Part shown: piece after piece, positions 1 to 32,739 of the stretch
Layout of the letters: the number at the start of each line of letters is the position of its first letter
Position numbering within the stretch: position 1 is the first letter of the stretch
Virus record (IMG/VR): IMGVR_UViG_3300042355_001605
Span: 1 to 32,739 of that record
DNA: 32,739 nucleotides
Direction: 5' to 3' (one strand)
From: a virus
Made by a program: the position numbers and the translations under genes
The notes under the pieces: generated by a model
The model's input: the letters and a program-made list of their open reading frames with translations, nothing else
What the model was told of the DNA's origin: nothing
Database searches by the model: none

Positions 1-627
1 GCGTCCCGAGCTGTCGAGGCGGGTTTTTTCGCTGTTGCCAATACTAAAAATGAGATTTGCTTCTGATCGAATAAGTCCATCTGCGGTCGAAGACCCAGTA
101 AGCCAGCTCCCCCCAGCGGTGCCCACATAAAGGGCTTGAGTGCCTGAGCGAAGAAACGCTGCGCCACCCCCACCAGTGCCAGTGGTATTAATGTATAAAG
201 GTTGATAACTAGATCCAACAACATGAAGCTGGCTATTCGCATCAGGCGAAATAGAGCCAATCCCTACGTTGCCTCCATTGGTAACGTAGATCCGTGGAGT
301 GTTGTTGGTGCGAATTGAAAAATCGCTACCACTTGTGGTCCCAATGTAACTATCGTTACTAGAGCCACATTCAAATATGGCAGTTGTACCCGCAGGGTTA
401 GAAATTCGCACACCCTTCGTGCCATCCGATGCTGCGGTGGCGACACTCAAATGCAACAAACTGCTAGGACTAGAAGTCCCCAGACCTACACGGTTATTCG
501 CCGCATCAACGTAGAGAGTATTGCTGTCGATATTGATATTTCCACTTGCATCAATCTGCAGGGCAGTCGCGGGTGCAGAAGGGTTGAGATTTAAACCAGA
601 AACTAATTGTGCCTTCGTCTGAGACAT
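1..627 (-). CDS. Tail fibre protein, N-terminal part (runs off left edge)
   Basis: The minus-strand frame is open from an ATG at 627 to the window edge, 209 codons with no stop. The start MSQTKAQLVSGLNLNPSAP is followed by repeated low-complexity beta-strand motifs of the type NRVGLGTSSPSSLLHLS and GNVGIGSISPDANSQLHV. These repeats are typical of fibre proteins ending in an S74 intramolecular chaperone. The same motifs recur in the 838-aa fibre at 15397-17913, and the last visible residues (KTRLDSSGR) match its ERARIDSSGR segment even at DNA level. An AAAGG Shine-Dalgarno lies about 9 nt before the start. The C-terminus and any S74 domain lie outside the window. It probably acts in host recognition. 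Confidence 0.8.
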   Translation of the reverse strand, partial: MSQTKAQLVSGLNLNPSAPATALQIDASGNINIDSNTLYVDAANNRVGLGTSSPSSLLHLSVATAASDGTKGVRISNPAGTTAIFECGSSNDSYIGTTSGSDFSIRTNNTPRIYVTNGGNVGIGSISPDANSQLHVVGSSYQPLYINTTGTGGGGAAFLRSGTQALYVGTAGGSWLTGSSTADGLIRSEANLIFSIGNSEKTRLDSSGR

Positions 628-639
628 TTAAATGCCTTT

Positions 640-819
640 CTACTTGCTCTTATCACTCATTTTACAAGAGCAAGACTCACACAAACCGCAAGATTTTTTT
701 GCCCACGTTTTATCCCCAGGGATTGGCTCCATCCCTACGGTCCAATCACAATAGTCTTGTTGATTTCTTAACCAACGTGCAACTTCTTCAAGGTACTTTT
801 TGATGAGTTGCGTAGGCAT
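640..819 (-). CDS. Small cysteine-rich protein, 59 aa, unknown function
   Basis: This short gene has ATG at 819 and TAG at 640-642. It fits between the upstream gene ending at 822 and the fibre starting at 627, with almost no gap. The product begins MPTQLIKKYLEEVARWLRN, an amphipathic helix. It ends with four close cysteines (CGLCESCSC) and a lysine-rich tail, so a metal-binding knuckle is possible. Position between structural genes suggests a virion or assembly role, but no family is recognised. Confidence 0.6.
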   Translation of the reverse strand: MPTQLIKKYLEEVARWLRNQQDYCDWTVGMEPIPGDKTWAKKSCGLCESCSCKMSDKSK

Positions 820-821
820 GA

Positions 822-1280
822 TCAGACGGAGCCGAATCCGTACTTGGCTCGAACACCCTCTATTCTACGCATGATGTCAGCAGGAATCGGTCGGTTGGGT
901 GGATTCCTTTGCTCCATCCGACCACGTACGTAATCGCTGAATTCCTCTTGTCCCATTGGGAAGATAGGATCCTGTCCAACGGGGATACTCTGAGCAATAG
1001 TTTGACCCACCAATGGACCGCCTGCCTGCTGGGCGTAATCCATCCGCACGCCGAAATCCGGAACATCCGTACCAGCTTGCTGATAACGGTTCATTCCAGC
1101 AATGTATTCCTGAAGGTAGCCAAGACCAGCAGCATTCTTCACTGGACCTTCTTTTTCAGGTTCCTGCGGCTGCGGCGGATATTTCGGCTTGGCCCAGTCC
1201 GGGACCTTATAGATATCGTAAGGGCTCCGAGGATTCGAAGTCTCCTTAGAGATCATCGGGAAGTCATTGTCCATCATCAT
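822..1280 (-). CDS. Hypothetical proline-rich structural-region protein, 152 aa
   Basis: The product has three in-frame ATG codons at its start (MMMDND), so the first residue is uncertain by two. It follows the stop of the upstream gene (1283) by 2 nt, so the two are probably translationally coupled. Residues 15-50 are proline- and charge-rich (PKYPPQPQEPEKEGP). The rest is soluble, with a basic C-terminal helix (ADIMRRIEGVRAKYGFG). There are no membrane segments or known motifs. Its place between a 327-aa protein and the fibre operon suggests a minor virion protein, but this is inference. Confidence 0.65.
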   Translation of the reverse strand: MMMDNDFPMISKETSNPRSPYDIYKVPDWAKPKYPPQPQEPEKEGPVKNAAGLGYLQEYIAGMNRYQQAGTDVPDFGVRMDYAQQAGGPLVGQTIAQSIPVGQDPIFPMGQEEFSDYVRGRMEQRNPPNRPIPADIMRRIEGVRAKYGFGSV

Positions 1281-1282
1281 GA

Positions 1283-2266
1283 TCAGAACATCCCGCGATC
1301 ACGCTTAACGGAGCTGATCAATTGCTCAGCCCGTTGACCCAGAGTGGTCTGGAACTCGGGCATACCTTCGCCCGTGGTTTTGGCAACCTGGAAGGGCACA
1401 ACATCCGCAAATTCACCAGACACCTTGGCACCTTGAGTATTCCAAGGAGCCGGAACCGAATTAGCAGCCACGGAGAAACTTTCATCTCCAAGAGGCTGAG
1501 GAGTTACACCCGCATAGGTAACACCAGGTGTCACTTGACCTGCGGCTTCCCGCTTACCCATTTCCTTCGCGTAAAGACGCTGAGCCAGCATCGGATTGGC
1601 TTCAGCCCACTTAGCCAGATCAGAACCCTTTTCGTAGCCAAGAGCTTGCTGGATCTGCGGCATCTGGGCGCGACCCATGGCGCTCTCAGCGCGGTAGAAA
1701 ACGGACAGCTCTTCAGGGGTTTTACCTGGCGCCACGGTTTGTCCCGCCAACGCCTTCATCGCTTCGACGTCCTTCGGGGCAGCATCACCACGAGAGGCAG
1801 TACCAAAGTACTGATCCATCTCAGGGGTCTTGAAGTAGCGCTCGAACTGACCTTCGGGAGTGAAAGCAAAACGCTTGTACTCGTCACTCTGGGTGAGATC
1901 AACTGCACCACGCTCATCCAGCCCAGTAACAATGGCGTTGGAACTTCCAACTCGACTTAAGAGGGCTTTGCGATTTAAGTCCGCTTGATTTTGACGCTCC
2001 CAATCTTGACGATAACTTTCTGCTGGATCTACGGCTGCTTGTGCTGATCGAGCTAATTGATTGAATCCAGAGCCGATTGCACTCGCAAGCTTGGAAGCAT
2101 CTAAGGCCCGAGCCAAAGGCTCAACAAACCGGGTGCCCGTTAATTGCTCAACAAAAGTAGAGCCGGGTGCGCGTTGCTTTGCTTTTAACTCAGCATCAGC
2201 ACTTGCATATAGCTGACCGTCGTCACCTTTCCAACGACGGCCGCGAGAAGTAGAAACCCAGCTCAC
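1283..2266 (-). CDS. Hypothetical alanine/glutamine-rich protein, 327 aa, probable virion or internal protein
   Basis: It starts at GTG 2266 (MSWVSTSRG) and has no alternative ATG until about half way. The sequence is mostly helical and rich in Ala, Gln and Glu (for example SAQAAVDPAESYRQDWERQ), with no signal peptide, membrane segment or catalytic motif that I recognise. It heads a minus-strand group of four genes running to the left edge. A 49-bp gap separates it from the divergent gene at 2316. Internal capsid or ejection-type proteins often look like this, but the assignment is weak. Confidence 0.65.
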   Translation of the reverse strand: MSWVSTSRGRRWKGDDGQLYASADAELKAKQRAPGSTFVEQLTGTRFVEPLARALDASKLASAIGSGFNQLARSAQAAVDPAESYRQDWERQNQADLNRKALLSRVGSSNAIVTGLDERGAVDLTQSDEYKRFAFTPEGQFERYFKTPEMDQYFGTASRGDAAPKDVEAMKALAGQTVAPGKTPEELSVFYRAESAMGRAQMPQIQQALGYEKGSDLAKWAEANPMLAQRLYAKEMGKREAAGQVTPGVTYAGVTPQPLGDESFSVAANSVPAPWNTQGAKVSGEFADVVPFQVAKTTGEGMPEFQTTLGQRAEQLISSVKRDRGMF

Positions 2267-2315
2267 TTAATTACAACATTCCTTTCTTACAATATTAATA
2301 GAGCTGAATAGAGCA

Positions 2316-2504
2316 ATGGAAGTTATTCAAACGTTTCCGAAAGGTACAACGATTGAATTTGGAGAAGATGCACACGGTAATCAAGTTCATCGTGTGTGTA
2401 CACCCAGCGGGTCGATGTGTCGGTTCGCTGAATCAAACCATGTAGCCCAGGCCTACGCCCACCACTTCGAGGAGAACTACTGCGTTAAACCGGAATCAGT
2501 ATGA
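2316..2504 (+). CDS. Hypothetical protein, 62 aa
   Basis: A short plus-strand gene starting MEVIQTFPKGTTIEF, divergent from the 327-aa gene. It has a mixed beta/alpha composition, two cysteines in the middle (CTPSGSMC) and a histidine-rich stretch near the end (YAHHFEENYC). A possible -10 (TACAAT, 2288-2293) lies 23 nt upstream without a convincing -35. No family is recognised. A 7-bp hairpin starts at its stop codon (2502-2520). Confidence 0.55.
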   Translation: MEVIQTFPKGTTIEFGEDAHGNQVHRVCTPSGSMCRFAESNHVAQAYAHHFEENYCVKPESV

Positions 2505-2520
2505 GTCTTATTGAGACTCA
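2502..2520. other. Perfect 7-bp hairpin overlapping a stop codon
   Basis: TGAGTCT (2502-2508) and AGACTCA (2514-2520) pair perfectly around a TATTG loop, beginning exactly at the TGA of the 62-aa gene. No T-run follows, so it is not a standard intrinsic terminator. It may mark the mRNA 3' end or a processing site. Confidence 0.45.
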
Positions 2521-2749
2521 GTTAGGGTTAATGGCCGATTTTTGCGGTTAGGGGGCGAAAAGCATTGGGGTGCAGCGGAGTTCATGTACGACCAGTCTGA
2601 CCAAGTGAACGGTGCTAGAGCTTAATCTCTTGTCAGTTTGGGTTAGGAATTAGGTGTATAAAAAATATACAGGCAATTCTTAACCCAAACTCATAAGAAA
2701 ATAATAAAAACGGCGGAATTTTGGTCAGATTAGTAGTACATGAAAACCG
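2521..2749. other. Non-coding stretch containing a long hairpin
   Basis: About 230 bases without a convincing gene on either strand. It contains repeated GTTAGGG words (near 2521 and 2546) and the long inverted repeat at 2635-2691 described separately. It ends just before the promoter at 2750. I see no tRNA, and the ORFs are too short and too unlike their neighbours to call. Confidence 0.5.
2635..2691. repeat. Long intergenic inverted repeat (17-bp arms plus inner 6-bp stem)
   Basis: The left arm 2635-2651 (AGTTTGGGTTAGGAATT) pairs with the right arm 2675-2691 (AATTCTTAACCCAAACT), with a single G-T. An inner stem TGTATA/TATACA closes an AAAAA loop. It lies about 60 bp upstream of the promoter at 2750. 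Neither side is followed by a T-run, so it does not look like a terminator. It could be a protein-binding site, a structured small RNA or a recombination/resolution site. Confidence 0.65.
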
Positions 2750-2778
2750 TTGACATCACTGGCTTCTTGGGCTATGGT
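2750..2778 (+). promoter_or_regulatory. Sigma70-type promoter for the HNH/HTH gene
   Basis: TTGACA (2750-2755), a 17-bp spacer and TATGGT (2773-2778) match the bacterial consensus closely. Transcription would start near 2785. That places the possible TTG start at 2778 inside the -10 box and supports ATG 2802 as the real start. Confidence 0.7.
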
Positions 2779-2801
2779 TGCTTCAAAAGCGCCTCCACCC
2801 T

Positions 2802-3950
2802 ATGAACATCACCACGCTCTTCCGCAATTTCGACCTGGAACCAGCAGACCAGATCGCCTTCGTCCAGGCGTTGCAGATTGGTCTCAAACTGTTTCCGAGT
2901 AACGAGTGTTGGCCGATGGACCAGGTGCGTCACATCGCGTTCGAGGGCTTCAACACCTCCAGGAAGACAACCCTGATCTACCGAGGCGTCGATGCCAGAC
3001 CGCTTCTTCTGGCGCTATCGGGTCAATTCCAAGGGGATGATGAGATCGCGATCCGCCGTCACATCTGCTCCTCCCCCTACTGTTTGAACCCCACGCACTA
3101 CTTCTGGGGGACGAAAAGCCAGTTGATGCTGCAACAGCAGGCCAACCGCAAAAAGGGTTCGCTGTCGGTGGATCTGATTCAGAAGCTACGGGTGGGACGG
3201 CAGGAGGGGAAGCGGGTTTTGGATTTAGCGCGGCAATACAAGGTTCCCTACCACACGGCGAGGCGGATCTGTGCGGGTGAGACTTATGAGAATCTAAATG
3301 AGATCAAAGAGGAGCTGCCGACCGAGGCGACGTGGAATCTCATCAATGAAATTTGCGCTTACATCATTAATTGCTACCCTGAAGAAGCGAGAGAGTACAG
3401 TTTGGCCGTGCAGGTCTCCAATACACTCGAATGCCCCTGGCATCGAAACGGCTTCCCAGGCCACAAGGGCAACTTTGGACTCATGGGAGAATGCTTGGAC
3501 TGCATGGAAGAACTGAAAAAAGGTCGCTGCTCTGTCGACGTCACCAACTTTGACGTCAACTGGTACTGGCAGGTCAAACGATTCTGGGAACAGGTCGACA
3601 TCAAAGGTGAAGATGAGTGCTGGCCTTGGCTCGGCGCCACGCGAAAAGACAACACCGAATCCACCGCCTACTTCCCCAGCCCCTTCCACTCCGGCAAGGT
3701 TCATTCTGCTTCCAGGGTGGCTTTTTGGTTAAGCCGTGGCTACACCGGAAAGTACAGGGTTTTTGCTCGCCCAGAGTGCGAAAAGTTTTGTTGTAATCCC
3801 AAACATTTACACATTCGGGAGATTAAGGATCTAGCTGAACCCGCTAGTATGGGGGAAATAAAGCTGACCCATGGAAACATCTTCGAGTCCTATCGAAAAA
3901 ATCTGTCAGAAAAACAGTCAAGTCCTCCCAACAAATTACCATCTTCCTGA
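2802..3950 (+). CDS. HNH-type endonuclease or DNA-binding protein with two HNH-like modules and a central HTH
   Basis: Starting at ATG 2802 gives 382 aa. An upstream in-frame TTG at 2778 lies within the promoter. The first Cys/His module (residues about 87-99, CSSPYCLNPTHYFWG with an upstream CWPM) and the second (about 272-337, CWPWLGATRKD ... CEKFCCNPKHLHI) both follow the C-x-NP-x-H pattern seen in phage HNH/His-Me finger nucleases. Between them lies a resolvase-like helix-turn-helix (about 120-160, VLDLARQYKVPYHTARRIC). After that comes a Cys/His knuckle (CPWHRNGFPGHKG ... CLDC). It may be a free-standing homing nuclease or a regulator. The 3' end overlaps the next gene by 80 nt. Confidence 0.65.
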   Translation: MNITTLFRNFDLEPADQIAFVQALQIGLKLFPSNECWPMDQVRHIAFEGFNTSRKTTLIYRGVDARPLLLALSGQFQGDDEIAIRRHICSSPYCLNPTHYFWGTKSQLMLQQQANRKKGSLSVDLIQKLRVGRQEGKRVLDLARQYKVPYHTARRICAGETYENLNEIKEELPTEATWNLINEICAYIINCYPEEAREYSLAVQVSNTLECPWHRNGFPGHKGNFGLMGECLDCMEELKKGRCSVDVTNFDVNWYWQVKRFWEQVDIKGEDECWPWLGATRKDNTESTAYFPSPFHSGKVHSASRVAFWLSRGYTGKYRVFARPECEKFCCNPKHLHIREIKDLAEPASMGEIKLTHGNIFESYRKNLSEKQSSPPNKLPSS

Positions 3951-4182
3951 GCGGTCATATTATGGTTGTGTGAAGCTCGGAAGTGACAACCACTACACGC
4001 CTTTCTACGATACGCTTGAAGAAGCGCTCCTTGAGCTGCGTTGCCTGGAAAAGCGCCTCAGCTATGAGACGGTCGAAACCATTGAAATGGAAGGGTATTA
4101 TCCTCAGCGGGCAATCCTGATCGAGGAAAAATACCAAGCATCTGGGCGCACCAATGGGCTGTATAGCGGTTTAGTAGACTAA
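3871..4182 (+). CDS. Hypothetical protein, 103 aa
   Basis: It starts at ATG 3871, inside the end of the HNH/HTH gene (80-nt overlap in another frame). No later ATG gives a reasonable start. The product is soluble. Its core (YYGCVKLGSDNHYTPFYD, then EALLELRCLEKRLSY) reads like a small beta-alpha fold with a charged helix. No catalytic motif is seen. It is co-directional with the promoter at 2750 and probably transcribed from it. Confidence 0.55.
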   Translation: METSSSPIEKICQKNSQVLPTNYHLPERSYYGCVKLGSDNHYTPFYDTLEEALLELRCLEKRLSYETVETIEMEGYYPQRAILIEEKYQASGRTNGLYSGLVD

Positions 4183-4205
4183 TCTTTACAGTCTACTGAG
4201 TTGAC

Positions 4206-4877
4206 GTGGCGAGATTTTTAACTACAATTCCATCAAATCTAGGTTATTACAATCTTGGTACCGTTGAAAGCTATCCTACTGGTGGCTCAGGACCTACCGC
4301 ATACGGTCCCACTTCATACTTTGGAAGTGATCCGCTGCCTGCAACTCCTGGAGATAACGTTAACGAGCCTATCGATCTGGGGGATTTTTCAAGTGTATTC
4401 AAATCGATCACGATAAGCAATACTCACGGTGGTTTATCTCGCCGTCAAACTACGTTTTATCGGATCAGATTGACTCGCCCCAGGTCTATCCAATTTGTAC
4501 AAAATTTTAGCCAGTTTGCATATACCGAAAACACAAATCGCAACACCTTATTAGCTTTTTACAGGGTTGAAGAAGGTACCAAGCGGGTTGAGTTGCCGAT
4601 TAACGACAGTGGGTACGTGTTTAGTTCCACTGGAGTCGATGACGACGAATATGAGACAACAAACGGCGATTACCCCAGCACCAAATTAGATCCAGGGAAC
4701 TACATGTTCCTAATCACCAACGATATCCGTTATTTAGAAACAACCTACTCCATCACCGTCGGCGTCTCAATTACCGACTGGCGATTTGTTGCAGAAGCAG
4801 TTGAAGACGCATTGGATTTTGACCTTGTGACGGAAGGCGTAGAGGAGGTTATTGATTTCGGCTCCCTTGCAGCCTAA
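4206..4877 (+). CDS. Probable beta-sandwich (PPC-like) protein, 223 aa
   Basis: It starts at GTG 4206 (MARFLTTIPSNLGYYNLG) just after the preceding gene. Residues about 80-190 resemble the pre-peptidase C-terminal (PPC) beta-sandwich: FYRIRLTRPRSIQFVQNFS, a TLLAFYRVEEG strand, then KLDPGNYMFLITNDI and TYSITVGV. Such domains occur in secreted and virion-associated proteins. The C-terminus has two similar short segments (VEDALDFDLV and VEEVIDFGSL), an acidic tandem motif. There is no signal peptide. A virion-surface or adhesion role is possible; the PPC likeness is by eye only. Confidence 0.5.
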   Translation: MARFLTTIPSNLGYYNLGTVESYPTGGSGPTAYGPTSYFGSDPLPATPGDNVNEPIDLGDFSSVFKSITISNTHGGLSRRQTTFYRIRLTRPRSIQFVQNFSQFAYTENTNRNTLLAFYRVEEGTKRVELPINDSGYVFSSTGVDDDEYETTNGDYPSTKLDPGNYMFLITNDIRYLETTYSITVGVSITDWRFVAEAVEDALDFDLVTEGVEEVIDFGSLAA

Positions 4878-4895
4878 TAAGTTAGCTGCTAACCT
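4867..4895 (+). promoter_or_regulatory. Possible promoter with internal palindromic operator
   Basis: TTGCAG (4867-4872), a 17-bp spacer and TAACCT (4890-4895) form a weak promoter upstream of the antitoxin-like gene. The palindrome GTTAGC-T-GCTAAC (4881-4893) overlaps the spacer and -10. That is a typical place for an operator of an autoregulated Phd/YefM-type protein. Confidence 0.4.
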
Positions 4896-4916
4896 ATTGA
4901 TACCGTTTAAATAACC

Positions 4917-5156
4917 ATGAAAGTCATCACCCTACAGCAATTGATGGATGATTTTGACAACATCATGGATGACGTTGGAGACAACAAACAGTATTACCGA
5001 ATTCAATCTGATCAGGGTGATTGCATCCTGATGCCTCACGATGAATTTGATGTTCTACGTGATACCTACCAGGAATGGGTAGAGGAACCACAAATTGACC
5101 CCTTTCCTCTCCCGGTTGAATACGTCGGAGACGCCGAACCGGAGCCGCTTCAGTAA
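4917..5156 (+). CDS. Phd/YefM-like antitoxin-fold protein (orphan)
   Basis: The 79-aa product begins MKVITLQQLMDDFDNIMDD, followed by a YYRIQSDQGDCILMPHDEF segment and a helix (VLRDTYQEWVEE). This follows the Phd/YefM layout: an N-terminal helix after an ITxxxL start, two strands carrying a substrate-like loop, then 'hDEF-L'. The C-terminus is acidic and proline-rich, where an antitoxin would hold its toxin-neutralising tail. No toxin gene follows: the next gene is convergent and unlike RelE, Doc or YoeB. It may repress transcription or counter a host toxin. Similarity is by pattern only. Confidence 0.6.
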   Translation: MKVITLQQLMDDFDNIMDDVGDNKQYYRIQSDQGDCILMPHDEFDVLRDTYQEWVEEPQIDPFPLPVEYVGDAEPEPLQ

Positions 5157-5157
5157 T

Positions 5158-5397
5158 TTATTTCCTAAATAAACTACCGATAGCCGAGGCAACTTTCTCT
5201 TCGGCTGTCATATCCCGCTGGATTGCGGAATACCAACGTTTTTCCGGTGTGCGATCAACTTCAACACCAGCACTCGTTTCCTTGGTGGCATCTAGCCAAG
5301 ACTGATTACTACGCGGGGCAACTGCTTTTGCCATCCGGTAGTTGACTTTTTCAGGCTCGATGTGTTCCTGAAGCTCAGTGGCTTTGGTCTGACCCAT
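5158..5397 (-). CDS. Hypothetical protein, 79 aa
   Basis: A minus-strand gene whose stop lies 1 nt from the stop of the convergent antitoxin-like gene, with no terminator between. The product begins MGQTKATELQEHIEPEK, is hydrophilic and helical, and ends with KVASAIGSLFRK, a possible amphipathic C-terminal helix. It follows the 146-aa gene by 3 nt, so the two form an operon. A minor virion protein is plausible; no family is recognised. Confidence 0.55.
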   Translation of the reverse strand: MGQTKATELQEHIEPEKVNYRMAKAVAPRSNQSWLDATKETSAGVEVDRTPEKRWYSAIQRDMTAEEKVASAIGSLFRK

Positions 5398-5400
5398 CGA

Positions 5401-5841
5401 TCAGCTAACATTGGTAATGGTCCGCTGAGCCCAAGACGGAGTTTCAGCAATCGTCGGAGTCGGTTTTTCACCGATTTTCTTAAGGGCTTCAGCGTATTCT
5501 TTTTGTGCTTCGCTCAGTTGCTGCTCAGCAGCTTTCTTTAAAGGCTCAAACTGATCTTTTCTACCAGTCGATTCTTCGACGTATTTATCGCCAAGAGGGA
5601 CAGCCGCTAAATAAGAAGCAGCTTCAAGTTGACGGCGGGCAGCCTGGCGAGCACCAAGTTCAGCAGGTGTACCAACCTCTTGATACCGCTGCTCTGCGAT
5701 CTTTCCGGTCTCTTCTTGAATGCGGCGCAACTGACCGGCGAGATCCTGGTAGCTCTCCAGTGGGGTCGTCGATTGATACGTGGTCGGTGCCGTCGGTGAT
5801 GGCATGATCACACTTGGAGGCGAAGGCCTGCTACCACCCAT
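5401..5841 (-). CDS. Hypothetical coiled-coil protein, 146 aa
   Basis: The first 30 residues are Pro/Ser/Thr-rich and look disordered (MGGSRPSPPSVIMPSPTAP). Residues 30-120 are strongly helical with heptad-like spacing (LAGQLRRIQEETGKIAEQR; QLSEAQKEYAEALKKIGEK). The end is again loop-like. It resembles the other small, helical minus-strand proteins near the virion genes, so an internal or assembly protein is a fair guess. It is divergent from the gene starting at 5897. Confidence 0.6.
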   Translation of the reverse strand: MGGSRPSPPSVIMPSPTAPTTYQSTTPLESYQDLAGQLRRIQEETGKIAEQRYQEVGTPAELGARQAARRQLEAASYLAAVPLGDKYVEESTGRKDQFEPLKKAAEQQLSEAQKEYAEALKKIGEKPTPTIAETPSWAQRTITNVS

Positions 5842-5869
5842 TGTCTTACTTAAATTTTACTTCTACACT
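5841..5869 (+). promoter_or_regulatory. Sigma70-type promoter for the 5897-7947 operon
   Basis: TTGTCT (5841-5846), exactly 17 bp, then TACACT (5864-5869). A start near 5876 would leave a leader of about 20 nt before ATG 5897. It overlaps the start codon of the divergent gene. Confidence 0.55.
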
Positions 5870-5896
5870 GATTCTATCCGTGACAAACCCGTACAA

Positions 5897-6301
5897 ATGC
5901 TGAGCTCCGATCCAACCCAGGGGTCCGAGAATGAGAATCAAGAAAAGTTCGGCATACGTAAGAGTACGCTTCATGGTCAAAAATATCCCTATATCGAAGA
6001 GTTTAGCGAGTTCTTAGCCAGTGTGTCCACTAAAGCGCTCAAATACCAACTGATGACCTCCCAACAGCGTTTAATGGCTAAGGCCCTATGGGAGGCCACC
6101 AACTTCGGTGGCTCTAAAGAGAAGTGCATAGAGCACCTTACCAAGATATACGGACCACGGTGGCGTCAGGTCACCACGTTCGAAGAACACATGGAAGAAG
6201 AACGCGCTTACTGCGAGTATGTGCTGATTCTGGATCACATGCGGCAGTGGGACAAGCATCAAAAATTAGCTACACTTTGCGAAAGGCAGCCTAATCAATG
6301 A
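5897..6301 (+). CDS. Hypothetical protein, 134 aa
   Basis: The frame stays open upstream to 5780, but that would run through the divergent gene and the promoter, so ATG 5897 (MLSSDPTQGSENENQ) is the likely start. The product is helical, soluble and rich in Glu, Lys and His. It contains YGPRWRQVTTFEEHMEEER, followed by a long helix. It overlaps the next gene by 4 nt (ATGA at 6298-6301), showing translational coupling. No family is recognised. Confidence 0.6.
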   Translation: MLSSDPTQGSENENQEKFGIRKSTLHGQKYPYIEEFSEFLASVSTKALKYQLMTSQQRLMAKALWEATNFGGSKEKCIEHLTKIYGPRWRQVTTFEEHMEEERAYCEYVLILDHMRQWDKHQKLATLCERQPNQ

Positions 6302-6894
6302 CGGAGAACAGGGTCGAAGACTGGCTCGACATTCTCGACAAAACTGAATTTGAGCTGGACGTAGACGCTGGGAATACTTACCAGAGCTATCGCTTCGCTT
6401 CGCTCGACATCAACGAGGTGACCGTCGAAAATTATAAAGACAAACTGGTTAATTCTCTTGCGGAACAGGTGGATATCTTCCTGCCACCGTCCGGAAGCTT
6501 TGAAACGCCAGACCTTCGACGCTATCTTGAGCTTGTATCCAGCTATGAAACCAGTACGACGGACCTGATGATGGGCCTGTCGCTGGCTGATCAAATCCGA
6601 TTGACGTTCAGCGATATGAAGACCAGCACCATCTGCGACCGCTACCCCGACATTGGTCTGGCCGAGAAACGGCGGTATCGTTGCGTAGCCGAATATCTTA
6701 TCCGCCAGGGGGAACTGACGAAGCTACGGGATGAGCACGGGAAACTGATTAAAAAAATTGGTAATATGCAGAAAGCTGTGGTTTTATACAAACCACTACC
6801 CAAGTTATTGGAGACTCTCAAGCGCTCTGGATTGGGACATCTCGTCAAAAAGAGTCAGGAAACCCAACCAAGCGAATCACAACAAGCGCAGTAA
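6298..6894 (+). CDS. Hypothetical protein, 198 aa
   Basis: The ATG lies in the ATGA overlap with the preceding stop. The N-terminal third is acidic (VEDWLDILDKTEFELDVDA). The middle carries a likely DNA-binding-like segment (SDMKTSTICDRYPDIGLAE followed by RYRCVAEYLIRQ). The C-terminus is a basic helix ending in a Gln/Ser-rich tail. No catalytic motif is seen. It is the second gene of the probable early operon that ends with the Dam-like gene. Confidence 0.6.
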   Translation: MTENRVEDWLDILDKTEFELDVDAGNTYQSYRFASLDINEVTVENYKDKLVNSLAEQVDIFLPPSGSFETPDLRRYLELVSSYETSTTDLMMGLSLADQIRLTFSDMKTSTICDRYPDIGLAEKRRYRCVAEYLIRQGELTKLRDEHGKLIKKIGNMQKAVVLYKPLPKLLETLKRSGLGHLVKKSQETQPSESQQAQ

Positions 6895-6916
6895 ACTTAA
6901 ACAACCGGAGAAAACC

Positions 6917-7324
6917 ATGACTGAACGCCGTAACAAGATGATTAGCAGGCTCATGTTGTCTGCACCCAATGAAACTGAGCAAACCATGATGAAGCTTGTG
7001 GTGGAACGAATTTGCATCGATATGTGTGAATTTTTTTCTAAGTTTTACGCTTTACAAGGTCCTGGTGCGGTAATTTACATTCCGGATGCTGAGGATCCCA
7101 AAGATTCGATGTTTTATCTGCCCCTCGAAGCGTTAATGAACGCACTTAATGACTTCAATAGTCGAGATATGGAGGGGCCTGCAGACGTGATGAAGAAGGC
7201 TATTGTCCGAGCAGAAACAGTTGATCCCAGTAAGGAATCCTTGTTTATCATCCAGGACAAGGACCAAATGTCGCTAATTCACTATAAACACGAAAACCCG
7301 GACAATTCGTTTCTTCGGATGTGA
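6917..7324 (+). CDS. Hypothetical protein, 135 aa
   Basis: ATG 6917 is preceded by a good Shine-Dalgarno (GGAG at 6907-6910), which decides this start over the longer open frame from 6758. The product (MTERRNKMISRLMLSAPNE) is helical and acidic. A central beta segment (GPGAVIYIPDAEDPKDSMF) and another near the end (KESLFIIQDKDQMSLIHYK) suggest a small globular fold. The stop overlaps the GTG start of the next gene by 4 nt. Confidence 0.65.
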   Translation: MTERRNKMISRLMLSAPNETEQTMMKLVVERICIDMCEFFSKFYALQGPGAVIYIPDAEDPKDSMFYLPLEALMNALNDFNSRDMEGPADVMKKAIVRAETVDPSKESLFIIQDKDQMSLIHYKHENPDNSFLRM

Positions 7325-7947
7325 ATACACCTCAGCAGCGGTTTTTAGTACGCGAAAAGTACTTCAGCCGAATTCGTCATATCCGTGACGATTGGGTGAC
7401 TCCAGTTGAATACGTACCTTATATTGATGCCCTGTTGGGTGATATCGATTTAGATCCCTGCTCGACCCATCGGGCCAATAGCGAGTTCATCAGAGCAAAG
7501 CGGATCTATACGCTGGATGATGACGGGCTCAATATCGAGGAGCCATGGAAGGGAGTCACCTACCTGTTTCCACCAACCTACGGGCGCTGCTCTTTTAACA
7601 AGGAGCGTGGGACCTGGCGGTGGAGCCTGAAGGCTGGTCACGGCGCCAAAGCCCCGTCCGTGATCTGGTTCCGACGCCTTTATAAAGAGTGGAAGCTGCG
7701 CAACATCCCCGAGGCGCTGTTCTTCACGATTTATCCGGAAATGATGAGGGTTTGCCCGGAAATCTGGGATCTGCCGATGTGTATTCCCACGGATCGGGCA
7801 AACTTAATTCATGGAGCCAGGTTTTATCGTCTGGATACACCAATTCACTGGGGGTATTTTATCTACCTACCTCCCCTTACATTTGATTTAGACCCTGTCG
7901 AAAAATTTAGAACTATTTTTTCGAATCTTGGTCGAATTATTGTGTAG
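7321..7947 (+). CDS. Phage Dam-like DNA adenine methyltransferase family protein, probably inactive
   Basis: The 208-aa product starts at GTG 7321, overlapping the preceding stop (GTGA). It follows the phage-type Dam (PF05869-like) signature: DDWVTPVEYVPYIDALLG, then DIDLDPCST, then YTLDDDGL and an EPWKG turn. The next motif should be the catalytic NPPYG (motif IV). Here it reads YLFPPTYGR, with Phe replacing Asn and a Thr inserted between PP and Y. Since that Asn and the PPY geometry position the adenine amino group, activity is doubtful. It may bind DNA or host methyltransferase sites without modifying them. The family call is pattern-based. Confidence 0.65.
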   Translation: MNTPQQRFLVREKYFSRIRHIRDDWVTPVEYVPYIDALLGDIDLDPCSTHRANSEFIRAKRIYTLDDDGLNIEEPWKGVTYLFPPTYGRCSFNKERGTWRWSLKAGHGAKAPSVIWFRRLYKEWKLRNIPEALFFTIYPEMMRVCPEIWDLPMCIPTDRANLIHGARFYRLDTPIHWGYFIYLPPLTFDLDPVEKFRTIFSNLGRIIV

Positions 7948-8167
7948 CTCGGAAGGCGTTACGGAAGCTATAACTGGCGCTGCCTGGGCCGTTTACAATA
8001 AACCTATCCTCATTCCCAAGATCAGAACCGTAGCCAGGCTTTTGCTCCTCTCGCATTCTGCTGATGTAGCTATTTAGAAATGCTTTACCAGCTGAATTAT
8101 CAAGTGCTCCCTTACCAGCTGTGTAGCGGGCATCAACGTTGTAAGTTTGGCTAAGCTGTGGTTTCAT
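7937..8167 (-). CDS. Hypothetical protein, 76 aa
   Basis: A minus-strand gene from ATG 8167 (MKPQLSQTYNVDARYTAGK); an earlier GTG at 8221 would extend it into the divergent gene. It contains YISRMREEQKPGYGSDLG and ends in a Ser/Phe-rich segment. Its 3' end overlaps the convergent Dam-like gene by 11 nt. It resembles the scattered small virion-associated genes on this strand; the function is unknown. Confidence 0.5.
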   Translation of the reverse strand: MKPQLSQTYNVDARYTAGKGALDNSAGKAFLNSYISRMREEQKPGYGSDLGNEDRFIVNGPGSASYSFRNAFRATQ

Positions 8168-8191
8168 GTAGGTATTCTGACAGCCCTGAAC

Positions 8192-8503
8192 ATGACTCAG
8201 TTCTTCAACACGCAAGACCACATCGCGGTGATCTGTGACGAGGTGAAAGAGCTTCTAATTGAGAAGAATAAAAAATATGGCGATTCAGCTTTAAATCCAT
8301 CGCGAATCTTTAGTAAGGCGAACGCTGTCGAGCAGATCCTTGTTCGCATTGATGATAAACTAAGCAGAATAAAGTCCGGGGCTGGTCTTCTCGCTAACGA
8401 CGAAGACGTCATAATGGATCTTATGGGCTACTTAGTGCTCCTTAAGATCGCCCTGAAACGCGATTCAGAAACTGAAATCGAATGCAATACGACGAATTTA
8501 TAG
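8192..8503 (+). CDS. DUF1599 / nucleotide-modification-associated domain 1 protein
   Basis: From ATG 8192 the product is 103 aa and fits the DUF1599 (Nmad1) pattern almost end to end. It has an N-terminal helix, LIEKNKKYGDSALNPSRIF, then LVRIDDKLSRIKSG and DEDVIMDLMGYLVLLKIAL. In the literature this all-alpha, MazG-like domain is linked to phage nucleotide metabolism and modified bases. Glu/Asp positions (KxKKYGDS, RIDDKL, ED..MD) match metal-binding spacing. It lies 250 bp from the Dam-like gene, although a small minus-strand gene separates them. The start 15 codons upstream at 8147 would overlap the divergent gene. Confidence 0.75.
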   Translation: MTQFFNTQDHIAVICDEVKELLIEKNKKYGDSALNPSRIFSKANAVEQILVRIDDKLSRIKSGAGLLANDEDVIMDLMGYLVLLKIALKRDSETEIECNTTNL

Positions 8504-8685
8504 ACAATTACTCGCTAGAGCTGCAGTTAATCGACGCGCTAGATCAGATCAAGGATCTATCCCCGGACGCGGCGGAGATCCTAGACCGCTGGGTTTCTCA
8601 TTCCAAAGACGAAAAAAGTGCTTCAGGGCATGTCCAGATGGATCCCAGCTCAGAATCTTCCCTTCCAGATACTCAATCGCCTTGA
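8482..8685 (+). CDS. Possible small acidic protein, 67 aa
   Basis: It starts at ATG 8482, overlapping the DUF1599 gene by 22 nt. The N-terminal half (MQYDEFIDNYSLELQLIDAL) is an acidic helix that looks like a real protein. The second half, antisense to the lysozyme-like gene (137-bp convergent overlap), is low-complexity Ser/Pro. Either the two genes truly overlap tail to tail or one of the 3' ends is not functional. Confidence 0.35.
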   Translation: MQYDEFIDNYSLELQLIDALDQIKDLSPDAAEILDRWVSHSKDEKSASGHVQMDPSSESSLPDTQSP

Positions 8686-9319
8686 TCTGATTATGGACTC
8701 CCGTGTAAGTCTCGGGTAAATTCAACAGGCAAACCTTGAGTTTGCAGTTGTGTTCTGTAAAGGTGGGAATCTCTTTGTCTGGAGCTAAAAACGTATCCAG
8801 CTCTGCGCGTCGTCGGTTGATAATCAATTCACCACCAGAACGCCACATTTTATTGATGTATGGGCTCCACTCACGGAGGATGTCTTTTTTGCTGGCGTGA
8901 GAGTTGATCAGCCCTAACAGACGTGATTCCTTGAAGCCCGTCACCCCTAGGTTGTGGGCAAATGACAGGATGGCCGCCTTTCGGTTCTTGTTTAAAGGCA
9001 CAAAAATATACGGTTCGATCTGTTTGGTAAATTCTTTTAGATCCTCGATTAGCTGCTCTTCAATCTGCTTTTGGGTCGCGACTTCGTGGTATCCAACCCA
9101 GTGCTTGTTTATTTTCTTGCTACCGTATCCAATGCGCCAGATGTCCTCTCCGTATTCTTTGTATGAACCAAAACGCCCCATACCTAAATTGGTACGGGGC
9201 TGGGTATGACGTTTAATTAATTCAACTCCTTTCGGAGTGAGCAGCGGGTACTCACTCCAATCTTCAGTATTCTTACGGGACGACGACGCTGCCAGTGTAG
9301 GAAACTTCAGAATAGCCAT
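8549..9319 (-). CDS. GH24 lysozyme-like protein, catalytic residues apparently lost
   Basis: The 256-aa product has a phage lysozyme framework at residues 26-180: LLTPKGVELIKRHTQPR, WRIGYGSKKINKHWVG, then AAILSFAHNLGVTGFKES and the R-rich ELIINRRRAELDTFL. The family's catalytic Glu (FEG) is replaced (KRHTQ), and the Thr of TIGYG is Arg (RIGYG). It may be a structural or peptidoglycan-binding relative. The last 75 residues match nothing I know. Its start overlaps the 128-aa gene by 47 nt. An intact lysozyme is encoded at 13841-15088. Confidence 0.6.
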   Translation of the reverse strand: MAILKFPTLAASSSRKNTEDWSEYPLLTPKGVELIKRHTQPRTNLGMGRFGSYKEYGEDIWRIGYGSKKINKHWVGYHEVATQKQIEEQLIEDLKEFTKQIEPYIFVPLNKNRKAAILSFAHNLGVTGFKESRLLGLINSHASKKDILREWSPYINKMWRSGGELIINRRRAELDTFLAPDKEIPTFTEHNCKLKVCLLNLPETYTGVHNQIKAIEYLEGKILSWDPSGHALKHFFRLWNEKPSGLGSPPRPGIDP

Positions 9320-9659
9320 CCAAAGTTAGCAGCACCACGTAGTCTTTGGCAGCGTTGGTCACAGTAACGGCCACAGCGCCCTTACCAGAACCGTTCTTCA
9401 CGATATTGCTGTACTTGGTGTAGCCAGTCGGAGCATTACCAGCGGTGTACGCGTCCTCTTGGAAGATCTCCATCGTGTTAATGCCGCTGGTTTTATCCAG
9501 CTTGACGATGATGTCGCCAGTGTTGCCGGGGTTCACCCGGAATCCACGGATGTTCAGACCACCAGTGGAACCGGCAGAGGTGTTGCCCAGATAGGTAACG
9601 TCGGAACCGCTGTCAACTTGGAACGTGTCGAGGGTACCTTTGATCGTGCGGGTGGCCAT
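9273..9659 (-). CDS. Small beta-rich virion protein, 128 aa
   Basis: The product (MATRTIKGTLDTFQVDSGSD) is built of Thr/Gly/Val-rich strands such as GNTGDIIVKLDKTSGIN and AVAVTVTNAAKDYVVLLTL, ending in SYTGSVVVP. There are no Cys, no signal and no membrane segment. This composition is typical of small decoration or fibre-accessory proteins. It follows the nblA-like gene by 5 nt and is probably cotranscribed with it. Confidence 0.6.
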   Translation of the reverse strand: MATRTIKGTLDTFQVDSGSDVTYLGNTSAGSTGGLNIRGFRVNPGNTGDIIVKLDKTSGINTMEIFQEDAYTAGNAPTGYTKYSNIVKNGSGKGAVAVTVTNAAKDYVVLLTLDGYSEVSYTGSVVVP

Positions 9660-9664
9660 GGTGG

Positions 9665-9880
9665 TTAGGAAATCTGTCCGAGCGTGGAGTAGTTGAAATT
9701 GATATCGGCGTCGATGCCGTGGTCTTTCAAGATGCCCAGGAACATTTGACGGTCCAGGGCTTTCTGGTGGAGCATCTCGATGAAAGCCTCTTCCAATTCG
9801 TCCCGGTCCAGGTTTTGAATGGCTAGGGCGGCAGCGTGGATTGAAAACTCCACGTCCATCGGAAGATCTACGGCATCCAT
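9665..9880 (-). CDS. nblA: NblA-like phycobilisome degradation adaptor
   Basis: The 71-aa product aligns without gaps to the NblA of Synechococcus elongatus as I remember it. The stretch LDRDELEEAFIEMLHQKAL corresponds to ISREDLEDLFIEVVRQKMA, followed by FLGILKD against FKGMIRQ. Host NblA (about 60 aa, helix-loop-helix dimer) tethers phycobiliproteins to Clp protease so antennae are destroyed under starvation. Phage copies are known from freshwater cyanophages and from an uncultured marine lineage. From M8 the protein would be 64 aa, the family's usual length; an AAGG lies 12-13 nt before the first ATG. It is cotranscribed with a small virion gene. A 50-aa ORF lies upstream on the same strand. 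Confidence 0.8.
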   Translation of the reverse strand: MDAVDLPMDVEFSIHAAALAIQNLDRDELEEAFIEMLHQKALDRQMFLGILKDHGIDADINFNYSTLGQIS

Positions 9881-9930
9881 GGGTGATCTAAACCTTACAG
9901 ATATCCTAACAGCGCTGAATTAATCGTCAA

Positions 9931-10083
9931 TCACACGCGGTACGGGGGTTCATCCAGGGGTTTGGTGCGTTGATCCGTCGTAAATGACGGCAGGTCAACA
10001 CCCTCCTCAAAAACGGCCGGAACCAGCTCTGCTAAATGCTCGGTGACGTAATTTTTTAAGTGTTCGTGGGGAGTTGGATTCAT
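9931..10083 (-). CDS. Small hypothetical protein, 50 aa
   Basis: ATG 10083 to TGA 9931. The product begins MNPTPHEHLKNYVTEHLAEL and ends in a conserved-looking DEPPYRV tail, the kind of ending I recall in small cyanophage proteins. It is acidic, soluble and helical at the start. A weak GAGAG ribosome site precedes the ATG. It lies directly upstream of the nblA-like gene on the same strand and divergent from the oxygenase. Confidence 0.5.
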   Translation of the reverse strand: MNPTPHEHLKNYVTEHLAELVPAVFEEGVDLPSFTTDQRTKPLDEPPYRV

Positions 10084-10171
10084 GGCTCTCGATCTCTTGT
10101 CCCAAAATAACCGTCGTTAAGCTGTAGATGCTTCCAAAAACCAAGCCAAAAGTTAAGATAACAACTTCCAC

Positions 10172-10200
10172 TTGAAAAACAATGGCTTAACTAATACATT
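10172..10200 (+). promoter_or_regulatory. Sigma70-type promoter for the 2OG oxygenase gene
   Basis: TTGAAA (10172-10177), exactly 17 bp, then TACATT (10195-10200), with the start codon 21 nt downstream. It uses the same 17-bp spacing and short leader as the promoters at 2750 and 5841. Confidence 0.6.
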
Positions 10201-10221
10201 GTACAGACGACAAACCGACCA

Positions 10222-11016
10222 ATGATCAGCAACCAACTCGTCGCGGAATTTATGAAATCAGCGGTTGGTGGCGTGAGTAGGACGCAACTGATTAGGACCA
10301 TGAGGGAGCTCCATGGACTGGGGGATGGCGAAATTGATCAGGTCATCCACCTGTGCTCATTTAGAAGTCGGCCGTCTGACATTAATTACAAAGATTTCTA
10401 CGGCGCCAAGATCACCAAAACGGGGAATCGGATCTTTTATCCGTTTACTCAAATTTATACTTACGACAACATTTTAACCAAAGATGAATGTGAGGCGTTA
10501 ATAAGGCTCATTGATACTCGCTTGAGACCTTCAACTGTCTCCGATGACGCAGATTCATGCTTGGTTTCAGACTACAGAACCAGCCAAACCTCAGACCTGC
10601 ACTACTTTGACGACCCTCTTTACCTGGAGCTAGACAGGAGAATTGTAGACACTTTAGGGCTCTATAGTTTTCTCGGTGAGATTATGCAAGCACAAAAATA
10701 TGAGCCTGGTCAATACTATAAAGAGCACTGGGACTTCTTCATGCCCACCACAAAGGAATACAAAATTTACTGCGAATGGATGGGGCAGCGAACTTGGACC
10801 GCTATGGTCTATCTCAATGATGTTGAAGAGGGTGGTGAAACGTATTTCAAGCACCTAAATCTTCATGTAAAGCCCAAACAGGGAATGCTGGTCGTCTGGA
10901 ATAATCTCTATAAAAATGGACTACCAAATCTAAAAACTATGCATGAGGCGTGCCCGCCCCTCAGTGGAAACAAATATGTAATTACTAAGTGGTTCCGCAG
11001 CTGGAGTTTAATTTAG
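10222..11016 (+). CDS. 2OG-Fe(II) oxygenase, prolyl-4-hydroxylase-like
   Basis: The C-terminal 180 residues of this 264-aa protein fit the P4H family. The Fe(II) triad is H169 and D171 (YYKEHWDFF) and H241 (TMHEA), with a 2-oxoglutarate-binding Lys at 251 (GNKYVITKWFRSW). An RTSQT motif precedes, and TAMVYLNDVEEGGETYF is the usual core. The enzyme would hydroxylate a protein side chain (or another substrate), using O2 and 2-oxoglutarate. The first 60 residues are an extra helical region. Cyanophages commonly carry such genes. It has its own promoter and is convergent with the next gene (4-nt overlap of stops). Confidence 0.85.
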   Translation: MISNQLVAEFMKSAVGGVSRTQLIRTMRELHGLGDGEIDQVIHLCSFRSRPSDINYKDFYGAKITKTGNRIFYPFTQIYTYDNILTKDECEALIRLIDTRLRPSTVSDDADSCLVSDYRTSQTSDLHYFDDPLYLELDRRIVDTLGLYSFLGEIMQAQKYEPGQYYKEHWDFFMPTTKEYKIYCEWMGQRTWTAMVYLNDVEEGGETYFKHLNLHVKPKQGMLVVWNNLYKNGLPNLKTMHEACPPLSGNKYVITKWFRSWSLI

Positions 11017-11357
11017 TTAGCGGCAATACTAAATTTAACGACGGCATCAGTGCCGCCGGTTTCGTGATAAAAATTAGCGCGTAAATGACCAACCGGAAAT
11101 CCGTTAACGTAATAGAGATAAGTTCCGTTCTCAATAATTGTGTTTGAGATTAGCGGACCATAATTAATACCATCAATGCTGCCATCAAGGCGTACCACAA
11201 CAGAGGTGTTGATGTTGGTTACGGTCGCACTCAGCGTGTAGTTGCGGGTCGACAGGTAATTGGCCACCAATACGTCGATTGTATCGGTCAAACCGGGGGC
11301 TGTAAGCTCAGGAAAGTTCTGTACCAGCGTCTGCTGGTAACCCTCAAAGAAACCCAT
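11013..11357 (-). CDS. Small beta-rich virion protein, paralogue of 27042-27389
   Basis: The 114-aa product (MGFFEGYQQTLVQNFPELT) shares its core with the 115-aa protein at 27042-27389. NTSVVVRLDGSIDGINYGP here matches NTNVVVRLEGSIDGTNYAP there, and both have the same length, the same PxLTAxGLxxTI start and a VVxFSxAA end. This indicates a duplicated virion component, perhaps a decoration or tip protein. It is separated from its paralogue by about 16 kb. Confidence 0.65.
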   Translation of the reverse strand: MGFFEGYQQTLVQNFPELTAPGLTDTIDVLVANYLSTRNYTLSATVTNINTSVVVRLDGSIDGINYGPLISNTIIENGTYLYYVNGFPVGHLRANFYHETGGTDAVVKFSIAAN

Positions 11358-11380
11358 GGGCTAAACCAATTTTGCTTATT

Positions 11381-11845
11381 CTAGGCGTCCAGGTTGGCTT
11401 TGAGAAGCCACTGGAACTTCTTGTGGACCCGCCCACGCTCAACAGCTAAGTCAAGCGTCAGTTGATCGCCAAGGGTCTCAGCCATGGCTGCTAAATCCTG
11501 GAAGCGGTCAGCCAGCGCGTTTTGATTGGCGGCCAACTGGCTGATGATCACCTCTTGCTTGAAGCAGTCTTCCAGGGGGACGGAGGGGAGGTTGGAATAG
11601 GTCAGGTCTTCGACGGTCTTGGGCGTCGCAATGTCCAAAGAGCGGATATGTTCCGCGATTACGTCGAGAGCTTCCTGCATCTCTTCGTAAATCATTTGAG
11701 TCAGCGTATGGATTTGGTAAAACTTGCTACCCATCAAACCCCAATGGACAAGCAGGGTTTGCTGATACAGGTGCATCGAATCACGCAGGCACTGAACCAG
11801 GTGGGAGTAGCAGGCACTTGTCTTGTTTGTTTGGGGTTTTGCCAT
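11381..11845 (-). CDS. dps: Dps-like ferritin (iron-storing, DNA-protecting) protein
   Basis: ATG 11845 gives 154 aa; the open frame extends four codons upstream to a GTG. The sequence LLVHWGLMGSKFYQIH followed by ALDVIAEHIRSLD is the Dps signature. Counted from the GTG, His 38, His 50, Asp 65 and Glu 69 keep exactly the spacing of the E. coli Dps ferroxidase residues 51, 63, 78 and 82; the fifth (Asp67) is Gln. Dps dodecamers oxidise Fe(II) with H2O2 and shield DNA. In a phage it could protect DNA from photosynthetic oxidants or hold iron. It sits 5 nt after the upstream stop, so it is operonic. Confidence 0.75.
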   Translation of the reverse strand: MAKPQTNKTSACYSHLVQCLRDSMHLYQQTLLVHWGLMGSKFYQIHTLTQMIYEEMQEALDVIAEHIRSLDIATPKTVEDLTYSNLPSVPLEDCFKQEVIISQLAANQNALADRFQDLAAMAETLGDQLTLDLAVERGRVHKKFQWLLKANLDA

Positions 11846-11850
11846 GGGTT

Positions 11851-12156
11851 TTACCACTTAACTTTGTCGGCCCAATATGCGGCTGAGCCTTTACCTTTTG
11901 CGATATTTTTTGCGTGCCTAGCTTTAAAACTAGCACGTTTTTTCTTCATTCTTTCCGATTCACCTTCTTTAGGTTTACCAGCCGTTTCAGCTCCTTGTTC
12001 ACCGAATCTAATTATCTTTTCTCCTCCAGGTACATCATCACCACACGCTCGAACAACGTGTGATTTTGTCGGATGATCTGGTGTTCGTACGGGCTTGTTA
12101 CATTTCAGCCGTTCAACAGCCAGCCGCTTAGCCTTCGCTCGGTCAGCCATGATCAA
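11851..12156 (-). CDS. Conserved cyanophage-type basic protein, 101 aa
   Basis: The product starts MIMADRAKAKRLAVERLKC (second ATG at 12150 also possible) and ends FKARHAKNIAKGKGSAAYW plus a short tail. I recall proteins with this start and this ending from many marine cyanophages, with TPDHPTKSHVVRAC in between; their function is unknown to me. It is basic and hydrophilic, suggesting nucleic-acid or virion-interior association. The ATG overlaps the stop of the upstream 59-aa gene (ATGA), and the Dps-like gene follows closely. Confidence 0.65.
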   Translation of the reverse strand: MIMADRAKAKRLAVERLKCNKPVRTPDHPTKSHVVRACGDDVPGGEKIIRFGEQGAETAGKPKEGESERMKKKRASFKARHAKNIAKGKGSAAYWADKVKW

Positions 12157-12332
12157 ACGATAATCTCTCGATTCATCGCTTTAGTTTTAATATCAGTTGC
12201 CTCTTCTCCTTGCGCCAAGCGCTGGAAACCTGAAGGGATTCGCGCACGCTGAAGCTCCTGAATGGCTTTTTCTACGTAGCCATCCAGAAACTCTTTTCCG
12301 TTAGGTCGCGACCCAGCCGATGTAGAAATCAT
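12153..12332 (-). CDS. Small hypothetical protein, 59 aa
   Basis: ATG 12332 to TGA 12153. The product MISTSAGSRPNGKEFLDGY continues into an amphipathic helix (VEKAIQELQRARI) and ends MNREIIV. Its start lies inside the end of the HNH gene (32-nt overlap) and its stop overlaps the next start (ATGA), so it is well embedded in the operon. No family is recognised. Confidence 0.5.
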   Translation of the reverse strand: MISTSAGSRPNGKEFLDGYVEKAIQELQRARIPSGFQRLAQGEEATDIKTKAMNREIIV

Positions 12333-12711
12333 TGGAGATGTAAGGAACCGCCTGTTCCGTCGATGGAAGCTTGATGGAACAAGGTTTTTGCTCCATCCAT
12401 TTATTTAGTTTATCAAGTCTTTTCTCGCAATAAATCGGTAAATCCGGAGTAAACCAAACGTTGACTAACGTACTGGCCTTGGATCGATTGCAGTTTGAAC
12501 AAGCTGCAGCCATGTTCCAACGTACATTTTGACCACCTTTGTGTTTGGGGACAATGTGATCAATGGTGGCTGTATGCTCTCCGAGCTCTTTATCGCAGTA
12601 AGCGCAGCGCCATTCCCAGGCCTCAAAGATGTGCTGCCTAAATTTTCGACGCGCAAGTTTCGGAGTTAAAACAACGAGATTGACCAGGAGATCATCTTCG
12701 CAGTTGAACAT
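12301..12711 (-). CDS. HNH endonuclease, 136 aa
   Basis: A classical HNH motif spans residues 36-80. CAYC (36-39) and CSNC (71-74) form the zinc knuckle. IDHIVPKHKGG carries Asp51-His52, and RWNMAAACSNCNRSKAS supplies the Asn of the motif. Such free-standing nucleases nick or cut DNA and often behave as homing elements between phage genes. It lies just upstream of the tRNA pair on the opposite strand. The other HNH gene (12936) flanks the tRNAs on the far side. Confidence 0.85.
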   Translation of the reverse strand: MFNCEDDLLVNLVVLTPKLARRKFRQHIFEAWEWRCAYCDKELGEHTATIDHIVPKHKGGQNVRWNMAAACSNCNRSKASTLVNVWFTPDLPIYCEKRLDKLNKWMEQKPCSIKLPSTEQAVPYISNDFYIGWVAT

Positions 12712-12782
12712 GGATTGTCACGAACCCATGACAAAAATGTAGAGTGCAGACATCTATATTTTGAGCTATGCTGACCTGGCAA

Positions 12783-12857
12783 GGGAACGTAGCCCAATCG
12801 GAAGCAGGCAAGCGACTTAAAATCGCTACAGTGTGGGTTCAAATCCCACCGTTCCTA
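12783..12857 (+). tRNA. tRNA with UAA anticodon (Leu) and short variable loop
   Basis: The cloverleaf folds cleanly. The acceptor GGGAACG pairs with CGTTCCT (one G-U at 1-72), with discriminator A at 12857. The D arm is GCC/GGC with GG in the loop. The anticodon stem is AGCGA/TCGCT with loop CTTAAAA (anticodon TAA, 12818-12820). The T arm is GTGGG/CCCAC with loop TTCAAAT. There is no encoded CCA. A leucine tRNA normally has a long variable arm, but here it is only 5 nt (ACAGT), a class I shape. Confidence 0.85.
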
Positions 12858-12860
12858 CTA

Positions 12861-12935
12861 CGGGGTGTAGCTCAGCTTGATTAGAGCGGTCGCTTTGGGA
12901 GCGACAGGCCGAAGGTTTGAATCCTTCCACTCCGA
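12861..12935 (+). tRNA. tRNA-Pro (UGG anticodon)
   Basis: The acceptor CGGGGTG pairs with CACTCCG (with C1-G72, as in bacterial tRNA-Pro), and the discriminator is A at 12935. The D stem is GCTC/GAGC, the anticodon stem GTCGC/GCGAC with loop TTTGGGA (anticodon TGG, 12896-12898), and the T stem GAAGG/CCTTC. It starts 3 nt after the preceding tRNA and has no encoded CCA. It reads CCA and probably other proline codons. Confidence 0.95.
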
Positions 12936-13307
12936 TTATGAGGCGTGTTCAATTGCGTGGCAGTTGGCGCATAGAACGATGCATTTCGCGGCCTCTTTCT
13001 GGATAGTATCGATTCCAGCTCCGTTTGAGACCAGGTCGGCAATGTTGGCTTCTTTATTACCGTCGTGGTGATGGAAGTGGAGGGCGCGATGGTCGTCAAA
13101 GCCGCACTTGGAGCAGGTTAACGTTTTCTTCCACTCAACAAAAATGGCGCGAATGACCAGCCGCCTCTCATTCACGTTCTTCCCGTGGCAACTGCGGCAA
13201 ATATGGCGGTAATACGCTTTTCCTCCCTTCACTCCGGCATTGGCGAAATTCTTGATGTCGAAGGTCTCTAAACAGCTTTTACACTGTCGCGTATGGCTAT
13301 TAGACAC
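12936..13307 (-). CDS. HNH endonuclease with zinc-ribbon cysteines, 123 aa
   Basis: The N-terminus has a zinc-ribbon (C9-x2-C12, then C37-x2-C40). The HNH part follows: CSKCGF (65-70), HFHHHDG (78-84) and LCANCHAIEH at the end. This is the 'recombination endonuclease VII-like/HNH' arrangement common in phages. Its stop codon begins on the base after the last base of tRNA-Pro, on the other strand, an extremely tight junction. The gene may be a mobile nuclease inserted beside the tRNAs. Confidence 0.8.
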   Translation of the reverse strand: MSNSHTRQCKSCLETFDIKNFANAGVKGGKAYYRHICRSCHGKNVNERRLVIRAIFVEWKKTLTCSKCGFDDHRALHFHHHDGNKEANIADLVSNGAGIDTIQKEAAKCIVLCANCHAIEHAS

Positions 13308-13358
13308 CGATGCCGTTAATTTTGTTGCAATGTATCAGCTACACACCGATCTGCAACA

Positions 13359-13598
13359 TCAGTCGGTCAAACCAATATTCCGAAGGAAGGCTTCCTCCTC
13401 ATCCTCGGCTGGATCATAGTCAGCATCCTCGAGGAGGCGGAGAGTGAAGTGGTGCATCCGATCCGAAACCCAACGGAGGTCCTCGTCGGAAACGTTGCAG
13501 ACAATAGCGTTTAAGCGTAACTCCCGGGACGGTTCACGCAAATAATCAGCGATCAGCTCAAGGGCTCGATATCGTCCTCGGTTCAGTTCGCCCAACAT
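13359..13598 (-). CDS. Hypothetical acidic protein, 79 aa
   Basis: The product begins MLGELNRGRYRALELIADY and is helical. It ends with a strongly acidic stretch (DADYDPAEDEEEAFLRN). There are no cysteines beyond one and no membrane segment. It follows the 67-aa coiled-coil gene by 1 nt, with the endolysin upstream of both. The role is unknown. Confidence 0.55.
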   Translation of the reverse strand: MLGELNRGRYRALELIADYLREPSRELRLNAIVCNVSDEDLRWVSDRMHHFTLRLLEDADYDPAEDEEEAFLRNIGLTD

Positions 13599-13599
13599 A

Positions 13600-13803
13600 T
13601 CAATCCATCACTGCTGCCAAACTGGCGGCGTCATCCTGTTCGATTTTTTTCTTAAGGATATCTAAAATTTCAAGTGCGCCTTGGACTTTAAGGTACCCCT
13701 CTTTAGTGGTAATGAGCGAGGACTCGGCGGCGCGAATGTCTTTGGCCAAGCTTTCCTGCTGAGCCCGCAGACCCTTTTCAAGTTCAGTGATTGAGTCGAT
13801 CAT
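13600..13803 (-). CDS. Small coiled-coil protein, 67 aa
   Basis: Nearly the whole product is one predicted helix with heptad spacing (ITELEKGLRAQQESLAKDI, then LEILDILKKKIEQDD). Small coiled-coil proteins of this size near lysis and tail genes are common in cyanophages. It lies between the endolysin and the 79-aa gene. No domain is assigned. Confidence 0.6.
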   Translation of the reverse strand: MIDSITELEKGLRAQQESLAKDIRAAESSLITTKEGYLKVQGALEILDILKKKIEQDDAASLAAVMD

Positions 13804-13840
13804 GTGTCTTCAAATCTGCAACCAAAGTATACAAGCAGCT

Positions 13841-15088
13841 TCACTTTAAACGTTTAAAGTCGTACCAACACCAGCCAGAGCCTCCCCCACCAACAAAGAA
13901 TCGGGGGTTTAAGTTCTTGAAGCTGTAGCGAACATTGCGACCGTCAACGGCACCGGTTGAAGCCCAGCCGCCGTTCACCAGGTCCTGTTCACCGTAGGGG
14001 TCTTGGACTAGCCAATAATCCCGGCCATAACCAGTAATAACCACAAAGTGGCCGCCACCAGAAGGGTCAGAAACAGTTCCATGATGAAGAATGCCGGCAA
14101 CAACAGGGAGGCCCGAGTCAATTTGTTTTTTAACGTCATCCGAGTCTGCAGTTTGAGTGAACTTAGCGGATACACCTAACTCTGCCAAGGCTTTGAAGTG
14201 GGGGTTGCGATAAATTGTGTCTCCGTACTTATTAACGATCTTCAAGTAGTCAGTATCGTCGTTAATACCGGGTGTATCTAAGTACTTCAGACACATTGCA
14301 ATGCTGCTGGTTTGACACTGGCGCCAACCTTCGGGGCCATTATCCTTTTGGTGGAAGTACGGGAAGTTGCGGAGATAGCGAAGGTCGCCGTCGACTGCGT
14401 AAGGATGGATCGTTGTTTTGGTGACAAGGCCATCCCAGTGGTCATCGTAGATCCACCACTTGCCGAGCCCGAAGCCCAGCTCCACGTAGCTGTGCTTGTC
14501 TTTTCGGTCAATAACTAAGCAATTCCGGATTGTTCTACCTTTATAGATATTGGCTTTTTCATCACGGCCTAGCTCGACGGAAGGAACAAGTCGTTTTTTT
14601 AGCCAAGTATTAAATTTAGAGGTGATATCAATTAAGCCAACTTTTACTTTTGGGGCTTCGCTACAAAACAATTCAACCTCTGCGGAACGGCGACGGCTTA
14701 AACCTTCGAGAACTTTTCCGTCACCTTTATTCCACCTCGGCAGCTCCTCGGCAGCGACAATATTAGGGTTTTCTCCATTATTAAGACGTTTAACTAACGT
14801 TGAACCCTTGAAAGCCTGGGTTCCGACGTTAAAACAGAAAGAGACAAGTGCATCAAATTGATTTTGATTTAAATCAATGGTGACGTAATTTAATACTGCC
14901 TGCTCGAATTTAATGAGATCTTGCTTGAGAAGTGCGTCAGCTTCTTTCTCGGTGATTTTTGTTCCAGCAAGCACATTTCCGGTGTGACCGTAGCCAATGG
15001 TAAGTACACCGACAGGACAGAGGTAGCTGGTGAGGCTTAGTCCCTCGAAAGATTTAATTAATTTGATGCCAGTGGGCGAAATTTTCAC
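13841..15088 (-). CDS. Three-part endolysin: GH24 lysozyme, SH3-like linker, C39-like peptidase
   Basis: The 415-aa protein begins with a lysozyme showing the full E-8-C-5-T catalytic pattern: E15 (KSFEG), C24 and T30 in TIGYGHTG. Residues about 150-225 look like an SH3b-type wall-binding module (LGKWWIYDDHWDG). Residues about 240-370 form a papain-fold C39-like domain, with C258 (RQCQTSSIAMC), H347 (GGHFVVITGYG) and D363 (VQDPYG) as a likely triad. The enzyme would cut the glycan and probably a peptide bond. It is preceded by a putative holin. No signal peptide, so release depends on the holin. Confidence 0.9.
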   Translation of the reverse strand: MKISPTGIKLIKSFEGLSLTSYLCPVGVLTIGYGHTGNVLAGTKITEKEADALLKQDLIKFEQAVLNYVTIDLNQNQFDALVSFCFNVGTQAFKGSTLVKRLNNGENPNIVAAEELPRWNKGDGKVLEGLSRRRSAEVELFCSEAPKVKVGLIDITSKFNTWLKKRLVPSVELGRDEKANIYKGRTIRNCLVIDRKDKHSYVELGFGLGKWWIYDDHWDGLVTKTTIHPYAVDGDLRYLRNFPYFHQKDNGPEGWRQCQTSSIAMCLKYLDTPGINDDTDYLKIVNKYGDTIYRNPHFKALAELGVSAKFTQTADSDDVKKQIDSGLPVVAGILHHGTVSDPSGGGHFVVITGYGRDYWLVQDPYGEQDLVNGGWASTGAVDGRNVRYSFKNLNPRFFVGGGGSGWCWYDFKRLK

Positions 15089-15097
15089 AATACTGAT

Positions 15098-15122
15098 ATC
15101 TGCTTACACTAAAGTAGCAGAT
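15098..15122. other. Hairpin between holin and endolysin genes
   Basis: ATCTGCT (15098-15104) pairs with AGCAGAT (15116-15122), with a further ACT/AGT pairing inside. It directly abuts the stop of the holin-like gene. No T-run follows, so it is probably not a terminator. It may tune endolysin expression or stabilise the mRNA. Confidence 0.4.
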
Positions 15123-15377
15123 CTATTCAGCGTTGCGAGATAAACTAATTAACGTCGTTAAGACGCCCATCATCACGGCAATAGTCCGCGAATCGACATC
15201 GGTGCATCCCATTGGGGCTGGGTCTATTTTGTCGCCTTCTGGAGTGCCTACGTACCTTGCATACCAAGGCCAAATTGTAGGCAATACGTAGAACCTACAT
15301 GCAGCCCACTGAAAAGTTGATACAACCATGATGGCTGCAGCTGTCCCGACAATTGATCGCCAGAGCCAGTTGGTCAT
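15123..15377 (-). CDS. Putative holin, 84 aa
   Basis: Two hydrophobic segments are visible: residues about 8-25 (IVGTAAAIMVVSTFQWA) and about 65-80 (TIAVMMGVLTTLISLS). They are joined by a polar loop with PEGDKIDPAP, and a short charged tail (RNAE) closes the protein. Size, topology and position directly upstream of the endolysin support a holin that would open the inner membrane. An unrelated small membrane protein cannot be excluded. Confidence 0.65.
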   Translation of the reverse strand: MTNWLWRSIVGTAAAIMVVSTFQWAACRFYVLPTIWPWYARYVGTPEGDKIDPAPMGCTDVDSRTIAVMMGVLTTLISLSRNAE

Positions 15378-15396
15378 CGATGGTTAGTGAGTAGGA

Positions 15397-17913
15397 CTAC
15401 GCACCCTTTAGAGCTGCTACTTCAGCCTCCAAGGTTTCAATGCGGAGCTGTGCTTCCTGGAGAGCCTTGATGGCCATCCACATCATCTGTTGCTCCTTCA
15501 CTGCCATCCGCACGACTTCTTCTTTCGCTGGCTCAATCTCGTTGCCTTCTTCGTCCAGCTTTGCGGGTTCAGCTTTTTGCTTGACCCATTCGGAAATGAC
15601 TTCTGGGCAATAGTCGGCAACCTGCTGAGCAATGACCCCATAGCGAAGGTCATCCGCATCGGCATCTTCGTTGTAGTGGAACTTCTTGAGTTCCCAGTGC
15701 TTGAGGCAGTCCCAGGTGCTATCCAGATTTACAATGTTTTTCTTTTCGCGCTCATCGCAAAGGTTGACGTTGTTGCCACTGTAATTAGCAATGCCACCAT
15801 TACCTCTAACGCTCATTCGCACGGCGCCAGAATCGTTGCAATAAATGTATTCGTCAGCCGTTGACGCGCTTTTGTTTTGTTGGTCGTAAGTTATTTGGAT
15901 TCCGTAAATAGATCCCGAGCTGGCATTGTGATTAAACAAATGCACAACATTGTTTGCGGTTGCTATGCGGGATTCGTGATACGCACTGCTGGCACCATAA
16001 TAACTACCAGTGCTTGTTAATTTTGTTACGCCACCATTCGTAATCCTCATCCGCTCCGTCGGGCTGCTCGCTCCGTCGGCGGTAGTGGAGAACATTAGGC
16101 GCGACGGGCAGTCAGACGTAGAGGACCAAGTTGCGTCTGCTTCTGCCGTTATTTTTGCTCCTATTCCTCCATCCCTTGAGCCAAGCTCAATAAAGCCAAG
16201 GGTGTTGCCTGCAGTAATCGTAGAAGCATCTGTATTTCGACCAAGAAATATTGCCGCATTAGATGCAGACGAGCCTTGAATGATTAGCTGTGGGTTTGTA
16301 CCGATGCCAGTGCTGGAAGACGTGCCAACTAACAGCCTTTTAGAGCCATCAATTCGCATGGCTTCGGAACTGTTGACATTCCAGAAATGACCATATGCGT
16401 CGTAACGGGCATTAGCCCAGTTTGTGTTTCCGTTACAAGTAATCCGTATAACATTTGTCGCGCCGCCATCGCTAGATCCTGCATTGTTTGAAATGTGAAC
16501 AATGTTTTGCCCGTCAGAAGCACCTCTGACTTCAAATAACGAATTAACAACAGTAGTGCCAATCCCGAAACGTCCCGAGCTGTCGATGCGGGCGCGTTCA
16601 TTGAGACCAGTAATAAATTGAATCGGGCTGCCACCTATTCCCAACGCAATTTCGGCACCAGCATCGTCAACCCCAACGACAGCATTGTTGGCGTAAGTCG
16701 AACTGGCAGAAAAAACAATATGGCGGTTTGTACTTGGTTTTACGTCAAAAATGGTCAGGGGTCCAGTAGTGCCAATCCCTAATCTGCCGTCAGAAGTAAG
16801 TCTTGCTTTTTCGCTATTGTCAATAAAGAATTGAATTTTTGAGCTTGCTTGAGTATTGCCTACGTCAGCTTGCAAGGCAAGATCGCCAGCACCGCCTTCA
16901 AGCAGGGCATATCCTCCATCAGTGTCTGTCAGGCGAATAATTCCACCAACGGAAGATGCAATGTCTAGTTGATTGCTAGGCGAACTAGTCCCCAGACCTA
17001 CCCGCCCACTGGAGTCAATAACGAGGCTGTTAACCGGTGCGCTGCCGTTAAAGCTGACGGCTTGGGTAGAGCCTGCGGTGCCTGCGCCGACGAAGTTCAG
17101 GGCGCCGGTTGAGGTGATCCGCAATCGCTCGGTTGTTGCAGCACCAGTTCTAAAAACAATGGGACTTGTCCCGCCGCCCGCAGCATCAATAGTTAGAGCA
17201 TCGCCAGTTGCTGAAATATTGCCAATATTAAGTGCGTTTTTATTGAGGCAAAGGACACCGCCATTGGTAGCGTTATCAAGGGTCAGACTTGTATAACCGG
17301 TAAATGCCTGAACAGTGTTTGAGCCAATTACCGCATTACCAGCACTGTTGATAAACAACCGCCCAGTGCCATTAGTTGAGATGGCTACGTTGTTTGACGA
17401 AGGAAGATAAACCCCGTTACTGGGAACTGTGCTGCTGGTGGGAATAAAACTTGGCGCCGTTAAATTATTTGCGCTAAGAGTGACGACATTGGTACCATTA
17501 GCAGTAAATTTAACTTCACCTGCACCGCTACGATAAAAGCCAGTATCTAAATCCTGTGCAAACGTAATTGATGGAGCACTTACAGTACCATCAGGGAAAT
17601 TTGAGCCAGCATAAATATAGTCTGCACCAGCAAGAATAACGCCGAAAAAGCTTTGGCCTCCAGTAGGTGCCGCACTGAATACAATATTTCCACCACTTAA
17701 ACGGAAACCGGATGCACCGGTATCATCGGGTTTTTGAACGACCCCGTTAACCGAGATCAGACACTGATTAGAGGATTGTGGAGCCGGAACTGGAGCAACA
17801 CCATTGACCAACAGCGGAAACGACGTCGTAACGCCATTAAAGCTTCCGCTGATGTTGTCAATGTTGCGGTACTCTTGCTGAGAAAGTACAGGACTGTTGC
17901 CCAGGTAAGCCAT
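15397..17913 (-). CDS. Tail fibre/spike with C-terminal S74 intramolecular chaperone
   Basis: The 838-aa protein starts MAYLGNSPVLSQQEYRNID and contains many short beta-repeat units (VGLGTSSPSNQLDIAS, LGIGTTGPLTIFDV, FGIGTTVVNSLFEV). It ends with an S74 (endosialidase-type) chaperone at about residues 730-838. That part shows CDEREKKNIV, LKKFHYNEDADADDLRYGV and IAQQVADYCPEV, then a coiled coil (LQEAQLRIETLEAEVAALK). The S74 domain helps trimerise the fibre and usually cuts itself off at a Ser. The partial fibre at the left edge is a paralogue. The assembly chaperone gene lies just upstream. Confidence 0.85.
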   Translation of the reverse strand: MAYLGNSPVLSQQEYRNIDNISGSFNGVTTSFPLLVNGVAPVPAPQSSNQCLISVNGVVQKPDDTGASGFRLSGGNIVFSAAPTGGQSFFGVILAGADYIYAGSNFPDGTVSAPSITFAQDLDTGFYRSGAGEVKFTANGTNVVTLSANNLTAPSFIPTSSTVPSNGVYLPSSNNVAISTNGTGRLFINSAGNAVIGSNTVQAFTGYTSLTLDNATNGGVLCLNKNALNIGNISATGDALTIDAAGGGTSPIVFRTGAATTERLRITSTGALNFVGAGTAGSTQAVSFNGSAPVNSLVIDSSGRVGLGTSSPSNQLDIASSVGGIIRLTDTDGGYALLEGGAGDLALQADVGNTQASSKIQFFIDNSEKARLTSDGRLGIGTTGPLTIFDVKPSTNRHIVFSASSTYANNAVVGVDDAGAEIALGIGGSPIQFITGLNERARIDSSGRFGIGTTVVNSLFEVRGASDGQNIVHISNNAGSSDGGATNVIRITCNGNTNWANARYDAYGHFWNVNSSEAMRIDGSKRLLVGTSSSTGIGTNPQLIIQGSSASNAAIFLGRNTDASTITAGNTLGFIELGSRDGGIGAKITAEADATWSSTSDCPSRLMFSTTADGASSPTERMRITNGGVTKLTSTGSYYGASSAYHESRIATANNVVHLFNHNASSGSIYGIQITYDQQNKSASTADEYIYCNDSGAVRMSVRGNGGIANYSGNNVNLCDEREKKNIVNLDSTWDCLKHWELKKFHYNEDADADDLRYGVIAQQVADYCPEVISEWVKQKAEPAKLDEEGNEIEPAKEEVVRMAVKEQQMMWMAIKALQEAQLRIETLEAEVAALKGA

Positions 17914-17920
17914 GTTTTTT

Positions 17921-18292
17921 CTACTTCTTACTTACTATTGTATTAGGACCTGACATTGCCGGGCGTTTCGGCCAGCGGATTGAAGCTAATCCAGTTTTCT
18001 GATATGTCTGTGGTAAATCGCGGAGAACCTGCCGGTAGGCGGCCCAGGCGGACTGATCCAGGCTCGAGCCTGGAGTCATAATCCAATCCGTCGACTTAAG
18101 AAGATAATCACGCTTTTTACGGACAATCTCCCAGGAAGAATCCTCTTCGGAAAGAATGTCACCCTCGAAGATGATTTCTTGTAACTCTACAATTTGAAGC
18201 TGTAGAGAATCTTCAATTTTAATCAAAGAAGCCTCGAGCTGTTCAATTTTTTCGTACAGAACAGCAATATCACCAACACTCGTGAGGCCCAT
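17921..18292 (-). CDS. Tail fibre assembly chaperone-like protein, 123 aa
   Basis: The C-terminal half follows the tail-assembly-chaperone pattern: RDYLLKSTDWIMTPGSSLD, WAAYRQVLRDLPQTYQKT and IRWPKRPAM. The N-terminal half is a coiled coil (LYEKIEQLEASLIKIEDSL). Such proteins are usually encoded beside the fibre they fold, as here, 7 nt upstream of the S74 fibre. Confidence 0.75.
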   Translation of the reverse strand: MGLTSVGDIAVLYEKIEQLEASLIKIEDSLQLQIVELQEIIFEGDILSEEDSSWEIVRKKRDYLLKSTDWIMTPGSSLDQSAWAAYRQVLRDLPQTYQKTGLASIRWPKRPAMSGPNTIVSKK

Positions 18293-18294
18293 AA

Positions 18295-18636
18295 TTAGGT
18301 CTGCTCAAGGTAGCTAACCGAAATATCAAGTGCCGTCGCGGTATCCGAACGGGCCCGCAGAACATCGCTTGCCTCCATAATGATCTTGCTACCGCTGATG
18401 ATCTCTAGAGAGGAGCCCGAGGGTACCGGAGCGTTCCTAATCAGGTAAACATCGTCCCCAGTGTTAGTGACCAAATAAACGTCAGTGTTAGCACTGGTAC
18501 CGGTTTTATTCGAGATCAGAATACTAAGGAGGATGACTGTTGCAGATCCACCCGCCGACAAAACGTTCGTAGTAGTATTCGATACTGCGTCTGTTACCAG
18601 GCTGGCTTTGGTCTCGATTTTAAAGGTATTGGCCAT
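18295..18636 (-). CDS. Small beta-rich virion protein, 113 aa
   Basis: Thr/Ser/Val-rich strands dominate (TNVLSAGGSATVILLSIL, TSANTDVYLVTNTGDDVYL), ending DVLRARSDTATALDISVSYLEQT in two short pieces. I recall similar small proteins near cyanophage tail genes. There is no signal or membrane segment. It lies 1 nt after the Mtd_N-type gene and 2 nt before the chaperone gene, and is probably a fibre or tip accessory. Confidence 0.6.
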   Translation of the reverse strand: MANTFKIETKASLVTDAVSNTTTNVLSAGGSATVILLSILISNKTGTSANTDVYLVTNTGDDVYLIRNAPVPSGSSLEIISGSKIIMEASDVLRARSDTATALDISVSYLEQT

Positions 18637-18637
18637 A

Positions 18638-19042
18638 TCAGCTCAGAGCAACAATAAGTGCAAGGTTGTCGGTTGAGGAGAACGTACCAGTAACAGTAAG
18701 GTTTCCTGAAATGATAGCGTTACCTGGAATGGTTACTGAACCAGATGAATCTATTGTAAGTCTAACAACACCACCTGTCACCAAGGCGATTTGATCGGAG
18801 CCGGGACTGATAATCCCCGTATTTGGATCTGAGGCAAATTTTAAAGCACAGCTACTGAGAGAACCCAAAGACAGAGCAGAGTTAGTGCCATCTTCCCGGA
18901 GGAGGGGATAACCACCTGCTTGACTAGCATTGTGGACAACACAAGTTTGCTTAACAGTATCAACGGTAACTTCACCTACAGCACCCGTAAAAGTTGCGGT
19001 TTCAGCAGATGTACCACGACGGAATTGTACTTGAGTTGCCAT
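18638..19042 (-). CDS. Short fibre protein with Mtd_N-like head, 134 aa
   Basis: The first 35 residues (MATQVQFRRGTSAETATFT, then GAVGEVTVDTVKQTCVVHN) fit the N-terminal domain of the major tropism determinant (Mtd_N), a virion-anchoring module. The rest is beta-repeat (GSVTIPGNAIISGNLTV). It has a good AGGATAAG ribosome site. It probably forms a short side fibre with the 496-aa protein upstream. Confidence 0.7.
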   Translation of the reverse strand: MATQVQFRRGTSAETATFTGAVGEVTVDTVKQTCVVHNASQAGGYPLLREDGTNSALSLGSLSSCALKFASDPNTGIISPGSDQIALVTGGVVRLTIDSSGSVTIPGNAIISGNLTVTGTFSSTDNLALIVALS

Positions 19043-19046
19043 AATC

Positions 19047-20537
19047 TTATCCTAATGCAATTGCAATTGCGGTGGCAAAATCCTGGGTCGATATCGTTCC
19101 GCTTTCATCCGGAACCGTCATGGTTCGGGTTGTTGCAGTCGTGATACCGGAACATTCGAATGCCAATTGTTTTGTATTGTCCGAATCATCTCGAATTCGG
19201 AAACCGCTATCGTTTGTGGTAATACCAGTTGAAGTTAAAGAAGTTAACCCAGCAAGAGTGGTAGAGGTGGCGCCGAGAGCGATAGATGTTGAACCAACAG
19301 TAATCGAACTATTTTGAAGTTGACTGTTCGGAATATTGCTAGTCCCAAACTCTCCGGTCGTGTTGTTATAGGTCAACCCAGAACCAGCAGCAACTGAAAG
19401 GCTCGTCAGCAAAGCGACGGTCCCGCTAGCGTCAGGAAGTGTATAAGTTCTCGTTGTCCCGGTGGTAATGACCGAGGCATCAAAAGCAATTTGCTTCGTG
19501 ATGTCTGTTGTGTTCCGAATTCGGAAACCAGAGTCGTTAGTCGTAATCCCCGTTGAAGTTAACGAAGTAAGACCAGCAAGGGTTGTAGAGCTGCTGCCAA
19601 GAGCAATTGCAGTTGAACCAACTGTGATTGAGCTGTTTTGGAGCTGACTGTTCGGAATATTGCTGGTGCCAAATTCTCCAGTGGTGCTGTTGTAAGTCAG
19701 GCCCGAGCCTGCAGCAACCGAAAGACTCGTTAAAAGTGCAACAGTGCCGCCTGCGTCAGGGAACGTAATAGTCCGATCTGCTGTTGGATTAACAACCTGA
19801 AGGGTTGTTTCAAATGTATCAGCCGTTGACCCCTCAAAAACGATGGCGCCAGGTTCGATGTTAATGCTGCCGGCAGAGCCTACACCGTTACCCACATTCA
19901 CAAAACTGGAAGCGGTGTAACTGGTAATTGACAGGGCTGTTATGGTCCCACCAAGAGAGGTGCTGGTGCTGCCAAACGTAATCGAGCTATTCGCTAATTG
20001 CGAATTGGGAATGGCGCTCGTGCCGAACTCACCGGTCGTACTGTTGTAAGTAAGGCCAGAACCAACAGCAACACTGAACTTAGAGCGAACTTCACTGGCA
20101 GAAGGACCGGTGTAAGTAATAACTCCGGTTGTATTGTCGTAACTTAAAGACCCATCGCCACCAGTATCAGTAACAGAAATTTGTTGTCGAATATTTGCAG
20201 CGGTTACAACACTGTAAGTAAAAGTACCGGTAACACTACTGTAAGCGAGGCTTCCAAATCCAGTACCGCTATTAGCCGCACTAAAATGGGCACGAACCTC
20301 ACTTGCCGATGGTCCAGTATATGTGATGACACCAGTTGAATTATCGTAGCTTAACGATCCGTCACCGCCTGAGTCGGTGACACTGATTGATTGACGCGCC
20401 CTTGTATTGGTGTAATAAAGATTAGTACCTTCAGCAAGATCAGTTGTAGAGTTGCCTGCAAAGTCGAGTTTATCTGTTGGAGTATTGACCTCCTCAAATA
20501 ACCCGCTAACCAGACAAAGTGCCTTTCTAGTTGCCAT
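19047..20537 (-). CDS. Repetitive tail fibre protein, 496 aa
   Basis: Its N-terminal segment (MATRKALCLVSGLFEEV) is followed by two units of SISVTDSGGDGSLSYDN and VITYTGPSASEVR, spaced about 75 residues apart. Next come two near-identical units of about 107 residues, each running from SVAAGSGLTYN through GITTNDSGFRIR to GTVALL or GTIST. The DNA copies differ at many third positions while the protein stays nearly the same. A 12-base hairpin-forming stretch (20558-20573) lies upstream. Confidence 0.75.
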   Translation of the reverse strand: MATRKALCLVSGLFEEVNTPTDKLDFAGNSTTDLAEGTNLYYTNTRARQSISVTDSGGDGSLSYDNSTGVITYTGPSASEVRAHFSAANSGTGFGSLAYSSVTGTFTYSVVTAANIRQQISVTDTGGDGSLSYDNTTGVITYTGPSASEVRSKFSVAVGSGLTYNSTTGEFGTSAIPNSQLANSSITFGSTSTSLGGTITALSITSYTASSFVNVGNGVGSAGSINIEPGAIVFEGSTADTFETTLQVVNPTADRTITFPDAGGTVALLTSLSVAAGSGLTYNSTTGEFGTSNIPNSQLQNSSITVGSTAIALGSSSTTLAGLTSLTSTGITTNDSGFRIRNTTDITKQIAFDASVITTGTTRTYTLPDASGTVALLTSLSVAAGSGLTYNNTTGEFGTSNIPNSQLQNSSITVGSTSIALGATSTTLAGLTSLTSTGITTNDSGFRIRDDSDNTKQLAFECSGITTATTRTMTVPDESGTISTQDFATAIAIALG

Positions 20538-20557
20538 TTTTAGCTCTACTTGACTCC

Positions 20558-20573
20558 TCTTAGGATTCTAAGA
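20558..20573. other. 6-bp hairpin in the leader of the 496-aa fibre gene
   Basis: TCTTAG and CTAAGA pair perfectly around GATT, 21 nt upstream of the fibre's start codon on the minus strand. No T-run follows. It is a weak candidate for a leader element. Confidence 0.3.
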
Positions 20574-20612
20574 TTACGCCTTTAGTTATACCCATCCTAC
20601 CAACAGTACCGT

Positions 20613-21077
20613 TCACGCCAATAAGATCGGTAATTCTAACTGGACGGCTAACTCCGCTGAATTCACAGCCTCACCAACACGAGTTACATAATGACCAGCA
20701 GTTGATGGAGGTGTAGAAGTGATTGCACCCGCGCTGGCAGCCGATAAATAGTAAATACCCCCTGGGGACAATCCAGAATTAGGCGCCACCCCAACGATTA
20801 AAACGCGAACTAATTCACCAGACAGCTTCGTTGTCTGGGCAAAACCGACAACATTCGCCTTGTCAAATGTATCATTTGCAATTGCCCGTCCTACCTTGCC
20901 ATCACTAGAGCGAGCATAAAGAGCTTCGCCTTGATTAACATTTTCAAATGCCAAAGCCTGAAATCCGGCAACTGAATACACAGGTTTACCGGTCATAGTT
21001 GATTTGAGGTCAATCAGTGCCTCAGTTAGTCCTTGGTTATTGGGAGCGTATGGCTCGTAATTACTAACGCCAGGCAT
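20613..21077 (-). CDS. Tandem-duplicated tail/fibre protein B, 154 aa
   Basis: The product shares its C-terminal 80 residues with the gene just upstream (21077-21604): both have a VGFA start, VxVLIVGV/VLVAGI, GGIYYLSAASAGAIT against GDVYFLSTTAGAITT, then YVTRVGE. The N-terminus keeps an NYEPYAPNNQGLTEALIDL-like repeat that the neighbour also has. It starts in the stop codon of that gene (1-nt overlap). A beta-rich virion or fibre accessory is likely. Confidence 0.6.
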   Translation of the reverse strand: MPGVSNYEPYAPNNQGLTEALIDLKSTMTGKPVYSVAGFQALAFENVNQGEALYARSSDGKVGRAIANDTFDKANVVGFAQTTKLSGELVRVLIVGVAPNSGLSPGGIYYLSAASAGAITSTPPSTAGHYVTRVGEAVNSAELAVQLELPILLA

Positions 21078-21604
21078 TAGGACAACTGGATAGGTGGTTC
21101 TAATTGAATACTAAAGTCGGTAGAGGTGGCACCTTCTCCAACACGGGTAACATATTGACCAGCAACAGAGGGCGCTGTCGTTGTAATTGCTCCAGCTGTA
21201 GTACTTAGGAAATAAACATCCCCAGGATCAACAACAAAAGGCATTGTTTTGATGCCAGCAACCAAAACCTTGACGGTTTCTCCGGTATTTGCTGCAGCAT
21301 CTGCAAAGCCCACAACTAAAGCTTCGTCGACTGTACCGTCAGCTTGGGCCAGTCCAACTTTCCCGTCACTAATGCGCATGTAAAGAGCGGCACCATCAGT
21401 AACTGCCTCAAACGTAACCGCATCAAAACCCACACGAGAGGGGGCAAAAACAGGAAAACCTTCTTTAAGGTCAATAATCGCGTCAACCAAGCCCCGATAA
21501 TTTGGCTCATACGGTCGACGAGTCATCGTGAACTCGTTGGCCGTCATCAGATCAACCAAAACAGCAATCGCGCCCTCTATATTTGGTTCGTATCCGGTTG
21601 ACAT
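21077..21604 (-). CDS. Tandem-duplicated tail/fibre protein A, 175 aa
   Basis: This is the first of the paralogous pair. The N-terminal 50 residues carry two copies of the short motif YEPNxxGxxxxxxDL (YEPNIEGAIAVLVDLM and YEPNYRGLVDAIIDLK), so a third copy lies in the neighbour. The C-terminal domain (about 100 aa) is the shared beta module. It is preceded by an AAGG-type ribosome site. It starts a minus-strand run of about 6 kb of fibre genes. Confidence 0.65.
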   Translation of the reverse strand: MSTGYEPNIEGAIAVLVDLMTANEFTMTRRPYEPNYRGLVDAIIDLKEGFPVFAPSRVGFDAVTFEAVTDGAALYMRISDGKVGLAQADGTVDEALVVGFADAAANTGETVKVLVAGIKTMPFVVDPGDVYFLSTTAGAITTTAPSVAGQYVTRVGEGATSTDFSIQLEPPIQLS

Positions 21605-21675
21605 CGACTTCTACCTTCGTAAACACATTCTAAGTTGGTAATTACTTTAGAATAAAGAAAAAATATACAGTAAAA

Positions 21676-21924
21676 GTGTCGCCAGAATTAATCGCGGCTG
21701 TCCTATCTGGTAGTATCGGCGCTTTTGCTGGTCTGTCCAGGGCTTTAAGCAATTTTAATCGCCGTATTGAACGTCGATTTGAAATAATTGAACGGAACTT
21801 GGATAGTTTCCAAGACCGGGTGATCCGTGATTATGTACTGAAAGAGGACTTTCTTAGAGAGGTCCAGGCGGTACATATAAAATTAGATCGGATCCTGGAC
21901 CATATCCTTAACCATCCTCACTAA
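21676..21924 (+). CDS. Small protein with N-terminal hydrophobic segment and coiled coil, 82 aa
   Basis: It starts at GTG 21676 (MSPELIAAVLSGSIGAFAGL): residues 5-22 form one hydrophobic segment. A long charged coiled coil follows (RRIERRFEIIERNLDSFQD) and then VLKEDFLREVQAVHIKLD. A -10-like TATACA (21664-21669) ends 7 nt before the GTG, so the message might be leaderless. Similar plus-strand single genes occur in cyanophage tail regions as I recall them. A holin-like, spanin-like or tail protein are all possible. Confidence 0.6.
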   Translation: MSPELIAAVLSGSIGAFAGLSRALSNFNRRIERRFEIIERNLDSFQDRVIRDYVLKEDFLREVQAVHIKLDRILDHILNHPH

Positions 21925-22350
21925 TTAAATAGCAATCCAAGCAGCAGTAGCCGCGTTATACATAAACAATCCGGGGATTAGCTGGTCGTAGTGAAGTTGC
22001 CCATCGGTTGGGTTGACCGGTTTTCCGTTGCTATTAGAGACTACTGCTTTCGGCGTTCTCCACGTAGTACCGTCATACAGTTTGAAGATATAGGTGCTTG
22101 ATGTATCGAGCCAGGACTCTCCTTTACTAAATAAGGTAAAACCAGCCGCTGGGGTGTTCGGTGATGTGGCGCCGATAAATGTTGGACCAACCTTGATTAA
22201 ACCAGTAGAGGGGGTCGCTGTATTGTCAGCAAAATACAATCCAGGATCGCCGGGATTATTATTAACGGCTAACTCGGCTACACCCAATCGAATCGGAAAT
22301 GGTCTGTCGTAAAGGACCGACGACCTACGAGACAAGATCTGAACAGCCAT
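21925..22350 (-). CDS. Small virion protein with Mtd_N-like start, 141 aa
   Basis: The start MAVQILSRRSSVLYDRPFP with GVAELAVNNNPGDPGLYFAD fits the virion-anchoring 'RR-S ... P ... G-ELA-N ... GLYF' pattern seen in fibre N-termini. The rest is beta-rich (DTSSTYIFKLYDGTTWRTPK, then GQLHYDQLIPGLFMYNAAT). Its stop lies next to the stop of the convergent 82-aa gene. It is 2 nt from the 766-aa gene. Confidence 0.6.
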   Translation of the reverse strand: MAVQILSRRSSVLYDRPFPIRLGVAELAVNNNPGDPGLYFADNTATPSTGLIKVGPTFIGATSPNTPAAGFTLFSKGESWLDTSSTYIFKLYDGTTWRTPKAVVSNSNGKPVNPTDGQLHYDQLIPGLFMYNAATAAWIAI

Positions 22351-22352
22351 CG

Positions 22353-24653
22353 CTATGAATTAATATACAAACCGCCATCAACAACAGTATCCTGGGCGGT
22401 TAAAGGCGAATATGTTTCACAGTCTATCAGACTCGTCTGCGAAGCGGGTTCGACGGGAACACCGTTTAGATAGGTGCCTCCAATAATCAAACCAAATTCA
22501 AAATCGGGTACATAGTTCACCAAGGGCTCATCCAACATCCCCAGCTTTGTATCCTGAATCAAAGTTGGTTGGATATTAAATAATTTACTCATCATCGTGA
22601 GCATCCGGTTCGCTGTATTGACTTCAGTACCACTACGGTCCAATTCACCGTCAATACCACGACGGATGCTATCGGTCATCATCATGGTGACTAATTCTGT
22701 GTTGTAATTTGCAACTTGTTCTGGTTGGTTTCGCGATCCAGTAATTGAAGTACCCCCAACCCAGGGCATACCCTGCTGCATCATTGCAAGTCGTTCGGCT
22801 GCCTGCCTTAGCCTCTCATTCTCTTTTTCAAAATTACGATAAAAAACATCGAGCCCATTGCCAATTGGTTTATCACTCGGCTCTAAAATCCAAGAGCTGA
22901 CAAAATCATGCTCCCTTAAATTACTGACCGTTACATAGCCGCCGGTAACTTCGCTAAAAGGATAAACAACAACAAACGTATTTTTGTCCGGTACGCTTGT
23001 AATCGTATAGCGACCCGACAAAGCATTTCCACTAGTGAAATCTAGCTGAATTTTAGTGTTTGCAACCAACCCGTGATCTGGTGCGGTGATTGTAATATTT
23101 GGACCCGACTGTGTATATGTAGCGGCAAGGGCAATTGGTTCATTTCCTTCATCATGAACAACGGAAAACATTGCCGCATAAATGTGTTTACACCAGCGGA
23201 TTTGATAATAATAGAGATTTGGATATGAATACTCACTGGTGTCCTGATAATCCGGAAGCCCATAAAAGTTATTGATTACAGAGTAACCAAGATCAGCGAA
23301 GCTACCGGGAATATCTCTCTCATTACTTAAAGTATTGTCGTCATTTTGAGTCTGTCCAGGCTTTGTGGATGAGATAGTGGTAACCGGAAACCTTTGGCTG
23401 GTTTTATCTTTGTATAAGTTAAAGCCCTCGCGGCGCATAAAATCTTGGCAGGAACACTGCCACCGTAGTTCCGTGGTCAAAAAGCGGCCAACAATGAATC
23501 CGCGTTGAGCCGGAACTGTTGTTACGTATTTATTGTCAACAAGAATACTTCCGTAGCTATCTTCTTTTTGGAAAATAATCTCATTGGTTGTAACATCAAC
23601 GCCAGTAACGGTATATCCTACATAATCGTCATACCGGAACCCAGGGATTAACCGGCTAAGAATTAAATTGCCGCTTGTAACACCGCTGTCAATAGTAGTA
23701 ATTCTTAACTGCGTAGGACTAGTAACTGTCACATCGTATTGACCAGATGAGACTAGCCCACTGGTAACGGCAATAAATATTCGATTTCCAGTGGATAAAC
23801 CGTGGGGGGATGTGCAATTAATTGTTACGAGAGAGCCCGTCCTGGTATACGTAGAGAAGATTCCAGGATCTTTCTCGACCACACGATCAATTAAACGCTC
23901 ACCAGCAAAAAACCTGACTGGTACAGGAATAGAACGCAGCCGAACACGAGACGTTGTCCAACGTGGGTCAGAAAAAGATGTGGTCAAATAGTAAAGCAAA
24001 TTACCACTTGTCGTAAGGGGACTACCCGCTGTTACCGTAAAAGTATTCTGAGTTGTAGAGACAACGGTTAGAGTTGCATCAACACTTGCTCCGGTGAGTA
24101 CATCTAAATAAACACTTTCACCAATCAACAAATTGTGATCCGGAGACGAAATCGTTAACGTAGTCCCAGATTGAGAATATGTTGCAGTAACCGGATCCGC
24201 CAAATAGCGAACAGCCAGAATGGGTAAGCCGAAATTATAAAAATTAAACGCATTTGCATCACGCATCCCAACAACCTGCTCATTGATCTCTTTGTCTGTT
24301 GTTGGGAACGTGAAAACACGGCCAGGGATAAACACGCCGGGGAACTGCTGGAAAGCGCAGTACATGCGGAAATCACCCCGTCTACGCCGTTCATTAGCGA
24401 ATGACCCCAGGACACTCTGAGTGATGGTATACAGCTCGTATCCGCGACGCCAACGAGTCCACAAAGAATCGTAATCGTAGAAACGAACTCGACTCTTTAA
24501 ATCTTTATTTTGTGGTAAAAAATTAAATTTTTGTGTTTCTTTCGCGTAATCCTCTACAGCTCGAAACTGATTTGGATCCTCAAAATTACCAAACGTTTTG
24601 CCACTAAAAGTTTTCTTCGACGGAGGATCAAATCCGCCAACGTCGAATGGCAT
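22353..24653 (-). CDS. Large tail/baseplate-like structural protein with SWIM-type Cys/His motif, 766 aa
   Basis: This is the second largest structural protein here. Three beta modules repeat at about 155-225, 265-335 and 510-580, each with the pattern YTxSGxxxTIxxPDHGL and a TF-VTV end. Between them, CxC at residues 400-402 (RWQCSCQDFMRR) and CxH at 488-490 (RWCKHIYAAMF) make a SWIM-like zinc-binding arrangement with an 85-residue gap. The C-terminal third is helical. No enzyme motif is seen. A 4th copy of the beta module is in the next gene. Confidence 0.7.
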   Translation of the reverse strand: MPFDVGGFDPPSKKTFSGKTFGNFEDPNQFRAVEDYAKETQKFNFLPQNKDLKSRVRFYDYDSLWTRWRRGYELYTITQSVLGSFANERRRRGDFRMYCAFQQFPGVFIPGRVFTFPTTDKEINEQVVGMRDANAFNFYNFGLPILAVRYLADPVTATYSQSGTTLTISSPDHNLLIGESVYLDVLTGASVDATLTVVSTTQNTFTVTAGSPLTTSGNLLYYLTTSFSDPRWTTSRVRLRSIPVPVRFFAGERLIDRVVEKDPGIFSTYTRTGSLVTINCTSPHGLSTGNRIFIAVTSGLVSSGQYDVTVTSPTQLRITTIDSGVTSGNLILSRLIPGFRYDDYVGYTVTGVDVTTNEIIFQKEDSYGSILVDNKYVTTVPAQRGFIVGRFLTTELRWQCSCQDFMRREGFNLYKDKTSQRFPVTTISSTKPGQTQNDDNTLSNERDIPGSFADLGYSVINNFYGLPDYQDTSEYSYPNLYYYQIRWCKHIYAAMFSVVHDEGNEPIALAATYTQSGPNITITAPDHGLVANTKIQLDFTSGNALSGRYTITSVPDKNTFVVVYPFSEVTGGYVTVSNLREHDFVSSWILEPSDKPIGNGLDVFYRNFEKENERLRQAAERLAMMQQGMPWVGGTSITGSRNQPEQVANYNTELVTMMMTDSIRRGIDGELDRSGTEVNTANRMLTMMSKLFNIQPTLIQDTKLGMLDEPLVNYVPDFEFGLIIGGTYLNGVPVEPASQTSLIDCETYSPLTAQDTVVDGGLYINS

Positions 24654-24660
24654 GGCTACA

Positions 24661-25449
24661 TCAATAGAATCCGGCTTGAACGCCGATGTAAAAACCGTTG
24701 GTCAGAGACGTTGCTCCACTTGCGGCAACATACAGGGCCTGCCCTCGCTGGAGGATCAAACCACGAGTCTTGGGGGATGTCGTGCTGTTGGCACTGGTAA
24801 AGTTGGCGCCAGCTTGAACAACGGGGTGGTTGATCAAGGGCAAAACATTATTGAGAGTCAAGCTGTAAGTTTGGTTTTCGTAAACAGCCGGGATACTAGA
24901 AACAAACAGTGGGAAAAATTGGTTGGTATTGGTGATCGTGCCGGTATTTACCAGATAGAAGCAGAAGTCCAGGGGTAGACGGCAACTGACGTTACCCGTA
25001 ATTGGACCAGAAATGCTAGGAATAGTGCCTGTGAAAGTCGTCGGCGTGACAGCCGTCACGGTAACGGCCTGGTCAATTGGAGTAGTACCAGAGCTATAGG
25101 AGGTAAAGTCGAGCCAGACTTTTTGACCAACTTGGACGTTATGACCGGCACTGATCGTTACAACGACATTAGTACTGTCCGCAGAATACGTTCCAGACGT
25201 CGTACTAGCCGCATCAATAAACTCAATATTTCGCTTACTGTATTGGAACCAAATTTCGTCAATATACGCACCACTGATCGAGGTGTCGGTCAGAGAAGAG
25301 TCAACGTCAAATACTTTGGTGGCATTACCAACGGCAGTCGGTACCAGGCTGGTCGAAAATGCTTGGCCAGATGCAACGGTAACCAGGGTGGACGTGGTTG
25401 CCGGCCGATCAACCAAAAGCGGTTGCTTATTTGAGCTTGAAGACGACAT
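24661..25449 (-). CDS. Virion structural protein, 262 aa
   Basis: The Ser-rich start (MSSSSSNKQPLLVDRPATT) is followed by beta strands. The middle (TYSADSTNVVVTISAGHNVQ, VWLDFTSYSSG, TVTAVTPTTF) is a copy of the beta module repeated in the 766-aa protein. The end (GLILQRGQALYVAASGATS) looks like a shell or tube subunit. It lies 7 nt upstream of the 766-aa gene. A tail or neck component is likely. Confidence 0.6.
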   Translation of the reverse strand: MSSSSSNKQPLLVDRPATTSTLVTVASGQAFSTSLVPTAVGNATKVFDVDSSLTDTSISGAYIDEIWFQYSKRNIEFIDAASTTSGTYSADSTNVVVTISAGHNVQVGQKVWLDFTSYSSGTTPIDQAVTVTAVTPTTFTGTIPSISGPITGNVSCRLPLDFCFYLVNTGTITNTNQFFPLFVSSIPAVYENQTYSLTLNNVLPLINHPVVQAGANFTSANSTTSPKTRGLILQRGQALYVAASGATSLTNGFYIGVQAGFY

Positions 25450-25479
25450 TAGCTCTTTTACGCTATCTCTGACTAAATC

Positions 25480-25620
25480 TTATTGTAGCGCAGTTGCCTT
25501 CTTGGCCTCTTTTTGCTTCTTTTTATTGGCTAACCAAAGCCGAAAATACTGGAGCTCTGCTGGGGTGTAAAGATCAGGCTTTTTTAACGCCTTCTTTACC
25601 AACTTTTTCTTCTTTGTCAT
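25480..25620 (-). CDS. Small basic protein, 46 aa
   Basis: ATG 25620 to TAA 25480. MTKKKKLVKKALKKPDLYT is followed by a short conserved-looking helix (PAELQYFRLWLANKKKQKE). It is very lysine-rich. It overlaps the end of the upstream lysine-rich gene by 47 nt. The regular YTPxELxYFRLW helix argues that it is translated; a nucleic-acid-associated role is possible. Confidence 0.55.
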   Translation of the reverse strand: MTKKKKLVKKALKKPDLYTPAELQYFRLWLANKKKQKEAKKATALQ

Positions 25621-25789
25621 GCTTACGCCCCCGCTTCTGTTCTTCCAGTCTAACGCGAGCTTTCTTTACGGCCTCCTTGCGTCGCTCTTTATCACCCTTC
25701 TTTTTGTCTTCGGGTGAACCTTCTTTTTCTTCTTGTTTATTTTTGAAATGAGCCAGCAACTCGGGCGGCATCGAACCTTTTTTGGACAT
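25574..25789 (-). CDS. Highly charged Lys/Glu protein, 71 aa
   Basis: MSKKGSMPPELLAHFKNKQ is followed by about 45 residues of almost only Lys, Arg, Glu and Asp, probably one long charged helix. The MPPELLxxFKxKQ start resembles small cyanophage proteins I recall. It may be an assembly or genome-associated protein. It lies 5 nt after the 102-aa gene. Confidence 0.6.
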   Translation of the reverse strand: MSKKGSMPPELLAHFKNKQEEKEGSPEDKKKGDKERRKEAVKKARVRLEEQKRGRKHDKEEKVGKEGVKKA

Positions 25790-25794
25790 TTTAA

Positions 25795-26103
25795 TTAAAC
25801 GCCGGTAGTGCGTACAGGAGAGGAACTATAGGCCAAATACTGAGAGCCAGGAGCCTTGCTAACCTTGTCTGGCGAGTATTTCATCGTTGCTGCTTCTTCC
25901 GCCATACTAGTTACAGGTTGCAGGGGGCTGAGGCGATCGCCGGCCATGCGAACGCCACCAGTTCCAGTGACCCTGGAAACGACCGAATCGCGAATTTGAC
26001 GAACATAGTCATTTTGAGGGGCCGAAACACCTGCTTCTGCTCCTTGAGCTTCAGCAATAGCTCCTTTTGAAATATTAGAAGTTCCGGAAGGAGAGGCTCC
26101 CAT
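25795..26103 (-). CDS. Hypothetical protein, 102 aa
   Basis: Gly/Ser/Ala-rich and probably partly disordered (MGASPSGTSNISKGAIAEA), with a central DYVRQIRDSVVSRVTGTGG segment and a Ser/Tyr-rich end. It lies in the string of tiny genes between the transglycosylase and the large tail genes. No family is recognised. Confidence 0.55.
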   Translation of the reverse strand: MGASPSGTSNISKGAIAEAQGAEAGVSAPQNDYVRQIRDSVVSRVTGTGGVRMAGDRLSPLQPVTSMAEEAATMKYSPDKVSKAPGSQYLAYSSSPVRTTGV

Positions 26104-26109
26104 AACAAA

Positions 26110-26412
26110 TTAAATGACGACGTCTAAATTACGCAATTCTGCACCACCAATATAAGGTGCAGGTAGTGCAGGTGGATTACCGGTACTACCTATTAAGTTT
26201 AAATTAAATGCATCCCCAGCGAGCCGAGATTTCCGCTCACGCGGTAATCGGGCACCGACTCCCAAATATCCGCCCCCACCTCCAGGTAGAGTTGGATCTG
26301 CAGCCATAAAACCCTGGAAGTCGCCCTGGTTGGTGGCTAGGGGGGCTTCAGACGGACGCTTGTTTTGGGATATACCGAGCATATAGCCCATTCGAGTACC
26401 AGCTTTATCCAT
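26110..26412 (-). CDS. Hypothetical glycine-rich protein, 100 aa
   Basis: The ATG at 26412 (MDKAGTRMGYMLGISQNKR) is decided by a strong GAGGAGG ribosome site at 26420-26426. The longer frame to 26433 lacks one. A Gly run (LPGGGGGYLGVGARLPRER) precedes a basic patch and a hydrophobic end (PPALPAPYIGGAELRNLD). It overlaps the upstream gene by 8 nt. Confidence 0.6.
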   Translation of the reverse strand: MDKAGTRMGYMLGISQNKRPSEAPLATNQGDFQGFMAADPTLPGGGGGYLGVGARLPRERKSRLAGDAFNLNLIGSTGNPPALPAPYIGGAELRNLDVVI

Positions 26413-26623
26413 TTTGTTTCCTCCTCGATGCAAGTTCTACTGCTCGCCGAGCTTTTTTTGCTCGTTCAGTATTTGAAACAAATTGCTTACCCTCTCGGGA
26501 TTCTCGTTGTTTTTTCTCGTCTGTACGGCGCCGTTCTTCTGGCGTTAACTTTGACCACGCAGATTCTGGAAGGTAACGCTCGGTACCTTTTTTACCAGGT
26601 TCAATAGCCTTGTCGACAGCCAT
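26405..26623 (-). CDS. Basic protein resembling the C-terminal half of a cyanophage/giant-virus family
   Basis: It starts at ATG 26623, inside the stop of the upstream gene (TAATG). The sequence ERYLPESAWSKLTPEERRR and GKQFVSNTERAKKARRA is what I remember as the C-terminal half of a conserved basic protein family (I believe DUF5872). Members carry an N-terminal GGKPGQWSARKAQL part on the same chain. Here that part is encoded separately at 27424-27654. The function of the family is not known to me. Confidence 0.6.
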   Translation of the reverse strand: MAVDKAIEPGKKGTERYLPESAWSKLTPEERRRTDEKKQRESREGKQFVSNTERAKKARRAVELASRRKQNG

Positions 26624-27042
26624 TACTCTTGGATTGATCCGCCATAAAGCCATGCATCACAAGTGCGTGACCCTGCACATTTAAATTTGAACAACTGACA
26701 ATAGCCAAGGTTTGCGCGTTCTTGTACATCCCAAGGATCTGCCGCTTCTTTCTCATTGATTCCCTGAATGATGCAATCAATAACTTTTGGAGATTGATCA
26801 AATGCAGCGCAATTACAACAGCGTGCAGACATGACAGTGTTTACATCACTGTTCCACATCTCCGCCTTCTTCTCCCAAAAGCCGGGATCCGGAACATCTG
26901 GGTTTAAGGGACCATAGGCAAAGTTTTTAATAGTCCAATTTCGATTTTTGATGTTCTCTTCAATATCAGTCGTTGCACGAGGACAGGATTCACCTACCTC
27001 GGTAACAGTTTTATTAAGCAGAATCTTTACTTTATTTTCCAT
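26623..27042 (-). CDS. Cysteine-rich protein, HiPIP-like pattern, 139 aa
   Basis: The C-terminal half has cysteines spaced as ARCCNCAAFD, then VIDCIIQG, then GYCQLFKFKCAGSRTCDAW. This matches the CxxCxxF ... GxCxxF ... CxAW pattern of high-potential iron-sulfur proteins. The N-terminal half is unremarkable. Similar proteins are common in marine cyanophages as I recall, usually without known function. It might bind an Fe-S cluster or zinc in the virion. It is coupled on both sides by stop-start overlaps. Confidence 0.6.
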   Translation of the reverse strand: MENKVKILLNKTVTEVGESCPRATTDIEENIKNRNWTIKNFAYGPLNPDVPDPGFWEKKAEMWNSDVNTVMSARCCNCAAFDQSPKVIDCIIQGINEKEAADPWDVQERANLGYCQLFKFKCAGSRTCDAWLYGGSIQE

Positions 27043-27389
27043 TACGCAGCCGCCACGCTGAATGTCACTACTGCAGCCGTGCCGCCAGACTCACTAACAA
27101 AGCGAGGACGAACATATTTAACAGGCCGATCGCCCACACTGTACACAGTGGTCCCATTACTGGAAATAGTTTGATCTGCAATGATCGGTGCGTAGTTGGT
27201 CCCATCAATGCTGCCCTCCAAGCGAACCACAACATTAGTGTTAATCGTGGCCACCGTTACAATCATGGTGTAGGCAGTTGTGCTACACAGGTCATTAACA
27301 CCGACTTCAATAGTGGTACCAAGCCCAGCCGCCGTTAATGCGGGACTATTGCTAAAAATTGTATCCTGAAAATAATAACCTGCCGCCAT
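27042..27389 (-). CDS. Small beta-rich virion protein, paralogue of 11013-11357
   Basis: The 115-aa product (MAAGYYFQDTIFSNSPALT) aligns along its whole length with the 114-aa protein at 11013-11357, including NVVVRLEGSIDGTNY and a VVTFSVAAA end. It probably forms a repeated surface or tip subunit. Its stop overlaps the start of the Cys-rich gene by 1 nt. Confidence 0.65.
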   Translation of the reverse strand: MAAGYYFQDTIFSNSPALTAAGLGTTIEVGVNDLCSTTAYTMIVTVATINTNVVVRLEGSIDGTNYAPIIADQTISSNGTTVYSVGDRPVKYVRPRFVSESGGTAAVVTFSVAAA

Positions 27390-27423
27390 GATCGCTAATA
27401 TTTTCTTTTATTTTAGTTCAGCT

Positions 27424-27654
27424 CTAGTTCTTTTTCTCGTATTCTTCTTTTGTCATCCACTTCTGTTCACCCCACCGCTTTAAGGATTTTTGTCCTTCGG
27501 TCCGTTCGCCTTTATAGCCACCACCGCCTCTCTTGTAAGCTTGCGCCAAAAGTTGGGCTTTACGTGCCGACCATTGACCAGGTTTACCACCTTTAGACCC
27601 GGCCTTTATCCTGTTCTTAAGCCGCTCTCGAAGTTCTGGTTTTGTGTAGGCCAT
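27424..27654 (-). CDS. Basic protein resembling the N-terminal half of the same split family
   Basis: MAYTKPELRERLKNRIKAG is followed by SKGGKPGQWSARKAQLLAQ, then YKRGGGGYKG and a SLKRWGEQKW end. I recall this as the first half of the basic cyanophage/giant-virus family whose second half is at 26405-26623. It starts in the stop of the 93-aa gene (TGATG). The pair is separated by two intact genes. Confidence 0.6.
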   Translation of the reverse strand: MAYTKPELRERLKNRIKAGSKGGKPGQWSARKAQLLAQAYKRGGGGYKGERTEGQKSLKRWGEQKWMTKEEYEKKN

Positions 27655-27935
27655 CAGAACTGATTTTGGACTGGCTTTTTATTAAGAATAACAGGGGGAA
27701 TGCTGTCGCTATAACTGCGATCAACTTCTCGCATATATGACGGGTTATTCATTTGATAACGTGGATCATTTACACCGTTGTATCCAACAACATAGCCGCA
27801 ACGCTTCTCAACTTCCTGGCGGCTAGGATTAAATGGATCACTAAAACCAGCCGTGGTCAACTGGTGATCCTGGTACATATTTTGATATGTCACAGGAAAA
27901 CTCGGATAATAACCAGGGACAGCAGCAAACCTCAT
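27654..27935 (-). CDS. Hypothetical protein, 93 aa
   Basis: Tyr/Pro/Asn-rich (MRFAAVPGYYPSFPVTYQN; RYQMNNPSYMREVDRSYSD). It has one Cys and ends PPVILNKKPVQNQF. Coupled by 1-nt overlaps to genes on both sides. Probably a loop-rich virion component; no family is recognised. Confidence 0.55.
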   Translation of the reverse strand: MRFAAVPGYYPSFPVTYQNMYQDHQLTTAGFSDPFNPSRQEVEKRCGYVVGYNGVNDPRYQMNNPSYMREVDRSYSDSIPPVILNKKPVQNQF

Positions 27936-28570
27936 CAGGTTAGGTAGTTAGGGGTTTGAGCAAAAGCCTGAGTCAGCATTGAGACCGGGTCGATCATTGA
28001 GCGAACTTCTGGGGCTTCGGCAGCCAAAGATTGTTGAAGGTAGGAACTTAAGAAACTTTTTGGGGTTAATTCTTTATTGCGTCCGCCAATAACAATGTAG
28101 GTGTCAGCGGGAGCAGCTGTTGGCTGCATTGCTGGTGCCGCTTCCGTTGGTTTACCACCTTTTGTGTGAAGCAAGCGGATCTCATAAGGAGTACCCTGCG
28201 GATCCGTAGTCTTAATCGTCCCGTACCCCTTACCAGGTGTAAAGGAGCCGGGGCCCTCCCAGGCTAAGGGAGTGCCTCCGGCAATACCATAATCCTGCCC
28301 CATGTGCTGGGTAGAGGCCCCTTTGGTGGGGGCTTTACGTGGACCAAATGGAGATGTAATGGTGTAACTTGGAGACCATTTGCCGGCTTCTTCTTGCCAA
28401 AGAGATTTACGCTCTTTTCCAACTTTTAGCCGAGTTAACAGAGATCGGATTGTACCTGGATCTACATATTTACCGTCTTTTAAAACGCGAACATCTAGAT
28501 GGGGACCAGTCGTTGGAAAAACATCCTGACCAGCTGGAGTTACATATCCGACATCTGTTAACGAAGCCAT
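27935..28570 (-). CDS. M23-like peptidase with rearranged motif order, 211 aa
   Basis: Residues 72-107 carry the usual first half of an M23/LytM domain: ITSPFGPRKAPTKGAST, H89-x3-D93 (HMGQDYG) and GGTPLAWEGPG. A later H135 (EIRLLHTKGG) matches the 'YAHL' histidine. The final HxH motif of the family is missing at the end. Instead a TGPHLDVRVLKDGKYVDP segment sits near the N-terminus (residues 21-38), so the order looks circularly permuted and HLH has become HLD. It may cleave peptidoglycan peptides. The last 55 residues resemble those of the transglycosylase. Confidence 0.6.
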   Translation of the reverse strand: MASLTDVGYVTPAGQDVFPTTGPHLDVRVLKDGKYVDPGTIRSLLTRLKVGKERKSLWQEEAGKWSPSYTITSPFGPRKAPTKGASTQHMGQDYGIAGGTPLAWEGPGSFTPGKGYGTIKTTDPQGTPYEIRLLHTKGGKPTEAAPAMQPTAAPADTYIVIGGRNKELTPKSFLSSYLQQSLAAEAPEVRSMIDPVSMLTQAFAQTPNYLT

Positions 28571-28575
28571 ACTAA

Positions 28576-29223
28576 TTAACCCTCAATATATTTTGGTGTC
28601 TGCGAAAATGCAGCGGTTAACATTGCAGTCGGATCAATGGAAGATTTGATCTGTGGTGATCTGCCTGACGCCATGTTCAAGATGTAATCATCTAAATAAG
28701 ATGCTGGATCTCGTTGTGGCTCCTCATCAGCAAAAATAAGGTAGGTCCGACCACGGGCAGCCGTTTCTTGTGGTTTAGTAGGCTGACCACCCTGTATCGC
28801 CTCAGTAAAACTGAAATTATCAGGACCAATAATTTTTTGGACGTAGCGATTAGTCTCTGCGTATCGCTTACTGGCTTCTACTGCACCAGGACCAGCGTTA
28901 TAGGCTCGAAGACCTTTCTCGTACGCTTGACGTAATTTGACTGGATCCGTTTCTTGACCAGGGGCTTTACCGCCTAAATAGGTCTTGATGTACCCTGCCA
29001 TATTCTTGGCAGCAGCATCCAATGCGGAAACCGGGTCGTCAGGATTAACACCCCAACCCTTGGCGGTTGTGGGCATAATCTGAGCGATGCCACGAGCACC
29101 GGCAGACGATACAGCTTTTGGATTAAATCCAGATTCTGCTTGAATCTGGCGCTCAAAAACTTGAGGAAGAAGCCCATACTTTTGGGCTTTTTGTCTTGCT
29201 ATCTCGCGAAAGTCGGGAGGCAT
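28576..29223 (-). CDS. SLT-type lytic transglycosylase, virion-associated
   Basis: From M at 29223 the protein is 215 aa; the open frame extends to 29382 (268 aa). The domain has the Glu of QAESGFNP (E83 in the long form), GARGIAQIMPTT and YNAGPGAVEASKRYAETN, as in SLT transglycosylases. These cut glycan strands, commonly when the phage ejects DNA. The short start begins 23 nt after the stop of the upstream gene. The longer start would overlap that gene by 137 nt and add a signal-peptide-like segment. The C-terminal tail is shared with the M23-like protein. Confidence 0.8.
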   Translation of the reverse strand: MPPDFREIARQKAQKYGLLPQVFERQIQAESGFNPKAVSSAGARGIAQIMPTTAKGWGVNPDDPVSALDAAAKNMAGYIKTYLGGKAPGQETDPVKLRQAYEKGLRAYNAGPGAVEASKRYAETNRYVQKIIGPDNFSFTEAIQGGQPTKPQETAARGRTYLIFADEEPQRDPASYLDDYILNMASGRSPQIKSSIDPTAMLTAAFSQTPKYIEG

Positions 29224-29245
29224 ACGTAGGGCTGAATACGCGGCG

Positions 29246-29725
29246 TTAGCGGAAATCGTTTGAAAGCATAAGGCGAGTACCGACAGCAACGTCGGCAGGG
29301 CCAGGGAGCGCTTGAATGAATTCAGCGCCTTCTCGGTTGAACCGATACCGAGCTTGCTCGGGATTTCGGTAATTGGGGACATACAGATGTAGGGCTAATC
29401 GATCCGTCTCGTATAAATAAATCGCCGTCCAAGTTTTCAGCGTGTCTCTGAAATCAGAGGTCGCAATCGTACGATCAACGTCACCGGCTATGCTCTCAAT
29501 ACGACTACGTGGGACGGTATTATTATTCACGCTGCCAGTCATGTCAGTGCGCTTTTCAGCCTCGTCGCACCGACCGATCTGTTCGACAATTTTCGAATAC
29601 CAGAACGAATCTTGGATGTTGTTGACAGCTTCCTCTAGACGCGCTTGGTCACCAGCCGGGACAGACGTCAGGTTATAACCTAGGTGCCAGCGGACTTTAG
29701 ACTTAAGGAAGGTATCGAGTTGCAT
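29246..29725 (-). CDS. Hypothetical neck/connector-region protein, 159 aa
   Basis: MQLDTFLKSKVRWHLGYNL followed by VPAGDQARLEEAVNNIQDS is a pattern (VRxHLGY near the start) I recall from head-tail adaptors of marine phages. The end (PEQARYRFNREGAEFIQAL and PADVAVGTRLMLSNDFR) looks conserved. No enzyme motif. Its position between the HhH gene and the transglycosylase fits a connector role. It is separated from the HhH gene by a 71-bp gap with a hairpin. Confidence 0.55.
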   Translation of the reverse strand: MQLDTFLKSKVRWHLGYNLTSVPAGDQARLEEAVNNIQDSFWYSKIVEQIGRCDEAEKRTDMTGSVNNNTVPRSRIESIAGDVDRTIATSDFRDTLKTWTAIYLYETDRLALHLYVPNYRNPEQARYRFNREGAEFIQALPGPADVAVGTRLMLSNDFR

Positions 29726-29741
29726 TACTGAAACGAAATGC

Positions 29742-29776
29742 GTTACAGGTACACCATCTCAGATGTACCCAGTAAC
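29742..29776. other. Imperfect 11-bp hairpin in the gap between two virion genes
   Basis: GTTAC-A-GGTACA (29742-29753) pairs with TGTACC-CA-GTAAC (29764-29776), loop of 10. No T-run on either side. It lies alone in a 71-bp gap and may be an RNA-processing or stability element. Confidence 0.45.
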
Positions 29777-29796
29777 ACACTAGCACGCGCAAATAA

Positions 29797-30237
29797 TTAC
29801 TCGACGCGAACTAAATTCTCTTTAAAAATTTCATCCCAGTCAACACGTTTGATACCCTTCAATTGCTCCAATCTTTGGAAACGTTCACCAGGCATCGACA
29901 TTTGAAGGTCTTTGATATCTCGCGCTGTTTTAAGTCCCACACCAGGAAGCGCATCCGCAATCTGTCGGGCGCTGGCGGTGTTGATATTCATCCGCGTATC
30001 TAACGGGAAGGTCTCCTTTTTCGTAGGAATCGCTGGGTTCACACCCTCTGACGCAAGTTGTGCGGTCAAGCGCTCTTCGGTCTTGATCTGCTCAGTGGTC
30101 GCATCCAGGTGCGGAACCAGATCAGATTCATCGATGTAAAGAACTTCATCTTGGGAATCGATGCACATGACGATCCCATCGCCGTGCTTCGCAATCATTT
30201 CCACCAAACCGCCGGTTACACGGTATTGATACAGCAT
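29797..30237 (-). CDS. Helix-hairpin-helix (ComEA-type) protein, 146 aa
   Basis: The C-terminal 65 residues form a ComEA-like HhH domain: MNINTASARQIADALPGVG, LKTARDIKDLQ, then GERFQRLEQLKGIKRVDWD. Such domains bind DNA backbone without sequence preference. The N-terminal 75 residues are beta-like (YQYRVTGGLVEMIAKHGDG; VMCIDSQDEVLYIDESDL). Placed near the capsid genes, it may contact packaged DNA at the portal or serve as a head-completion protein. Confidence 0.75.
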   Translation of the reverse strand: MLYQYRVTGGLVEMIAKHGDGIVMCIDSQDEVLYIDESDLVPHLDATTEQIKTEERLTAQLASEGVNPAIPTKKETFPLDTRMNINTASARQIADALPGVGLKTARDIKDLQMSMPGERFQRLEQLKGIKRVDWDEIFKENLVRVE

Positions 30238-30297
30238 CGTTGTAATTTTAGTCTCTGCTTAGCCTAACAAACTAAACCCAAACCAACAACAGGAAAC

Positions 30298-30323
30298 AAA
30301 AAAAGGGGCCCCGAAGAGCCCCT
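30298..30323 (-). terminator. Intrinsic terminator after the capsid-gene pair
   Basis: Read on the minus strand: a GC-rich stem AGGGGCTC/GGGCCCCT closed by a TTCG tetraloop, followed by seven T. It lies 22 nt past the stop of the 272-aa gene. It is the best terminator seen here and separates the capsid transcript from the downstream virion genes. Confidence 0.9.
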
Positions 30324-30344
30324 CCACTTGTATCGATTGACAGA

Positions 30345-31163
30345 TCAGCTGTCGGTGCCGCCCACTTGGGAAGCAAAATCGACGAAACCTTGGATATCGT
30401 TCCAGGACACGGCAGTAGCAGGACGCAGGTAGTTGACGCGGCACAGCAGGTAAGCAGCCTTACCGGCGGTCGAATCATCAGCGCTGATGTACACACCGTC
30501 GCCGTTCACGGAAGTATCAGTGATGGCGTTGACGTTGTAGACCTTGAACAGCTGGTCAGAGGTCACCTTGTAGAACATCGAGTTGGCAGCGTTAGCAGCC
30601 GTGATGCCAGCGGTGGTGACGGTGGTCCAGAAGGGCAGGTCGCCGTTGGTGGTGTCGCCAGTGCCCTGGGCAATGCCGGAAGCACCGATGGTCAGGCTGG
30701 AGCTAGCAGCAGCCAGACCGTTGGCCTGCGAGGAGGGGACGCCGAAGGGGCTACCCGAGTTGTCGGGACCCAGCAGCAGGACCTCGGTGTTGGTGCCGAG
30801 CAGGTCGGCAGTCACAGGGGAGGCAGGGAAACCAGCCAGGCCACCAGCGGGGATGTCCTGAGCCAGTGCCAGAGACGCACCGTAGATGTAAGCCGGGCGA
30901 TCAGCACTGGCTTGCACAGTCAGGGTGGTGCGGTTGTCACGCACCCGATCATCGGGACGACGGTCGGGGGAGGGGATGGTGATGTTGAAGCTCTTGTAGC
31001 TGGCCTTATCAGCAGAAAGGTTATCAATCTTGATGTAGCCAATCAGCTCGTAAGCTTCAACGCCAGGCCAGCCATACACACCTTCGGTGTTGTAGGAGGA
31101 GAGGCGGTTGATCTGATTACCGGGTTGCAGAATTGCACCGGCTTCTTCTTTGTAAGCAGCCAT
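30345..31163 (-). CDS. Abundant virion structural protein (decoration or second capsid protein candidate), 272 aa
   Basis: Beta/loop-rich with no signal. Starts MAAYKEEAGAILQPGNQIN, has GWPGVEAYELIGYIKIDN, a Ser/Gly/Ala-rich middle (ASSSLTIGASGIAQGTG) and ends WNDIQGFVDFASQVGG. It lies 18 nt from the capsid gene, has the strongest ribosome site in the window (AAAGGAGGT), and is followed by a strong terminator. The pairing with the capsid gene suggests a decoration protein. The exact role is inferred. Confidence 0.65.
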   Translation of the reverse strand: MAAYKEEAGAILQPGNQINRLSSYNTEGVYGWPGVEAYELIGYIKIDNLSADKASYKSFNITIPSPDRRPDDRVRDNRTTLTVQASADRPAYIYGASLALAQDIPAGGLAGFPASPVTADLLGTNTEVLLLGPDNSGSPFGVPSSQANGLAAASSSLTIGASGIAQGTGDTTNGDLPFWTTVTTAGITAANAANSMFYKVTSDQLFKVYNVNAITDTSVNGDGVYISADDSTAGKAAYLLCRVNYLRPATAVSWNDIQGFVDFASQVGGTDS

Positions 31164-31171
31164 TGTTAAGT

Positions 31172-31180
31172 ACCTCCTTT
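31172..31180 (-). promoter_or_regulatory. Consensus ribosome binding site of the 272-aa gene
   Basis: AAAGGAGGT on the minus strand, 8 nt before the ATG at 31163. This near-perfect anti-16S match is unusual here, where most starts have weak or no site, and implies heavy translation. Confidence 0.85.
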
Positions 31181-31181
31181 A

Positions 31182-32327
31182 TCACTCAGTAATGGTAAAG
31201 GCACAGGTCACGAAGTCCTTGTTCAGGTTCGCGAAACCGGCGTACAGCTGCCAAATCAGGATGATGAAGCGGCTGAAGTCATCGTTGTTGTTGATCAGAA
31301 CTTGAGCGTTCGGACCACCGATGCCCACACCCACAGCCTGAGGACCGAAGAACAGGGCAGGAGGAGTGTCGTGAGAAACAGAGCCGTCGCCGTCGTTGAT
31401 GTCAACGGTGATGGACTTGCTGGGGAAGTTGGTGGATTCGAAGAACCGCACACCTTCAAACACAAAGCCGGAAGGCATCACAGGTTCGCCAGCCACGAAC
31501 TGAGCTTGGCCAAACTGACCACCACCATAGATGGCGGCGTTAGGAGCCATGGCGCCCATCAGCGGGTTGGGAACGCCAGCGCCAGGATAGCGAGCCACTT
31601 CACGGAAGCCCTGGTCAGCACGCAGGTCCTTCATGAAGGAAGGATCAGCGATACAACGGTAGTAGCCGTCGGCGAACACAGGCACGTTGCGCTTGCGGAG
31701 GCTCTTCACAACGTTCAGAAGGTCGGTCTTAACGTTGAACTTGAAGCGCTCGGAAGCGTATTCGGTGGCGGTATAGGTAGCCAGAGTGGTCGAACCAGTC
31801 TTGGCGTGGTTGTTCGGATAGTAGTAACCACCCTGGGTGTCGGAGGACTGACCACGGGATTCGGCCTTGAACAGTTCGTCCAGGAACACGCGGTCGCGCC
31901 AGCGGCGGTAGTCATCCAGCAGGGTCAGCGAACCGATGGACTGGTGGAACATGTTGAGGTTCCCGGTGTCCAGCAGCAGACGCTGAGCGGTCATCAGAGT
32001 CTCGCGAGCAATCTTGAAGGTGCTCGGGAGGTTGGCATTGTTCGGGTCAGCAGGACCGGTGTACTCACGGAGAGACACCAGCACCTTGTCCTTCACGATG
32101 GACCGGCTGTTAGCAGTACCGATGGTTTGATCCTGGGTACGCTCACGGTTGGTCTTCGTACCGGGGTTACCCCAGAAGCGGTAACGATCCAGCTGAACGG
32201 TCTGACCAGGCTGTTTGGTGAAGTCGTGGACGACCACAGGCTCGCAAGCCATTTCCACGATATAAGCCGGATGGGGGCGGTACAGCTCCGCACCCAACAG
32301 CTTGGGAAAGTCGTTATCAATAAACAT
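31182..32327 (-). CDS. Major capsid protein, N4gp56-like
   Basis: The 381-aa product (MFIDNDFPKLLGAELYRPH) has features of the N4gp56-type capsid family: an N-terminal arm, VQLDRYRFWGNPGTK, a long helix region, then VFADGYYRCIADPSFMKDL, RADQGFREVARYPGAG and GFVFEGVRFFESTNFPS. These 'ADPxxxxDLRADxxF' and 'GVRFxEST' blocks recur in that family. Length is typical. It has a structured 5' leader, an extended -10-type promoter upstream and shares the terminator after the 272-aa gene, consistent with very high late expression. Family is judged by eye. Confidence 0.75.
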   Translation of the reverse strand: MFIDNDFPKLLGAELYRPHPAYIVEMACEPVVVHDFTKQPGQTVQLDRYRFWGNPGTKTNRERTQDQTIGTANSRSIVKDKVLVSLREYTGPADPNNANLPSTFKIARETLMTAQRLLLDTGNLNMFHQSIGSLTLLDDYRRWRDRVFLDELFKAESRGQSSDTQGGYYYPNNHAKTGSTTLATYTATEYASERFKFNVKTDLLNVVKSLRKRNVPVFADGYYRCIADPSFMKDLRADQGFREVARYPGAGVPNPLMGAMAPNAAIYGGGQFGQAQFVAGEPVMPSGFVFEGVRFFESTNFPSKSITVDINDGDGSVSHDTPPALFFGPQAVGVGIGGPNAQVLINNNDDFSRFIILIWQLYAGFANLNKDFVTCAFTITE

Positions 32328-32359
32328 GTTGGTTTCTCAGCGTAGGGAAAGCTGATACC

Positions 32360-32420
32360 TGAGATCAGGCGATCTCAAACTCAACAGCCAAAGCTGTTAA
32401 CTCTGGAACTGTTGGTTCCA
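32360..32420 (-). promoter_or_regulatory. Structured 5' leader of the capsid gene: three hairpins
   Basis: Three perfect stem-loops follow one another: TGGAAC/GTTCCA (32404-32420, loop TGTTG), AACAGC/GCTGTT (32383-32398, loop CAAA) and TGAGATC/GATCTCA (32360-32377, loop AGGC). All lie between the promoter-like -10 and the capsid ATG, with no T-run. Such leaders often protect an abundant mRNA. Confidence 0.5.
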
Positions 32421-32428
32421 TTAAAAAA

Positions 32429-32437
32429 ATTATAGCA
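32429..32437 (-). promoter_or_regulatory. Possible extended -10 promoter for the capsid gene
   Basis: TGCTATAAT on the minus strand is a perfect extended -10. No good -35 is seen at the right distance. Transcription would start near 32422, about 95 nt before the capsid ATG. Confidence 0.5.
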
Positions 32438-32458
32438 ATCCTTTATCAATCCGGATTA

Positions 32459-32731
32459 TTAAGCTTCCGGATTTACCATCACGGGATAATTGTATCCATC
32501 GAGCATATTGCCGGCAGAGTACATCATCGGCGCCATGGAGCCCATGGCGTGGTAAGGATTCACGTAGCCGTCTGCAGGCTGCATGTCAATCCGTGCCGCT
32601 TGAATCTCAGGATCAATCGCCCCGCCACCAGCTGCTTTCATAGCCAGCATCGCCCCAGCAGCTTGGGCTTCTGCCTGTTGCTTACGTTCAGTCGACTTCT
32701 TGACGGCTTTTTTGGCTTTAGATTTGTCCAT
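32459..32731 (-). CDS. Small basic-headed protein upstream of the capsid gene, 90 aa
   Basis: The first 25 residues are Lys/Glu-rich (MDKSKAKKAVKKSTERKQQ), then Ala/Gly (AMLAMKAAGGGAIDPEI), then a Met/Tyr/Asn-rich end (YHAMGSMAPMMYSAGNM). Its ATG follows a TAA in a TAATG overlap at the window edge, so another gene probably ends there. The place just upstream of the capsid gene would fit an internal or scaffold-associated protein, but this is a guess. Confidence 0.55.
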   Translation of the reverse strand: MDKSKAKKAVKKSTERKQQAEAQAAGAMLAMKAAGGGAIDPEIQAARIDMQPADGYVNPYHAMGSMAPMMYSAGNMLDGYNYPVMVNPEA

Positions 32732-32739
32732 TAGCGGCT

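Follow-up and report, generated by a model that had tools for sequence, protein, structure and literature searches.

A divergent NblA-like gene preceded by a conserved promoter-like element in a phage of the S-EIV1 lineage

Organization of the locus

The DNA analysed here (the window) is a 32,739-base IMG/VR virus record. An intact ORF of 71 codons with an ATG start runs from position 9880 to position 9665 on the minus strand in the ORF listing of the window, a strand left unstated in the first-pass annotation; the plus-strand frame over 9665-9880 contains two stops and is not open. The features of the region are listed below.

8549..9319, minus strand: phage lysozyme/endolysin gene, last in a three-gene unit (Pfam PF00959, 2.6e-16)
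9273..9659, minus strand: 128-aa gene; the ORF starts at 9659, 5 nt downstream of the NblA-like gene
9665..9880, minus strand: NblA-like gene, 71 aa (ORF; NblA homology; AlphaFold2 helix-loop-helix; dN/dS)
9902..9919, minus strand: conserved element TTCAGCGCTGTTAGGATA with an extended -10 (TG-T-TAGGAT), ending 22 nt before the ATG
9903..9930, minus strand: putative sigma-70-like promoter; TTGACG (9930-9925), 16 nt, TAGGAT (9908-9903), TG before the -10
9931-10083, minus strand: 50-codon ORF between the NblA-like and 2OG-oxygenase genes
10222..11016, plus strand: 2OG-Fe(II) oxygenase gene, divergent from the nblA-like gene (PF13640, 8e-16)

Because the 2OG-Fe(II) oxygenase gene upstream runs the opposite way, the NblA-like gene opens its unit, in which it is followed by the 128-aa gene and then by the lysozyme gene; the latter two overlap (lysozyme ORF, 9319 to 8549). 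The 128-aa neighbour has no Pfam match up to E=10 and matches two PHROG families weakly, one of unknown function (0.019) and one of a minor tail protein (0.1). The first-pass annotation of this DNA had placed the NblA-like gene 5 nt from a small virion gene, and had described it as tucked among virion genes. The spacing is correct; the virion identity of the neighbour finds no backing in the Pfam and PHROG results, and the second description is a loose one for a gene flanked by an oppositely oriented 2OG-oxygenase gene on one side and by the 128-aa gene and lysozyme on the other.

Relatives were collected by scanning viral contigs with short patterns. The best 80 of 191 were used and, together with one relative from a GTDB contig, make up a set of 81 loci. 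In this set, the 128-aa gene lies directly downstream of the NblA-like gene in 79 loci, with a spacer of 5 nt in 70 and of 4 nt in 9; the remaining two loci end there. The lysozyme gene was found in 75 loci, the other six ending less than 450 nt from the nblA-like gene. On the upstream side, the 2OG oxygenase gene, which forms the boundary of the unit, is not found in all relatives: it was matched in 64 of the 81 loci, some of the non-matching loci being short. For the 50-codon ORF, a match covering 70% or more of its length was seen in just 24 of the 81. The GTDB relative, the only one found in that collection, comes from an 11 kb contig assigned to a MAG named Bacteroidetes; its genes are arranged as in the phage, so that this is probably a mis-binned phage contig.

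Relationship to Synechococcus phage S-EIV1

The capsid protein of the window has a sole match, at 69%, to Synechococcus phage S-EIV1 (50,697 phage records, E 1e-5; records close to the window may have been excluded from this set). By tblastn at E 1e-3, 18 of the 43 window proteins are matched in S-EIV1; the NblA-like one is matched by HMM only. A related major capsid protein and a shared gene order thus place the phage in the S-EIV1-like cyanophage lineage. Since the capsid matches only a Synechococcus phage, a Synechococcus-type host is likely, and the earlier proposal of a phycobilisome-bearing host gains support from this relationship.

The S-EIV1 homologue of the NblA-like protein is AHV82245, annotated as hypothetical and recovered by hmmsearch at 5e-5 among 1931 ORFs. 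Its gene occupies the corresponding place in the genome, with the structural block on one side and a block of opposite orientation on the other, and, like the genes of the S-EIV1-type relatives (loci L091-L121), it lies beside a lysozyme gene. The two types differ in several respects. They share 22-28% identity; the S-EIV1 type has an acidic C-terminal tail, unlike the window type, and lacks the TTCAGCGCTG element described below; and the S-EIV1 gene sits right behind the lysozyme gene, whereas the window gene sits ahead of it. We infer that the NblA-like gene at one locus of one phage lineage comes in two types. All ten S-EIV1-type relatives scanned match PF04485, the Pfam NblA family (best 9.2e-6), and at least one member, L116, exceeds the PF04485 cut-off (26.2 against 25 bits). 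At the level of sequence, the S-EIV1-type homologues are a bridge between the window protein and NblA.

An nblA-bearing lineage with lysogenic potential, carrying an integrase, was reportedly described by Flores-Uribe 2019. The present lineage is seemingly a different one, since Phage_integrase was found in none of 11 long records. A prophage most similar to S-EIV1 is reported in S. elongatus UTEX 3055 (PMC9239245).

Homology to NblA

The first-pass annotation had noted a gapless match to the NblA core, and alignment reproduces it: the window protein aligns over 47 residues without gaps with S. elongatus NblA (3cs5), 12 of them identical, the shared residues including R-x-x-L-E-x-x-F-I-E...QK...F-x-G. 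Against 1ojh, 11 of 49 residues are identical. When the window protein was compared with the PDB by phmmer (177,635 distinct sequences), the top two matches were the two NblA chains (E 0.0028 and 0.01). A 33-row family profile, built from 32 distinct proteins, ranked 3cs5 first (0.00054) and 1ojh second (0.036), followed by an unrelated chain (0.058). A 26-row profile combining the window family with the S-EIV1 type matched the two NblA sequences, at 1e-5 and 2.8e-5, and no others, while a 10-row profile of the S-EIV1 type alone was weaker (0.0073 and 0.43). The best NCBIfam family for the window protein is likewise NblA (E 1.8e-4), with a score of 21.6 bits against the cut-off of 100 for the equivalog NF045916. 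In hhalign, the window family aligned with 12 NblA rows at a probability of 95% and the S-EIV1 type with NblA at 94.5%; the two phage types aligned with each other at 91%.

An NblA HMM was built from 12 rows: the two PDB segments, Ma-LMM01, four genes borne on plasmids, and five sequences from viral contigs that an NblA alignment had picked up; it contains no row of the window family or of the S-EIV1 type. It was run without filters against every stop-to-stop ORF of 40 aa or longer in the window and 206 loci, a set of 15,260 ORFs that is partly redundant because the loci include many close relatives. The window ORF was found at E=2.4e-5. All of the 81 relatives were recovered as well (E from 2.5e-7 to 0.006), as were 31 of 32 S-EIV1-type genes (E from 1.5e-5 to 0.026); L109, the one not recovered, is cut off. 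The HMM also recovers its own 10 genes, by construction, and not one unrelated ORF among these partly redundant 15,260 fell below E=1. The reverse search of the same ORFs with a window-family HMM returned 31 of the 32 genes of the S-EIV1 type, plus seven NblA genes; this direction is less clean, as three unrelated ORFs were also picked (0.059, 0.13 and 0.81).

Some searches gave less. The PF04485 search that the first-pass annotation had named as a test is negative for the window protein up to E=10. When family rows were scanned one by one, only four of 33 matched PF04485 (best 0.054), and unrelated Pfam families did equally well or better with the same rows: FF domain in 6/33 (best 0.048) and DUF3231 in 3/33 (best 0.0084). 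A tblastn search of 50,697 phage records with the ORF gave no cyanophage match. The same search with the two PDB NblA segments returned one phage record each (E 9 and E 3); with Ma-LMM01 among the searched records, such poor recovery marks this route as insensitive. In our judgement the more sensitive tests outweigh the negative PF04485 result, and the designation nblA-like is borne out by the PDB, NCBIfam, NblA HMM and S-EIV1 bridge comparisons. Because the protein stays below two curated cut-offs, we call it a divergent NblA-like variant and do not file it as a PF04485 member.

Sequence signatures and predicted structure

In the window protein, the canonical EQQF of NblA is replaced by DVEF, and its family has invariant residues and a C-terminal tail of its own. 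A lysine aligned with K53 of Anabaena NblA, a position that we take to be one used for phycobilisome binding, is invariant in the 33 family rows and not kept in the S-EIV1 type.

An AlphaFold2 monomer model of the window protein (26 sequences) has helices at residues 8-22 and 26-53, with a pLDDT of 73.5 and a pTM of 0.45. It thus presents an NblA-type helix-loop-helix of about 60 residues, at moderate model confidence. A canonical viral NblA used as control (L126, five sequences; PF04485 at 9.9e-20) has predicted helices of like length, at 8-22 and 26-54 (pLDDT 85.6). The helix boundaries in the two models agree to one residue and the conserved phenylalanine is residue 12 in both. Foldseek and VIA-align searches with the window model listed no NblA; since Foldseek listed none for the canonical control either, the fold search was dropped as evidence.

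Conservation of the gene in related phages

The best 80 of 191 relatives encode 32 distinct proteins, all of 71 aa and 79-100% identical to that of the window, the 79% lower bound being an effect of taking the best 80. A second set was selected through the capsid protein (best 80 of 595), and 16 of its contigs were tested, ten of at least 44 kb and six of 27.9-34.3 kb. Nine of the 16 carry the NblA-like gene. It is present in 8/8 of the tested contigs that hold a flanking marker gene (window 6298-6894), four of which had also surfaced through the NblA-like gene itself. In the seven contigs without the gene the marker is missing as well; these may be fragments.

Median identity in the 81 loci is 84.5% for the NblA-like gene and 42-77% for neighbour proteins found in at least 10 loci, a ranking that favours the NblA-like gene because the loci were picked by similarity to it; the capsid protein shows about equal or better conservation, at 91-92% in 8 contigs. 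When 25 loci were compared with the window, synonymous change ranged from high to saturation (pS 0.46-0.99), whereas non-synonymous change was low (pN 0.012-0.128), with dN/dS values of 0.015-0.087 where computable. The NblA-like gene is under purifying selection.

A promoter-like element upstream of the gene

The pattern TGKTANNATR, with the end of the -10 placed 22 nt upstream of the ATG, occurs in 81/81 loci, which represent 48 distinct upstream sequences. Most have a TTG-like -35 triplet, and TTCAGCGCTG or a variant lies between -35 and -10. The window has one exact copy of the element and one copy with 3 mismatches at 8173-8190. With up to 2 mismatches allowed, each of 10 long contigs has a single copy, at the NblA-like gene, and the idea that the TTCAGCGCTG element might be a phage-wide late promoter was rejected on this count.

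With up to 3 mismatches, the 16 capsid-selected contigs yielded 23 matches against 9 for a reversed control pattern. Nine of the 23 lie at the NblA-like gene, one per gene-carrying contig, and 14 elsewhere. In three contigs (G014, G016 and G023) the copy at the NblA-like gene is 3 mismatches away; the palindrome is thus not strictly kept, but the extended -10 is. When the best 12-column block in the 60 nt upstream of each of 15 gene starts was scored, the highest value was obtained at the NblA-like gene (0.91). The next ones (0.82-0.85) seem, from their positions, to lie in neighbouring or mis-started coding sequence. A scan of the region for the sigma-70 consensus gave 5 sites where 4.7 are expected from shuffles; since consensus sites are no commoner than in shuffled sequence, the case for a promoter rests on conservation. 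Altogether, the NblA-like gene apparently has a promoter-like element of its own.

In the S-EIV1-type loci (L091-L121), a -10-like TAGAAT or TAAAAT was seen by eye about 20 nt before the gene in most of 19 loci. With such a hexamer at a similar distance in most loci, the S-EIV1-type gene, too, may be served by a promoter of its own.

Discussion

Cyanobacterial NblA attaches to phycobiliproteins and to ClpC, and hands the antenna over to the Clp protease (PMC7966870, PMC7760959, PMC4103541). The window protein has the gapless core and size class of the cyanobacterial proteins (3cs5, 1ojh; PF04485), and differs from them in its low identity, the loss of EQQF and scores below curated cut-offs. 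We consider it probable that the product of the ORF is a divergent NblA-like protein, belonging to S-EIV1-like Synechococcus phages, that promotes phycobilisome degradation. The protein would most likely form the NblA helix-loop-helix and then a dimer, which would bind phycobiliproteins and the host ClpC chaperone; host Clp protease would then degrade the phycobilisomes. Their loss would free amino acids and cut excess light absorption during infection. Dimer formation, binding to ClpC and phycobilisomes, and bleaching are here ascribed to the window protein by analogy, and may be expected of it to the extent that it behaves as known NblA proteins do.

The features that set the family apart could also reflect a change of target. 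An NblA-derived Clp adaptor might have kept the NblA fold and ClpC docking and deliver some other host or phage protein. The DVEF replacement, the family-specific invariant residues and the C-terminal tail would suit such an adaptor, as would the better conservation of the gene than of its neighbours in the 81 loci, though these loci were chosen for that gene. However, NblA profiles score the window protein without any bridge, and the lysine at the Anabaena K53 position is invariant in the 33 rows, though not in the S-EIV1 type; we regard retargeting as unlikely. It is very improbable that the protein is not NblA at all, but a small two-helix phage protein of convergent resemblance. Two-helix proteins easily give weak matches, the model confidence is moderate, PF04485 finds no match, and the family rows are matched about equally by unrelated Pfam families; against this, the S-EIV1 bridge agrees with PDB, NCBIfam and the NblA HMM, and below E=1 that HMM drew in nothing unrelated from the 15,260 ORFs. 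That the gene is a relic homologue without effect on the phycobilisomes of present hosts is scarcely credible, given high synonymous and low non-synonymous change, its retention in 8/8 contigs holding the marker gene and a conserved promoter-like element.

Phage NblA itself is known and has been functionally studied; what is new here is a divergent NblA-like subfamily in the S-EIV1 lineage, with what appears to be its own promoter-like element. Effects of viral NblA on oceanic cyanobacteria are said to be the subject of Nadel et al. 2025 (Nature). Phage nblA genes have been described in freshwater phages, cyanopodoviruses, S-TIM5 and S-SCSM1, and marine examples are active in a model cyanobacterium (PMC9602691). 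Table 2 of PMC5332604 gives nblA for the PaV-LD, Ma-LMM01 and MIS-PhV1B groups, and not for the S-EIV1 group. In those portions of the literature naming both that were covered, which comprise neither the S-EIV1 genome paper nor Nadel et al. 2025, no link between S-EIV1 and nblA was found; part of the finding on NblA in the S-EIV1 lineage may already be in print.

The NblA of Ma-LMM01 (BAF36096) is also a phage protein, but a clear PF04485 member (1.1e-13); its gene overlaps nrdA, and that phage belongs to a different group from the window. The NblA of the T4-like phage S-SCSM1 (QFG06501) resembles the window protein in having no PF04485 match (up to E=1). Its gene adjoins a virion-protein gene, so that a virion gene next to nblA would not be a new setting. 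As a closer relative of the window protein, the S-SCSM1 family was rejected: no ORF in the S-SCSM1 stretches searched or in its relatives fell below E=1 with any of three HMMs.

These results extend NblA-like genes to the S-EIV1 phage lineage, whose cultured member has the gene annotated as hypothetical. As the curated Pfam model misses the window type, surveys based on PF04485 would undercount antenna-degrading phages. The timing of antenna dismantling by phages also becomes more approachable, through a conserved promoter-like element specific to this gene and through a cultured relative that has a homologue. The first-pass annotation had suggested that the NblA-like gene may be expressed late and not early, a timing on which the features of the locus point both ways: the co-directional lysozyme gene in the unit would fit late expression of the NblA-like gene; the host-type promoter-like element would fit early or continuous expression. 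For the nblA of Ma-LMM01, early transcription has been reported (PMC4103541). A core NblA-type adaptor, with a dedicated promoter and in one unit with lysozyme, might conceivably allow antenna dismantling and lysis to be switched together, or might be retargeted to another ClpC substrate, although we would not expect this pair of readings to hold.

Additional features of the window

Inside the lysozyme ORF, at 9175-9200 (minus strand), there is a strong 10-bp hairpin, GCCCCGTACC-N6-GGTATGGGGC, followed by GTTTT. It reappears at roughly this position in 20 of 27 folded relatives, and four others have only weak folds. The stretch also encodes a conserved PRTxxGMGR-like peptide; one relative (L005) has one two-sided change. 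The hairpin might act as a terminator or attenuator ahead of lysozyme, or might reflect only coding constraint.

A ferritin-like/Dps gene lies at 11381-11857 on the minus strand (PF00210, 3.1e-12); S-EIV1 also has a DNA-binding ferritin-like protein, but at another place. Two tRNA genes, tRNA-Leu(taa) at 12783-12858 and tRNA-Pro(tgg) at 12861-12935, both on the plus strand, stand side by side and adjoin an HNH endonuclease gene.

Follow-up and report, generated by a model that had tools for sequence, protein, structure and literature searches.

A C-terminal tail common to two adjacent wall-degrading enzymes of an S-EIV1-like cyanophage, a candidate docking tag for interchangeable hydrolases

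Introduction

The internal proteins of T-even phages are highly diverse, and the only part that they conserve is the capsid targeting sequence (CTS), which serves encapsidation (review, PMC3012670). The tail described here is likewise a short common tag on otherwise unrelated phage cargo domains; the T4 CTS is N-terminal, acts in the prohead core and is cut off by the prohead protease, whereas our tag is C-terminal, about 57 residues long and carried by wall-degrading enzymes, with no sequence relation shown between the two. Because position, sequence and cargo differ, we do not class the tag as a T4 CTS, which it resembles in principle. T7 gp16-type internal virion proteins represent virion-borne transglycosylases used at entry, and two of their families match the SLT domain of our locus (phrog_342, E = 1.5e-23; phrog_669, E = 1.3e-24); in them the domain lies within very large virion or tape-measure proteins, whereas the enzyme studied here is small and free and carries the shared tail. 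Encapsulin cargo-loading peptides are short C-terminal peptides on different enzymes that direct them to one shell; our tag is longer and has two predicted helices, and no encapsulin was seen. In Synechococcus phage S-EIV1, an M23-family protein (AHV82231) and a Phage_lysozyme2 protein (AHV82234) follow the same concept of a pair with a common tail, and the M23-like domain is 48% identical to ours, but the tail is of a different type, the partner enzyme differs and the genes lie apart. A search limited to open full texts found no description of the tag reported here.

Results

Locus and gene layout

The window, that is, the whole stretch of DNA analysed (32,739 nucleotides; IMG/VR record IMGVR_UViG_3300042355_001605), comes from a virus related to S-EIV1. 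The features needed below are as follows.

13841-15088, minus strand: separate endolysin with Phage_lysozyme and C39-like peptidase domains (domain matches)
26110-26433, minus strand: 107-residue protein, function unknown; its divergence tracks that of the tails
27935-28570, minus strand: M23-like endopeptidase, 211 residues, catalytic part residues 1-143
27938-28108, minus strand: C-terminal tail of the M23-like protein, shared with the transglycosylase, 57 residues, ADTYIVI...QTPNYLT (from tail alignment, shuffles and relatives)
28109-28141, minus strand: linker of the M23-like protein, low pLDDT, place of swap junctions in relatives
28576-29223, minus strand: SLT-type lytic transglycosylase (Pfam SLT), 215 residues, catalytic part residues 1-143, model m350b00edbeb1
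28579-28752, minus strand: C-terminal tail of the transglycosylase, shared with the M23-like protein, 58 residues, GRTYLIF...QTPKYIEG
28753-28794, minus strand: Q/P-rich linker of the transglycosylase, predicted disordered, joining point of domain swaps
29246-29725, minus strand: anchor gene, 159 residues, phrog_29158, function unknown, conserved neighbour upstream of the enzyme pair
31182-32327, minus strand: major head protein (phrog_1357, E = 6e-17)

The enzyme pair lies downstream of the anchor gene and of the major head protein gene, whose proximity places the pair in the structural gene block. The true start of the transglycosylase is the ATG at 29223, since relatives conserve an ATG or GTG here, 20-40 nt after the anchor gene ends; the span 27935-29223 given in the earlier note is therefore correct up to its right end. 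A 268-residue ORF from 29382 was rejected as an overlap artefact with the anchor gene, and so was an N-terminal extension of the transglycosylase with a signal-like stretch, which overlaps the same gene. The transglycosylase frame does remain open for 53 codons into the anchor gene (29246-29382), where it encodes a signal-peptide-like stretch, and it is open in most relatives too; this is likely an artefact. Elsewhere in the window, two adjacent minus-strand ORFs (20613-21077 and 21077-21604) both match phrog_4368 and have the look of a tandem duplication.

Catalytic domains

The transglycosylase scored 67.8 bits against PF01464 (SLT), above the cut-off of 21.3 (E = 8e-19), and its catalytic-glutamate motif, ESGFNP (E30 S31 G32 F33 N34 P35), is invariant in 16 relatives. 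The M23-like protein had no Pfam match at E = 1 and thus stays below the cut-off of PF01551, which its relative L043 approached (28.3 bits, cut-off 28.7). The M23 zinc motif HxxxD is present as H89-x3-D93 and, like H24-L-D26, is invariant in 22 relatives. The HxH motif of the C-terminal part of M23 domains is absent from the window protein; the matching segment is N-terminal and reads H24-L-D26, its L043 version being PHAHLYV. Within residues 20-135 of the protein (27938-28570, minus strand), the segment GPHLHF...NGKPVNP, usually C-terminal, comes first, with its second histidine replaced by aspartate (HLD). When solved structures were searched with a profile of the M23-like protein (HMMER), 3slu was matched in two segments whose order was exchanged, and the domain is apparently circularly permuted, as judged from these alignments. 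Residues 43-144 of the model superposed on lysostaphin (Z 4.1, rmsd 2.6, 75 aligned residues) and on ShyA (Z 3.7), while Foldseek alone returned no significant solved structure. In L043 (884-2050), an extra N-terminal domain starting FFFGDSIAVGYGG, SGNH/GDSL-hydrolase-like by eye, is fused to the M23-like part, in which HxH is intact.

The two proteins share a tail

The earlier note had observed that two unrelated catalytic domains share about 55 residues of tail, and alignment confirmed this: over the last 57-58 residues of the two proteins, 54 residues aligned without gaps, 20 of them identical (37%) and 33 similar (BLASTP E = 7e-16). When the last 45 residues were compared with shuffled tails, the pair reached a z of 19, which rejects chance or low complexity as the source of the likeness. 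Simple readthrough or annotation error was also rejected, the genes being separate with separate stops. With the M23-like protein as query, the only matches in the window were the protein itself and the transglycosylase tail (residues 136-210, E = 3.7e-13); the catalytic domains are unrelated. The two tails of the window keep the motif although their DNA differs: same-codon use between them was 43% against 38% expected, little more than chance would give, and the duplication is therefore old.

Recurrence among relatives

Using the anchor gene to locate the enzyme locus in other phages, we scanned viral contigs separately for the two enzymes and the anchor gene and obtained well over 100 loci, most of them metagenomic fragments; the anchor gene itself is encoded in at least 574 contigs. 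Both proteins were tailed in about 20 close relatives in the first two scans. A narrower tail alignment (A6) gave 18 loci; in the inspected new ones (L295, L296 and L301) the tail again belonged to this gene pair in its usual surroundings. Many marine relatives among L099-L125 do not have the enzyme pair in this slot, and in phages L108-L112 (including the L109/L111 type) the tail is on a single enzyme. A 16-sequence tail profile searched against 20 records matched strongly only the two enzymes, in near-complete genomes (records of 78,024 and 77,651 bases), and no convincing third tailed protein appeared in the profile-searched records or in an all-against-all comparison of C-termini in the 78-kb genome G004, whose remaining significant pairs were unrelated families such as fibre-like repeats. 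Against 50,697 phage records, tblastn with the tail gave only chance matches (E of 5 or worse). The wider recurrence sought for the tail thus holds inside the S-EIV1-like group and fails elsewhere in those records. HNH-type endonuclease genes (CxxC...DHNH) were seen just downstream of the slot-2 gene, which encodes the M23-like protein in the window, in L012, L016, L076, L077 and L188; these genes might promote local recombination.

The tail is carried by different enzymes

By the earlier note's own standard, its reading would fall if the tail occurred on one kind of enzyme only, with homology running on into the catalytic domain, or did not recur more widely; this is clearly not the case, the tail being present on at least five kinds of enzyme in S-EIV1-like cyanophage contigs. 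Slot 1, occupied by the SLT enzyme in the window, holds another SLT variant in L062, an SLT_3/C-type-lysozyme-like domain in L013 (Pfam SLT_3, E = 5e-12), an endolysin-like muramidase in L045 (phrog_90, E = 4e-30), a weakly endolysin-like protein in L056 (phrog_12490, E = 4e-6) and Phage_lysozyme2 in S-EIV1 (E = 2e-36). In slot 2 the M23-like domain alternates with a peptidase that bears HxxGxAxD and HVHLA motifs and may be called M15/VanY-like by motif alone, no profile matching at the thresholds used. Catalytic domains are swapped over near-identical tails in slot 1 (L109/L111, L069/L077, L035/L087) and in slot 2 (L040/L063, L087/L013); at these swaps the DNA identity of 85-92% starts only in the linker, about 200-235 nt ahead of the stop codon. 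In L178 both tails are of the window type and the enzymes differ in both slots (SLT_3-type and M15-like). The tail is a discrete mobile module, separate from the catalytic domains and under purifying selection.

The two tails change together

Tail pairs from the same genome scored 76.5; with partners permuted the score was 51.4, and none of 100,000 permutations reached the observed value (29 non-redundant genomes, kinship ignored). Since this test ignores kinship, distances were also compared with correction for the anchor gene: distances among transglycosylase (LT) tails and among M23-like (M) tails correlated at r = 0.73, and still at a partial r of 0.64 once anchor-gene distances were removed (P = 0.001), whereas r was 0.14 between the two catalytic domains and 0.28-0.34 between each tail and its own catalytic domain. 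The two enzyme genes of L145 end in 129 identical nt, and those of L144 are 90% identical over 148 nt; this is recent gene conversion, with L145 as the one clear case. Tail dN/dS was 0.04-0.22 where estimable, and 0.04-0.14 for the LT tails of relatives. When co-variation with the tails was screened for a partner, the 107-residue protein gave r = 0.75 (partial 0.65, n = 33) and the gene at 27042-27389 a partial r of 0.68 on only 14 genomes; some correlation with the tails is seen for nearly all neighbours, so the 107-residue protein is not specific and is a weak candidate partner.

Predicted structure

The AlphaFold model of the transglycosylase has a fair catalytic domain, a disordered linker and short helices at residues 173-185 and 198-207; that of the M23-like protein exceeds a pLDDT of 85 up to residue 140, followed by a disordered linker (148-169) and helices at 170-182 and 195-204. 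In both models the tail has a pLDDT of about 40-56 and shows no confident domain beyond linker and two short helices, and profile searches found no Pfam, PHROG or solved-structure match for it. The predicted structure fits a flexible tag that takes up its fold when it meets a partner, although low confidence does not prove disorder.

The S-EIV1 clade

The window-type tail profile had no match in S-EIV1, whose two proteins both carry an ALNP-type tail (z 7.5). In this clade other genes lie between the two enzyme genes. Sharing of a tail, of another type than in the window, has statistical support in S-EIV1, L166, L172, L183, L190 and L192, the similarity is marginal or weak in L043, L163 and L167, and 6 of 15 pairs had no significant tail similarity (P ≥ 0.15). 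The pairs without detectable likeness mean either that tails diverge quickly or that not every member of the clade follows the rule.

Discussion

The earlier note had read the tail as a docking tag that places both enzymes at one site in the virion. Its mobility as a module, its presence on several kinds of enzyme and its matching within genomes support the docking part, and the virion as the site is what we infer. Judged from the sequence pattern, the two tailed enzymes probably have a common target, and this target is most likely the virion, because the pair is placed within the structural block, while the phage also encodes a distinct endolysin with Phage_lysozyme and C39 domains. On balance we favour, with some confidence, a C-terminal docking tag that brings two hydrolases to a common receptor on the assembling virion.

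The strongest rival holds that the tails bind each other, forming a hetero-complex through their homologous helices that couples glycan and peptide cutting with no third receptor. Homotypic pairing predicts just the within-genome matching and gene conversion that we observed, and short amphipathic helices are indeed predicted, but the tail of L108-L112 sits on one enzyme, with M23/M15 undetected in the 67.7-kb record G011 of an L109/L111-type phage (which may be incomplete), and the enzyme genes of the S-EIV1 clade are not adjacent, so that we consider such pairing unlikely. Binding domains common to different hydrolases are frequent in phage endolysins, and the tail might similarly bind the cell wall or envelope and so keep both enzymes attached to the host wall; it could even serve at lysis. 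Although the tails vary among phages as host-range determinants do, this reading is improbable given a tail that matches no known family or structure, low-confidence short helices rather than a globular fold, and genes that sit in the structural block of a phage with its own endolysin. That the tails are a by-product of recombination, their adjacent likeness homogenised by gene conversion with no specific shared function, would suit the identical tract of L145 and the HNH genes adjoining the pair in several relatives, but is very hard to reconcile with strong purifying selection, with window tails that keep their motif in differing DNA and with S-EIV1 tails that match despite separated genes.

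Under the favoured docking-tag reading, the tag would consist of a flexible linker rich in Q and P, a short TYxI segment resembling a strand, and a pair of short amphipathic helices, and would recruit a glycan-cutting and a peptide-cutting hydrolase to one receptor on the assembling virion. Carried along to the next host, both enzymes would open its wall where the phage enters. Recombination at the linker attaches the enzyme domains to the tag as exchangeable cargo, and the tags would evolve together, partly via gene conversion between the two genes, because both must fit one receptor. The fuller proposition, that in S-EIV1-like cyanophages the virion is loaded with interchangeable modules for cutting glycans and peptides through a lineage-specific C-terminal plug, which gene conversion and selection keep matched on the two enzymes, seems to us an even call.

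The natural swaps make the docking idea testable without design work. If the tag does load virions, it would offer a natural address label by which proteins could be carried in a cyanophage group of wide distribution, a handle on the partner protein in virions of poorly described architecture, and a clear natural case of modular exchange among phage entry enzymes. If such a plug and socket exist, these phages could exchange one wall-cutting tool for another and leave the virion as it is.
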